A program made the translations under genes and the position numbers. DNA of 51,476 nt from an uncultured marine group I thaumarchaeote (GTDB lineage: Archaea; Thermoproteota; Nitrososphaeria; Nitrososphaerales; Nitrosopumilaceae): positions 1-51,476 of the forward strand of contig CACDFH010000006.1 in NCBI GenBank assembly GCA_902552015.1. The letters are read 5' to 3'. The notes under the pieces are model-generated. The model saw nothing but the letters and a program-made list of their open reading frames with translations. It did not search any database and was not told the DNA's origin. This document shows, one piece after another, positions 1 through 51,476 of this stretch. Numbering within the stretch: position 1 is the stretch's first letter; each line of letters opens with the position of its first letter.

Positions 1-315
1 TGCATTGTCTTCGAATTGAACTCGAACTCCGTTTGGTCTATGCACTGCATATTTTTGTCTAATTATAACTGCGCCGTGAATTTGTTTTCTTAATTCTGCT
101 GGTCCTTTCTTAACTACAACATTACAAAAGTCTCCTACGGAAGCTGCAGGAAGTCTTGATGTTCTTGTTTTGTGTTGATGTACATTAACAATTTCAATAA
201 TTTTTGCACCTGAATTATCTGCACAAGTAATTCTTGCACCTACTGGTATTGATCTTGTTATGTATGGTTTGAAGTCTTCTACTCCTTTACCGCCTTTACT
301 ACGTGCTCCGCCCAT
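1..315 (-). CDS. rpl14p: Large ribosomal subunit protein uL14 (partial)
   Basis: This is the first 105 codons of archaeal uL14; the 3' end lies beyond the window edge. The translation starts MGGARSKGGKG and contains CADNSGAKIIEIVNV followed by a basic stretch and VRVQFEDNA, all typical of uL14, which binds 23S rRNA at the subunit interface. Its ATG overlaps the TAA of uS17 (TAATG), so the two are translationally coupled. The order uS17-uL14 is the normal archaeal one. The family call is certain; the completeness of the gene cannot be judged here. Confidence 0.95.
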   Translation of the reverse strand, partial: MGGARSKGGKGVEDFKPYITRSIPVGARITCADNSGAKIIEIVNVHQHKTRTSRLPAASVGDFCNVVVKKGPAELRKQIHGAVIIRQKYAVHRPNGVRVQFEDNA

Positions 316-644
316 TATTCTTTAACCTCCACTACAACAAAAGATACGGATTTTGCTATTGGTCTGCATTCTGCAGCAACAACTGTATCGCCCTCATTAA
401 CTTGTAAGTTTGATGGTACGTGCGCATGAATTCTGCTGGTACTTCTTCCATATCTCTTGAATTTACTAAAGTAAACTGGTGCCTCTTTTTGAAGTACAAC
501 TGTATCTTTTCCTCTTGATTTTACAACTTTACCTTCAAATAATTTTCCACGTACTGGAAGTGTTCCGTTAAATGGATTTTTCTTATCTCCTTCTTTTGGT
601 TCCTCTTTAGGTGCTTTTACTTTGATTCCAATATTTCGGGTCAT
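315..644 (-). CDS. rps17p: Small ribosomal subunit protein uS17
   Basis: Archaeal uS17, 109 residues, an OB-fold 16S rRNA-binding protein. After a charged N-terminal extension (about residues 1-25) the core carries LPVRGKLFEGKVVKSRGKDT, then KFKRYGRSTSRIHAHVPSN and GDTVVAAECRPIAKSVSFVVVE, the standard S17 signature region. The ATG overlaps the TGA of the Rnp1 gene upstream (ATGA) and its stop overlaps the start of uL14. It belongs to the minus-strand S10-type operon. Confidence 0.96.
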   Translation of the reverse strand: MTRNIGIKVKAPKEEPKEGDKKNPFNGTLPVRGKLFEGKVVKSRGKDTVVLQKEAPVYFSKFKRYGRSTSRIHAHVPSNLQVNEGDTVVAAECRPIAKSVSFVVVEVKE

Positions 645-898
645 GATAACATCTCCAATCTTTCATGTGGTCTTTTACTTAATTTGGAAGAATCTGTTTC
701 AATTATTCCTTCATTATTGCTTAATTGGCATATGTTTTTTGGAATACTTTTCTTTCCATTTTCAGTTTTAATTATGAACATATTTTTTGTTTCCATGGTT
801 ATTTTACCTTTAATTCCTACAATTTCTTTATTCTTTGAATCTGAAATTGTTACTTGTTGTCCAATTAAATCAAATTCTGATTTTGTAACTAGATTCAA
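641..898 (-). CDS. rnp1: Ribonuclease P protein component 1 (Rpp29/Rnp1)
   Basis: An 85-residue Rpp29 (Pop4) homologue, a protein subunit of archaeal RNase P that helps process tRNA 5' ends. The fold is an Sm-like barrel: DLIGQQVTISDSKNKEIVGI, then GKITMETKNMFIIKT, match the family. Its location between uL29 and uS17 is the conserved archaeal position and supports the call. No ATG is available near the N-terminus; the start is TTG overlapping the uL29 stop (TTGA). It is somewhat short for the family, which often has an N-terminal extension. Confidence 0.9.
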   Translation of the reverse strand: MNLVTKSEFDLIGQQVTISDSKNKEIVGIKGKITMETKNMFIIKTENGKKSIPKNICQLSNNEGIIETDSSKLSKRPHERLEMLS

Positions 899-1098
899 TT
901 TTTCTTTACCTCGTTTAATCTTGTCAACAGTCTTGCAATCTCTTTTTTGACCTTTCTAATTTTACCAGTTTCTTTTCTGAGTGTGCCTTTTGCATTTTCT
1001 GTTTGTAACTTTGATAATTCTGTTTTCATTTGTTCTACTCTATCTCTCAAATCTTTTTCATTTAATTCTCTGATTGATTTCATCTTTAACATGGCCAT
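895..1098 (-). CDS. rpl29p: Large ribosomal subunit protein uL29
   Basis: Archaeal uL29 of 67 residues, two helices near the peptide exit tunnel. The sequence reads KMKSIRELNEKDLRDRVEQM followed by ELSKLQTENAKGTLRKETGK and RKVKKEIARLLTRLNE, the usual pattern. The ATG overlaps the uS3 TAA (TAATG). Starting at Met3 or Met6 is also possible because three Met codons cluster at the N-terminus; the first is preferred because of the overlap. Confidence 0.95.
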   Translation of the reverse strand: MAMLKMKSIRELNEKDLRDRVEQMKTELSKLQTENAKGTLRKETGKIRKVKKEIARLLTRLNEVKKN

Positions 1099-1844
1099 TA
1101 TTTCATCTTCTCCTCTTCATCTTCTAGTGTGTCCGGCATTTCTTTCATCTTTTCTTCTTCAATTTTAATTATCTCTGATTCTGATTGTGCTTTAGCGAGT
1201 GCTTCGTCTGCTTCTTTCTTAATTCTAGTCTCTTCATCTTTTTGTGCCTGTGTTTTGCCCTTCATCTCGAATTCAGGAATTAATCTTTCTTTTCTGGCAA
1301 TTCTTATTCTTACGCCAATCAATCCCATAGGTGTTTCCACATGTGCGATATCTTCAGATACTATTACATCTGCATGATGTCCTGCTCTTGGTAAAATTCC
1401 TTGAGAATGTTTTTCAAATGCAGATCTATCACCTCTTAATTTTCCTGAAATTGTAATCTCGGTTCCCATTGCACCTCCTTCCATAATTTGTTGAATTGTC
1501 CACATTGTTGCACGTCTAAATGCTGTACCTCTTTCAAGATGTGATGCCATTCTATTACACATTACTTCTGGGGATAGTTCTGGTTTTGTAATTTCTTCAA
1601 CAGCTATTTGTGGATTCTTTAATCCATATTCTGTTTCTAATTTTTCTGTTAATTCTTTAATTCCTGTTCCTTTTCTACCAATTACAATTCCTGGTCTTGT
1701 TACGTGTAAGACCACTCTTGTTCCTGTTGGTGTTTTTGAAACTTCAACGTTTGAAAATCCTGCATCTTTGATTTTTGCTCTTAAGTAATCTCTCAACTGC
1801 ATCATGTTATAGTTGTCTTTGATAACATTCTTCACTGTAGTCAT
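1098..1844 (-). CDS. rps3p: Small ribosomal subunit protein uS3
   Basis: Archaeal uS3, 248 residues. The N-terminal type 2 KH domain has its GxxG loop in IGRKG around residues 55-59, and the C-terminal S3 domain contains [19 protein letters not shown] and the arginine-rich [18 protein letters not shown] stretch. It lines the mRNA entry channel of the 30S subunit. Residues from about 200 on form a highly charged Glu/Lys tail, likely a helical extension, longer than in bacterial S3 but common in archaea. It follows uL22 after a 2-base gap. Confidence 0.97.
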
Positions 1845-1846
1845 TT

Positions 1847-2305
1847 CTAAAACTCCTGTGCCACCAATTCCACATGTGTTAAGATATCATTCTTATCTGT
1901 TGCACGACCTTGTGCTCTAGGAATGAATCTCTTGATTGCAACACCTTTGTGTGATGTTGCATTGATTATCTTTAATCTATCCATATCCATTCCTTTGTAT
2001 TCTGCATTTGATTCTAAATTATCTAACAGTTTCAAAAATTCACCAGCTGTTTTTTCTGGATATCTTCCAGACATCATTCCAGGATCACTTCTGTGACCTA
2101 CTTGATTCTTAAATCTTGCAAATGGTATGGCTCTCTCTTTTGCAATTACACTTAACATGTAATCTCTAGCTTTTTCAAGTGTTAGTCCTTTGATTGCTTT
2201 TGCTGTTTCCCTTGCATGTTTATGTGAAATCTTTTTTTCACGAATTGAAGCTCTAACATGCTTTGTTGCATCAAAACCTTGAAACGCGTAACTGTATCTT
2301 GCCAT
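1847..2305 (-). CDS. rpl22p: Large ribosomal subunit protein uL22
   Basis: Archaeal uL22 of 152 residues, which lines the exit tunnel of the 50S subunit. [40 protein letters not shown] and the C-terminal [19 protein letters not shown] hairpin are diagnostic. The ATG at 2305 is chosen because archaeal uL22 normally begins with MARY-like sequence. An in-frame GTG at 2314 overlaps the uS19 stop and would add three residues; that start cannot be excluded. Confidence 0.95.
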
Positions 2306-2310
2306 TTTAA

Positions 2311-2709
2311 TCACTTTAGTGGTACATACAAACTAGATCTTGATGCTCCAACTCCTGGGGCTCCATGATTCACTCTCTTGTTTGTAATTGCGTATTCTCC
2401 TATGTAATGTCCAACCATCTCTGCGCCAATTCCTATCGGTTTGAATTCTTTCCCGTCAAAGACGTTGATTGTCAGTCCTATCATGTAAGGTAAAATTATT
2501 AGATCTCTTTGATGTGTTTTAATTGGATTTTTATTTTTTCCTTCTTTCATTTCTTTAATTTCGGCTATCAATTTTTTCTTGTTATCTGAAAGTCCTCTTT
2601 TCAATGATCTTCTTTGTCTTGCATTTAGCAATACAAACAACTCGTCGTTAGGAAGTTTTTGTAATTCCTCTGTTGTTTTTCCTTTAAAGCTATTTACTAC
2701 TTTGACCAT
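2311..2709 (-). CDS. rps19p: Small ribosomal subunit protein uS19
   Basis: Archaeal uS19, 132 residues, located in the head of the 30S subunit. An N-terminal extension includes ELFVLLNARQRRSLKRGLSD, and the conserved C-terminal core has KTHQRDLIILPYMIGLTINV, FKPIGIGAEMVGHYIGEYA and VNHGAPGVGASRSS. The gene directly follows uL23, whereas uL2 normally stands between these two genes. The 50 bases between uL23 and uS19 hold no coding sequence. Confidence 0.96.
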   Translation of the reverse strand: MVKVVNSFKGKTTEELQKLPNDELFVLLNARQRRSLKRGLSDNKKKLIAEIKEMKEGKNKNPIKTHQRDLIILPYMIGLTINVFDGKEFKPIGIGAEMVGHYIGEYAITNKRVNHGAPGVGASRSSLYVPLK

Positions 2710-2759
2710 TTCTACATATCTCCTTGCAAAATTCTGTTTTTATGAGTCATTTATACCAA

Positions 2760-3026
2760 TCACATCATACCTATCTTGTTTGCCAAGTCTCTTGCTTTAT
2801 CTACAGATGTTAATTTAACAAATGCCTTTTTTCCATAAATGGTTCTTGCGGTATCAATTTTGAGTACGCCTTCATTATACAGTGTTTGTACAGCTTCTGC
2901 AATCTGAGGTTTCGTTGCCTCTTTTTCTACTAGGAAGCAGATTTTTGATTCATTTTCGACTAGTGCATACGTCTTTTCTGTAATGTATGGTCTTAAGATA
3001 ATTTTTGTTGCTGTTTCTACATTCAT
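2760..3026 (-). CDS. rpl23p: Large ribosomal subunit protein uL23
   Basis: Archaeal uL23, 88 residues, at the exit of the peptide tunnel where it docks SRP and the translocon. ILRPYITEKTYALVE near the N-terminus and ATKPQIAEAVQTLYN, then DTARTIYGKKAFVKLT match the family. The ATG overlaps the uL4 stop (ATGA). The next gene downstream is uS19 rather than uL2. Confidence 0.96.
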   Translation of the reverse strand: MNVETATKIILRPYITEKTYALVENESKICFLVEKEATKPQIAEAVQTLYNEGVLKIDTARTIYGKKAFVKLTSVDKARDLANKIGMM

Positions 3027-3835
3027 TTCAAGGTCACCATTAATTCTAGATGTCGTGATTTAATTTCAGCAATTTCTTCTATTGCTTTCTTTGAAAATAC
3101 TGTCAATCTGATCAAAGTTCCTCCTGGAGCTAAATTAAGAACGCTTAGGTTCTTTGCCTCACATACGTCAATGCCAGGAATTGATGCGGCTGCTTTTGAA
3201 ATATTTTCAGATTTTGATACTACAAATAATGCACTTTTTCCTACTTTGGAAACTCTTCCTCTTAATGCAACTTTTCCAGTTCTTCTTTTTCTATTTTTTA
3301 ATCTGTCTGTATCTTGGGTAATTTTCAAATCGTCTATGACTTTGATTAATTCTGAAGTTTTTGAGACTTTTTCAATATCGTCTGAAATGATTAATGGGAG
3401 TGAATCTATTCCGTCTACTTTGTGACCTCTGCCCTCAACTAGTTCTTTTGAAGTTGTTGCAGCTAATGCAGAACATAATGCAAGTTTATTCTCTTTTTTA
3501 TTCAATTTTTTATAGATTACTTTGTTAGCTTTTGGTGGATGTGCTTGTCTACCTCCTCTGGTTGATGCAACTTCTCCAGCTTGTCCTGCACGACCTCCTC
3601 CTCCTCCTTTGATCTTGGCAATTCTTGCAACGCCTCTACCAGTTGGTGGATCATTTGAGTCTGCAACTACTTCCATACCTGCTGTTGGTTTTGTAGAATG
3701 TTTTTGGAATCCATGTGATTCTAAGTTAATGTATGCTTTGTGAATAATAGTGCGGTTTACTTCTGTTTCAAAAACATTTGGTAAATCAACGTCGCCATCT
3801 TTTTTACCGTTTATGTTTAGAACATCTCTTTTCAT
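3023..3835 (-). CDS. rpl4p: Large ribosomal subunit protein uL4
   Basis: Archaeal/eukaryotic-type uL4, 270 residues. The tunnel-lining loop around residues 60-100 is Gly- and Arg-rich (RIAKIKGGGGGRAGQAGEVA, then GGRQAHPPKANKVIYKK), followed by the globular domain with KLALCSALAATTSKELVEGRG. The length suits archaeal uL4. Its ATG overlaps the TAA of uL3 (TAATG) and its stop overlaps uL23. Confidence 0.96.
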   Translation of the reverse strand: MKRDVLNINGKKDGDVDLPNVFETEVNRTIIHKAYINLESHGFQKHSTKPTAGMEVVADSNDPPTGRGVARIAKIKGGGGGRAGQAGEVASTRGGRQAHPPKANKVIYKKLNKKENKLALCSALAATTSKELVEGRGHKVDGIDSLPLIISDDIEKVSKTSELIKVIDDLKITQDTDRLKNRKRRTGKVALRGRVSKVGKSALFVVSKSENISKAAASIPGIDVCEAKNLSVLNLAPGGTLIRLTVFSKKAIEEIAEIKSRHLELMVTLK

Positions 3836-4830
3836 TAGATTACAACCTCCAGTACGTTTGGTTTGACTATTTTCTTTGGTTCGTTTCTAATTTGTTTTCT
3901 AAGTTTGATTAGTCTTCTATATGTTCCTGGAACTGAGCCTTTCACGATTATGAAATCTCCGGTAACATTTCCAAAATGTTTGAATCCTCCATCCGGATTA
4001 ATCTTGTATTCCTCTTTCTCAGTATTACTCATTATCATAATTCGTTTATCATATTCTACTCTTTGATGGAAACCTGTCTGTCCTGCTCTTGGAACTGTAT
4101 ACATGACACTTTGTGGTGAGATTGGACCTAGTGAACCAATTTCTCTAACTGTTTTTCTTGATTTGTGTTGTTTTCTTTTTGCACCCCATCTGTAAATTAC
4201 ACCTTGCCATCCTTTTCCTTTTGTAATTGCTGCTGTATCTACATAAGTTCCACTTTCAAACACTTCATCTACTTTGACTGTTTTTCCTAAGAGTTCTTTG
4301 GTAAATGTAAATTGTTTTGGTATGTCTCCTCCTTCAACTTTAACTTCAAAGATGTAAGGTTTTTTCATTTCTAGATTAACATCCACTGGTGTTGTTGTTA
4401 CTATTGCAAAAATCTCCTTAATTTTTTTGAGATGTTTTTCTGCTTCGTCGAGTGGTGTTCCTTCTGTTTTAATTTTTAAATTATTTTGTACATTTTTTGG
4501 TAAATCTTTTGCAAATGAATCAAACTCTGCATTTCTTGTATGATTTGCATCTACGGAATATCCTCTAATTCCTACTATGGTGATTGGAGGTGTTGCAATC
4601 ACTGTTCCAAGTGTAACGAGTTGTTTTCCATGGCTTGGTGTATGTTCTCTATCGTCTATGCTAACTAGTTGAACACAACCTGCTTTGTATCCGGCATGTG
4701 CAAGTAATCTTGGCTCATCACCTTCTACTTTTGGCCATGCACGAACTCGTGCTTCCATACTCTTTGCGCGTATTCTAGGCGAGTATGCTAAACTTCCTCT
4801 TCTTGGTTGACTACGTTTTCTATGTCCCAT
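3835..4830 (-). CDS. rpl3p: Large ribosomal subunit protein uL3
   Basis: Archaeal uL3, 331 residues and the first gene of this S10-type operon. MGHRKRSQPRRGSLAYSPR at the N-terminus, GYKAGCVQLVSIDDREHTPS, the KGKGWQGVIYRWGAKRKQHK segment and GSLGPISPQSVMYTVPRAGQ are all characteristic of the archaeal/eukaryotic protein, which sits near the peptidyl-transferase centre. The ATG lies about 28 bases downstream of a TATA-like box, so the transcript leader would be very short or absent. Confidence 0.97.
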   Translation of the reverse strand: MGHRKRSQPRRGSLAYSPRIRAKSMEARVRAWPKVEGDEPRLLAHAGYKAGCVQLVSIDDREHTPSHGKQLVTLGTVIATPPITIVGIRGYSVDANHTRNAEFDSFAKDLPKNVQNNLKIKTEGTPLDEAEKHLKKIKEIFAIVTTTPVDVNLEMKKPYIFEVKVEGGDIPKQFTFTKELLGKTVKVDEVFESGTYVDTAAITKGKGWQGVIYRWGAKRKQHKSRKTVREIGSLGPISPQSVMYTVPRAGQTGFHQRVEYDKRIMIMSNTEKEEYKINPDGGFKHFGNVTGDFIIVKGSVPGTYRRLIKLRKQIRNEPKKIVKPNVLEVVI

Positions 4831-4857
4831 GGATAAATGAAAAAAGTCGTTAACCCC

Positions 4858-4866
4858 ATTATATAC
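4858..4866 (-). promoter_or_regulatory. TATA box of the S10 ribosomal operon
   Basis: On the minus strand the sequence reads GTATATAAT, about 28-36 bases before the uL3 ATG. Archaeal TATA boxes centre about 26 bases upstream of transcription start, so transcription would begin at or a few bases before the start codon. It is the only clear TATA-like element in the gap. Confidence 0.6.
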
Positions 4867-4908
4867 TGTGAGAATCCCAATTTTCTTTCTTAATTGTTGT
4901 AATTTTTT

Positions 4909-5019
4909 CTATGGGGAATATAATTCAGATATCATTGAAAAAATTGTAGCTGCTCCTATTCCAACTCCTGCAATTCCCACTAATACTGCCAATATCAAAA
5001 ATTTTCTCTGATTATTCAT
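4909..5019 (-). CDS. Single-span membrane microprotein (36 aa)
   Basis: A 36-codon reading frame fills the gap between uL3 and the SPOUT methyltransferase. It starts MNNQRKFLI, continues with a hydrophobic stretch (about residues 7-30, including AVLVGIAGVGIGAATIF) and ends SELYSP. The shape is a short basic N-terminus and one membrane helix with Gly spacing. I do not recognise a family. Similar microproteins occur elsewhere in this window (6684 and 9852), which supports these being real genes rather than chance frames. Confidence 0.55.
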   Translation of the reverse strand: MNNQRKFLILAVLVGIAGVGIGAATIFSMISELYSP

Positions 5020-5044
5020 ATCAAATTTATAATTTTTTTATCAT

Positions 5045-5863
5045 TTATTTGTTAAATGTATGGGCATTGATAATTGATAAACAGCCTAAAATTGCTTCTT
5101 CAAGACGAACTGTTTCTGTTCCTTGATGTGGAAAAAAATTCCATGCTTTAAAATTCTGAATATTGCTGATCTTCTTATCTAACATCTCATGGATTCCCTT
5201 GTCAGTTGTACCAAATACTACCAAAATCTCTTCTTTAGATGAAAGAATTTTTTGCATATCTTCGTTCTTGATTTTCTTTGATTTTCTGCTTGTAAGTATT
5301 TTTGGTCCTTTCCACTCGGTTAGTAATGAAAATAAATTTCCTCCGTGTTTTACGTTGTAACTCCAAAAATTTGGTAATTGATCTTTTTCTATATCGTGTA
5401 CTGTAAAATTTGGAAATGTATCTTTGATTTTTATGATTGCTCTCTTATCAATTTGTTTTTTTCCATGATATGGAATTGAATGATCAATACCTATGTCGAT
5501 AAATTTTTTTCCATCTTTTGGAAAAATAACTCCTTCTCTAATGTCTCCTTTTTTTACTTGTTTTGCATCTGATGTAACAGTTTGATTTGGCATTTTAACT
5601 GGTGACAATGCTCCTACAAACTGCAGTAATCCTGATTTTGGATACAAACGCTTTCTAAAATTTTGTGGAGTTTCAAGGAATCTTAGAATTGTTGATAGTA
5701 ATTTTGAATCATTTTCAAATTCTTTTCCATCTTTGTAAATTATTATATTCTTTACTTGAAATATCCCTGCTGCACGAGCAATTTGAAAAATTTTACGTGT
5801 TTTATTTTCATGTTTCTTTTCATCTTTTAATGATGAATCGGGTATTGCAATTGATAATTTCAT
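5045..5863 (-). CDS. SPOUT-family RNA methyltransferase (DUF171/SPOUT1-like)
   Basis: A 272-residue protein of the archaeal SPOUT family related to eukaryotic SPOUT1/C9orf114 (COG2106), a predicted SAM-dependent RNA methyltransferase with a trefoil knot and an inserted OB-like domain. An N-terminal strand MKLSIAIPDSSL is followed by KTRKIFQIARAAGIFQVKNI; the insert lies near residues 85-185; the C-terminal knot region has EEILVVFGTTDKGIHEM and WNFFPHQGTETVRLEEAI. Archaea commonly encode this protein just before rpl3p, as here. The substrate is not shown by the sequence; rRNA is a reasonable guess from the context. Confidence 0.8.
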   Translation of the reverse strand: MKLSIAIPDSSLKDEKKHENKTRKIFQIARAAGIFQVKNIIIYKDGKEFENDSKLLSTILRFLETPQNFRKRLYPKSGLLQFVGALSPVKMPNQTVTSDAKQVKKGDIREGVIFPKDGKKFIDIGIDHSIPYHGKKQIDKRAIIKIKDTFPNFTVHDIEKDQLPNFWSYNVKHGGNLFSLLTEWKGPKILTSRKSKKIKNEDMQKILSSKEEILVVFGTTDKGIHEMLDKKISNIQNFKAWNFFPHQGTETVRLEEAILGCLSIINAHTFNK

Positions 5864-5893
5864 TTTAAATCTTGTATGTGTGATGTAAATTGT

Positions 5894-6631
5894 TTATTTT
5901 CCATCAGCTGGATATTTTGACTTTGCACTTGCGGCAAATTTTGTTAATTCTTCATCACCGATGAATTCAAAAGTTCCTTGTTCTCCAGATATTTTTGACA
6001 TTTTGATATGTTCAATTCCGTCTTTTGTTTCACTTGAAATATAGATTGCTGCAATTGCTAATGATGCTGCATCATCTAATGACATGTCTTCTTTGTAGTT
6101 CTTTTCTAAGAATTCATTTACTACGTCAGAATTTGCACCGATTGATATTGCATTGAATGAAATGTATGAACCACTTGGGTCTGTCATATACAAATTAGTT
6201 CCTGCCGGATCAATTCCTCCTATGATCAATGAAACTCCTATTGGTCTTGCACCTCCGTATTGTGTATATTGTTGACATTGATCAGCTAGATGTTTTGCTA
6301 CTGTTTCAACTTCAACTGGTTCGTCATATACTAGTTTGTTACTTTGAGAAAATGTTCTTGCTGTATCAATCTGTGAACGTGCATCTGGAATGTATCCTGC
6401 AGCTGCTGCTCCTATATGATAATCGATTTGAAATATTTTCTGAGGTGTGGTGATAATTTGTAATTTTCTTGATTTTTCTTCTACTGCGATAATTACGCCA
6501 TTCTTTGTTCTAACTCCTACTGCAAGTGCTCCTCTTTTGACTGTCTCGATTGCATATTCTACTTGGTATAATCTTCCATCTGGTGAAAATACTGTGATGG
6601 CACGGTCATAACCTTGCTGTGATGGCATCAT
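5894..6631 (-). CDS. psmA: Proteasome alpha subunit
   Basis: 20S proteasome alpha subunit, about 245 residues, forming the outer gating rings of the archaeal proteasome. The N-terminal signature is clear: GYDRAITVFSPDGRLYQVEY, then AIETVKRGALAVGVRTKNGV and the core GAAAAGYIPDARSQIDTART. An in-frame TTG at 6652 would add seven residues (ARILIIM); I prefer the paired ATG codons at 6631/6628 because the family starts shortly before GYDRAI. No proteasome beta subunit is present in the window. Confidence 0.95.
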   Translation of the reverse strand: MMPSQQGYDRAITVFSPDGRLYQVEYAIETVKRGALAVGVRTKNGVIIAVEEKSRKLQIITTPQKIFQIDYHIGAAAAGYIPDARSQIDTARTFSQSNKLVYDEPVEVETVAKHLADQCQQYTQYGGARPIGVSLIIGGIDPAGTNLYMTDPSGSYISFNAISIGANSDVVNEFLEKNYKEDMSLDDAASLAIAAIYISSETKDGIEHIKMSKISGEQGTFEFIGDEELTKFAASAKSKYPADGK

Positions 6632-6683
6632 GATAATCAATATCCTTGCCAAGGTTAATTTAACAATTGCGAAAATTGGTCAT

Positions 6684-6803
6684 ATGGGATACAAAGAAAA
6701 AATTGTCGTAATTCCTATTGCTCTTGTGGCAGTTGGGATCTTTGGATCTGCTATATACATGACTGCTTGTAAGCATTCATTTTTTAGCTTTCTTGGATGT
6801 TGA
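6684..6803 (+). CDS. Single-span membrane microprotein (39 aa)
   Basis: A 39-codon plus-strand frame lies divergently upstream of psmA. It starts MGYKEKIVVIPIALVAVGIF and contains one hydrophobic helix (about residues 7-26), followed by TACKHSFFSFLGC with two Cys residues. A short charged head and a single membrane span is the same layout as the frames at 4909 and 9852. No family is recognised. Confidence 0.5.
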   Translation: MGYKEKIVVIPIALVAVGIFGSAIYMTACKHSFFSFLGC

Positions 6804-6870
6804 AAAAAATACTATCTTGTTTAATCAAATTTAGCAAATTTATGATATTCTAGTAATAATCTGTTAATTT

Positions 6871-7203
6871 ATGGTAAGAGAGATCTCAGTTAATACAAAA
6901 GACGAATTATCTGAAGATCAAATAGATAAAATCAAATCTTATTTTTCTGATATGCCTATATCTGAAATATTAATTGGATTAAAATTTGCGAAAAATCGAT
7001 GGGATGCAAAAGATGCTGGAACTCTGAAAGTTGGTAGAAAAAGTATAATCAATAATGAAGTTCATTCCATTACTGCTGAACAAGCTACCTGGAGATTAAA
7101 TAATTGGAAATTAATGATTAAGAATTATAGAAAACGGGGTTACAGTTATCCGACTATATCTAGAATTAAAAAATTACTTCAAGAAATTAAGAAAAAAGAC
7201 TAG
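6871..7203 (+). CDS. Conserved hypothetical protein, basic, 110 aa
   Basis: A 110-residue soluble protein with no family I recognise. It has an acidic N-terminal third (TKDELSEDQIDKIKSYFSDM), a middle part with KFAKNRWDAKDAGTLKVGRK and a basic, aromatic C-terminal half (EQATWRLNNWKLMIKNYRKR, TISRIKKLLQEIKKKD). The basic helical end could bind nucleic acid, but nothing specific is visible. It ends convergently, overlapping the stop of the ESCRT-III-like gene by four bases. Confidence 0.7.
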   Translation: MVREISVNTKDELSEDQIDKIKSYFSDMPISEILIGLKFAKNRWDAKDAGTLKVGRKSIINNEVHSITAEQATWRLNNWKLMIKNYRKRGYSYPTISRIKKLLQEIKKKD

Positions 7204-7883
7204 ATTGCTTCTCTTTCTCTTAGAATGTCTTCAACACTGTTTCCACTAACTGGTGGTTCTGGCATACTTTGTCTAGTTTGACCTTCAACCATTGCCTGTG
7301 CTTCATCTAATATCGACTGTGCTTCTTTGTTAGATGTTGTGAATTCTCCCATTGTTCCTTCGTTTGTAATTGTTGTACCTGTTGCAATGTCTCCTAGCAT
7401 ACTTGATAGATCCTGCATTGATTCTGCAACTTCTGGCATCATTCCTCCTAATGATGTACTTAGTCCTTTGATTAATGACATACATGGACTTAATGTTACC
7501 ACTACATCTCCTAATTCTGACACTGTGTTTAATCTAATCTGAACTTGCTCCATTGATAATTTTGCATTACTTACTGTTTTGTTATTTTTTCTAATCTCTG
7601 CTAATTCTGTTGCATACATTTTTGCATAAGCTTGGTTGTTTGTTTTTGTTGCTTCTACAATTTTATCCATAAACATTGAATCTTTTTGTTTTAATTTTTG
7701 CTCTGTTTCTCCTAATTTTACAATCTGTTGTTGTAGTCTCTTTTGTGCTAAATCTAATCTATTTTTCAGAGGTGCATCTGGTTTTACTGTGCCCATGAAT
7801 TTTTGGGATAATGTTTCCTTATTCTTCAAAACATTCCATTTCTCTGAGAATGATACCATGTATGAAACTGAAAAATTTGGCAT
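7200..7883 (-). CDS. cdvB: ESCRT-III/Snf7-like cell division protein (CdvB paralogue)
   Basis: A 227-residue protein of the archaeal ESCRT-III (CdvB) family. The family assembles into membrane-remodelling filaments in thaumarchaeal and crenarchaeal division. After a short N-terminus with VSFSEKWNVLKN, a long helical region runs from about residue 35 to 165: DAPLKNRLDLAQKRLQQQIV, KLGETEQKLKQKDSMFMDKI, then AYAKMYATELAEIRKNNKTV and MEQVQIRLNTVSELGDVV. A flexible Ser/Gly/Glu-rich part follows, ending MPEPPVSGNSVEDILRE. Thaumarchaea carry several paralogues; which one this is cannot be told without alignment. No cdvA or cdvC lies nearby. Confidence 0.82.
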   Translation of the reverse strand: MPNFSVSYMVSFSEKWNVLKNKETLSQKFMGTVKPDAPLKNRLDLAQKRLQQQIVKLGETEQKLKQKDSMFMDKIVEATKTNNQAYAKMYATELAEIRKNNKTVSNAKLSMEQVQIRLNTVSELGDVVVTLSPCMSLIKGLSTSLGGMMPEVAESMQDLSSMLGDIATGTTITNEGTMGEFTTSNKEAQSILDEAQAMVEGQTRQSMPEPPVSGNSVEDILREREAI

Positions 7884-7958
7884 TTTATAGAACGACTAAA
7901 AAAAATTAATCTAAATGGATCAATTTTTCTTAAGTAATCTAAGATTTTACTAATAACT

Positions 7959-9047
7959 TCAGCCAAAAGTAAATGTGAAAATCTCAAAACCAGGGCTTTC
8001 AACTTCAATAATTATCTCATGAGGACCTTCTTCTTGCGAGTCTATCAAATTATACAATCTCGGCTCTGAAATCTTAACTGTTCCATCAGATGATACGTCT
8101 TTTCCTCTAACCTCTTTTGGTATCTGTTTTCCATCAAATTCTATATGCAACATGGCATTTTCAGATGCAACTATGTTCACTTGTTTTGCATTAAAATTCA
8201 AAACAATTTTTCCTGAATCTGAAATCAATTTCATTCCATCCTTATTATTTTTCCACATACCTTCCATGTAGAAATAATGCTGTCTCATTTTTTCAGGTAA
8301 TTGATATGTGACTATTTGGTTTTTTGAGAATCCTTCTTCATTACCTAATTGATTTCTACCTTCTGCAAAATAAAATCCAAAATATAGTTCGGGTGTTCTA
8401 AATGTTGCATGTTTGAATTCATCGAGATTAACTAATTCTTTTTTTTCTAATGTATTTCCAAGAGCAACTGATCTTTCTTCTAACAGTGCCTGAATTACTT
8501 TCTCTGTTTCTGCATATGCCCCTTCTCCAATATGATCAAATCTTATGTAGCCTTCATGATCTGCAATATACTTTCTTGGCCAATATCTATTTTGAAATTC
8601 ATTCCAAGTTTCTTTATCATTATCTTGTATTACTGGATATTTTATTCCAAATTTTTTAGTTGCAAAAACAACATTGTCGAATTCTTTTTCAAATTCAAAT
8701 TCAGGTGTATGTATTCCTATGATTACTAATCCCTCATCTGAATATTTTTCATCCCATGCTGTAAGATACGGTAACGTTCGGATACAATTGATGCAACTAT
8801 ATGTCCAAAAATCATATAGAACTACTTTGTCATCAATGTCTTGTTCTATTTCTTCTAAAGATGTGTTAATGTATCCTGAAATTCCTTTTAATTCTGGAGA
8901 TGTTCTCAAGAATGTTTTATCAACTGCTGTGATATCATTAGTTGTATTTCTTTTTAGATCCACTTCATCATAAAAATATGAAATAGAAATTATGCCCACT
9001 GCAATTATTGCAAAAAATATTGATGCGTATTTGTATTCTTTTTTCAT
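7959..9047 (-). CDS. Membrane-anchored TlpA/DipZ-like thioredoxin protein
   Basis: A 362-residue extracytoplasmic thiol-disulfide protein. Residues about 7-26 are an N-terminal membrane anchor, followed by a thioredoxin-like domain with the redox motif CINC (Cys85, Cys88) in YDFWTYSCINCIRTLPY and the cis-Pro region RYWPRKYIADHEGYIRFDHI. The last ~150 residues resemble the C-terminal domain of DipZ proteins (PELYFGFYFAEGRNQ, HIEFDGKQIP, PGFEIFTFTFG). The CcdA-like electron carrier is encoded one base upstream, so the pair reconstitutes the two halves of a DipZ fusion. It probably reduces or isomerises thiols outside the membrane. Confidence 0.85.
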   Translation of the reverse strand: MKKEYKYASIFFAIIAVGIISISYFYDEVDLKRNTTNDITAVDKTFLRTSPELKGISGYINTSLEEIEQDIDDKVVLYDFWTYSCINCIRTLPYLTAWDEKYSDEGLVIIGIHTPEFEFEKEFDNVVFATKKFGIKYPVIQDNDKETWNEFQNRYWPRKYIADHEGYIRFDHIGEGAYAETEKVIQALLEERSVALGNTLEKKELVNLDEFKHATFRTPELYFGFYFAEGRNQLGNEEGFSKNQIVTYQLPEKMRQHYFYMEGMWKNNKDGMKLISDSGKIVLNFNAKQVNIVASENAMLHIEFDGKQIPKEVRGKDVSSDGTVKISEPRLYNLIDSQEEGPHEIIIEVESPGFEIFTFTFG

Positions 9048-9048
9048 T

Positions 9049-9777
9049 TTAACTCAATAACAGTAATTCATTTAGAAGTGGAAAGTTTGCAATTAAAACC
9101 AATTGATTGAAAAATACTAGTATGCCTAATGCAATTATTACTATTCCAAACAAAACTGTATAGTATTTCAAATGTTTTCCAATCTTTGAAATTATCCTAC
9201 TGGATTTTGAAATTAAAGCTCCCATTATTACAAATGGAATTCCCATGCCTATAGAATATGCAAGAAGTAAATTGAATGCGATTCCTGGAGATGTTGCTGC
9301 AAGAGTAATTATTGTGCCTAAAATTGGTCCGACGCATGGTGTCCATCCTGCTGCAAATGCCATTCCAAACAAAAATGATACTGGAAATCTTGCGCCTGCA
9401 CTTTTTGGAAATATTTTTTTTTCAATATTGAGTATACGAATTTTATGGCTTAGGATCATGTATGCCCCAAATCCTATGATGATTATGCCTCCTATTTGAT
9501 TAAATTCAGATACAATTTGATTTGCGTTTTCATAGAAAATTGAATTTATTGCTACGCCTAACGCAGAAAAAACTACTGAAAAACCAAGTACAAAAAATAT
9601 TGAATTCAAAAATACATTTGATTTGTTAATAGAAATGACATTGTTCTTTGTTTTAACCTCTGATAGTGTTGTTCCTGAAATATATGCCAAAAATGCTGGA
9701 ACCATTGGTAAAATACATGGTGCAAAAAAGGAACCGATTCCTGCTAAAAATGCAATTGCTATTGAAATTTCAGCCAC
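9049..9777 (-). CDS. ccdA: CcdA-like transmembrane electron transporter
   Basis: A 242-residue polytopic membrane protein of the CcdA/DsbD-beta family, which passes reducing equivalents from cytoplasmic thioredoxin to extracytoplasmic thioredoxin-like partners. It shows six hydrophobic segments and the two conserved Cys motifs: FFAPCILPMVPAFLAYISG near residue 21 and FAAGWTPCVGPILGT near the fourth span. The stop is followed after one base by the TlpA/DipZ-like gene, whose product is the probable partner. Start is ATG. Confidence 0.9.
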   Translation of the reverse strand: MAEISIAIAFLAGIGSFFAPCILPMVPAFLAYISGTTLSEVKTKNNVISINKSNVFLNSIFFVLGFSVVFSALGVAINSIFYENANQIVSEFNQIGGIIIIGFGAYMILSHKIRILNIEKKIFPKSAGARFPVSFLFGMAFAAGWTPCVGPILGTIITLAATSPGIAFNLLLAYSIGMGIPFVIMGALISKSSRIISKIGKHLKYYTVLFGIVIIALGILVFFNQLVLIANFPLLNELLLLS

Positions 9778-9851
9778 ACCACTTCTCTGATTTCATTTTA
9801 TAAAATCATTAACACAAATGAGTTTTTATCCTAGGAATCGTAGTTTTTCAT

Positions 9852-9956
9852 ATGAACTCAAGATTTTATCTTGTTATTGGTCTATTGGGTGCTATTGTAG
9901 TAGGTGCATTTATTGTTGGTTCTCCGGCAATAGGTGGATTTGATATGATGCGCTAA
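9852..9956 (+). CDS. Single-span membrane microprotein (34 aa)
   Basis: A 34-codon plus-strand frame between the ccdA and bioF genes. It starts MNSRFYLVIGLLGAIVVGAF, one Gly-rich hydrophobic helix, and ends IGGFDMMR. It stops one base before the convergent bioF stop. Its layout matches the microproteins at 4909 and 6684. No family is recognised; the call rests on composition and on filling the gap. Confidence 0.5.
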   Translation: MNSRFYLVIGLLGAIVVGAFIVGSPAIGGFDMMR

Positions 9957-11093
9957 TCATTTTAGGTTAAACTTTCTTTTAGCTTTTTCTAAAATTTGTA
10001 TAGAATATTCTATCTCTTTATCAGATAACCATCCGCTTATTGAAATCCTAATGCGTGCTTGATTTTTTTTCACTGTTGGATATCTAATTGCTTGCGCAAA
10101 AATTCCATTTGTTTTTAAAAATTTTGAAAACTCCATTGCTTTTTTTTCATTTCCAATTATTATTGGAATTATTTGACTCGTGGATGTGGTTTGAAGTTTA
10201 ATCTCATCCAATCTTTTATGAAATAGATTAATTTTTTTCCATAATTTTTTTCTGTACAATTCTCTGTTTGAATTAAATCTATTAAGTGAATATTGATTTA
10301 TTGATCCTGGCAATGCGGATGTGTAAATGAATGTCTTTGATGTATTTATGCATAAATCAATTAACTTTTTTTTCCCACAAACATAACCTCCAAAACTTCC
10401 CAGGCCTTTACTAAGACTACTTACATATAGATCAATTTTGTTTTCAACATCAAAAAAATTCGCGGTTCCTTTTCCATCTTTTCCTAGTACAAAATCTCCA
10501 TGTGCGTCATCTAGTATTGTAATCATTCCATGTTTTTCAGATATCTGACAAATTTCATTTAATTTTGACCAATCTCCATCCATACTGAATATTCCTTCGG
10601 TAATCAGAAGTTTTTTCCCTTTAGTTTTTTGAACTTTTTTCTCTAAATCACTCATATCGTTATGTTTGAAAATTTTAATTTTTGAACCAGATAATTTACA
10701 CGCTTCAACAATACTTGCGTGATTTAATTCATCACTAAATATTGTATCTTGTTTTGTTGCAATCGAAGAAATTAATCCAAGATTTGCCATATATCCTGTA
10801 GGAAAAATTATTGATTTTTCTTGTGATTTATGTTTCGCAAGTTTTTTTTCTAATTTTGAAAAGCTTGTATCATTACCTGAAACTAATCTTGAACTTGATT
10901 GAAATTGAATGTGTTTCAGCTTGCCTGGTTTCATTCCTAAATAATCATTTGATGAAAAATTCAAGAGTTTTTTTCCATCTAGTTTTATGAATTGTTTCTC
11001 TACATTACTGTCCTGAAGATTTCGCAATAAATTATTTTTTTTAATTCCACTTAATTTTTTTTCAAGTGTGCCAAATTTAGGCTTCAAGATCAA
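9957..11093 (-). CDS. bioF: 8-amino-7-oxononanoate synthase (BioF)
   Basis: PLP-dependent enzyme condensing pimeloyl thioester with alanine in biotin synthesis; 378 residues. Visible signatures are LLNFSSNDYLGM near residue 45, FPTGYMANLGLIS near 98, the DDAHGD motif (His198) and the PLP lysine in SSLSKGLGSFGGY (Lys229). There is no ATG near the N-terminus; the start is TTG at 11093 (or TTG at 11087), overlapping the end of bioB by 17 bases. Cotranscribed with bioB on the minus strand. Confidence 0.92.
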   Translation of the reverse strand: MILKPKFGTLEKKLSGIKKNNLLRNLQDSNVEKQFIKLDGKKLLNFSSNDYLGMKPGKLKHIQFQSSSRLVSGNDTSFSKLEKKLAKHKSQEKSIIFPTGYMANLGLISSIATKQDTIFSDELNHASIVEACKLSGSKIKIFKHNDMSDLEKKVQKTKGKKLLITEGIFSMDGDWSKLNEICQISEKHGMITILDDAHGDFVLGKDGKGTANFFDVENKIDLYVSSLSKGLGSFGGYVCGKKKLIDLCINTSKTFIYTSALPGSINQYSLNRFNSNRELYRKKLWKKINLFHKRLDEIKLQTTSTSQIIPIIIGNEKKAMEFSKFLKTNGIFAQAIRYPTVKKNQARIRISISGWLSDKEIEYSIQILEKAKRKFNLK

Positions 11094-12057
11094 TCTCTTT
11101 TATCATCTTAACATCTTTCTGCATGGAATTTCCATCCAAAGTTAAATATCCTGAGCTGATAATTCCATTTGCACCGCTGAGAAGTAATTCTTTTCCGTCA
11201 TCATCTAAATTTACTTCTCTCCCTCCGGATATCTTTATGATGCTCTTTGGAAGTAAAAATCTCAAAACTGCAAACACTCGTAGTATTTCTTCTAAACTTA
11301 ATGGAGTTTGTAATTCTAAAGGAGTTCCTGGAAATGCAACCAAAAGATTTACTGTTACTTCTTCAGGATTGAGCTTAGATATGGCCTGTACTAGTTCTTC
11401 CCTTTGACTTCTTGTCTCTCCCATTCCTATTATTCCTCCTGTACAAAGCTCTAATCCTGCTTTTCTTGCGGTATGTAATGTGTCGATTCTGTCTTGATAT
11501 GTATGAGTTGTACAAATTTCTGGAAATTTAGATTCAGAAGTTTCTAAATTATGATTATATCTTATCACGCCTAATTCTTTTAATTTTGTTGCCTGTTGAA
11601 TTGTAAGAAATCCCAAACTACATTCAATTGAAATTCCAACTTTCTCATTCACTTCCTCGATTATGTGACAGACTTTTTCAAAATCTTTATCCGATGGTTC
11701 TCTCCATGCTGCAACTAAACAATATGAGTGTGCACCGGCTTTCTTTGCATCGGTTGCCTGCCGAACTACTTCTTCTGCAGACATTAATTGGTATTTGTCA
11801 ATTCCTGTATCAAAAAATGCTGATTGACTACAGAATGTACAATCTTCACTGCAATAATTTTTTTTAATATTTGCTAATTGTTCAACATCTATTTTGGAGC
11901 CTTGAAATGTTCTTGTAATCTCATTTGCTGCATCTGATAATTGACTTAATCTCTTGTCGTCAATATTGAATAATTGACTTGTCATTTCTTTAGTTAGTGG
12001 TTGGTTTGAAAGTACTTTGTTTTTACATTCAATGATTAATTCTGTCTCATTTTGCAT
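11077..12057 (-). CDS. bioB: Biotin synthase (BioB)
   Basis: Radical-SAM enzyme that inserts sulfur into dethiobiotin; 326 residues from ATG 12057. The CxxxCxxC cluster motif is seen in NYCSEDCTFCSQS (Cys69, Cys73, Cys76), followed by SYCLVAAWREPSDKDFEKVC, GVIRYNHNLETSE and CTGGIIGMGET, all standard for BioB. An in-frame GTG at 12078 would add seven residues, but the ATG fits family length better. It is divergent from bioA and shares an 80-base control region with a perfect palindrome. Confidence 0.95.
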   Translation of the reverse strand: MQNETELIIECKNKVLSNQPLTKEMTSQLFNIDDKRLSQLSDAANEITRTFQGSKIDVEQLANIKKNYCSEDCTFCSQSAFFDTGIDKYQLMSAEEVVRQATDAKKAGAHSYCLVAAWREPSDKDFEKVCHIIEEVNEKVGISIECSLGFLTIQQATKLKELGVIRYNHNLETSESKFPEICTTHTYQDRIDTLHTARKAGLELCTGGIIGMGETRSQREELVQAISKLNPEEVTVNLLVAFPGTPLELQTPLSLEEILRVFAVLRFLLPKSIIKISGGREVNLDDDGKELLLSGANGIISSGYLTLDGNSMQKDVKMIKEIDLEA

Positions 12058-12087
12058 ATTCAAAATTAAAAAATTCACTAAATAAGC

Positions 12088-12119
12088 GTTAACTTACATC
12101 TTAGGAATGGTTAACCATT
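12088..12119. promoter_or_regulatory. Putative biotin operator between bioB and bioA
   Basis: The sequence holds a perfect 14-base palindrome AATGGTTAACCATT at 12106-12119. A second GTTAAC hexamer lies at 12088-12093, exactly 22 bases (two helical turns) before the GTTAAC inside the palindrome. The site sits between the divergent biotin genes, 17 bases before the bioA ATG and 48 bases from the bioB ATG. That is the right place to block both promoters. Regulation by a BirA-type biotin repressor is inferred, not shown. Confidence 0.5.
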
Positions 12120-12136
12120 AATTACTCGTAAAAATC

Positions 12137-14688
<2,552 letters not shown>

Positions 14689-14693
14689 TAGAT

Positions 14694-16091
14694 TTATTCA
14701 ATAAATGCGTATCTTCTTTCTCCTCTTTTATCTGAGGAAATATTTTCTACGTGTTCTAAAACAAATTCTTTTCTTGCATTAAGTAATGATTGATTTGGTT
14801 CAAGTTTATTCTCGTGTAGCTCTTCATAATCTTCCAAGCTTAGTTTTTGTCTTTCTCCAATTTCAGTTTCTAAATTCATTTCTTTTACTATTGCTAAATG
14901 TTCTGGTTTTATTACTCCGCTGAAAACCATTGCACTGCTTCCACTTCCATATGATGCAAATCCAAAGCGTTTTCCTTCTAGATCTACTCCTTTCTGGAAC
15001 TCGAATTCTAAACAACTTCTGAATCCCAAGTATAATGAAGCGGTATACAAATTTCCTATACTTTTTGATGCGATTAGTGAGCTTGCAACCTTGTTTTCGT
15101 AAATATCTTGATATGTGCTAGTTTTTGCAAATCTCTTTGTAAATTCACTATCTTTTGCCATGAAATCTGAATCTGCAATTATAGATTCAATTGTACCTCT
15201 AGGATCTTTAGGAACTGGTTCTTCCATTCCGATTTCTGCAATAACTTCTTTCCATTTTGGGGTATTTCTTAATTCATGTCTTACTAGATATGCCAATGCT
15301 TTCTTACCCATGTTACTATATGGAAGATGCATGTTGAAATAATCTATATGATCTAGCATACTTTGTCCCTCTTTCATATCTATTAATCCAGTTTTGAGTG
15401 CCTTTCTTTTGTAATCATTTAATGCGTTTTTTACTTGAATGAGATATAGTAGGTTTGAATATTGTCCGTGAACAATTGGGGTCTCTTTTCCAAATGGTCT
15501 GTAAAAGTCATATTCATTTTTAATTGATGTAGATGTTACCCGAGGATCAAATTCTAAAAGTCTTGGAGAGTCGTTTAACAACATTGCAACTGCACCACCA
15601 CCTTGTGTCATCTCTCCACTAGAGCCTAAATCATATTTCGCAATATCTGATACTACTACCAGTGCATATTTTTCTTCTGATTCTCCTGCTCTAATCCAAT
15701 TTGTATTGTCATACAATGCATATGATCCACTAACGCATGCAAATTTGCATTCAATTCCTCCACAGTGTTGAAATGAACCTGCTCCGTAGACTTGTTCTAA
15801 CATTCCAATTACATACGAGTTCATGGCTTTTGATTCGTCAAATGATGATTCGGTTGCAACATACAATCGCCCAATTTGTTCTGGTGATAATTTATTTTTC
15901 TGCATAATTTTCAAGCATGCGTTTGCAGCTAAACATGCTGGGTCTTGATTAGCATCTACTATTGCCATTTTTGAAACTCCTAATCCTTTTACTAATTTTT
16001 GAGGGTCAAGACCTCTTGCTTCTGCAAAATCTCCTGCATCCATGAATAATCGTGGAATGTAAATTGCAATATCATCTATTCCTGCTGCCAA
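14694..16091 (-). CDS. Hydroxymethylglutaryl-CoA synthase
   Basis: HMG-CoA synthase, 465 residues, joining acetyl-CoA and acetoacetyl-CoA for the mevalonate route to archaeal lipids. GIDDIAIYIPRLF starts the thiolase fold; LYVATESSFDESKA carries the catalytic Glu (Glu82), CKFACVSGSYAL the nucleophilic Cys (Cys119), and YFNMHLPYSNMGKKA a His. The C-terminal GFASYGSGSSAMVFSG is also typical. The only usable start is TTG 16091, because an in-frame stop lies two codons upstream. A TATA-like box about 25 bases before this TTG suggests a leaderless mRNA. Confidence 0.92.
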   Translation of the reverse strand: MAAGIDDIAIYIPRLFMDAGDFAEARGLDPQKLVKGLGVSKMAIVDANQDPACLAANACLKIMQKNKLSPEQIGRLYVATESSFDESKAMNSYVIGMLEQVYGAGSFQHCGGIECKFACVSGSYALYDNTNWIRAGESEEKYALVVVSDIAKYDLGSSGEMTQGGGAVAMLLNDSPRLLEFDPRVTSTSIKNEYDFYRPFGKETPIVHGQYSNLLYLIQVKNALNDYKRKALKTGLIDMKEGQSMLDHIDYFNMHLPYSNMGKKALAYLVRHELRNTPKWKEVIAEIGMEEPVPKDPRGTIESIIADSDFMAKDSEFTKRFAKTSTYQDIYENKVASSLIASKSIGNLYTASLYLGFRSCLEFEFQKGVDLEGKRFGFASYGSGSSAMVFSGVIKPEHLAIVKEMNLETEIGERQKLSLEDYEELHENKLEPNQSLLNARKEFVLEHVENISSDKRGERRYAFIE

Positions 16092-16110
16092 TAGCTATGC
16101 CTCATGATGT

Positions 16111-16120
16111 GGGTATATAA
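16111..16120 (-). promoter_or_regulatory. TATA box of the HMG-CoA synthase gene
   Basis: Minus-strand sequence TTATATACCC is centred about 25 bases upstream of the TTG start of the HMG-CoA synthase gene. This spacing is what an archaeal promoter would have if transcription began at the start codon. It also supports TTG as the real start. Confidence 0.55.
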
Positions 16121-16192
16121 GATTTCTAGGGTAAATATGATTTACGTAGTGATAAATTTTCCAGCGATCTCATTAATAGTATTTCAAATTTT

Positions 16193-17002
16193 CTAGGTTT
16201 CTAGCATGGAATTAAAGATTCTTTCAAAAACTTCGTATGGCTGAGCCCCTGAAATTGTTTGAACTTGTTGATTTTTCATTGAAATTACATAAAACGCAGG
16301 AGTGCCAGTAATTCCTAGAGACTTGGCATCAGAATTACTATTTGATATTAATCCTTGATATTTCAATTCATTATTACAATCAATGAATTGATTCATGTTT
16401 AGATTATTTTCTTGTGCAAATCTGACAACATTTTCTTGTCCTGCCCATCCTGTTTCTTCTCCATCCCAATTGTTGTACAATGTATTATGAAATTCCCAAA
16501 ATTTTCCCTGTTCACCTGCACAATGTGCAGCATGTGCTGCAACAACTGAATCTGGTCCAATAATTGTATAGTCTTTGAAAATGACATTAACTTTTCCTGT
16601 CATTACATAGTTTTCAAAAATTTTATGTTCAGTATTGTGAAAATACACATTACAAAAATGACATTGATAGTCTCCAAATTCAATTAATGTAATCTCTGCA
16701 TTTGGATTTCCTAGTATCGGCGAACTATTTTCAAAAAATGTTTCCGTTGTAATCTGTACAGGTTCAGCTTGTTTTTCTGCTAATTGTTTTTCTATCAACG
16801 GTTCTGATGTGCCCGATAAATCTCCAATTCCAAATACCACAATTGCAATACATATTCCAGAAATTATTGCACCAATCGTTAAAGATGGCACGTGTAAAAT
16901 CTGTTTATTGTTTTCTTTTGAGGAACTCTTCTTTTCTGAAATTGTATAATCTTTCCCTTCTATTGAAAATGTAAAATCTTTATCAGAATCTTTTGTATCC
17001 AC
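16193..17002 (-). CDS. Membrane-anchored DsbA-like thiol oxidoreductase
   Basis: A 269-residue protein of the DsbA/thioredoxin-4 family. About 40 cytoplasmic charged residues precede a single membrane span (residues about 41-61), then a DsbA-like domain with CHFC (Cys114, Cys117) in IEFGDYQCHFCNVYF, the helical insert with SVVAAHAAHCAGEQGKFWEF, and the cis-Pro loop GITGTPAFYVIS. It likely acts on disulfides outside the membrane. The start is GTG at 17002. A related gene begins at 51114. Confidence 0.88.
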   Translation of the reverse strand: MDTKDSDKDFTFSIEGKDYTISEKKSSSKENNKQILHVPSLTIGAIISGICIAIVVFGIGDLSGTSEPLIEKQLAEKQAEPVQITTETFFENSSPILGNPNAEITLIEFGDYQCHFCNVYFHNTEHKIFENYVMTGKVNVIFKDYTIIGPDSVVAAHAAHCAGEQGKFWEFHNTLYNNWDGEETGWAGQENVVRFAQENNLNMNQFIDCNNELKYQGLISNSNSDAKSLGITGTPAFYVISMKNQQVQTISGAQPYEVFERIFNSMLET

Positions 17003-17074
17003 AAAAAAACGACTAAACCATGTGATTTAATCCTTCCATTAATTATAAAAGACTGGATTCTATAGCAATTATTG

Positions 17075-18124
17075 ATGAAGAAAGTCTTTGTCAATGGTTA
17101 TGGTTCAATTGGCAGTCGTATCATTCAATTTCTCAAAGATGATCCTGAAATTGAATTAGTAGGTGTGGGAAAATACTCTCCAGATTCTAAAGTAACTGAT
17201 GCCATAAACAGGGGGTTTAAGGTATACGTACCTGAAAAAAATCAAAATGCATTTTCTGATTTCACTATAACTGGAAATATTGAGGCTGCATTAGATGAGT
17301 CTGATTTGGTTATAGATGCATCTCCTGGCGGTATTGGTTTTAAAAATAAAAAATTATTTTACGAACCTCGAGATATTCTCTCGATTTATCAAGGCGGAGA
17401 AACAATAGATGGAGAAAAAGCTGTTTCAGATTTATTATTTAATTCAAAAGTAAATTATGCAGATGCGATTGGGAAAAAACATGTTATGCAAGGCAGCTGC
17501 AATGTTACCGGCATGGGTCGTATCTTAGAACCGTTACGAAAAAATTTTGGAAATTCAATTAAAAGATTTGATGTTACGCTTGTAAGAAGATGGGCAGATA
17601 TTGAACAAACAGATGAATCAGTTACAGACACAATTGAATTAACTCAAAGTCCGCATCATGGAGAAGATGTAAAATCATATTTTGGTAAAGAATCTCCACT
17701 GTTTGTCCGTGCAATCAAAGTCCCTACACGCCAAATGCATTTGCACATAATGGATATTAGATTTAAAGAAAACACTCCTTCTGTAGATGAATTACACAAT
17801 ATATTCAAAAATGAATATGGTGTTGCAACATTATGGAATGCAAAAGGAACGAAAGACATACGTGATTTTGCAGAAAAATTAAATTTCAGTTTTAAAGATA
17901 CTAACATGATCCACATACATGCCAACATGACGCAAAAAATTGATGATACAATTCAGATAATGTATTCCGATGATCAAACGGGAATTGTAATTCCTGAAAA
18001 TCACATGTTGTTACAAGCAATGTTGTTTGAAAAATCACATAAAGATGCTATAAAACACACTGAAAAATTATTCAACATGTCTGAGAAAAAAAGACTTTTA
18101 GAATCTAATTTTAGTAAAGAATAA
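17075..18124 (+). CDS. gap: Type II glyceraldehyde-3-phosphate dehydrogenase
   Basis: Archaeal (type II) phosphorylating GAPDH, 349 residues, acting in gluconeogenesis/glycolysis. MKKVFVNGYGSIGSRI is the NAD(P)-binding Rossmann motif, DLVIDASPGGIG follows, and the catalytic cysteine is Cys142 in MQGSCNVTGMGRI. TLVRRWADIEQTDE and PTRQMHLHIMDI are family blocks. ATG 17075 is preferred to an overlapping TTG at 17072. The gene is divergent from the DsbA-like gene and convergent with the CNNM-like gene, so probably monocistronic. Confidence 0.94.
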   Translation: MKKVFVNGYGSIGSRIIQFLKDDPEIELVGVGKYSPDSKVTDAINRGFKVYVPEKNQNAFSDFTITGNIEAALDESDLVIDASPGGIGFKNKKLFYEPRDILSIYQGGETIDGEKAVSDLLFNSKVNYADAIGKKHVMQGSCNVTGMGRILEPLRKNFGNSIKRFDVTLVRRWADIEQTDESVTDTIELTQSPHHGEDVKSYFGKESPLFVRAIKVPTRQMHLHIMDIRFKENTPSVDELHNIFKNEYGVATLWNAKGTKDIRDFAEKLNFSFKDTNMIHIHANMTQKIDDTIQIMYSDDQTGIVIPENHMLLQAMLFEKSHKDAIKHTEKLFNMSEKKRLLESNFSKE

Positions 18125-19369
18125 TTATTTTATTTTCTCTATTCTAACTTTATCGGGCTTATTTTTTGAAACTTTTTCTATCATTATTCTTAATGATTCT
18201 ATTTCAACTTTATCTCCTTCTTTTGGAATATCGTGTAATTTTTCATGTAACAATCCGTTTAATCTTGAATAATCGTCTCCTTCAGGAATATTTGTTTTGA
18301 AAATTTCATTAATTTTATCTATCTCAATATCTCCATTCGTTAAAATCGCATCATTTCCTTCTCTCTGAAATACTTGTTGAACGGTATCTTTTTCATCGCG
18401 AATTTCTCCTACAATCTCTTCAAGTAAATCTTCTAATGTGACACATCCTTCTACGCCTCCAAACTCATCTACTACTATTGCCATGTGAGTTTGTCTACCT
18501 TGCATTTCTTTTAATAAATCACTAACACGTTTTTCTTGTGATACGAATATTGGTTCTCTCATTATCTCCTCAAGTGATATGACTTTCTCATCATTTTCTA
18601 ATGTCTTTAAGACATCTCTGACATGTACGATTCCTATGATATTGTCGCTGTTTTCAGAAAAAACTGGAATTCTAGAAAAGCCGCTGTTATTGATTTCAGG
18701 TAATGCTTCGAATAACATCTTTTTAGAATTCAGCGTGAACATTTTTGTTCTTGGCGTCATAACTGAGCGAATAACTATGTCATCAAAGTTTAGTGCACCA
18801 TGCACCAATTCACTTTCTTGTTTTTCTATTGCTTTGTCTTTTAGCCCTTGATCAATTACTCCTTTTATCTCATCTTCTGTTAATCCTGGCGGATTATCAC
18901 TACTTCCTGTCAGACGAATAATGCCTTTTGTTATTCCTTCTAAAATTCTAACTACGGGATAAAATGCATAGCTAAATGCCAATAATACAGTACTATATCT
19001 GACTGCAATCTTTGCTGCATTGGCATTACAGTATGTTTTTGGCGTTATTTCTCCAAAAATTAGTATCAAAAACGTCATGATTCCAATTACTATTGCTAAT
19101 CCGTCGTTTCCAAATATTTTTAATGCAATATCAGTTGCAATTGCAGTTGCTGCAACATTAACTAGGTTATTTCCTAAATTAACACTGGCCATCATGCGAC
19201 TAGGATTTGTTTTTAATTTTAGAAGAGATGTGGCACCTTTTACCTTGTCTTTTACCATCTGTTCAATCTTTGAAATTCTAACTCCTACCAAAGCTACTTC
19301 TAGTCCACTAAAGAAACCAGAGAGACCAATCAAAACTACTAGTAATGGTATTTCAAACTCTAATTGCAT
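18125..19369 (-). CDS. CNNM/CorC-like transport protein with DUF21 and CBS domains
   Basis: A 414-residue protein with the HlyC/CorC (CNNM) layout. Residues about 1-150 form the DUF21 membrane domain (several spans, including FLILIFGEITPKTYCNANA), about 190-320 a CBS pair (RSVMTPRTKMFTL, IVHVRDVLKTLEN, EIMREPIFVSQEKRVSDLL, HMAIVVDEFGGVEGCVTLED) and about 335-410 the CorC/HlyC C-terminal domain. Relatives are linked to divalent cation (Mg/Co) efflux and bind nucleotides through CBS domains; the ion here is not known. It shares no operon with its convergent neighbour. Confidence 0.88.
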   Translation of the reverse strand: MQLEFEIPLLVVLIGLSGFFSGLEVALVGVRISKIEQMVKDKVKGATSLLKLKTNPSRMMASVNLGNNLVNVAATAIATDIALKIFGNDGLAIVIGIMTFLILIFGEITPKTYCNANAAKIAVRYSTVLLAFSYAFYPVVRILEGITKGIIRLTGSSDNPPGLTEDEIKGVIDQGLKDKAIEKQESELVHGALNFDDIVIRSVMTPRTKMFTLNSKKMLFEALPEINNSGFSRIPVFSENSDNIIGIVHVRDVLKTLENDEKVISLEEIMREPIFVSQEKRVSDLLKEMQGRQTHMAIVVDEFGGVEGCVTLEDLLEEIVGEIRDEKDTVQQVFQREGNDAILTNGDIEIDKINEIFKTNIPEGDDYSRLNGLLHEKLHDIPKEGDKVEIESLRIMIEKVSKNKPDKVRIEKIK

Positions 19370-19433
19370 TTGATAACCTCTAATAATTTTATTTTATTGA
19401 TATGGACCCTGTACATCATATATTGTAGTTACA

Positions 19434-19466
19434 CCACATTTTCAGATTACTATAATCTAGATGTGG
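19434..19466. other. Imperfect inverted repeat (hairpin) between thrC and the CNNM-like gene
   Basis: Nested complementary arms lie in a 148-base gap: outer arms CCACAT (19434-19439) and ATGTGG (19461-19466), inner arms AGATTA (19444-19449) and TAATCT (19453-19458), with a CTA loop. Between two minus-strand genes it could be a 3' end hairpin of thrC or a leader element of the next gene. No poly-T tract follows directly on the minus strand, so a terminator call is weak. Confidence 0.35.
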
Positions 19467-19517
19467 TTTCTATTAAACCCTTGAGATTAAGTTAAATTGA
19501 TTTTCTATAATTTGAGC

Positions 19518-20861
19518 CTAAATTTTTGGTGGTCTTGCAAATCTATTTGATGGATCATTGTGATAGTCAATTGGGAGTAGAGGCTCTTTTTGTCTTCCTG
19601 TTAAAATTCCTACCACTTTGTCATCTTTTTTGATTATTCCTTTATCGCGTAATTTTTTTATGCCTGCAACAGATGCACCTGAGGCCATCTCACAATCAAA
19701 TCCGTTTAATCCCACCACAGACATTCCGTCAAGCATTTCTTTATCCGTAACTTCTTCTACAATTCCATCTGTAAACTCTAGTGCACGTAATCCTTTTGCA
19801 ATGTTTGACGGTTTACCAATTTGTATGGCAGTTGCCTTGGTTTTTGGTTTTAGATTTTCATCTTTATTCATTTGATCATAAAATCTTTGAATTAATTCAA
19901 AGTTAGGAGCGCCGTTATTCCATCTTAATTTCTCTTCATCAAATATTCCATTAAATAATTGATAAAGTGTATTTGCACCACTTGCATTAATTACTGCGAT
20001 TCGTGGAATTTTTTTAATCCATCCCCATTCGTATAATTCCATTAAACTTTTTCCACAACTCGATGTATTTCCTAATGCTCCACCTGGATAAACGAGCCAG
20101 TCAGGAACTTCCCAATTAAGATATTCTAGCGCTCTATACGGGATTGTCTTCTGACCTTCTATTCTAAATGGATTTACTGAATTTACTGTATAACTTCCTG
20201 GTTCTTCTGCGGCTTGTAATGATTTTGTAAATGCATCGTCAAAATTTCCATTAACTTTTACCATTTGTGTTCCAAATTGATATGCTTGGCTTAGTTTTCC
20301 TGGTGCTATCTGACCATCTGGAATATAAACATCACATTCCATATTTTCATTTGCAGCAAACATACCTGCTGATGCAGATGTATTTCCTGTGGATGCACAA
20401 ATAATTTTTTTTGCGCCCATCATTTTTCCATGAGTTACTGCTGCAGACATTCCATTATCTTTGAATGATCCACTTGGATTGTACCCTTCTGGTTGAAATA
20501 CCACGTTCTCATTATCTAATCCAACAAATTCTGCAACTTTGCTCATATGGTATGGTTTTGATTGTCTTCCTTCTGCACCATCTAAAGATACTAGATACTT
20601 TGAACATTGCTCAATATCTTCTGTTTCAATTTCACAAAAATTCAGTAACTCTCTAAATCTCCAGACGCCACTTTCGTTGTAAATACTTCCTTGAGGATTT
20701 CTTCTTTCATAAAACACATCTTTTAGGTTTGAACTTGGCTTATTTTCATACTTGACATCAAGTAAAAAATTACATGCATCACATTTTATGGCTAGTGATC
20801 TAATCGAAAATGTCTTTCCACAATCAGGGTTAATACATACAAGTTTGGCTTTTTGTTGCAT
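19518..20861 (-). CDS. thrC: Threonine synthase
   Basis: PLP enzyme converting O-phosphohomoserine to threonine; 447 residues. The N-terminus has a four-Cys zinc-ribbon-like element (Cys9, Cys14, Cys27, Cys30). The PLP lysine is Lys134 in EGYNPSGSFKDNGMSAAV, followed by KIICASTGNTSASAGMFAA and YPGGALGNTSSCGKSL. The C-terminal end has VVGILTGRQKEPLLPIDYH. No other threonine pathway gene is adjacent, but threonine ammonia-lyase, which consumes threonine, is encoded at 28770. Confidence 0.92.
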   Translation of the reverse strand: MQQKAKLVCINPDCGKTFSIRSLAIKCDACNFLLDVKYENKPSSNLKDVFYERRNPQGSIYNESGVWRFRELLNFCEIETEDIEQCSKYLVSLDGAEGRQSKPYHMSKVAEFVGLDNENVVFQPEGYNPSGSFKDNGMSAAVTHGKMMGAKKIICASTGNTSASAGMFAANENMECDVYIPDGQIAPGKLSQAYQFGTQMVKVNGNFDDAFTKSLQAAEEPGSYTVNSVNPFRIEGQKTIPYRALEYLNWEVPDWLVYPGGALGNTSSCGKSLMELYEWGWIKKIPRIAVINASGANTLYQLFNGIFDEEKLRWNNGAPNFELIQRFYDQMNKDENLKPKTKATAIQIGKPSNIAKGLRALEFTDGIVEEVTDKEMLDGMSVVGLNGFDCEMASGASVAGIKKLRDKGIIKKDDKVVGILTGRQKEPLLPIDYHNDPSNRFARPPKI

Positions 20862-20974
20862 GATTCTAACGATATTTTGCTACTAATTTAAAGGCTGGAT
20901 TGATAATCTTCACCTCATATTTTCATAATATTCACTAAGTAAAGATTTAGAACTAATTTTCTATTAGTTTCAGT

Positions 20975-21349
20975 ATGGTTGTCGTTGATGAATATTTTCA
21001 TGATCTTATGAAGAAAATTCTGAACAGTTATGATATAATAAAAAATCTAGGAGATTCTAAAGAAGATCTCTTTACCTTGGACATGGAATTATCAAAAATT
21101 AATGGACTACTGAAAGTATTGCTTAGAAAATCTGATGAATTTTCTGATAAAAACATTGAATTTTCAAAATTGAGAAAAAAAATACAAAATTATTTTGAAA
21201 ATCATTATTTTGTTGAAGAGCTTGAAAAAATCAAAGAAATTTACTCTGAAGACCCTCTACGAGTTAAACACATTAGAAATTCAATTGTAAATTCACTTCA
21301 GGATGAAAAAATGATTTTTAGAATTTATGATATTGCAAAAGACTTATAG
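20975..21349 (+). CDS. Hypothetical helical protein, 124 aa
   Basis: A charged, helical 124-residue protein of unknown function, with regions such as LFTLDMELSKINGLLKVLLR and FSKLRKKIQNYFENHYFVEE. There is no signal peptide or membrane span and no Cys. It ends with its stop abutting the stop of the next, convergent gene (21349/21350). Confidence 0.65.
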   Translation: MVVVDEYFHDLMKKILNSYDIIKNLGDSKEDLFTLDMELSKINGLLKVLLRKSDEFSDKNIEFSKLRKKIQNYFENHYFVEELEKIKEIYSEDPLRVKHIRNSIVNSLQDEKMIFRIYDIAKDL

Positions 21350-21661
21350 TTATTTTTTCTTTTTTGAAATTTTTGAATCTTTATCTTTAATTTGTTTTTC
21401 AACTTCCGATTTCTTATCTTCAACTGCTTTGAAAACTTCTTGTATTAGTCCATCCAAGTGTCCATCTGAAACCTCCGGGGAAACTGATTCTGCAATATTG
21501 TTTATTGCTGCAGAAATCTCCGAACTTACTTGTTCAAAACTCTCCGGATCCTCTGCTGCAGTAGCATACAACGCCTTTAGATTATCAACTTGGTTTAACA
21601 CCTGATCTGTTAAAGTTAGTTTATAGTCTGAACCATCTACAGAGATATCTTTTGTAATCAT
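21350..21661 (-). CDS. Hypothetical protein, 103 aa, lysine-rich tail
   Basis: A 103-residue acidic protein of unknown function. It begins MITKDISVDGSDYKLTLTDQ, continues as a helical region (NQVDNLKALYATAAEDPESF, SAAINNIAESVSPEVSDGHL) and ends in a lysine-rich coiled segment (KSEVEKQIKDKDSKISKKKK). No membrane span or metal motif is seen. Confidence 0.65.
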   Translation of the reverse strand: MITKDISVDGSDYKLTLTDQVLNQVDNLKALYATAAEDPESFEQVSSEISAAINNIAESVSPEVSDGHLDGLIQEVFKAVEDKKSEVEKQIKDKDSKISKKKK

Positions 21662-21701
21662 AAAATTTGTTCAAAAAGTAGGTTCTTAAAGTTTCTGACT
21701 C

Positions 21702-22073
21702 TCAGAACACTATCATGTCAAGTGCTGCGGCATCACTTACTAACGTGGTATGTCTTGAATTTATGACATATCCATTCTTAATCTCTTTTGTTGGTACCCA
21801 TCTATTTGTTGATGTATAATGTCTATCTTCTATGAGCTTATTTTCTACGGCTTCAATATCTAATTCCCCTTCTTCAACTTTTTGTGATTCCAAGTGTTTT
21901 ATTGTAATCAGGATTTTATTCACTTTGACTCTATCCCCAAATTTCCATTGTGATGGTGCGGTTTCATCTGATACCTCTACTACCTTGATTTTCATTTCTT
22001 TTGTGCCTAGAACGTTTTTACTTACAAGCATACGTTCATCGATGAAATCTGAGAAACTCATACTATTCCGCAT
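21702..22073 (-). CDS. Hypothetical protein, 123 aa
   Basis: A 123-residue soluble protein without a recognised family. After MSFSDFIDERMLVSKNVLGT comes a beta-rich core with MKIKVVEVSDETAPSQWKFG and GDRVKVNKILITIKHLE, then an acidic helix and a C-terminal YVINSRHTTLVSDAAALDMI. A start at Met5 (22061) is equally possible. It is followed after 49 bases by the end of the Holliday junction resolvase gene on the same strand order, so it lies downstream of hjc. Confidence 0.65.
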   Translation of the reverse strand: MRNSMSFSDFIDERMLVSKNVLGTKEMKIKVVEVSDETAPSQWKFGDRVKVNKILITIKHLESQKVEEGELDIEAVENKLIEDRHYTSTNRWVPTKEIKNGYVINSRHTTLVSDAAALDMIVF

Positions 22074-22122
22074 ATTTTGTCATTAATAAACAAAGACAAA
22101 TTTTTGCCGATATAGTGCCAAT

Positions 22123-22683
22123 CTATTTTGAAATAATTTTTTGATACTTTGATTTGAAAGGCATTTGATAGTCTTTTAAATTCAGTTTCTTTTTCTCTCC
22201 TTGAATTAAGGCATATGTTATACCATCGTATTTGCATACTATGTCTATGGGATCTTTTTTTGGATTCCATATTTTGTAAAACTCCCTCAACTCTCTTTTT
22301 TCATATTTTCCTACTCCAACTCTCTTTTTTGATAAAAATTTGAATGCTAAAATTACCTTTCTAGTCTTGTACACAGTAAAATTATTTGTCCAATTTAGAC
22401 ATCGTATAATCTGGTCAAATGGAACTGTCAGAGTTGTACCGGTTCCAGATTTTGCTTCTATGGTGAATATGATGCTATCTACATTATTTACACATAAGAT
22501 ATCGGGTAATGCAACGCTTGGAGAGCCTAATCTAAATGCCTTCCAATTTTCCATCTTATTGAATCGTTTAACCAAGGTGTCTTCCCAATTGTAGCCTCTT
22601 TGCCTTCGTGTTTGTGCTATTTTTTTAAAATTAAGAGATTTTGTTTTGTTTATAATTTTTAAATTGGAATTCATACAATACAT
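22123..22683 (-). CDS. hjc: Holliday junction resolvase (Hjc family)
   Basis: A 186-residue protein with the archaeal Hjc/PD-(D/E)xK nuclease pattern: RRQRGYNWEDTLVKRFNK with the first acidic residue (Glu34), then RLGSPSVALPDILCVNN (Asp61) and IIFTIEAKSGTGTTLTV with ExK (Glu76, Lys78), followed by PFDQIIRCLNWTNNF. Hjc cleaves four-way DNA junctions in recombination and fork repair. The protein is longer than typical Hjc (about 130-140 residues) because of an extra C-terminal ~50 residues with KKDPIDIVCKYDGITYALIQ. Start could also be Met4. Confidence 0.8.
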   Translation of the reverse strand: MYCMNSNLKIINKTKSLNFKKIAQTRRQRGYNWEDTLVKRFNKMENWKAFRLGSPSVALPDILCVNNVDSIIFTIEAKSGTGTTLTVPFDQIIRCLNWTNNFTVYKTRKVILAFKFLSKKRVGVGKYEKRELREFYKIWNPKKDPIDIVCKYDGITYALIQGEKKKLNLKDYQMPFKSKYQKIISK

Positions 22684-22731
22684 TTGTTTTATTGAATATA
22701 GTAATACAGGTTATTGTCTAATGACCTATTG

Positions 22732-23055
22732 CTAATTGTTTTTAACAGTGAATGAATAATGTGGTTTCGAATCAAACGATACCTTCATTGTAACAATTTG
22801 GCCTGTTTTTGGTGTGGATAAAGATGAAATATCGCCCATGATTCGTATTCCCTGATCAATCTCTACTAATCCAAAATAGTCAGAGTCTTTTTTTGAAAAT
22901 TCAATTATTTTTCCAATATTTTCAGATTTTTTCCATTTGGATTCATTAAAACATATATGGCAAATTTCTTTAGGTGGCCAAATATTCTCATTACACTTTT
23001 CACAATAAGATATTTGAAAAATACCTTGCTTAAGCTGATCTTCAAAAAATGTCAA
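22732..23055 (-). CDS. DUF35 zinc-ribbon/OB-fold acyl-CoA-associated protein
   Basis: A 107-residue DUF35 protein. The N-terminal zinc ribbon uses two CxxC pairs (YCEKCNENIWPPKEICHICF) and is followed by an OB fold (GKIIEFSKKDSDYFGLVEID, GIRIMGDISSL). In archaea DUF35 proteins bridge thiolase and HMG-CoA synthase and help channel acetoacetyl-CoA. It overlaps the thiolase gene by four bases, which is the usual partnership. Confidence 0.88.
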   Translation of the reverse strand: MTFFEDQLKQGIFQISYCEKCNENIWPPKEICHICFNESKWKKSENIGKIIEFSKKDSDYFGLVEIDQGIRIMGDISSLSTPKTGQIVTMKVSFDSKPHYSFTVKNN

Positions 23056-24158
23056 TTTCCTAATACCATGACTGAACTTGATGTTCCTGCCGCAGACATG
23101 TTATGAACCAATCCTGTTTTTAAATTAGAAATTTGTCGTTTTTCAGATTTGCCTTGAAGTTGATTTGTAATTTCTATTGTTTGTGATATGCCTGTAGCTC
23201 CTAGTGGATGTCCTGTACCAATCAATCCTCCTCTAGGATTTATCATTCTATTTTCAGTATTGAATAAATTTCTAACAAATTCTCCACTCTTATCATTATC
23301 TGTAATTCCTAATTCAGATATTGCCATTAATTCGCAAACCGAAAACGCATCGTGTACTTCTGCAACATCTACATCATTTGGCTCAACTTTTGCCATTTCA
23401 TAGGCCGTTTTAGCTGCAATTCGTGTACTTTCAATTTCTTCAAGGGTATTCTTTGTAAAACTTGCAGATGTAGTTTTTTGTCCAATTCCTTTAATCCATA
23501 TCGGTTGATCAGAAATTTTCTTTGCTTTTTCTTCAGATGCCAATAAAATGGATGCACTGCCTGAACATGAACGTGAACAATCTAAAATTCTTAGATCATC
23601 TGTAATCTGTTTTGAATTCATAACTTCAGATATGGTACGTGGTTGGTTACTGTACGCTAATGGATTATCCATTGCTTGTTTGTGATTTTTGGCAGATACT
23701 ATTGCAAGTTCTTCTTCAGTTGTTTGAAATTTAGTTTTATGAGATTTGGTAAGCATGGATGCCCAATAAATTGGATGATCAAAACTTCCTCGAGATTTAT
23801 CCCAGTCTAAAACTTGTCCTGGATTTGTTGCAGATTCTACTCCTGAAACTAATACCATATCTGCCAATCCTGAAGATATGTATGCATATCCTGAAATTAG
23901 TGCATTTGTTCCAGAACTACAAAGATGTTCTATTGAATGTGAGATTTTTGGCTGTATGCCTATTGTTTCAGATAAAATTGCACCAAGATATTTTGAATTA
24001 TTGTTTGTCGATACAAGAACTCCTTCAATGTCTTTTGATTCACAATTTTCTACAGATTGAATACAGTTTTTTGTCGATTCGAAAAGTAATTTTTCAACAT
24101 CTCCATCATCTTTGGAAAACTTTGTTTGGCCTGTACCTACTATTGCAACATTATTCAT
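23052..24158 (-). CDS. Thiolase (archaeal acetyl-CoA acetyltransferase type)
   Basis: A 368-residue thiolase of the archaeal/SCP-x class. The nucleophilic Cys lies in SIEHLCSSGTNALISGY, with NHKQAMDNPLAYSNQP, VDVAEVHDAFSVCELMAI and the His-bearing RGGLIGTGHPLGATGISQ further on. It likely makes acetoacetyl-CoA from acetyl-CoA, either for mevalonate synthesis with the DUF35 partner and HMG-CoA synthase, or in the 3-hydroxypropionate/4-hydroxybutyrate cycle in the reverse direction; sequence alone does not decide. It overlaps the upstream oxidoreductase gene by eight bases. Confidence 0.88.
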   Translation of the reverse strand: MNNVAIVGTGQTKFSKDDGDVEKLLFESTKNCIQSVENCESKDIEGVLVSTNNNSKYLGAILSETIGIQPKISHSIEHLCSSGTNALISGYAYISSGLADMVLVSGVESATNPGQVLDWDKSRGSFDHPIYWASMLTKSHKTKFQTTEEELAIVSAKNHKQAMDNPLAYSNQPRTISEVMNSKQITDDLRILDCSRSCSGSASILLASEEKAKKISDQPIWIKGIGQKTTSASFTKNTLEEIESTRIAAKTAYEMAKVEPNDVDVAEVHDAFSVCELMAISELGITDNDKSGEFVRNLFNTENRMINPRGGLIGTGHPLGATGISQTIEITNQLQGKSEKRQISNLKTGLVHNMSAAGTSSSVMVLGN

Positions 24159-25128
24159 TTAATTCTCCTGAAAAGGTTTTTGTTAATAATTCAAATGATT
24201 CTTTTACATCTCCTATAGGATTAAATTGAATAATTGGTAAATCAATTCCTATATTTCTAAACTCATTTAATTTTTTTATTGCAGTGTCGGGAGTACCTGC
24301 GATACATAGGTCATCCAACATTTCTTCAGGTACAAATTCTTGTAACTTGTTTAATCCTGTTTTCTTATATTCGTCATAGATATGTTGTACTTCTTCAGAA
24401 TATCCTGTTGATTCTAAAAATTCACGATAAATTTTTCCTACTGCGATGTAAAAGCTAAGAGTTTTTTTTGCACGAGTTCTAGCTTTTTCATCATCTTCAT
24501 CAATGCATGTGATTATTTGTAATGTAGTATCAATTTTTTTCTTTTCTTGCATTTTTGAGATTGTTTCTTTCATCTCATTTTTTGGTCTTAAATAAAATAT
24601 CACACCATCTGCAATATCCCAGGTCATTTCAACCATTTTTTGGTTAATAGCTGCAAGATAAATTGGAATTTCTTTTCTTAATGGTTTTGTCAATAATGAA
24701 AAATCTTTTAGAGTAAAAATTTTACCAGAATAATTAATTTTTTCACCTTGTAATGCTAATCGTATAATCTCAACATACTCTTTCATTCTTTGAACTGGAG
24801 AATCAAAAGAATTTCCATGAAAATTTTCTACAATTGGTACACTACTTGTACCTAATCCTAGTATCAATCTGCCATTAGAAACAGTATCTACTGTGGATGC
24901 ACCCATTGCAATTAAACTAGGACTTCTTGAATAGATGTTAATAATTGATGATCCAATTTTTGAAAATGTATTTTCTTTCGATGCAAGTCCTAGCATAGAA
25001 AAATTCTCCATGCCCCATGTTTCAGGAATCCATTGAACTTCTGGTTTTATTTCATTTAATTTCTGAGAGCATTCTAAAACCTCATCAATTGATAGTAACG
25101 AACCTAGACTGTAAGATAATCTTCTCAT
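24151..25128 (-). CDS. LLM-class (F420-dependent type) flavin oxidoreductase
   Basis: A 325-residue luciferase-like monooxygenase fold protein close to the F420-dependent methylene-tetrahydromethanopterin reductase group. Telling blocks are SPSLIAMGASTVDTVSNGRL, ILGLGTSSVPIVENFHG and RMKEYVEIIRLALQGEKINY. The substrate is unknown. Its gene overlaps the thiolase gene downstream and the nucleotidyltransferase gene upstream by four bases, so all four genes from 25811 to 22732 form one operon. Confidence 0.82.
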   Translation of the reverse strand: MRRLSYSLGSLLSIDEVLECSQKLNEIKPEVQWIPETWGMENFSMLGLASKENTFSKIGSSIINIYSRSPSLIAMGASTVDTVSNGRLILGLGTSSVPIVENFHGNSFDSPVQRMKEYVEIIRLALQGEKINYSGKIFTLKDFSLLTKPLRKEIPIYLAAINQKMVEMTWDIADGVIFYLRPKNEMKETISKMQEKKKIDTTLQIITCIDEDDEKARTRAKKTLSFYIAVGKIYREFLESTGYSEEVQHIYDEYKKTGLNKLQEFVPEEMLDDLCIAGTPDTAIKKLNEFRNIGIDLPIIQFNPIGDVKESFELLTKTFSGELNE

Positions 25129-25811
25129 TTGAAATATTTAGAATATTTTTTTGATTTTATTTCTTTTGAACACTCTTCTATATCCTTGTGAGAATCAATT
25201 GAAAACCACAGTGCATTTTTGAATTTAACTGTCTCAAGCGTCTTTTTTCTTGCCATTTTAGGAAAAACTATCCCTTCCAAACTGCCTTTTTGAGGTATTA
25301 ATTTTTCAATATCTTTTGATAGATGATATATTCCGGGATTCATCCAAACGTTTGTCACATCTATTTTTTCATTAAATTTTAAAATTTTATTATTTCTAAT
25401 ATTCATTGTACCAAATTTTGTTTTCAGTTCATTGGCAGCAATTGTGTTTGGTTTTTTAAGAATTTTTTTTAGATCAATGTTTGTAACAATATCTCCGTTT
25501 AACACTACAAATGATTCTTCATCAACAAATTTTAACGCTTTTTTTATTGCACCTCCAGTACCTAATGGTGTTTTTTCAATGGAAAATACTATGTCACATC
25601 CAAATTTTTTTTTCTTTTTTAGAAATTTCTCTATAAGATTGGATTTGTAACCGCTTGAAATTATAATTTCGGTTATGCCATATTTTTTAAGATATTTTAT
25701 GGTTCTTTCAATGAGTGGTTTATTGTTAATTGGGATTAGTGGTTTTGGGATTTTATCTGTAATTGGACGTAATCTTTTTCCTCTTCCGCCTGCTAAAATT
25801 ATTGCTTTCAT
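25125..25811 (-). CDS. Sugar-phosphate nucleotidyltransferase
   Basis: A 228-residue NTP-transferase that would activate a sugar phosphate to an NDP-sugar. The signature LAGGRGKRLRPITDKIPKPL (residues 6-25) binds the nucleotide, ISSGYKSNLIEKFL follows, and the metal Asp is in SFVVLNGDIVTNIDL. There is no C-terminal beta-helix domain, so it is of the short mannose-1-phosphate guanylyltransferase or glucose-1-phosphate type; the exact sugar is not decidable. First gene of the operon with the oxidoreductase, thiolase and DUF35 genes. Confidence 0.85.
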   Translation of the reverse strand: MKAIILAGGRGKRLRPITDKIPKPLIPINNKPLIERTIKYLKKYGITEIIISSGYKSNLIEKFLKKKKKFGCDIVFSIEKTPLGTGGAIKKALKFVDEESFVVLNGDIVTNIDLKKILKKPNTIAANELKTKFGTMNIRNNKILKFNEKIDVTNVWMNPGIYHLSKDIEKLIPQKGSLEGIVFPKMARKKTLETVKFKNALWFSIDSHKDIEECSKEIKSKKYSKYFK

Positions 25812-25851
25812 GATATTTGGTAATATTTTCTATTTTTTAACGTATACTAAT

Positions 25852-26382
25852 CTATATGATGAACTCAAATGCAGTTAATCCGAAGAAATAACCTACTAAT
25901 ACCATAGTGACACCCCATGCACATGAACCTAATACGGTATATGTCAAAAATTTCTTCATACTCATCTTCAACAGTCCTGCTGGAACCGAAATCATTTCTC
26001 TAAATACGGGTATCATTCTTCCAAACAAAACTGCTTTATCGCCATATTTTTCAAACCATCTCTCAACTTTTTCTAATTTTTTTTCAGAAATTCTAAACTT
26101 ACCTAAATATTTTAACAATGCAGTTCGTCCTAGTTTTAAAGCAATTAGGTATATCACGGTGGAACCGATAGATGCTCCCAATCCTCCAACAATTCCGAGT
26201 AATACTGCCTCTGCAACACTTAAACCATTTTGTGATGCAATGAATCCTGCTGTTGGGAATACAGCCATTGTAGGAATGGGAGGAATAATTGTTTCAAGTA
26301 ATGCTGCAAGGAATACCCCTGTGTACAAATATTCAGAAAGTAAATCTGCTATCCATTGAACTAATGCTTGTAATTCACTCAT
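25852..26382 (-). CDS. DedA-family membrane protein
   Basis: A 176-residue VTT/DedA protein with four or five hydrophobic segments. Family blocks are TGVFLAALLETIIPPIPTMA near the N-terminus and the conserved VLFGRMIPVFREMISVPAGL. DedA proteins are implicated in lipid scrambling and membrane homeostasis. The gene overlaps by eight bases the end of the zinc-ribbon microprotein gene upstream (ATGAGTGA). Confidence 0.88.
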   Translation of the reverse strand: MSELQALVQWIADLLSEYLYTGVFLAALLETIIPPIPTMAVFPTAGFIASQNGLSVAEAVLLGIVGGLGASIGSTVIYLIALKLGRTALLKYLGKFRISEKKLEKVERWFEKYGDKAVLFGRMIPVFREMISVPAGLLKMSMKKFLTYTVLGSCAWGVTMVLVGYFFGLTAFEFII

Positions 26383-26509
26383 TGTCTTTTTTCTCAGTTA
26401 TGTAGTAATGTAATTCTGTGTAACATTCTTTGCAATATTCTTCAAATTTGGTATGTTCGCAATCATAACCTTTGCTAGTATTTTGTCCACATTTTTCACA
26501 TTTAGGCAT
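26375..26509 (-). CDS. Zinc-ribbon microprotein (44 aa)
   Basis: A 44-codon gene between the DedA and four-span membrane protein genes. It reads MPKCEKCGQN at the start and has CEH and YCKECYTELHYY later, giving two CxxC pairs plus Cys/His that should bind one zinc. Its stop lies inside the DedA start (8-base overlap), and its ATG is seven bases after the membrane-protein stop, a compact arrangement that argues for a real gene. Function is unknown. Confidence 0.65.
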   Translation of the reverse strand: MPKCEKCGQNTSKGYDCEHTKFEEYCKECYTELHYYITEKKDNE

Positions 26510-26516
26510 GCGAAAT

Positions 26517-26912
26517 CTAGTTTGAAGACTTCTTTATCTTTATTGCACCTAGTGCAATTTGGAAAATTCCAGGTGCAAACAACATTGCCACTGATGCCAT
26601 AGGATCTCTGTCTGTTCCTTCAGGTGCTGCAGTTCCGACCATGGCTATACCTCCAATTAAAATTAAAACACCTGCAATGATTATCATTCCTCCTAATCCT
26701 TTAGATGGTTCTTTTAGAGATATGAAAAATGCAATTATTGGTAAAAGTAATGCTGGACCTCCAAGTCCCATACCTCTTTGCATATCATCTAATGGTAAAA
26801 ATCCGTCACTTTTTCCTCCGTCGCCACCCATACTTGCAGCAACATCTGCACCATACAATACTAGGAGTCCTATTGCAATTCCTGTGATTATTAATGATGC
26901 TTTTAGTGCCAT
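26517..26912 (-). CDS. Four-span membrane protein, unknown
   Basis: A 131-residue membrane protein with about four hydrophobic segments (SLIITGIAIGLLVLYGADVA, LGGPALLLPIIAFFISL, GGMIIIAGVLILIGGIAMVG, VAMLFAPGIFQIALGAIKI). A soluble loop near residues 28-50 is rich in Gly and Asp. No family is recognised. It is probably in one transcript with the zinc microprotein and DedA genes. Confidence 0.7.
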   Translation of the reverse strand: MALKASLIITGIAIGLLVLYGADVAASMGGDGGKSDGFLPLDDMQRGMGLGGPALLLPIIAFFISLKEPSKGLGGMIIIAGVLILIGGIAMVGTAAPEGTDRDPMASVAMLFAPGIFQIALGAIKIKKSSN

Positions 26913-26967
26913 GATGGTTTTTGATATTGTGTATTAATATAATTTTGGATGATTTATCAAAATAATA

Positions 26968-28113
26968 CTAGGATTCTTTTGGTTCTATAACCAAATTTTT
27001 CTTGAGATCTTCAACTTGTTTAAACAATTCATCCATTCCTCTATTTTCAACATCAACTATATTCACATGTCCGATTTTACGTTGAGGTTTTGATTCTAAT
27101 TTGCCATACATTTTGAGATGAATGTTGTCCTGTTTTTTGAATAACACATTATATTCTCCTTGAAATGTTTTAGGTCCTAAAATGTTGTACATAATGGTAG
27201 GTGTTTTGATTGACGAATCACCAAGATCCATTCCTAAAATTGCCCGTAAATGCTGTTCAAATTGAGATGTACTACAAGACTGTAATGTGTGGTGTCCTGA
27301 ATTATGAACCCGTGGTGCAATTTCATTTATTAAAATCTCATCATCAGATGTAACAAACATCTCTATTCCAAAAACTCCTGCACCATGTAACACTTCCATT
27401 GTTTTTTCAGCTATTTTTTCAGCTTCTTTTCTAACATTTTCTGAAACTCGTCCTGGAGCAATTGTTGTTCTTAAAATATTATTTTCATGAATGTTTTCAA
27501 CTACCGGATATGTTGAAATTTCTCCTTTAGTATTTCTTGCAGCTATAACTGAAACTTCTTTTTCAAATTTTACAAATTTTTCAACCATCAGAGTTTTTCC
27601 TGAAAATAGATCTAATGCATCATCAATTTCTGATTTTGAATTGATTTTATAATTTCCTCTACCGTCATATGCATCTCTACGAGTTTTTAACAACAATGGA
27701 AGTCCCATTTTGTCTATCATCTGATTCAATTCTTCTTTATTTTCAATTTTTTCAAATTCTGCCACAGCAATTCCATTTTTTTGCAAAAACTGTTTCTGAA
27801 GTAATTTGTCTTGAATAATTCGTAATGTATCCGGGGAAGGATTAATTTCGGTATTTTCTTCTAATTTTTTTAATACATCACTATTTCCAGATTCAATCTC
27901 GTATGTTATAATATCTGATAACTCTGATAATTTTTTAATTGCATCTTCATCTTTGAAATCTGCAACTATTTGATGTGCGCCAACTTTTGCAGCAGGACAG
28001 TTTTCTGTCGGATCTAAAACAATAATCTTTGAAATATCATCTAAATTTTGTGCGGCTTCTGTAAGCATCATTCCTAATTGGCCACCTCCAATTATTCCTA
28101 AAATTTTGCTCAT
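26968..28113 (-). CDS. purK: N5-carboxyaminoimidazole ribonucleotide synthase (PurK)
   Basis: ATP-grasp enzyme carboxylating AIR on N5 in purine synthesis; 381 residues. MSKILGIIGGGQLGMMLTEA marks the N-terminus, KTRRDAYDGRGNYKI the ATP-grasp core, and INEIAPRVHNSGHHTLQSCS the C-terminal PurK signature. An open frame continues 51 codons upstream but shows no homology-like sequence and would overlap the divergent purE region; ATG 28113 is chosen. purE is encoded divergently, so the two successive steps share one control region. Confidence 0.94.
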   Translation of the reverse strand: MSKILGIIGGGQLGMMLTEAAQNLDDISKIIVLDPTENCPAAKVGAHQIVADFKDEDAIKKLSELSDIITYEIESGNSDVLKKLEENTEINPSPDTLRIIQDKLLQKQFLQKNGIAVAEFEKIENKEELNQMIDKMGLPLLLKTRRDAYDGRGNYKINSKSEIDDALDLFSGKTLMVEKFVKFEKEVSVIAARNTKGEISTYPVVENIHENNILRTTIAPGRVSENVRKEAEKIAEKTMEVLHGAGVFGIEMFVTSDDEILINEIAPRVHNSGHHTLQSCSTSQFEQHLRAILGMDLGDSSIKTPTIMYNILGPKTFQGEYNVLFKKQDNIHLKMYGKLESKPQRKIGHVNIVDVENRGMDELFKQVEDLKKNLVIEPKES

Positions 28114-28200
28114 AACGTTCAACAAATATTGTATTACTAATAGTTTAGCGAAATTTTTTGATTGAAATTGTTTAAAAATAGCCAAAAGCATGAAAAAATA

Positions 28201-28773
28201 TTGGTCACAAAAAAACCTCTTGTTGGAATAATCATGGGTTCTAGCTCTGATAGTCGTATTATGCATGGCGCTGCTGAAATATTGGATTCATTTTCTATTC
28301 CTCACGAAGATCAAATAATTTCTGCACATAGAACACCTGAAAGACTAAACGAATATGCAAAACATGCTGAAAAAAGTAAATTCAAAGTAATTATTGCAGG
28401 TGCAGGGGGTGCTGCACATCTACCAGGTATGATTGCATCACATACCACAATTCCTGTAATAGGCGTTCCAATAATGGTGTATAATGATAAACAAATGAAA
28501 AAAACTGACAAAAACAAGTATTCTGCATTTGGTGGACTGGATTCTCTTTTGTCAATTTCAGAAATGCCTACTGGCTCTCCGGTTGTAGCTGTTGGGGTGA
28601 ATAAGGCTTCAAATGCAGGGATTTATGCGCTAAAAATTCTTGGAAATTCATATCCTGAAATTAAAACGAAATTGAAGAAACATAAATTTGATCAGTATAC
28701 TTCAGTTCTTAAAGAATCAGAAGAACTAAAAAAATTAGGTTTAACAAAATTTGTTAAAAAGAAATTTCGCTAA
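28201..28773 (+). CDS. purE: N5-CAIR mutase (PurE)
   Basis: PurE rearranges N5-CAIR to CAIR, the step after PurK. PLVGIIMGSSSDSRIMHGAA, PHEDQIISAHRTPERL and VIIAGAGGAAHLPGMIASHT are the diagnostic class I blocks; SALGG-like FGGLDSLLSISEMPTGSP follows. No ATG is in frame near the start. TTG 28201 places the first residue seven codons before GIIMGS, which fits the family; TTG 28162 would add 13 residues. The C-terminal ~35 residues are a lysine-rich extension beyond typical PurE. The convergent neighbour ilvA overlaps by four bases. Confidence 0.92.
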   Translation: MVTKKPLVGIIMGSSSDSRIMHGAAEILDSFSIPHEDQIISAHRTPERLNEYAKHAEKSKFKVIIAGAGGAAHLPGMIASHTTIPVIGVPIMVYNDKQMKKTDKNKYSAFGGLDSLLSISEMPTGSPVVAVGVNKASNAGIYALKILGNSYPEIKTKLKKHKFDQYTSVLKESEELKKLGLTKFVKKKFR

Positions 28774-29978
28774 GATATTACCTCAAATTTAATATCTTTT
28801 TCTTGTAGATGATTGATTAATTCGTTTGATTGATTTTGGTCCTCAGTTTCTAAACTAATTGTAACCCCTGCAGAACCTGCACTAACATCTGTACTCAGCC
28901 TATCATGAATCACTTCAACAATGTTCACATTAATTGAAGATATCTCGTCAACCAGTTCTTTCAATGCTCCTGGTTTATCTTTCAAAAGAACAGAAATTTT
29001 TAGCATTCTTCCCATTCCTGAAAGTCCTTTAGATACAATTTGTCCTAACAAATACATGTCAATATTACCTCCGCATAAAATCGGCACAACGGTTTTTCCT
29101 GATTCGGGTTTATGTTTTAAAATATATGCCAATGCAACGGCTCCTGCAGGTTCGACTACTGCTTTTGAGCGTTCCATCAAAAGAAACATTGCATTTATGA
29201 TGTCTTTATCATCCACTGTTACGATTTTATCAATTTTTTCACGAACTATATCGAAAGTTAATTTTCCAGGAGTTTTTACTGAAATTCCATCTGCAATTGT
29301 GGTATCTCCACTAACGGTTTCAAGCGAATTACTCTCCAATGATTTTTTCATTGCAGGGTATGCACTTGATTCAACACCGATTATTTTCACATGAGGGTGT
29401 TTCTCTTTAACTGCAGTTATTATTCCAGCTACCAATCCTCCGCCTCCTATAGGAACATAAATCTCATCAACATCGGGTAATTCTTCCATTATTTCTAAAC
29501 CAATTACCCCTTGACCTGCAATTACATTGTAATCATCAAAAGCATGTATTACCGTAGCATTTGTTTCAGCGGAGATTTTCTGAGCATGATCCCATGATTC
29601 ATCATATGTGGAACCTTCTAAGACTACTTTGGCACCATAGCTTTTGGTTGCAGCAACTTTTGCAGGAGATGCGGTTCTTGGCATGACAATAGTACATGGA
29701 ATATTTTCAATATTTGATGCAAATGCCACCCCTTGAGAATGATTTCCTGCAGATGCGGCAACTACTCCTTTACTTTTCTGTTCATCGGTTAGTGATTTGA
29801 TTTTGTAATATGCACCACGAATTTTGAATGAACCTGTCTTTTGTTCATATTCATTTTTCAAAAAAACTTTAGCACCACAAATTTTACTAAATGTTTCTGA
29901 AAATTCAAGACTCGTTTTTCTAATTATTTCACTTTGTGTTTCTTGCGCTTTCTTTACATCATCATATGTTATTGTCAT
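28770..29978 (-). CDS. ilvA: Threonine ammonia-lyase (threonine dehydratase)
   Basis: PLP enzyme deaminating threonine to 2-oxobutanoate for isoleucine synthesis; 402 residues from ATG 29978. The PLP lysine is Lys52 in KTGSFKIRGAYYKI; VVAASAGNHSQGVAFA and VPIGGGGLVAGIITAVKEK are standard. The C-terminal ~75 residues form an ACT domain (KISVLLKDKPGALKELVDEI), suggesting allosteric control by an amino acid. The open frame extends 16 codons further to 30026 but the family length favours 29978. A strong inverted repeat sits about 110 bases upstream. Confidence 0.92.
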   Translation of the reverse strand: MTITYDDVKKAQETQSEIIRKTSLEFSETFSKICGAKVFLKNEYEQKTGSFKIRGAYYKIKSLTDEQKSKGVVAASAGNHSQGVAFASNIENIPCTIVMPRTASPAKVAATKSYGAKVVLEGSTYDESWDHAQKISAETNATVIHAFDDYNVIAGQGVIGLEIMEELPDVDEIYVPIGGGGLVAGIITAVKEKHPHVKIIGVESSAYPAMKKSLESNSLETVSGDTTIADGISVKTPGKLTFDIVREKIDKIVTVDDKDIINAMFLLMERSKAVVEPAGAVALAYILKHKPESGKTVVPILCGGNIDMYLLGQIVSKGLSGMGRMLKISVLLKDKPGALKELVDEISSINVNIVEVIHDRLSTDVSAGSAGVTISLETEDQNQSNELINHLQEKDIKFEVIS

Positions 29979-30089
29979 GGAATTGTTGCACATTCCATAC
30001 ATAATTAATTGTTTGAAATGAAACATTTTTTCAAATTCATGCCTAATTTTTTCATAATCCCTAAATACATGCGATCAAGACGTTAATTA

Positions 30090-30142
30090 TTAGTCAAGAG
30101 GTACAACTCCCCAGGGCATTATGCCTTTGTACCCTTGATTAA
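30090..30142. repeat. Long inverted repeat / structured element upstream of ilvA
   Basis: Arms TTAGTCAAGAGGTACAA (30090-30106) and TTGTACCCTTGATTAA (30127-30142) are complementary over about 16 positions with one bulge and one mismatch. The 20-base interior holds a small hairpin, GGCA-TTA-TGCC (30115-30125), and a CCCC run. It lies between the minus-strand unknown gene (stop at 30147) and ilvA. It is GC-rich compared with flanking DNA. It could be a leader RNA, a 3' end structure or a small RNA; no tRNA or snoRNA signature fits. Confidence 0.5.
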
Positions 30143-30146
30143 GAAT

Positions 30147-30983
30147 TTATTCTAAAATAATATCTAATAATTTTGTAATATTTTGCTTGATTAACACTCT
30201 GTGTTTTTCATCAATGAGCGATGCATCTACCAAACCTTGTTTTGCACCTTCGTCTACATATTCCAAATCTATGTTGCACAAACATCCTTCCTCTCCATTG
30301 ACAAGCTTTTGTTCATCAATAAGAGCTGAAGTAGTTTGAAATATTTCTATCAATAAATTATCTAATTCTTTGAACAATTCGTTTTTTTGACCTTGTATAT
30401 CTACAACTTCAGGTTGCGAATCATCAATCATCTTTTTAATTTTATTAGATAATTCTTCATCATTATAAAATAATTCAAATAATTCTTGCTTTGGCATATC
30501 TTTAAATCCTAATTCATTTAGTTTTTCAATAATTAATCGATCACTTTCTTCTTCATACTTTGATTCCGAATTTCCACCGGCATCAATTAGTTCAGATAAC
30601 TTTTTTTGTAAATCTATTACTTTTTGGATAGGTTTGTAATATAACAAAACATGATATTGTAACGATGCATGTAATGATAAAATATAATTTCCAATCTTTA
30701 TTTCTGATTTTACAAATATACGTCTTAAATCCTCATCTGATGAATATGTAACTCCTTGAGAATTCCATTCTGGTAGGTTTGATTCAAATTTTCCAAAAAA
30801 TGTTTCTACATTCTTTACATCAAATGTCTCAACTTTTTTGGTAGTACTATCTCCTAACATTACATCACAAGATACATTTCTTGTTTCATGAACCATTCTT
30901 TTTAGAAATGAATTTTGAATATCTTCATTAATTTTATTTAATTCTAAAAAGAATTCATTATTTGTAGGATTACCTATTCTCAT
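30147..30983 (-). CDS. Hypothetical helical protein, 278 aa
   Basis: A 278-residue, largely helical acidic protein without a recognised family. The N-terminal half includes FFGKFESNLPEWNSQGVTYS and IFVKSEIKIGNYILSLHASL; the middle shows coiled-coil stretches (KVIDLQKKLSELIDAG, SKYEEESDRLIIEKLNELGF); near the C-terminus is GEEGCLCNIDLEY with a CxC. No signal peptide is seen. The methyltransferase-like gene at 31023 is divergent and starts 39 bases away. Confidence 0.7.
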   Translation of the reverse strand: MRIGNPTNNEFFLELNKINEDIQNSFLKRMVHETRNVSCDVMLGDSTTKKVETFDVKNVETFFGKFESNLPEWNSQGVTYSSDEDLRRIFVKSEIKIGNYILSLHASLQYHVLLYYKPIQKVIDLQKKLSELIDAGGNSESKYEEESDRLIIEKLNELGFKDMPKQELFELFYNDEELSNKIKKMIDDSQPEVVDIQGQKNELFKELDNLLIEIFQTTSALIDEQKLVNGEEGCLCNIDLEYVDEGAKQGLVDASLIDEKHRVLIKQNITKLLDIILE

Positions 30984-31022
30984 AGGATTTCTTTTAATTA
31001 CTTCCTTAAATTGTAATCATTT

Positions 31023-31841
31023 ATGGAAAAATATTCCAAGAATGTATGTGAATTAAAATACGAATTCGTAAAAACATACAAAGGAAATAGTCATACCACG
31101 GAAATTTTACCAAATATGCCTACCGATTCATTTCTCATAAATGAAAAACAACTTTCATTATTGCATAAATTCTTGGATGTCAATCCAATCTATTCCACCC
31201 ACATTTCTCAAAAAATTTCTGATGTAGAATATACGATTTCGGAGGGGGATCTTAACAACTATTGGATTGATAGTATCAAACATGATGCAAGTTATGCTCC
31301 GTTTTATCCAACATGGATGTTGTCAGCATGGGGCTTGGCTCTTGCAGCAAAAAACTTGGGGTTTGAAAAAATTATAGACATAGGGTCCGGAGATGGAAGA
31401 ATAGCTTATTGTGGAAAAGTATTGGGATTAGACACATCATCCATAGAAATTGATGAAAATTTAGTCAATTTACAAGAGAATCTGTCTGAAAAAACTAATG
31501 TCAGATTCAATCCCATATGTTCGGACGCTACCGTTTTTAATTTTGAGGATGTTGTATCGAAAAAAGCTATTTTTGTTATTGGAGGAGTTCCAGAAATTGG
31601 AGAAGTTTTGGCAAACTCAGTAATCAAAAACGTACTAGATATTCCAAACATTTCAGAGTCTTCTTTTGTATTGACAGGGAGTCATTCTCACCGTGAGTTT
31701 TCTAGAGATAAAACACATTCAGGATGGGGTCAAACAATCAAAAAATTCCAATTAAACGTGATATCTACAATTTCTTTACCTACGTATTGGACAATGGACC
31801 AAAAGTTTGAGACACCATATGTTTTTACGAAAAAAGGATAA
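31023..31841 (+). CDS. Class I SAM-dependent methyltransferase-like protein
   Basis: A 272-residue protein with a Rossmann-type methyltransferase core. Motif I is IIDIGSGDGRIAYCGKVLGL (residues 117-136), followed by IEIDENLVNLQENL (motif II acidic residue), and NPICSDATVFNFEDV and AIFVIGGVPEIGEVLANSVI. The first ~90 residues are a lineage-specific N-terminal part. The substrate is unknown. The adenylate cyclase gene follows after 22 bases on the same strand. Confidence 0.72.
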   Translation: MEKYSKNVCELKYEFVKTYKGNSHTTEILPNMPTDSFLINEKQLSLLHKFLDVNPIYSTHISQKISDVEYTISEGDLNNYWIDSIKHDASYAPFYPTWMLSAWGLALAAKNLGFEKIIDIGSGDGRIAYCGKVLGLDTSSIEIDENLVNLQENLSEKTNVRFNPICSDATVFNFEDVVSKKAIFVIGGVPEIGEVLANSVIKNVLDIPNISESSFVLTGSHSHREFSRDKTHSGWGQTIKKFQLNVISTISLPTYWTMDQKFETPYVFTKKG

Positions 31842-31863
31842 TACACAGTAATCTTTTATCAAT

Positions 31864-32682
31864 ATGATAATGGAAAATAATGAAAATCCTGAATCTTCTT
31901 CTAAAAGTACAGAACAAGTAGATTCTGCCAATACTGGAAACGTTGTAGACATGATGTTGGGAAAAAGCAAGGAAAAAGTAATAGATTCCGAAATAATGAT
32001 TCAAGAAACTCAAAAAAGAATTTGGAGTTCACTAAAAAAAGGGATAGAATATGATGCAACAGTAGATAGATCAGAAGCTTATCTTAGAAAACATGTACAT
32101 GAAAAACAATCTATGGTGGTAATGTATGTTGATTTAGTAGGATCTACAGACATCACATTGACATTGCCAGAAGAGAAGGTTGCAATTATAATTAGTTCAT
32201 TTGCTCAAGAAATGGCATTTGCAGTAAATCATCATGGAGGATTTGTTTTAAAATTTGTAGGTGATGCAGTAATTGGTTATTTTGTTCATCAAAGTTCGTT
32301 GATAGCTGCAGATAATGCAATAGGTGCAGCAAAATCCATGATTAAGATAATAGAAGAAGGTATTAACCCAATTTTGAATCAATACGATTATCCTGATTTA
32401 TTTGTAAAAATTGGAATAGATTTTGGAACCAACATGATTGTAAGATATGGATCTGATGCTGAAAAATCACATGTAGACTTGTTAGGACCTGCAATGAATA
32501 TTGCTGCAAAGATTCAAGGAAAAGCAAAACCTCAGGAAATCTTGATAGGCGAAGACGTGTATAATAGAATTCATCCATCATTACAAAAAGAATTCTCAAA
32601 AAAAGTATGGGAAGATGGCGAATGGAAATATCACAGTAGAGAAACTGGGGAATTATATCCGGTTTATTATCATTCAAACTAG
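31864..32682 (+). CDS. Class III adenylate cyclase-like protein
   Basis: A 272-residue soluble protein. The first ~80 residues are a charged helical region, then a class III nucleotidyl cyclase domain. Metal aspartates are in MYVDLVGSTDI (Asp90) and LKFVGDAVIGYF (Asp134). The base-selecting residues look adenylate-type: Lys130 before FVGD and Asp205 in HVDLLGPAMNIAAKI. In that segment Asn212 is present, but the position that is normally the transition-state arginine is Lys216. No transmembrane or recognised sensor domain is seen. Activity is likely but reduced or altered chemistry is possible. Confidence 0.8.
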   Translation: MIMENNENPESSSKSTEQVDSANTGNVVDMMLGKSKEKVIDSEIMIQETQKRIWSSLKKGIEYDATVDRSEAYLRKHVHEKQSMVVMYVDLVGSTDITLTLPEEKVAIIISSFAQEMAFAVNHHGGFVLKFVGDAVIGYFVHQSSLIAADNAIGAAKSMIKIIEEGINPILNQYDYPDLFVKIGIDFGTNMIVRYGSDAEKSHVDLLGPAMNIAAKIQGKAKPQEILIGEDVYNRIHPSLQKEFSKKVWEDGEWKYHSRETGELYPVYYHSN

Positions 32683-32846
32683 ATAGTGAATTTGTCAGGA
32701 CATTCTACATGTTCATAATGGTGTTCTGTGAATTGTTCATTAACTACATACATCACAATTTTGTGTAATTCGGTATCACGGATAATTTTTTCACATTTCA
32801 AGCAACGTTTCACTTTATCGTGGTGCATGAAACAATCCAAATTCAT
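32679..32846 (-). CDS. Zinc-binding microprotein (55 aa)
   Basis: A 55-codon minus-strand gene. It reads MNLDCFMHHDKVKRCLKCEK at the start and EHHYEHVECPDKFTI at the end, with CxxC plus several His and Cys residues in HH, EHHYEH and EC positions, a likely one-zinc fold. Its stop overlaps the cyclase stop by four bases in convergent order. The composition is much richer in Cys/His than chance frames around it. Function unknown. Confidence 0.6.
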   Translation of the reverse strand: MNLDCFMHHDKVKRCLKCEKIIRDTELHKIVMYVVNEQFTEHHYEHVECPDKFTI

Positions 32847-32961
32847 GATCGCTATAAGGATCTGCGATCAGAAGAATATGACTAAAAATTGACGTTTCTT
32901 CACAATCTGAGCACAACCCCCCTATACGAATGCTAAAATATTGTTCAGAAGTCCATATAGT

Positions 32962-33345
32962 ATGGATATGGGTTTCTTTAATCACCGAAAAACTCCGTTT
33001 AACTCAACAGAGATGAATCAGGGTCCCGAAGAGTCCGTTCGTTATCCACCTACAAGCACCCCACCTACAGGTGTTACAGGAATTAAAGACATACATGAGA
33101 AATTCAATAGGCGAAATGCATCATTGATGCCTAATCTTGAAGATTTCAATCAAATGTTTCGCCAATATGCAGACGGATTATTACATGCAAATGAATCAAT
33201 ATTTCCACCGGGCCATCCACTATACAATAGAGAAAAATCATTTTCACTTCTAAAAGAAGCAAATGATAAACTTCTCAAAGAGAATCTTGAATTAAAAAAA
33301 CAGTTAGAAAAATCAGGTAAGAAACCAGCAGAATCTAATTTTTAA
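32962..33345 (+). CDS. Hypothetical protein with C-terminal coiled coil, 127 aa
   Basis: From ATG 32962 (MDMGFFNHRKTPFN) the protein has a Pro/Thr-rich flexible region (YPPTSTPPTGVTGIKDIHEK), a conserved-looking core FNQMFRQYADGLLHANESIF with PPGHPLYNREKSFSL, and a C-terminal coiled coil (ANDKLLKENLELKKQLEKSG). A TTG seven codons upstream is also open. No family is recognised; the coiled coil suggests oligomerisation or partner binding. The last 11 bases overlap the convergent gene at 33335. Confidence 0.68.
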   Translation: MDMGFFNHRKTPFNSTEMNQGPEESVRYPPTSTPPTGVTGIKDIHEKFNRRNASLMPNLEDFNQMFRQYADGLLHANESIFPPGHPLYNREKSFSLLKEANDKLLKENLELKKQLEKSGKKPAESNF

Positions 33346-33514
33346 TGAATTTTCTATATTTTTCATAGATTTTATCTAAATTATTAATCTCTAATTCTGA
33401 AATTGTATCTTTTTCCAATATATTTTTCAAAATAAGACGCTCTGAGGTTTCAAGATAGTTTGATGCATCAGATTGAAGTATTTCATGAATCTTTTCTTTA
33501 GAATCTATAGTCAT
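33335..33514 (-). CDS. Hypothetical small protein, 59 aa
   Basis: From ATG 33514 a 59-residue helical protein (MTIDSKEKIHEILQSDASNY, ERLILKNILEKDTISELEIN, LDKIYEKYRKFIKN). It fills the gap between two plus-strand genes and overlaps the coiled-coil gene by 11 bases. The amphipathic pattern is protein-like, but there is no recognised family. An upstream TTG at 33520 would add two residues. Confidence 0.5.
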   Translation of the reverse strand: MTIDSKEKIHEILQSDASNYLETSERLILKNILEKDTISELEINNLDKIYEKYRKFIKN

Positions 33515-33556
33515 TTTCAAGGAATTGTATTTGACGTGCTTTATTAATTATAGATC

Positions 33557-33955
33557 ATGTCATCTATTATGAACAATCAATCGTGGTCCAAATTAGTATC
33601 ACAAAATAGAAAAAAATGTGAGAAAATCTTGTCTGTTTCCAATGACATACGTTATGCAGGCGTTTTCAATGAATTTGGGCGTACAATTTCTGGAAAAATA
33701 AGGCCAGGAATGAAGCCTATTTTTTCACCAGACGTAGTGCGACAAGAGTTTTTTGCAATTGCATCTATGATGCGATTAAGAGAGAAATCATCCAAAGTAT
33801 TAGGAGGAGTAGAATTTGTATCAATATCCCATAAAAAAATCAATATTGTATTATTTTATACAAAGGGCATGACGTATTATATCACATTCAATAAAACACT
33901 TGAATTAAGTTTAGAAGAGATAAAAAAAATAAAAAAAATAATTATTCAGGTGTAA
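33557..33955 (+). CDS. DUF6659-like thaumarchaeal protein, 132 aa
   Basis: A 132-residue protein resembling a family abundant in thaumarchaea: a helix (KKCEKILSVSNDIRYAGVFN), then FGRTISGKIRPGMKPIFSPD, RQEFFAIASMMRLREKSSKV and a C-terminal sheet (GGVEFVSISHKKINIVLFYT). The alternating helix-strand pattern recalls roadblock/profilin-like folds, which is an inference. Family membership is from memory of the motif RYAGVFNEFG. It overlaps the convergent VOC gene by 14 bases. Confidence 0.65.
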   Translation: MSSIMNNQSWSKLVSQNRKKCEKILSVSNDIRYAGVFNEFGRTISGKIRPGMKPIFSPDVVRQEFFAIASMMRLREKSSKVLGGVEFVSISHKKINIVLFYTKGMTYYITFNKTLELSLEEIKKIKKIIIQV

Positions 33956-34361
33956 ATCCTACATAACCTGAAGTTTGTTTATCTTTGTTTTCTGAAAAAT
34001 CTGGTTCAAACAATGATATTAGATATCCATCAGGATCTAAAATTACGGCATTTTTACCTGCTTGCCTTTCTTGAATGTCTCTGAAAATCTTAACATTTGC
34101 AGAGGATAATTCTTCCATCGCAGAAGATAAATCTCCTACTGTCAATCCAATTAAAATTCCATTTTCTTTAGATGAATCTGTATGAGATGTTGTTATTGAT
34201 GCAGGATGTAAACTCAATACTCCTCCCGATTGCTGTCCCAAATCTACCCAGTTACGCCTTTCATTTTTTATAGGCATGCCCAGAATTTCATGATAAAATT
34301 TAATGGATTTTTCCAAATCCTTTACTTCTAAAATTATATTTCCAATACGTTTGATATTCAT
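33942..34361 (-). CDS. VOC-superfamily (glyoxalase-like) protein
   Basis: A 139-residue single-unit VOC protein from ATG 34361. NIILEVKDLEKSIKFYHEIL is the classic first beta-alpha-beta unit, WVDLGQQSGGVLSLHPASI follows, and the second unit has GLTVGDLSSAMEELSSANVK and KNAVILDPDGYLISLFEPD, including the terminal metal-ligand-type Glu. The family covers glyoxalases, dioxygenases and resistance proteins; the substrate is not decidable. The reading frame extends to a TTG at 34376. Confidence 0.82.
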   Translation of the reverse strand: MNIKRIGNIILEVKDLEKSIKFYHEILGMPIKNERRNWVDLGQQSGGVLSLHPASITTSHTDSSKENGILIGLTVGDLSSAMEELSSANVKIFRDIQERQAGKNAVILDPDGYLISLFEPDFSENKDKQTSGYVGFTPE

Positions 34362-34393
34362 ATTCGTTGAATACAATAATGTGTTATAAGATT

Positions 34394-34615
34394 TTAGGGA
34401 TTTACTTCAACCATGGTTTCAGTTCGTTCGACGCCAGGGATTTTTTGTATCTCTGTGGTCACATCTTTAATTTCAGATAATTCTAGAACATCAATTACGG
34501 CAACTGCATCAAATTGACCGCTAACAGGAAATGATTCGTTAATTTTATTTATTTTTCTCAATCTAGCAGCTATAAGCTTTTTTGGAGATTTCACAAGTAT
34601 TACTGCTCTTACCAA
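34394..34615 (-). CDS. Stand-alone Lrp/AsnC effector (RAM) domain protein
   Basis: A 73-residue ferredoxin-like RAM domain as in the C-terminus of Lrp/AsnC regulators, without a DNA-binding helix-turn-helix. VRAVILVKSPKKLIAARLRK, SFPVSGQFDAVAVIDVLELS and IPGVERTETMVEV match the fold, with the ligand-site region SGQFDAV. The start is TTG 34615, overlapping the previous RAM gene by seven bases. Such single domains bind amino acids and may cap or modulate full-length regulators. Confidence 0.8.
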   Translation of the reverse strand: MVRAVILVKSPKKLIAARLRKINKINESFPVSGQFDAVAVIDVLELSEIKDVTTEIQKIPGVERTETMVEVNP

Positions 34616-34848
34616 CCCAAATCTACCTCCACTTCAATTAATGTTTCAGTGTTAACAATTTCTTTAACATTTTTTAAGTCAATTACAACATTGTTAATTT
34701 CATCTATCGATGAATTAAGAATTACAGAAATGTCTGCCCGTCCAGTTACAACCATAATATCTTTTGAAATCTTTCTTTTTTTGCGTAAGATTTGAACAAC
34801 TTTATCGACCATTCCAGGTTTTACAGTAATCATGCATAATGCTTTCAT
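34609..34848 (-). CDS. Stand-alone Lrp/AsnC effector (RAM) domain protein
   Basis: A 79-residue RAM-domain protein, MKALCMITVKPGMVDKVVQI, DIMVVTGRADISVILNSSID and VKEIVNTETLIEVEVD. It is only distantly similar in sequence to the downstream RAM protein but has the same fold pattern, so the pair looks like an old duplication. The two genes overlap and must be cotranscribed. No helix-turn-helix is present. Confidence 0.8.
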   Translation of the reverse strand: MKALCMITVKPGMVDKVVQILRKKRKISKDIMVVTGRADISVILNSSIDEINNVVIDLKNVKEIVNTETLIEVEVDLGW

Positions 34849-34882
34849 GTAATAGACATCATTCAGTATGTGAAAAGCATTT

Positions 34883-35107
34883 CTAATCAGAACTTGCTTC
34901 TTGAGAACGAGCCTCTTCTAAATATGCACGTCTTTCTTCAAGTTCACTTTCTTTATCTATGGATAAATCATCATCAACGATAACTATACCGGAATCCAAT
35001 GGTTCAGAATTTGCTTTCTTTTTTGTAGATTTTTTTGTAGTCTTTTTAGCTACTTTTTTTGTAGTCTTTTTAGCTACTTTTTTTGTTGTTTTTTTCTTTT
35101 CTGCCAA
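34883..35107 (-). CDS. Lysine-repeat protein with acidic tail, 74 aa
   Basis: A 74-residue two-part protein. Residues about 3-32 are KKVAKKTT-type repeats similar to histone H1/alanine-lysine tails, and the rest (GIVIVDDDLSIDKESELEER) is acidic. The DNA shows a perfect 24-base tandem duplication (35037-35084). The start is TTG 35107 since no ATG is in frame. Binding to nucleic acid is a reasonable guess from the basic tail; nothing more is known. Confidence 0.6.
   Translation of the reverse strand: MAEKKKTTKKVAKKTTKKVAKKTTKKSTKKKANSEPLDSGIVIVDDDLSIDKESELEERRAYLEEARSQEASSD
35037..35084 (-). repeat. Perfect 24-base tandem duplication in the lysine-repeat gene
   Basis: Bases 35037-35060 are repeated exactly at 35061-35084. 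Each copy encodes one eight-residue KKVAKKTT-type unit, so copy-number change keeps the reading frame. Confidence 0.85.
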
Positions 35108-35185
35108 GTGATTCGTAGAAAATCAGAATATCATCTTAATAAATATTCCATTAGCAGATTATAGAAAACACTAGAATTAGAATAA

Positions 35186-35259
35186 TGCCGAGGGGGTGAT
35201 TTGAACTCCCGACAGCCACGTCTTCAGCGTGGTGCTCTCCCAGGCTGAGCTACCTCGGC
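35186..35259 (-). tRNA. tRNA-Phe (GAA)
   Basis: A 74-base tRNA on the minus strand. The acceptor arms GCCGAGG and CCTCGGC pair perfectly with discriminator A. The D-arm GCTC/GAGC and the anticodon stem CCACG/CGTGG are complete, and the loop CTGAAGA gives anticodon GAA (Phe). The T-arm GGGAG/CACCC has four pairs and one A-A mismatch, with loop TTCAAAT. No intron is present and CCA is not encoded. Confidence 0.95.
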
Positions 35260-35304
35260 ATGAAAAACTTGCAAATTTATAGAAATTAAAGCGTTTAGTA
35301 TCTT

Positions 35305-35841
35305 TCAGGGTTTCCAAACTATGTCTGGTACATTTTTTCTGTTATTTATTGAACGTGCTAGAACAAACATTAGATCTGAAAGTCGATTCAAGTAAATTGC
35401 TGCATCTTTATTGATTTCTTCATTTTTAGATAGTGCCACTACATGTGTTTCTGCTCTTCTGGAGATGGTTCTTGATAAATGAAGTATTGAAGCAAGTAAT
35501 GTACCTCCAGGAAGGATGAAACTCGTTAGAGGGGATAATTGAGGTTCAAGTAAATCTATTTTTTGTTCTAAATAAGTAATCATTTCTGAGGTAGTTCTGA
35601 TTTTTTTATCGGACATGTTTGGATTTGCAAGATCCGAACCTACGATGAATAAATCATTTTGAATTTTAATCAGAATATCTTTAATTTCAGGATCTAATTC
35701 CAGAGATAATGCAACGCCTAGAGAGGAATTAAGTTCATCAACCGCACCGTATGACATTATTCTTTCATCAGATTTCCATACACGAGAATTATCAAATAGT
35801 GATGTTTTACCTTCATCACCAGTTTTTGTGTAAATCTTCAT
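35305..35841 (-). CDS. Corrinoid adenosyltransferase, PduO type
   Basis: A 178-residue ATP:cob(I)alamin adenosyltransferase of the PduO/MMAB type that makes coenzyme B12. KIYTKTGDEGKTSLFD is the N-terminal ATP-binding motif, SYGAVDELNSSLGVAL follows, and HLSRTISRRAETHVVAL and YLNRLSDLMFVLARSIN are the C-terminal family blocks. It fits a lineage that makes and uses cobalamin. A CbtB-like cobalt protein lies at 50848 but is not linked to it. Confidence 0.92.
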   Translation of the reverse strand: MKIYTKTGDEGKTSLFDNSRVWKSDERIMSYGAVDELNSSLGVALSLELDPEIKDILIKIQNDLFIVGSDLANPNMSDKKIRTTSEMITYLEQKIDLLEPQLSPLTSFILPGGTLLASILHLSRTISRRAETHVVALSKNEEINKDAAIYLNRLSDLMFVLARSINNRKNVPDIVWKP

Positions 35842-35907
35842 AAAATTTCACAAATTGCATATCTATTAAGGGTATGTTAAAATCCATATGGTGCCAACTG
35901 ATTAATC

Positions 35908-36489
35908 ATGGATGAGATTAATCTAGGAAATGAATTATTTCTTGAAAAAAAATTTCAAGAAGCTATAAAAAAATATGATTCAATCTTGGAAAAAGAACCA
36001 AATAATTTGACTGCTTTGAATAACAAGGGTTATTCTTTAAGTAAATTAAAAAAATATTCAGAAGCATTATCATGTTATGATAAATTTTTGCAAGAAAACC
36101 CTACAGATAAGACCGTCTTGATTAACAAAATTTCAATATATAGAAAAACAAGTGAATTTAAAAAAGCAATTGAAATTTGTGATAGATTGTTGAATGATAA
36201 TCCTGATGAATTTTTAGTTTTATATCACAAATTGCGCATATTGAAAAAACTAGCCAGATTTAAAGAATCTAATGAAATCTGTACAAAAATTATTAGTGTT
36301 TATCCTGAAAATGGCGAGGTATTGTATGATATGGCATCGAATTTTTTGAAATTAGGAAATATTGAACAATTTTTAAATTCATTAAAAAAAGCAGTAATTG
36401 TACTGCCTAACCTCAAAAATAAATCAAAGCAAAATAAAGAATTTGAGAATTTCTTTTCAGATGAGAGGTTTATGGATATAGTATCGTAG
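35908..36489 (+). CDS. TPR-repeat protein
   Basis: A 193-residue protein made of about five tetratricopeptide repeats, for example NELFLEKKFQEAIKKYDSIL, ALNNKGYSLSKLKKYSEALS, INKISIYRKTSEFKKAIEIC and LRILKKLARFKESNEICTKI. TPR superhelices bind partner proteins. No signal or membrane segment is seen. The partner cannot be told from the neighbours, though the HD-domain gene follows directly. Confidence 0.85.
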   Translation: MDEINLGNELFLEKKFQEAIKKYDSILEKEPNNLTALNNKGYSLSKLKKYSEALSCYDKFLQENPTDKTVLINKISIYRKTSEFKKAIEICDRLLNDNPDEFLVLYHKLRILKKLARFKESNEICTKIISVYPENGEVLYDMASNFLKLGNIEQFLNSLKKAVIVLPNLKNKSKQNKEFENFFSDERFMDIVS

Positions 36490-36523
36490 TAATGAACTTA
36501 TTAAAGAAACGACACAGAAAAAT

Positions 36524-37048
36524 GTGATTTCTGAATTCTTTTTTCAAATTGCAGAATTAAAAAAATTACCTCGTTCAGGCTGGAAGATTAAAGTGGGTTT
36601 AGAAAATTCAGAATCCGTTGCAGAACATTCCTACATGATGTCTGTCATGTCCATGGTATTATCCGATATGAAATCTCTCGATTCAGAAAAAGTACTCAAA
36701 ATGGCCATCTTGCATGATTGGGCAGAGTCAAAAATCGGTGATTTCATGCCTGATCAAATTGGATATGATAAAAAATCTGAATTAGAAAATTATGCCATGA
36801 GTGAAATTTTAGAATTACTTCCAGAAAAAATTCAAAATGATTACCAGAACCTCTGGAATGAATTTTTACTTAGAGACACACAGGAGTCAAAACTTGTTCA
36901 TGAATTAGATAAATTGGAAATGGCATTACAGGCTAAAATTTATGAAAAAGAGGTGGACCCTGAAAGAGTCAAACCATTCATCATTTCTGCAGTAGAACAA
37001 ATTATAGATCCTGATGTAAAGAAAGTACTAATGGACATCTTAAAATAA
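36524..37048 (+). CDS. HD-domain 5'-nucleotidase-like protein (YfbR/HDDC2 type)
   Basis: A 174-residue HD-domain phosphohydrolase. The metal ligands are in SVAEHSYMMSVMSMVLSDM and in KMAILHDWAESKIGDFMPDQ, with the last Asp in KLVHELDKLEMALQAKIYEK. YfbR/HDDC2 relatives remove phosphate from deoxynucleoside 5'-monophosphates. No in-frame ATG exists upstream; the start is GTG 36524 and an in-frame stop lies shortly upstream. Confidence 0.85.
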   Translation: MISEFFFQIAELKKLPRSGWKIKVGLENSESVAEHSYMMSVMSMVLSDMKSLDSEKVLKMAILHDWAESKIGDFMPDQIGYDKKSELENYAMSEILELLPEKIQNDYQNLWNEFLLRDTQESKLVHELDKLEMALQAKIYEKEVDPERVKPFIISAVEQIIDPDVKKVLMDILK

Positions 37049-37075
37049 TTATACATCGCTTTTTGATTGTACATT

Positions 37076-37309
37076 ATGTCTGAAAATAAGGATGAATTGA
37101 TAAAAGCACAAAATGAATTAATTGGAATTTTATTTGAAATTATTAAGAGATTGCAAGCCAATAATGATTTAGATACAGAATATTTTCAAATCATTGGAAA
37201 AGAAACTAGAACAGAAAATGAAAATTCAAGATTAGATGAGATAACAAAAGAACGTACTGATAATGCAGAGATTGTTTCCAGATTATTAAAACAAATTGAA
37301 TCTAATTAA
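37076..37309 (+). CDS. Hypothetical small helical protein, 77 aa
   Basis: From ATG 37076 a 77-residue acidic helical protein (MSENKDELIKAQNELIGILF, IIGKETRTENENSRLDEITK, TDNAEIVSRLLKQIESN). No recognised family, no Cys and no membrane span. Its stop overlaps the stop of the Cys-tailed gene at 37306 by four bases. Confidence 0.6.
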   Translation: MSENKDELIKAQNELIGILFEIIKRLQANNDLDTEYFQIIGKETRTENENSRLDEITKERTDNAEIVSRLLKQIESN

Positions 37310-37596
37310 TGCCCACAGCTACATGAATCTCCGTCAGCACAAGTATCGTCTACAATTCTAAACTTGTCTGTCTGTTCAAATTTGGATTGTGCATAATGTG
37401 AAATATTTACAATTCGCGTTCTCACATCTTTTACATTCCAGCTTCCTTCATTTTCAAACCAAGATTCAATCTCGTCAACATCATATTTTTCTCCTTTTTC
37501 ATTAATTTGTTTGAAAACATCTTTTATGAGAGATTCATTTTCAGGTGTCAAACTAGTTTTATCTTCAACTAACGTTGTTATTTCATTTAGACGCAT
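37306..37596 (-). CDS. Hypothetical protein with Cys-rich C-terminal tail, 96 aa
   Basis: From ATG 37596 a 96-residue helical protein (MRLNEITTLVEDKTSLTPEN, LIKDVFKQINEKGEKYDVDE, EIESWFENEGSWNVKDVRTR). It ends in the unusual motif CADGDSCSCGH: three Cys and a terminal His that could hold a metal ion. I do not know a family. An upstream GTG at 37620 is in frame but less likely. Confidence 0.68.
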   Translation of the reverse strand: MRLNEITTLVEDKTSLTPENESLIKDVFKQINEKGEKYDVDEIESWFENEGSWNVKDVRTRIVNISHYAQSKFEQTDKFRIVDDTCADGDSCSCGH

Positions 37597-37661
37597 AATA
37601 GTCGAGTTCAGTAACGGCACAAAATTATTAATTTATATCGCATTTATAATATTTCTATTAC

Positions 37662-38009
37662 ATGCAATATTTTCAAGCATTGAAAAAAGGACAGAAAAGA
37701 GTTGAAGAGTCTAGAGCATATCTAAATTCCATATCAAACGACAGAGCAATGCCTGCCTTAGCATTAAGAGATAACAAGACTAACGTATGGGAACCCGTAG
37801 GAGAAGAAAATCTCTATGCAGTTATTGATGAATCATCAGGATTTGTTTTAACAGATTCTAGTGGCTATATTGTAGCATTATGTGATGCGAAAGGTACCTC
37901 AAAATCACTAGTTCAGAGTCTAAATCAAGAACAAAAAGATAACATTGTAGAATTATTGAAAAAAGATAACATTGTAGAGTACAAAGGCAAAGTAGCTTTA
38001 CCTGTGTAG
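37662..38009 (+). CDS. Hypothetical protein, 115 aa
   Basis: A 115-residue protein of unknown function. The N-terminus is basic and helical (MQYFQALKKGQKRVEESRAY), the middle beta-rich (VWEPVGEENLYAVIDESSGF, VLTDSSGYIVALCDAKGTSK), and the end carries a near-repeat (KDNIVELLKKDNIVEYKGKV). It precedes the ornithine cyclodeaminase-like gene by 32 bases on the same strand. Confidence 0.65.
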   Translation: MQYFQALKKGQKRVEESRAYLNSISNDRAMPALALRDNKTNVWEPVGEENLYAVIDESSGFVLTDSSGYIVALCDAKGTSKSLVQSLNQEQKDNIVELLKKDNIVEYKGKVALPV

Positions 38010-38041
38010 ATTTTATTAATGCCACCAAATATCATAGTAAG

Positions 38042-39265
38042 ATGAACAAATATTCAGAAATCATAGAGGTTAAAGGTCATCTCATAGATTCTTTGGTTTT
38101 AACAAAAATCTTTGATAGAGTAATGGATCTTGACGGTAAATTCGAGGTCATGAAAATTTCAGTTGGAAAATTGAAAACAGATGAAAGTTATGCAAAATTA
38201 CGAATTATTGGAAAAAACAATACACATTTGAGTGAAATTATGACTGCTTTGCACAGAGAGGGTGCAACTACAAAAGCTCAAAAAAAGTGTAAGACAAAAT
38301 CGGCATCTAAAAACATGGTATTTCCAGATAATTTTTACAGTACTACAAACAATCATACTGCAATTTATCATAATAACAAATGGATTAATGTCGACAATAT
38401 GATGATGGATAAATGTATTGTTGTAAAAGGAAATACTGCAAAATGTGTTCCAATTAGAGAAGTAAAAAAAGGCGACAAAGTAGTTGTGGGCGAAGAGGGA
38501 ATTAAAGTTTCAACACCAGAACGTCCTAGAGAAGGAATGAATGTATTTCAATTTATGGGAAGTGGAAGTTCTAGTGAACGTCCAACTCAACACATTGCAC
38601 GAAAAGTAGCAGAAGATATCATGAATACAAAAAAGAATAAAGGCAAAATTGTACTAGTCGGCGGTCCTGCAATTGTACACACAGGAGCTGCTGATGCAGT
38701 TGCAAAAATGATTAAAACAGGTCACATTAATGCAGTTTTAGCAGGAAATGCACTTGCAGTGCACGATGTAGAATATGCAACTTTGGGAACATCATTAGGA
38801 ATGAAAGTCAAAGATGGCACATTAGCTGTTAGAGGTCATAGAAATCACATGGATGCAATTAATTCTGTTTTCAAAGCAGGTTCTTTGAAAAAAATGGTTC
38901 AACAAAAGAAACTTACACGTGGAATAATGTATGAATGTGTCAAAAAGAACATTCCATTTGTTTTGGCAGGGTCATTAAGAGATGATGGTCCACTTCCAGA
39001 TGTAATTACAGACATTGCAGAAGCTCAGAGAGAATATAAGAAAGTCTTGAAGGATGCAAGCATGGTTATCATGGTATCTACAATGTTACATTCTATTGCA
39101 ACAGGAAATATGCTTCCTGCAAATGTCAAGGTAATTGTAATTGACATAAATCAGCCTACAGTAACAAAATTAATGGATAGAGGAACATGGCAAGCATTAG
39201 GCATAGTATCGGATGTAGGTGCATTCTTACCAATGGTTGCAAATCAGATAGGAGGTAAAAAATGA
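38042..39265 (+). CDS. Archaeal ornithine cyclodeaminase-like enzyme (TIGR00300/LOR-SDH type)
   Basis: A 407-residue protein of the TIGR00300 family. The N-terminal ~95 residues form the LOR/SDH-type domain (IEVKGHLIDSLVLTKIFDRV, then AKLRIIGKNNTHLSEIMTAL) and the rest a Rossmann-like domain with KIVLVGGPAIVHTGAADAVA, VLAGNALAVHDVEYATLGTS and VIDINQPTVTKLMDRGT. Archaeal homologues convert ornithine to proline with NAD. It overlaps hisI by four bases (ATGA). Confidence 0.8.
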   Translation: MNKYSEIIEVKGHLIDSLVLTKIFDRVMDLDGKFEVMKISVGKLKTDESYAKLRIIGKNNTHLSEIMTALHREGATTKAQKKCKTKSASKNMVFPDNFYSTTNNHTAIYHNNKWINVDNMMMDKCIVVKGNTAKCVPIREVKKGDKVVVGEEGIKVSTPERPREGMNVFQFMGSGSSSERPTQHIARKVAEDIMNTKKNKGKIVLVGGPAIVHTGAADAVAKMIKTGHINAVLAGNALAVHDVEYATLGTSLGMKVKDGTLAVRGHRNHMDAINSVFKAGSLKKMVQQKKLTRGIMYECVKKNIPFVLAGSLRDDGPLPDVITDIAEAQREYKKVLKDASMVIMVSTMLHSIATGNMLPANVKVIVIDINQPTVTKLMDRGTWQALGIVSDVGAFLPMVANQIGGKK

Positions 39266-39594
39266 CACTGAAAGAAATAGATAATATTGATTTTGAAAAA
39301 GGAGATGGACTTGTTCCTGTAATAGTTCAAGATTCAGACTCAAAAGATGTACTTACCCTGGCATATACAAACAAAGAATCACTAGAATTAACCAAAAAAA
39401 CTGGAAATTCCTGGTTTTGGAGCCGCTCTAGAAAGAAACTATGGATGAAAGGTGAAGAATCCGGAAATACCCAAAAAGTAAAAAAAATACTGGTTGATTG
39501 TGATTCAGACGCCATAATTTACTTGGTAGAACCATCAGGACCTGCATGTCATCTTGGAGAGCCAACTTGTTTTCATAACGATATGAACTGTTAG
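39262..39594 (+). CDS. hisI: Phosphoribosyl-AMP cyclohydrolase (HisI)
   Basis: A 110-residue HisI, third step of histidine synthesis. The family core is visible: SWFWSRSRKKLWMKGEESGN and KKILVDCDSDAIIYLV with the metal-binding DCDSD, then GPACHLGEPTCF with catalytic Cys residues. It stands alone, not fused to HisE. It overlaps the ornithine cyclodeaminase-like gene and the convergent membrane-anchored gene at 39591. Confidence 0.95.
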   Translation: MTLKEIDNIDFEKGDGLVPVIVQDSDSKDVLTLAYTNKESLELTKKTGNSWFWSRSRKKLWMKGEESGNTQKVKKILVDCDSDAIIYLVEPSGPACHLGEPTCFHNDMNC

Positions 39595-40478
39595 AAATCT
39601 CTTATCTGTTTTAACAATTCTTTACTTTTGTGGAGAACATTTTCAGGATAACAATTTAACATCCAGCCATTATCTATTTTTGAAAATTTCATATCATTAC
39701 AGGTGACATCATATTCTTCAAGACTATTATCAAACTTCCAATCAAATCCATTTCGGATTAATGGGTCGGGATAGTTATGACCTCTTATCAAAGAGATTTC
39801 CCATAAATCCTCATCGAAATCAATTTCTGCATATAATGCATTAGGATAAAGATAGATTACATTTGGATGGGATGTGATTGCATCAAATTCTTCTGAGGTC
39901 ACATATTCATTATGAAGTAAAATAATTTTTTCATATTGTGTAAGAATTTCAGGATTTTGATGAATTGTAATATCTGTGATAATTTCATAATCTAAAAGAT
40001 TTAGAACTTGTAATCCATTAGCGCTGGATGTGAAAAGAGGACTATATTCCTCTTCTAGTTTTACTGTGAGACAATCGTCATCTCTAAACAAAACTCCATG
40101 AAATTCTTGGTCACAGTCTCCTCGATAAAATGTATAAAATCCAGGTTCAGAATAGGCCGCAGCAGTGAATATTGGAAAAACTACCGCCGATTTTTTGTTA
40201 TTTTTTAATTCATCATAAATCATCATGTTAGACGGATCAAGTTCATAAAAAACATCGCGCCAAATTTTCTCTCCATCGATTATTTCAAAATCATTTTCAT
40301 ATGCCATAACTTTAAACAAAGATGGAACATTTGTCTGTATTAATTTTCGTGGCTCTTCAGATTTCATAATTTCAACATCTTCAGAAATTTCATTTTTTTC
40401 ATCAGATGAAATAAACGAGAATACTCCAATACCAATAATCAATACTATAACAGGTATGACAATTATTTTGATATTCAT
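39591..40478 (-). CDS. Membrane-anchored extracellular protein, unknown
   Basis: A 295-residue protein with an N-terminal signal anchor (residues 3-25, IKIIVIPVIVLIIGIGVFSF) followed by an extracytoplasmic domain. Regions such as YEKIILLHNEYVTSEEFDAI and HPNVIYLYPNALYAEIDFDE resemble glutamine-amidotransferase-like folds seen in thaumarchaeal surface proteins, but no catalytic residues can be assigned. Four Cys residues in the soluble part could form disulfides. It overlaps the gatB start by four bases, so it lies at the end of the gat operon. Confidence 0.7.
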   Translation of the reverse strand: MNIKIIVIPVIVLIIGIGVFSFISSDEKNEISEDVEIMKSEEPRKLIQTNVPSLFKVMAYENDFEIIDGEKIWRDVFYELDPSNMMIYDELKNNKKSAVVFPIFTAAAYSEPGFYTFYRGDCDQEFHGVLFRDDDCLTVKLEEEYSPLFTSSANGLQVLNLLDYEIITDITIHQNPEILTQYEKIILLHNEYVTSEEFDAITSHPNVIYLYPNALYAEIDFDEDLWEISLIRGHNYPDPLIRNGFDWKFDNSLEEYDVTCNDMKFSKIDNGWMLNCYPENVLHKSKELLKQIRDF

Positions 40479-41881
40479 TGGTTTAATTTGGATTTGATTA
40501 ATTCAAGTGTTTTGACAGGATCTGCCTTTCCTTTTGTTTTCTGCATGACCTTTCCAACCAAGAAATTTACAGTTTCAGGACGTTCTTTAGCATCAATAAC
40601 TGCCTGTTTTTCATCTTCAAAGATTTGTGAAATTATGGCATCAATTTCAGAAGAATCTGAAACCTGTCCAAGATCCATTTCCTCAAGTATGGTTTTGGTA
40701 TCTTTACCAGAGTTTACTATTTCTTGAAGTGCAACTTTTGCAGAATTTCTAGTAATTGTTTTTGCATTAATTGCATCAATCAAATCTGACAAATGTTTTG
40801 GAGTAATTTTTGATGTTTCTTGTTTTTCTTTAGTGTCTATAAAACCAATAACATCTGTAGTAATCAAATTTGCAATATCTTTTGCATTATGTTCTGAATA
40901 TGCATTTTCAAACAATTTTGAATAGTATTTGTCGGATGCGATAATTTCTGCAACCTGTGGAGCAATATCGAATTTTTGAATATATCGTTCTTTTTTGGAA
41001 CTAATACTCTCAGGCATGTTTTCTTTTAAGACATCTCTTGTATCCTGCTCAATTTTTACCCAAGGAATATCATTTTCCAAGAAATATCTATAATCTTGAT
41101 CTTCTTCCTTGCTTCTTGAGCTTATTGTGATTTTTCTTCTATCATCCCAATGTCGAGTCTCCATCGCAATCTCAATATCTCTTTCAGCTAAGCTTTGTTG
41201 ACGTGTTAATTCAAAATGTAATGCTTTTTCCAAATCATGAAAAGAACCAATATTTTTGATTTCAACTTTATTTCCGCCTTCGATAGACACATTTCCATCT
41301 GCACGCATTGCACCTTCCAACCCCGGTTCTGCTACACCAAGATTTTCTAGTAAATCAGAAAGAATGTTTAGGAAAAGTCTTACTTGTCTTGGGTTGTCAA
41401 AATCAGGATCAGTTACAATCTCAACAAGCGGAGTTCCTGCACGATTATAATCGACTAGTGTGATTTTTGTTCGGTCGGATGCACCTTCATAAATTAATCT
41501 GCCAGGATCTTCCTCAAGCTGAATACGTCTAATTTTGATTTTTTTACCTTCAACATCAACATAGCCTTCTCCTCCGACACTCATATCTCCATAAACATTG
41601 AGTTGAGTAATCTGGAAGTTTTTAGGTAAATCTGGATAAAAATAATTTTTACGGAAAAATGCAATTTTTTCAGGAGTCTGACAGTTTAAGGCCATAGCAA
41701 TGCTTGTAGCAGATTCAACAGCTTTTTGATTTAATCTTGGAAGGGAACCTGGAAGACCCATACATACAGGACAAATGTTATGATTTGGTTTGAATTCCCG
41801 ATAATTTGCCTTACAAGAACAGAATAATTTACTTTCAAGTTTTGTTAATTGACAATGAATTTCTAATCCGATTTTGGTCAT
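40475..41881 (-). CDS. gatB: Asp-tRNA(Asn)/Glu-tRNA(Gln) amidotransferase subunit B
   Basis: GatB, 468 residues, the kinase/transamidase core of GatCAB. MTKIGLEIHCQLTKLESKLF and the zinc-binding FCSCKANYREFKPNHNICPV are typical; RNYFYPDLPKNFQITQLN and RADGNVSIEGGNKVEIKNIG are diagnostic, and the C-terminal YqeY-like helical domain ends DPVKTLELIKSKL. It overlaps gatA (ATGA). With gatC and gatA it forms a gatC-gatA-gatB operon. Confidence 0.96.
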   Translation of the reverse strand: MTKIGLEIHCQLTKLESKLFCSCKANYREFKPNHNICPVCMGLPGSLPRLNQKAVESATSIAMALNCQTPEKIAFFRKNYFYPDLPKNFQITQLNVYGDMSVGGEGYVDVEGKKIKIRRIQLEEDPGRLIYEGASDRTKITLVDYNRAGTPLVEIVTDPDFDNPRQVRLFLNILSDLLENLGVAEPGLEGAMRADGNVSIEGGNKVEIKNIGSFHDLEKALHFELTRQQSLAERDIEIAMETRHWDDRRKITISSRSKEEDQDYRYFLENDIPWVKIEQDTRDVLKENMPESISSKKERYIQKFDIAPQVAEIIASDKYYSKLFENAYSEHNAKDIANLITTDVIGFIDTKEKQETSKITPKHLSDLIDAINAKTITRNSAKVALQEIVNSGKDTKTILEEMDLGQVSDSSEIDAIISQIFEDEKQAVIDAKERPETVNFLVGKVMQKTKGKADPVKTLELIKSKLNQ

Positions 41882-43326
41882 AATGGTACCTCCGGAAGAT
41901 TGGTTTTTGTTTCTAATGCATATGCAGCTTGAAATAACGATTTTTCTTCCAAACTGTTTGCCATGATTTGCATTCCTACTGGCAATCCATCAGATACTCT
42001 ATAAGGAACAGAAATTGCAGGTTTCCCAGTAAGATTTGCAGTTACAGTATTGTAATCTAACAACATGAGGGTAACAGGATCATCGATTTTTTCTCCAAAT
42101 TTGAATGGTTGAACAGGGGCAGTAGGTGCAATTAGATAATCATATTTTTCAAATGCTGAATTAATTTCTGAAATTAGTTTAGATTTTACTTTTAATGCCT
42201 TTAAGAAATATTTACCCGCATGTCCTGCAGAAGGAACAAATCCTCCAAGAATTATTCTTCGTGTAACTTCAGGTCCGAATTTCATTCTAGATTTAGATAT
42301 GTATGAATTATATTCATATCCTTCAGATTCCATTTCATATCCATAACGAATGTTATCATAGCGTGCAAGATTACTACCAGCTTCAGTGGATGTAATCGTG
42401 TAATATGCTGCAACAGTATAAGGAATTGTGGGTAATGTAACTTCCTCACACGAAGCACCTAAACTCTCAAAGTCATTTATTGCATCTTTTGTTGCAGTGG
42501 AGACTTCTGATGAAAGACCGTCAGTAGTAGTCATTTCTTTTATAATTCCAATTTTTTTACCTTCAATTCCATTTTCAATATCTTTCAAATAATCTACATG
42601 GTTGTTGTCAATGGTTGTATCATCATTAGCATCCTGACCTGCAATTATGTTCAACAAAAATGCAGAATCCTTAACAGTTTTAGTCATAGGACCAATCTGC
42701 TCTATACTATTTGCATAGGAAATCAATCCATATCTGCTGATTAATCCATATGTAGGTTTTAGGCCTACTACCGAACAAAAACTAGCAGGATTTCTAACAG
42801 AACCACCCGTATCAGACCCTAATGATGCAAGACATTCGTTTGCAGCTACAGAAGCAGCACTACCTCCAGAAGAACCACCAGGTACATAATCGAGATTCCA
42901 AGGATTTTTTGTAGGGCCATATGCACTAAATTCAGTTGTAAGACCCATGGCAAATTCATCCAAATTTGTTTTTCCTGTAATTACTGCATCTTCATTTTGT
43001 AAACGATTTACCACAGTTGAGGTATACGGGGCAATGAAATTTTCTAATATTTTTGAAGCACAAGTAGTCTTAGTACCTGTAATACAAATATTATCTTTAA
43101 TTGAAATTGGAAAGCCATAACATTGACCAATTTTTTCTCCAGAAGAAATTTTTTGATCAATTTTTTTTGCGTCATTAATTGCAGATTTATTTAAAGAAAG
43201 ATATGCGTGTACATCAGCATCTACATCTTTTATTCTCTGTAAAGTTGCGGCAGTAAATTCTTCAACTGTGAATGTCCCGGATTTTACATCTTCAATGTAT
43301 TTTAGTATAGACGTGTTAAGATTCAT
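41878..43326 (-). CDS. gatA: Asp-tRNA(Asn)/Glu-tRNA(Gln) amidotransferase subunit A
   Basis: GatA, 482 residues, the amidase that releases ammonia from glutamine or asparagine. The Ser-cisSer-Lys triad is placed at Lys77 (GFPISIKDNICIT), Ser152 (VPGGSSGGSAASVA) and Ser176 (LGSDTGGSVRNPA), with the same spacing as in bacterial GatA. It follows gatC with no gap and overlaps gatB by four bases. Confidence 0.96.
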   Translation of the reverse strand: MNLNTSILKYIEDVKSGTFTVEEFTAATLQRIKDVDADVHAYLSLNKSAINDAKKIDQKISSGEKIGQCYGFPISIKDNICITGTKTTCASKILENFIAPYTSTVVNRLQNEDAVITGKTNLDEFAMGLTTEFSAYGPTKNPWNLDYVPGGSSGGSAASVAANECLASLGSDTGGSVRNPASFCSVVGLKPTYGLISRYGLISYANSIEQIGPMTKTVKDSAFLLNIIAGQDANDDTTIDNNHVDYLKDIENGIEGKKIGIIKEMTTTDGLSSEVSTATKDAINDFESLGASCEEVTLPTIPYTVAAYYTITSTEAGSNLARYDNIRYGYEMESEGYEYNSYISKSRMKFGPEVTRRIILGGFVPSAGHAGKYFLKALKVKSKLISEINSAFEKYDYLIAPTAPVQPFKFGEKIDDPVTLMLLDYNTVTANLTGKPAISVPYRVSDGLPVGMQIMANSLEEKSLFQAAYALETKTNLPEVPL

Positions 43327-43590
43327 TTAATTCATCTTTGGAGCACGAACATAATGTTCACGGAAGTTCTTTAATGATTCTATTAATTTTTTATCATGAG
43401 GAATAAATTCATCTTTTCTTAATTCTGTTAATGATTTCTCTTGAGAGGTGATTTCTTCTGATGAGAGGTCTATTTGATCAAGAATATCAAAATATTCGAG
43501 CATTTTTTTAACTCTTCCAACATGCTCGCCATGATCTTCAAGATCAATTTTCATTAATTCCGCTACCCTGATAATTTCATCTTCATTCAC
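43327..43590 (-). CDS. gatC: Asp-tRNA(Asn)/Glu-tRNA(Gln) amidotransferase subunit C
   Basis: GatC, 87-88 residues, a small wrapping subunit of GatCAB. EDEIIRVAELMKIDLEDHGE at the N-terminus and KMLEYFDILDQIDLSSEE, then SLKNFREHYVRAPKMN match the family. The start is GTG 43590 or TTG 43593; both are in frame and no ATG is available. First gene of the gatC-gatA-gatB operon, divergent from the pentapeptide gene. Confidence 0.9.
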   Translation of the reverse strand: MNEDEIIRVAELMKIDLEDHGEHVGRVKKMLEYFDILDQIDLSSEEITSQEKSLTELRKDEFIPHDKKLIESLKNFREHYVRAPKMN

Positions 43591-43623
43591 CAATTTTTTT
43601 ACCTAATGAATTTAGTAATGACT

Positions 43624-43632
43624 AAAATATAA
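43624..43632 (+). promoter_or_regulatory. TATA-like box of the pentapeptide-repeat gene
   Basis: AAATATAAT lies 25-33 bases before the ATG at 43657, the spacing expected for a leaderless or short-leader archaeal transcript. The 66-base gap also has to hold the promoter of the divergent gatC. Confidence 0.45.
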
Positions 43633-43656
43633 TACAATATGTAATACTCATACATT

Positions 43657-46503
43657 ATGAAATTAATTTTGATGTTAGTTTTTTCCATTTCTATAGTAAC
43701 ATTAGCCCCTACAGCATTTTCAGAATCTGTTCCAAATTGGGTGAAAAATACTGCAGGATGGTGGGCAACGGATGCTATTTCTGAATCAGAATTTGTTAAT
43801 GCAATTGAATTTCTAATAAATGATAAAATCATTGTTGTATCGCCAATCTCTAGTAATGAATCAAAAGATGCAATTCCAAATTGGGTGAAAAATACTGCAG
43901 GATGGTGGGCAACGGATGCTATTTCTGAATCAGAATTTGTTAATGCAATACAATATTTAATTAGTGTAGGAATTATTGTTCTAGATAATCATAACAATTC
44001 TATTATTTGTCCCACAGTTACAAACACAGGAAAACTTGACTTTAGTGATACTAGAACTACATGGTTTTTTGATGAATATGGATATATGAAAACAGAGGAT
44101 AGAATAAATTGGAAGAATTGCAATCTTAATGGTGCAATATTACATAGCATTTATTTGGATGATGCAAATCTTGAAGGAATTAATTTCTCAAATGGAAAAT
44201 TTATCAAAGTACATTTTGAAAAATCAAATCTATCTGGCACGGACATGCAACGAACGATATTTGTAGATTCAAATTTTTCTGATGCGAATTTATCAAATGT
44301 GAATCTAAGTCATACAATTTTTGCAGGACAACCGGAACATCAAGATACTCTCTTTCAGGGTGCAATTTTAAAAGGTGCAGATTTATCTAATTCAATATTT
44401 ACAGGAATTGATTTTAAAGGAAAAGATTTGTCTGGAGTGAATTTTGAAAATGCAGATTTATCTAATTCTAATTTTGAAGATTCAAAATTATATCAATCTA
44501 ATCTTTCAAATTCTAATTTAAGAAATGCACATTTTGAAAACGTTGATTTAGATAAAAAGATTTTAACAAATGCAAACCTTCATGGTACAATTTTTGATAC
44601 CAAAACAAAAAAAATTCCAAAAGCTGATTACACGGATAAAAATTTATCAGGAAAAGATTTCCATAATCAGGATCTTTCATATTTTATTTTCAAGGGTGCT
44701 AATTTGGAAGGTGCTAATTTTGAAAATGCAATTTTAAAAGGTGCAGATTTATCAGGTGCTAATTTGTCGGGGGCTAATTTATCAGGAGTGATTTTAGGGT
44801 CTGCTAGCTGGGGAGGTGACCCCTGTATGAATAATGAAAAACATTGTATATCGTACTCAAAACAACAAACTGGAGCTAATTTAAGCAATGCAGATTTAAC
44901 AAATGCAATTTTAAAAGGTGCAGATTTATTCAATGTAAATCTAGATGGAGCCAATCTTACAAATGTTGATTTTTCAGAAGCATATTTAACAAATGTAGAT
45001 TTATCTGGGATGAATCTTTCAAATGCAAAATTTATCAAGAGTAAATTATACCAGACAGATCTAAGGGGTGCAGATTTAACAAATGCAGATTTTTCAGGGG
45101 CATATATGAATGAGGTATACTTAACAAATTCTAATTTAAAAAATGCAAATTTACAAAATACTGTTGGTTGGGACGGTTGTAACAATCCATGTAATATGAT
45201 TTTATCAAATGCAAATCTGTCTGGAGTAGATTTATCTCACATTACTCAAACTAAAGCAATATTTGATGTGTACTTGAGAGGAGCTAATTTATCAAATTCA
45301 AATCTGTCTGGAGTAGATTTTTCAGATAAAGACTTGTCTGGAGTAGATTTTACGAATGCAAATATCATAGACATGAATCTAAGAGATTCAGATTTAACAA
45401 ATGCAATAATTGACAGAAAAATAACAAGCAACCCGATGTTTTCTGAAACATCGCTACAAAAATTTACTAATCAAGGATTAGATTTCACCATTATCAATCA
45501 AGATGATTTTAAATTTAATAAAAAAGATCTATCATTCTCAATTTTTACTGAAATGGATTTATCAGGAAAAGATTTATCCAAATCAATTTTTACAAATGCA
45601 TTTTTTTTGAATGCGAACTTAAAAAATGTTAATTTTTCAGAGTCAGATTTAACTGAATTGTTTTTGGAGAATACCGATTTATCAAATTCAAATCTTCATA
45701 ATGCAAATTTAGATTACACATTATTACAAGGTAGTAATCTCTCAAATACAGATTTATCAGGCGTATCATTTGTTTATACAGATCTTCGAAGTGTAAATCT
45801 AGCAAATTCCAATCTAACTGATACATATTTTTCAATTTCATCTTTAGAAAATACTAACTTTGAGAATGCTAATCTAGACCAAACTCAGTTTGTACAAGTA
45901 AAATTAAATGAAAAAAACAATCTAAATTTAGATAATGCAATAATTCCAACGTTTATTCTTTCAGAATTAAAAAACATCGAGTTTCCAGATATTTTAGACA
46001 AGTTTATTTTTCAAGATTCAACATTGGAAAATATAGATTTATCAAATAAAAAAATAAAAGCATCTTATTTTGGATATTCTAATCTTATTAATACCAATTT
46101 TAAAAATTCTGATTTATCAGAATACATAGATACAATGATATTTCCAAAATCAGAAGTGTCCGATTTGGAGTGGGAACAATTAAGACCAGAAATATCGGAT
46201 GTTTCAAATGTTAGTTTGAAGGAAGTTAAGGAAATAAATGGCAATGTGGAACTATTACTTGTATTTTACAATAACTTCCATGATGCCAATTTAGAAAATA
46301 TAGAATTTGAAGGTGCGAATTTGGAAGGTGCAGATTTTTCATTTTCTAATCTAAAGGGTGCTAATTTAAAAAATGCCAACTTGAACAATGTATTCTTTGT
46401 AAATGCTAATTTGGAAGGTGCTAATTTGGAAGGTGCTAATTTGGAAGGTGCTAATTTGGAAGGTGCTAATCTCAATTGTATAAATAATTCAATATGCAAT
46501 TAA
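43657..46503 (+). CDS. Secreted pentapeptide-repeat protein, 948 aa
   Basis: A 948-residue protein. Residues 1-22 are a signal peptide (MKLILMLVFSISIVTLAPTA). Two copies of a Trp-rich unit (PNWVKNTAGWWATDAISESE) follow at about residues 26-60 and 74-108; it is common in secreted thaumarchaeal proteins. From about residue 150 to the end the protein is A(D/N)LSN/GANL-type pentapeptide repeats, which form a right-handed square beta helix. Three Cys-bearing insertions (DPCMNNEKHC, GCNNPC, NCINNSIC) could hold disulfides. No catalytic domain is seen. A structural, adhesive or surface role is inferred. Confidence 0.9.
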   Translation: MKLILMLVFSISIVTLAPTAFSESVPNWVKNTAGWWATDAISESEFVNAIEFLINDKIIVVSPISSNESKDAIPNWVKNTAGWWATDAISESEFVNAIQYLISVGIIVLDNHNNSIICPTVTNTGKLDFSDTRTTWFFDEYGYMKTEDRINWKNCNLNGAILHSIYLDDANLEGINFSNGKFIKVHFEKSNLSGTDMQRTIFVDSNFSDANLSNVNLSHTIFAGQPEHQDTLFQGAILKGADLSNSIFTGIDFKGKDLSGVNFENADLSNSNFEDSKLYQSNLSNSNLRNAHFENVDLDKKILTNANLHGTIFDTKTKKIPKADYTDKNLSGKDFHNQDLSYFIFKGANLEGANFENAILKGADLSGANLSGANLSGVILGSASWGGDPCMNNEKHCISYSKQQTGANLSNADLTNAILKGADLFNVNLDGANLTNVDFSEAYLTNVDLSGMNLSNAKFIKSKLYQTDLRGADLTNADFSGAYMNEVYLTNSNLKNANLQNTVGWDGCNNPCNMILSNANLSGVDLSHITQTKAIFDVYLRGANLSNSNLSGVDFSDKDLSGVDFTNANIIDMNLRDSDLTNAIIDRKITSNPMFSETSLQKFTNQGLDFTIINQDDFKFNKKDLSFSIFTEMDLSGKDLSKSIFTNAFFLNANLKNVNFSESDLTELFLENTDLSNSNLHNANLDYTLLQGSNLSNTDLSGVSFVYTDLRSVNLANSNLTDTYFSISSLENTNFENANLDQTQFVQVKLNEKNNLNLDNAIIPTFILSELKNIEFPDILDKFIFQDSTLENIDLSNKKIKASYFGYSNLINTNFKNSDLSEYIDTMIFPKSEVSDLEWEQLRPEISDVSNVSLKEVKEINGNVELLLVFYNNFHDANLENIEFEGANLEGADFSFSNLKGANLKNANLNNVFFVNANLEGANLEGANLEGANLEGANLNCINNSICN
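43730..43949 (+). repeat. 76-base exact direct repeat encoding the Trp-rich unit
   Basis: Bases 43730-43805 recur exactly at 43874-43949, a 144-base offset that keeps the frame. The copies include all synonymous positions, so duplication or gene conversion must be recent. The 68 bases between the copies are not repeated. Confidence 0.9.
46405..46470 (+). repeat. 15-base minisatellite (GANLE units) at the end of the pentapeptide gene
   Basis: Four exact copies of a 15-base unit starting GCTAATTTGGAAGGT run from 46405 to 46464, followed by six bases of a fifth. Each copy encodes one pentapeptide (ANLEG register). The repeats lie just before the stop codon. Confidence 0.9.
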
Positions 46504-47810
46504 GGTGTTAATCTATCAACATCTCTTGGATAAAATGTTGTATCTCTAATATTTTCAGTTCCTGTTAACGCCATCATTAGTCGTTCAAGGCCAATACCAC
46601 ATCCGGCATGAGGAGGTACACCGAAATCAAATATGTTCAAATGATAACCAAATGCTTCGGTTTTCATTCCTTTATTCTTCATTCTATCTTCTAATTCAGA
46701 TTTCTTTTCAATTCTTGTACTTCCGGACGATAATTCTAAATCACCCCACATCAAATCAAATGATTCTGAAGTTTTTGGGTCATCCTTCTTTACTTTCACA
46801 TAGAATGGTTTTGGACCCATAGGCCAATCTACAATAAAATAAAAACCACTCAAACCTATTTTTTGTAGATTTTTTGGATACAAATCATCGCCCCACTGAG
46901 CCTTAACACCTGCAGCCTGCATTTTTTCAATTAATTCTGCATATTTGTAACGAGGAATTTTGTCAGGTACATCAGGTACAGTAAATTCCACATCAGGATT
47001 TTCTTTTACAAAATTTTGAACAGTTGAAATACAGCTCTTGATGAGTTCTTCAATTCTATCCATAACATCATTGTAGTCAACATATGCCTCCTCAAAATCT
47101 ATTGAAATTGCTTCAGACAAATGTCGATTTGTTCTAGAAGGTTCTGCTCTGAATATAGGTGCAATTTCAAAAACTTTTTCAAAACTCATTGTTAACTGTT
47201 CTTTATACAATTGCGGACTCTGAGCCAAAAATGCTTCCTTGTTATAGTAAAATATTGGGAATAATGCAGCACCACCTTCAGTTGCAGTGGCAATCATTTT
47301 TGGAGTATTAACTTCCACAAAATCTTCTTTTCCCAAATAATCTCGTAACGCTTTCAATGTAACACTTCTTGCAAGAAAAATTTTCTGTAAAACATTTCGT
47401 CGTAAGTCAATTGCTCGTACCTCTAACCTAGTATCAATGTTTTTTACAGTTTTTGCATATGGTTCAAATGGCGGTATTTTTTCAACCTCTGAGAAAACCC
47501 TCATTTCACTTGGAACTACTTCGATCCCGGTGGGAGATTTTTCATTTTTTCTAGTTTTTCCAACTACTGCAATTGAAGAATGTTCTTTAAGATGAGATAG
47601 TTTTTCACGAATGTCATCATCGCATTCACCACTTTTTGTTATAACCTGAATGTTTCCTAATTTATCACGAATTGTGGCAAATACAATATTTCCATGACCG
47701 CGAACTGTAACAACCCATCCCATAACAGTTACCTCAGTACCTTCATTCAAGGAATTTAGTTCAGTTGAATAGTGGGTTCGTCTAAGATCTCCCAGTTCGG
47801 TTCCAATCAT
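46500..47810 (-). CDS. aspS: Aspartyl-tRNA synthetase (archaeal type, probably non-discriminating)
   Basis: Class IIb AspRS, 436 residues: N-terminal OB-fold anticodon domain (VTVMGWVVTVRGHGNIVFA), motif 2 (FEIAPIFRAEPSRTNRHLSE) and motif 3 (GCGIGLERLMMALTG). It lacks the bacterial insertion, as in archaea. The positions aligned by eye with Trp26 and Lys85 of discriminating archaeal AspRS look like Val and Glu. That, with gatCAB 3 kb away, suggests it also charges tRNA-Asn with Asp. It ends convergently, overlapping the pentapeptide stop by four bases. Confidence 0.93.
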   Translation of the reverse strand: MIGTELGDLRRTHYSTELNSLNEGTEVTVMGWVVTVRGHGNIVFATIRDKLGNIQVITKSGECDDDIREKLSHLKEHSSIAVVGKTRKNEKSPTGIEVVPSEMRVFSEVEKIPPFEPYAKTVKNIDTRLEVRAIDLRRNVLQKIFLARSVTLKALRDYLGKEDFVEVNTPKMIATATEGGAALFPIFYYNKEAFLAQSPQLYKEQLTMSFEKVFEIAPIFRAEPSRTNRHLSEAISIDFEEAYVDYNDVMDRIEELIKSCISTVQNFVKENPDVEFTVPDVPDKIPRYKYAELIEKMQAAGVKAQWGDDLYPKNLQKIGLSGFYFIVDWPMGPKPFYVKVKKDDPKTSESFDLMWGDLELSSGSTRIEKKSELEDRMKNKGMKTEAFGYHLNIFDFGVPPHAGCGIGLERLMMALTGTENIRDTTFYPRDVDRLTP

Positions 47811-47885
47811 TTAGTTTAAAGTAATTTTTTGGGTTTATTTTACATTTGGTTTACAATTTTTATTTTAGAATTGAATCAACAATTC

Positions 47886-48092
47886 ATGAATACACGAGAA
47901 CAAGCTATTGCCTACATATCAGGAGCAATTGCCACATATTCCCTTAGAAAAGAGAGAGGAGAATTAGAAGATCAGGCATCAATGTATGATTTTCTAGCGA
48001 AAACCATTCCAAATGATCTTGAATCTGAAGCAAAAATCGAGCTAATTGATGAGATCTTTCAATATGTGTCAACCAAATTATCTAGGGAATAG
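47886..48092 (+). CDS. Hypothetical small protein, 68 aa
   Basis: From ATG 47886 a 68-residue helical protein (MNTREQAIAYISGAIATYSL, KERGELEDQASMYDFLAKTI, AKIELIDEIFQYVSTKLSRE). The frame is open 19 codons upstream, but those residues look random. No family is recognised. It precedes purP by 34 bases on the same strand and may share its transcript. Confidence 0.65.
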   Translation: MNTREQAIAYISGAIATYSLRKERGELEDQASMYDFLAKTIPNDLESEAKIELIDEIFQYVSTKLSRE

Positions 48093-48126
48093 ATTCAAAA
48101 AGCCAATCAGATAAGAAAAATTACTC

Positions 48127-49152
48127 TTGACAAGCATTGCAACTTTAGGGTCACACTGTTCATTACAAGTTTTGAAAGGTGCAAAAGATGAAGGATTCAA
48201 AACAATACTAGTTTGTGAAAAAAAACGTGAAAAATTATACCGAAGATTTTCATTCATTGATGAATTAATCATAGTTGAAAAGTTTTCTGAAATATTAAAT
48301 CAAGAAATACAGGATAAGCTCAAACAGCAAGATGCGATTTTAATCCCTCATGGCACATTAATTGCACAAATGAGCTCTGAAGAGATAGAATCCATTAGCG
48401 TACCAATTTTTGGAAATAAATGGATTTTACGATGGGAATCAGATAGAGAAATGAAAGAAAAACTCATGAGAGAAGCAACCCTTCCGATGCCAAAACCAGT
48501 GACAGAACCAAAAGATATTGAAAAATTGGTAATTGTGAAAAGACAAGGAGCGGCAGGAGGTAAGGGCTATTTCATGGCAGCCAACGAAGATGATTACAAT
48601 ACAAAAAGAAATCAGTTAATTTCTGAAGGAATAATTTCTGAAGATGAAACACTATACATTCAAGAATATGCAGCAGGTGTTTTAGCATATTTACAATTCT
48701 TTTACTCACCATTAACTGGAGAATTAGAATTCTTTGGCGTTGATCAAAGACATGAATCAGATATTGAAGGATTGGGAAGAATTCCATCCGAACAACAATT
48801 AAAATCAAAAAAAGTTCCATCTTTCAATGTAATTGGTAATAGCCCACTTGTGTTAAGAGAATCGTTATTGGATGAAGTTTACACAATGGGCGAAAATTTT
48901 GTGGAAGCTGCAAAAAGAGTTGTTGCCCCCGGAATGAACGGTCCATTTTGTATAGAAGGCGTTTATGATGAGAATGCTAAATTTACATCGTTTGAATTTT
49001 CAGCAAGAATTGTTGCAGGAACTAACATCTACATGGATGGTTCCCCATACTATTCATTGTTATTTAATGAAAATATGAGCATGGGAAAAAGAATTGCAAG
49101 AGAAATAAAACTTGCAGAAGGAAAAAATCAGATAGAAAAAATAGTTACCTAG
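48127..49152 (+). CDS. purP: FAICAR synthetase, formate-dependent (PurP)
   Basis: ATP-grasp enzyme of archaeal purine synthesis that formylates AICAR with formate and ATP; 341 residues. IATLGSHCSLQVLKGAKDEG starts the N-terminal domain, KRQGAAGGKGYFMAANEDDY is the ATP-grasp loop, and APGMNGPFCIEGVYDENAKF, then SFEFSARIVAGTNIYMDGSP are PurP-specific. The start is TTG 48127: an in-frame stop lies four codons upstream and no ATG is between. PurK and PurE are encoded at 27-28.8 kb. Confidence 0.93.
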   Translation: MTSIATLGSHCSLQVLKGAKDEGFKTILVCEKKREKLYRRFSFIDELIIVEKFSEILNQEIQDKLKQQDAILIPHGTLIAQMSSEEIESISVPIFGNKWILRWESDREMKEKLMREATLPMPKPVTEPKDIEKLVIVKRQGAAGGKGYFMAANEDDYNTKRNQLISEGIISEDETLYIQEYAAGVLAYLQFFYSPLTGELEFFGVDQRHESDIEGLGRIPSEQQLKSKKVPSFNVIGNSPLVLRESLLDEVYTMGENFVEAAKRVVAPGMNGPFCIEGVYDENAKFTSFEFSARIVAGTNIYMDGSPYYSLLFNENMSMGKRIAREIKLAEGKNQIEKIVT

Positions 49153-49154
49153 AA

Positions 49155-49571
49155 TTATTGTAAGGCTCTAGGAATCTTTTTGATTAGATGTGAAATGGAT
49201 ATTCTACCAGGACCACTAACGACTACGACCAGACTTGCGGCAAGTAGAATTAAATCAAATTCATAACCACTGTCGCCTGTTAAACTGGTTGCACCTTTTA
49301 CAAGGAAAATTGCTCCAAGCATCACGATGGACAATAATGCACCAGATATTCTTGTTAGAACTCCAATTAAGAGTAGAATTCCCGGCACAAATTCTGCTAA
49401 TGCAATTGGAATCTGCATTTCTGCGGGAATGCCCATACTTGAAATCCATCCACCAAATCCAGGATTTCCAAATTTTCCAAATCCATGAATTATGAAGATA
49501 ACTCCAATTGTTGCACGCATTCCCATGTGTGCAATATCATGAAGTTTACTTGTAGAAAGTTCTGCATTCAT
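49155..49571 (-). CDS. DoxX-family membrane protein
   Basis: A 138-residue DoxX protein with four hydrophobic segments. GMRATIGVIFIIHGFGKFGN, then IPIALAEFVPGILLLIGVLT and GALLSIVMLGAIFLVKGAT are typical. DoxX relatives include a thiosulfate:quinone oxidoreductase subunit and many proteins of unknown role. No DoxD partner is present. It stands alone between purP and a GNAT gene. Confidence 0.85.
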   Translation of the reverse strand: MNAELSTSKLHDIAHMGMRATIGVIFIIHGFGKFGNPGFGGWISSMGIPAEMQIPIALAEFVPGILLLIGVLTRISGALLSIVMLGAIFLVKGATSLTGDSGYEFDLILLAASLVVVVSGPGRISISHLIKKIPRALQ

Positions 49572-49625
49572 AATTTTTGTGATTTAATTTCACTTAATAA
49601 CCAATGGGTATGTTCTATAATTCAA

Positions 49626-50060
49626 CTAGAACGTTAATGTCATTCGTATGTGATCAATTCCAACTCTTTGGAATACATTGCCTTCTTCAATAAAGCCACA
49701 TTTTTTGTAAAATTCCCTTACAGAATATATTGAATCTAATATTATTTGGGAAAATCCAATTTTAGAATAGTATTCTTTTAGTTGTAAAATACAATTTCTT
49801 CCATAATTTTTTGTTCTAAAATCTTTGAGAATTGCCATTCGTTCTAATTTTACAATTTTTTCCATAGAAAGCATTCTAACAGATCCAACAATTTTTTGTC
49901 CATCAAATATTAGGAAATGATCACACAATTCATCATTTTTATCAAACAATTCTTGTTTTGAAATTCCTAATTCGTCATGAAAGACCGATTCTCGAATATC
50001 TCGAACATGAGAGAAGTCTTTATCATTAAAATTTAATTTTAAAAGATTTGTTTCAACCAT
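49626..50060 (-). CDS. GNAT-family N-acetyltransferase (ElaA/YjcF-like)
   Basis: A 144-residue acetyltransferase. The acetyl-CoA binding motif is in VKLERMAILKDFRTKNYGRN, followed by ILQLKEYYSKIGFSQIILDS and the C-terminal EFYKKCGFIEEGNVFQRVGI. The acceptor substrate is unknown. It lies eight bases downstream of the two winged-helix genes on the same strand, so it may be in their transcript. Confidence 0.82.
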   Translation of the reverse strand: MVETNLLKLNFNDKDFSHVRDIRESVFHDELGISKQELFDKNDELCDHFLIFDGQKIVGSVRMLSMEKIVKLERMAILKDFRTKNYGRNCILQLKEYYSKIGFSQIILDSIYSVREFYKKCGFIEEGNVFQRVGIDHIRMTLTF

Positions 50061-50067
50061 GAATTAA

Positions 50068-50448
50068 CTACTTTTCATTATTCTTGTTAGGGTATAGATG
50101 TAAAGTTGCATCATTATTATCAAAAGTGATTTCTGCCCTTCCAATTCTACTTTTGTAAAGTTTAACTTTTTTACCTTCTACAAAATTAAAGGTGTCAATT
50201 TCAACCAAAGTTAATTCTTCTAATTTTACAAGAGTTTTGTAAACCGCAGATAATGAAATGTTTAATTCTTCAGCTATCTTAGGTGCATCCTTAGAATCCT
50301 TAATTATTGAGAATAATACTGAACGATGACATGCATTAGTCAAAGAATCCATGATTTTTTGAGTAATATCGTATTCACTTAATTGTAGAATGTTTGGTTT
50401 AGGTAAGGCTTCACGAACGATACTCTTTTTCTGGTTATTTGTTGTCAT
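50068..50448 (-). CDS. Winged helix-turn-helix regulator, ArsR-like
   Basis: A 126-residue DNA-binding protein. The wHTH is around residues 30-80: TNACHRSVLFSIIKDSKDAP, KIAEELNISLSAVYKTLVKL, then a wing with VEGKKVKLYKSRIGRAEITF. It is clearly a paralogue of the next gene upstream; both share the DVTQK/DITQK helix, SAVYK/SSVYK recognition region and YRSRI/YKSRI strand. The genes overlap by 14 bases. Ligand unknown. Confidence 0.82.
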   Translation of the reverse strand: MTTNNQKKSIVREALPKPNILQLSEYDITQKIMDSLTNACHRSVLFSIIKDSKDAPKIAEELNISLSAVYKTLVKLEELTLVEIDTFNFVEGKKVKLYKSRIGRAEITFDNNDATLHLYPNKNNEK

Positions 50449-50773
50449 TAGGAGTCAAGGTTAATGATGCTTCAGGTTTTTTTATACTTATCTCGGCATC
50501 TTTAATTCTGCTTCTGTAAACTTTGAATCTTCTACCTTTTTCAGAAATTTGCCAACTATCCACATGAATCAAGGTAAGTTCTTCCAAATCAGAGATTTTT
50601 TTGTACACCGAACTCAACGGGATTTTATGTTTTTCAGATAATTCTGCTGCCGTTTTTCCTTTCCTAATAATTGAAAAAATGATTGCACGGGATTCAGCAT
50701 CGGCCAACATTTCAATAACTTTCTGAGTAACATCATATTTTTTTAATTGAGGTAAAGTTACTCGTTTTGCCAT
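50435..50773 (-). CDS. Winged helix-turn-helix regulator, ArsR-like
   Basis: A 112-residue paralogue of the downstream regulator: KYDVTQKVIEMLADAESRAI, GKTAAELSEKHKIPLSSVYK for the HTH, and GRRFKVYRSRIKDAEISIKK for the wing. No metal-binding Cys pattern is present. Overlap with its paralogue suggests translation coupling and possibly a heterodimer. It lies 74 bases downstream of the cbtB gene on the same strand. Confidence 0.82.
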   Translation of the reverse strand: MAKRVTLPQLKKYDVTQKVIEMLADAESRAIIFSIIRKGKTAAELSEKHKIPLSSVYKKISDLEELTLIHVDSWQISEKGRRFKVYRSRIKDAEISIKKPEASLTLTPNDNK

Positions 50774-50847
50774 ATATGGTGAAAAGTTTAAGATTATTTA
50801 AGAGTCAATACATATTCTTAGAATTTAGAATGAAGATGTGGAATAAG

Positions 50848-51060
50848 TTAATGGCAAGGAAAACCTGCTGCATGTCTCATATCATGGGTTAATTCATGAA
50901 TAAACATTTCATCAAATGCTTGTTCACCCATAACGGTACTGAAAATATGTCCTTGATCAAAACCTACTACAAATAAACCAAATCCAAATACAAGTGCTAA
51001 TACTGCAATTGCGACTTTAGAAACACCAGATGTTGTAATAGTAGTTTGTTTTTGAGACAT
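50848..51060 (-). CDS. cbtB: CbtB-like cobalt transport subunit
   Basis: A 70-residue membrane protein from ATG 51060. One span (VSKVAIAVLALVFGFGLFVV) is followed by the His-rich segment FIHELTHDMRHAAGFPCH, which is the CbtB family signature; these residues should bind Co2+. CbtA, its usual partner, is not in the window. An open frame extends upstream, but the ATG at 51060 fits the family. The DsbA-like gene is divergent. Confidence 0.82.
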   Translation of the reverse strand: MSQKQTTITTSGVSKVAIAVLALVFGFGLFVVGFDQGHIFSTVMGEQAFDEMFIHELTHDMRHAAGFPCH

Positions 51061-51077
51061 AGATTTTTTGAGATATA

Positions 51078-51089
51078 CAATATATTTAA
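51078..51089 (+). promoter_or_regulatory. TATA-like box of the DsbA-like gene at the window end
   Basis: The sequence CAATATATTTAA lies about 25-36 bases before ATG 51114. The spacing suits a leaderless archaeal transcript. The box lies in the 53-base gap shared with the divergent cbtB. Confidence 0.45.
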
Positions 51090-51113
51090 AGTAATTGAAA
51101 AACGTTTCATAGT

Positions 51114-51476
51114 ATGAAGATCTATTTTTTGGCAATCCCGATAATAATCGGGATTATTATCGGCGTAGGGTTGACGAGTAATTTTGAAAAATCATCAGAT
51201 GATTCATCGATTTTGAATAAAGAAAATCTAATACAAGGATCTACAATGTTGGGCAATCCAAATGCCAAAATCACAATAGTAGAATTTGGGGATTACCAAT
51301 GTACTTTTTGTTACAAGTTCCATGATGAAACAATGAAGAAAATTACTCAAGAATATATCAAAACCTCAAACGTGAATTTCATCTACAAGGATTTTCCACT
51401 AAATGGTGAACAATCCATATTGGCTTCAGAGGCATCATATTGTGCACAAAAACAAAACAAGTTTTGGGAATACCAC
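51114..51476 (+). CDS. DsbA-like thiol oxidoreductase (partial, 3' end cut)
   Basis: The first 121 codons of a DsbA/thioredoxin-4 family protein; the rest lies beyond the window. It starts MKIYFLAIPIIIGIIIGVGL, a membrane anchor or signal, then MLGNPNAKITIVEFGDYQCT and the redox motif CTFC, followed by YKDFPLNGEQSILASEASYC. It is a relative of the DsbA-like protein at 16193 but lacks its long cytoplasmic head. The ATG is preferred because of the TATA-like box. Confidence 0.85.
   Translation, partial: MKIYFLAIPIIIGIIIGVGLTSNFEKSSDDSSILNKENLIQGSTMLGNPNAKITIVEFGDYQCTFCYKFHDETMKKITQEYIKTSNVNFIYKDFPLNGEQSILASEASYCAQKQNKFWEYH
51138..51163 (+). repeat. Perfect inverted repeat in the start of the DsbA-like gene
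   Basis: Arms CCGATAATAATC (51138-51149) and GATTATTATCGG (51152-51163) are perfectly complementary with a two-base spacer. A competing nine-base hairpin with a four-base loop lies in 51134-51156. It sits 25-50 bases into the coding sequence, over the membrane segment PIIIGIIIG, so the mRNA could fold near its start. Confidence 0.8.

Follow-up and report, generated by a model that had tools for sequence, protein, structure and literature searches.

A small structured RNA with a near-invariant unpaired UCCCC motif, encoded opposite to ilvA in marine ammonia-oxidising archaea

The window (the whole stretch of DNA that was analysed, 51,476 nucleotides) is taken from contig CACDFH010000006.1 of an uncultured marine group I thaumarchaeote, probably Nitrosopelagicus-like (Nitrosopumilaceae; assembly GCA_902552015.1). 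Two genes of the − strand are relevant here: ilvA, which encodes a threonine ammonia-lyase (28770-29978; family match TIGR01127), and a gene that encodes a conserved 278-aa protein (30147-30983) without Pfam or NCBIfam match in profile searches. The 278-aa gene adjoins ilvA across the Nitrosopumilaceae, also in genomes that lack the RNA described below. In one of the latter (locus L105, genome G024), its homologue carries two in-frame stops: pseudogene or sequencing error. Between ilvA and the 3′ end of the 278-aa gene, sequence inspection locates an inverted repeat exactly at 30090-30142. It is separated from the ilvA start (29978) by 112 bases, the value given by a first-pass annotation of this DNA. 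That annotation had left three readings side by side: a leader RNA, a small RNA or a mobile short palindrome.

The arms of about 16 bases and the inner hairpin that had been noticed are both present. The 5′ arm TTAGTCAAG-A-GGTACAA (30090-30106) pairs with the 3′ arm TTGTACC-CTTGATTAA (30127-30142), giving an outer stem of 16 pairs with one bulged A (A30099). The outer stem encloses CTCCCCA, which contributes to an asymmetric internal loop, and an inner hairpin of 5 pairs, GGGCA-UUA-UGCCU (DNA GGGCA-TTA-TGCCT; 30114-30126, + strand), whose pairing is kept and whose sequence is highly variable between genera. The pattern GGTACAA..TTTGTACC has one match in the window and none in 100 shuffled windows. 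Folding of the + strand gives z = -4.1 (91 nt) and z = -5.3 (59 nt), equalled by 0 of 200 shuffles; the − strand (z = -1.1) does not fold clearly better than shuffles.

The exact pattern was searched in all genome contigs and found in one sister genome (marine group I thaumarchaeote AG-319-A01) and, as a chance 20-mer, in a Desulfobulbaceae MAG; no viral contig contains it. DNA search and a first covariance model (R1, built from sequences of the window's clade only) detected the element in 16 of the 31 genomes of the genus, one copy each and always between ilvA and the 278-aa gene. The impression given by this narrow model, that the element is restricted to one genus, was later overturned. In another member of the genus (G046), the corresponding position carries a hairpin whose stem is unrelated but whose bulge, CTCCCC, is identical, and inspection of the DNA upstream of ilvA in other genera revealed differing stems with bulge and place unchanged. 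Fourteen diverse copies were therefore aligned by hand according to structure, gaps being padded with N, because MAFFT had misaligned the core. The covariance model built from this alignment (R2), in which the neighbouring genes are not encoded, finds the RNA in 87 of 250 genomes of the family, belonging to 7 genera, as single copies; one genome has two matches, probably on duplicated contigs. All 30 copies checked for synteny, 23 of them absent from the R2 training set, sit between ilvA and the same 278-aa gene, on the strand opposite to both. Several genera are devoid of the RNA although the neighbouring genes are present. In the rest of the order, R2 gives no credible match (best outsider, E = 0.035), and the RNA family is probably restricted to the Nitrosopumilaceae. 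It is kept beside ilvA in at least seven genera of marine ammonia-oxidising archaea. These include Nitrosopumilus maritimus (G103; RNA at 749141-749200, + strand, in a genome of 1,645,259 bp; PMC3043068). N. zosterae NM25 carries it as well (G192; 913888-913947, − strand; genome of 1,775,052 bp; PMC13248708).

Compensatory changes in relatives, proposed at the outset as a check, were found at three depths of comparison. Within the 16 close relatives, every one-sided change produces a G.U pair on the + strand, and two pairs display a compensatory change. In the hand alignment of 14 sequences, 98.4% of cells are paired, double-sided changes occur in 16 of 21 pairs and no shuffle reaches the score; this alignment was fitted to the structure by eye, which biases pair counts towards the structure. 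The larger alignment comprises 51 copies, of which 43 are distinct; 98.2% of its cells are paired and 17 of 19 pairs show double-sided changes. The 43 distinct sequences contain 143 double-sided cells over the 19 pairs versus 38 in shuffles, and the covariation score is 0.592 versus 0.257 for shuffles; with slid partners it does not exceed 0.114. Each cell stands for a sequence and not for an evolutionary event, and this alignment too was fitted to the model. Compensatory changes thus exceed chance, as expected of a structured non-coding RNA, and stem sequences are wholly replaced between genera with pairing preserved. Read on the + strand, the cells of the 43 sequences comprise 658 Watson-Crick, 86 G.U, 0 A.C and 14 others. 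An RNA of the − strand or a DNA element would be expected to show A.C cells at least as frequently as G.U cells; the functional molecule is therefore RNA, and its strand is the one opposite to ilvA. The hairpin forms the core of a gene for a small structured RNA, read on the + strand.

Promoters were sought with a matrix derived from 36 tRNA promoters in a complete genome of the same genus (G041; 1,232,128 bases). The predicted promoter of the RNA is a TATA-like box, CCTAAATA (30060-30067, + strand). According to tRNA promoter spacing, the transcript is predicted to begin at the foot of the stem (about 30088-30092). The window's own box scores modestly on the matrix (mean 2.8). In simple-type copies, UCCCC is almost always preceded, at 45-50 bases, by a [CT]TAAATA box, and looser boxes (CTATATA, TTTATA) complete the set. 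Among ilvA upstream regions, such a box occurs in 26 of 28 that have the RNA versus 0 of 23 that lack it; the species are related, and any p-value is indicative only. The probable 3′ end lies in a T-rich stretch (30147-30190, + strand): 26 of 31 copies have TTTT within the next 50 nt, and sequence conservation falls off where the hairpin ends. Both features argue against the idea that the hairpin is merely the 5′ head of a longer + strand transcript acting in cis as antisense to the 278-aa gene. Such a transcript would share promoter and strand with a separate small RNA, and the RNA does face the 3′ end of the 278-aa gene in all copies; a cis-antisense role, however, needs no conserved UCCCC, and this reading is considered unlikely.

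The strand of the wobble pairs bears on two further readings. A structured 3′ UTR element that protects or ends the − strand mRNA of the 278-aa gene would account for a hairpin that, in the window, begins just past the stop codon of this gene, but 86 G.U against 0 A.C cells point to the other strand and the − strand lacks a distinctive fold, which makes it very improbable. An amino-acid-sensing leader or riboswitch of ilvA, one of the readings first put forward, is slightly less credible still. All tested copies have the element upstream of ilvA, but the same wobble counts place it on the wrong strand. Moreover, the matrix predicts one strong − strand promoter, AAACAATTAATTAT (BRE + TATA; 30014-30001; mean score 7.5), kept in 16 of 16 relatives and located between hairpin and gene. 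It would start ilvA transcription at about 29980, two bases from the ATG, so that in the window's clade ilvA is predicted to be nearly leaderless and the hairpin to lie outside its mRNA. Hairpin and ilvA thus differ in strand and, in this clade, in predicted transcript, and the leader reading is not supported. In other genera the ilvA promoter was not placeable with the tRNA-trained matrix. TATTTAG (− strand), at one time a candidate for the ilvA promoter, was dropped when the matrix placed the promoter at 30014-30001.

TATTTAG belongs to a conserved block, TTGATCGCA..TATTTAG..TAGGCA (− strand; window 30030-30080), which lies between the RNA and the ilvA promoter, is invariant in 16 relatives and may contain regulator sites for the divergent promoters. 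Its conservation in the window's clade is what favours a DNA element, an operator or cruciform palindrome controlling ilvA. In a DNA site, however, the sequence itself would be conserved and strand bias absent, whereas here stems are replaced with pairing kept and wobble is strand-specific; this explanation has hardly any remaining likelihood. A mobile short palindrome (REP or MITE-like), suggested by an inverted repeat within AT-rich DNA and expected to yield further scattered copies, is refuted by the presence of one copy per genome at the same locus everywhere.

The small RNA is therefore the one of the three initial readings that stands, strongly supported by conservation, covariation, strand and the promoter-like box. 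Its most constant part is not paired. CUCCCC (30107-30112, + strand), on the 5′ side of the internal loop, is nearly invariant in the alignments, versus stems that diverge completely; UCCCC is unpaired at this position in 42 of 43 distinct copies. Two genera (g31, g34) have a longer RNA, in which ACTCCCC lies in an apical loop within a GTCAAG..CTTGAC outer stem. In the loci with this long variant (L198, L202, L204, L208, L216), the promoter box is farther upstream. A motif that stays unpaired while its surroundings change is best explained as a contact, and UCCCC would be the contact site for a nucleic-acid or protein partner.

The explanation judged likely as a whole is that 30090-30142 (+ strand) is the body of an independently transcribed small RNA. 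Transcription would start from the CCTAAATA box, with its first base at the foot of the hairpin, and would terminate in the T-rich DNA downstream, giving an RNA of roughly 55-100 nt. Folded, this RNA would consist of a long stem interrupted by an asymmetric internal loop, in which (C)UCCCC stays unpaired. It may then act in trans through the C-rich motif, to which either a G-rich RNA would pair or a protein would bind. Taken alone, this last step is proposed tentatively, belief falling a little short of doubt, and the partner and effect given for it are guesses.

Targets complementary to the motif were sought in G041. GGGGAG is not enriched at translation starts (2 of 53 sites, about chance level), so that the enrichment of complementary sites typical of UCCC-seed regulatory small RNAs was not observed in this genome. 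The only site well spaced from a start codon, at a methyltransferase gene, is absent upstream of its orthologues in five genomes. GGGGAG also occurs at several rRNA sites, too commonly to be interpreted as pairing. Since starts show no enrichment and rRNA sites are too many, a small RNA acting in trans through UCCCC is kept as the most likely reading, with both RNA and protein as possible partners. A wider proposal is somewhat more doubtful: a new core small RNA of marine ammonia-oxidising archaea, whose invariant UCCCC loop could bind a conserved partner (rRNA, mRNA or an RNA-binding protein) and exert global regulation.

Known systems offer partial likenesses. One group is that of bacterial small RNAs whose seed loops are C-rich (UCCC). 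They resemble this RNA by a short stable hairpin with an invariant single-stranded UCCC(C), and action in trans is the mechanism proposed here; the present RNA differs in being archaeal, in carrying the motif in an internal rather than terminal loop in most genera and in the lack of target enrichment. The present RNA is not known to have an Hfq-type partner. Stem and internal loop recall the guide pocket of archaeal H/ACA guide RNAs, but no ACA (ANANNA) box was found at a constant distance 3′ of the stem in 31 copies, whose flanks are T-rich. The upper stem is short and varies along its whole length. C (RUGAUGA) and D (CUGA) boxes were not found by sequence inspection, the long stem dominating. 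The initial remark, that the element matches none of the tRNA, C/D and H/ACA signatures, holds. Rfam 15 gives no match at the gathering threshold for the window and 9 relatives; below it, matches are at chance level.

No description of the RNA was found in open-licence papers, which yielded almost nothing on regulatory RNAs in Nitrosopumilaceae. These archaea are among the most abundant microbes of the ocean. For N. limnia, one paper notes a conserved noncoding RNA, 93% identical to N. maritimus, and does not specify which (PMC3043068); it may be this RNA, though SRP or RNase P RNA is likelier. Tan1 of marine group II Euryarchaeota is likewise an orphan conserved ncRNA of planktonic archaea, but it is 229 nt long, belongs to another phylum and was seen to be abundant by RNA-seq (PMC5069720), whereas the present RNA, of about 55-100 nt, is known from sequence. 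A strongly covarying family in the cultivated N. maritimus and N. zosterae offers a definite RNA for experiments, and the invariant motif, being single-stranded, is usable directly as bait for targets or proteins.

Two minor observations concern neighbouring DNA. One assembly carries two ilvA copies of near-equal similarity (G042:C24 and G042:C26): duplication or mixed bin. In the window, 31864-32682 (+ strand) encodes an archaeal adenylate/guanylate cyclase domain protein (PF00211).
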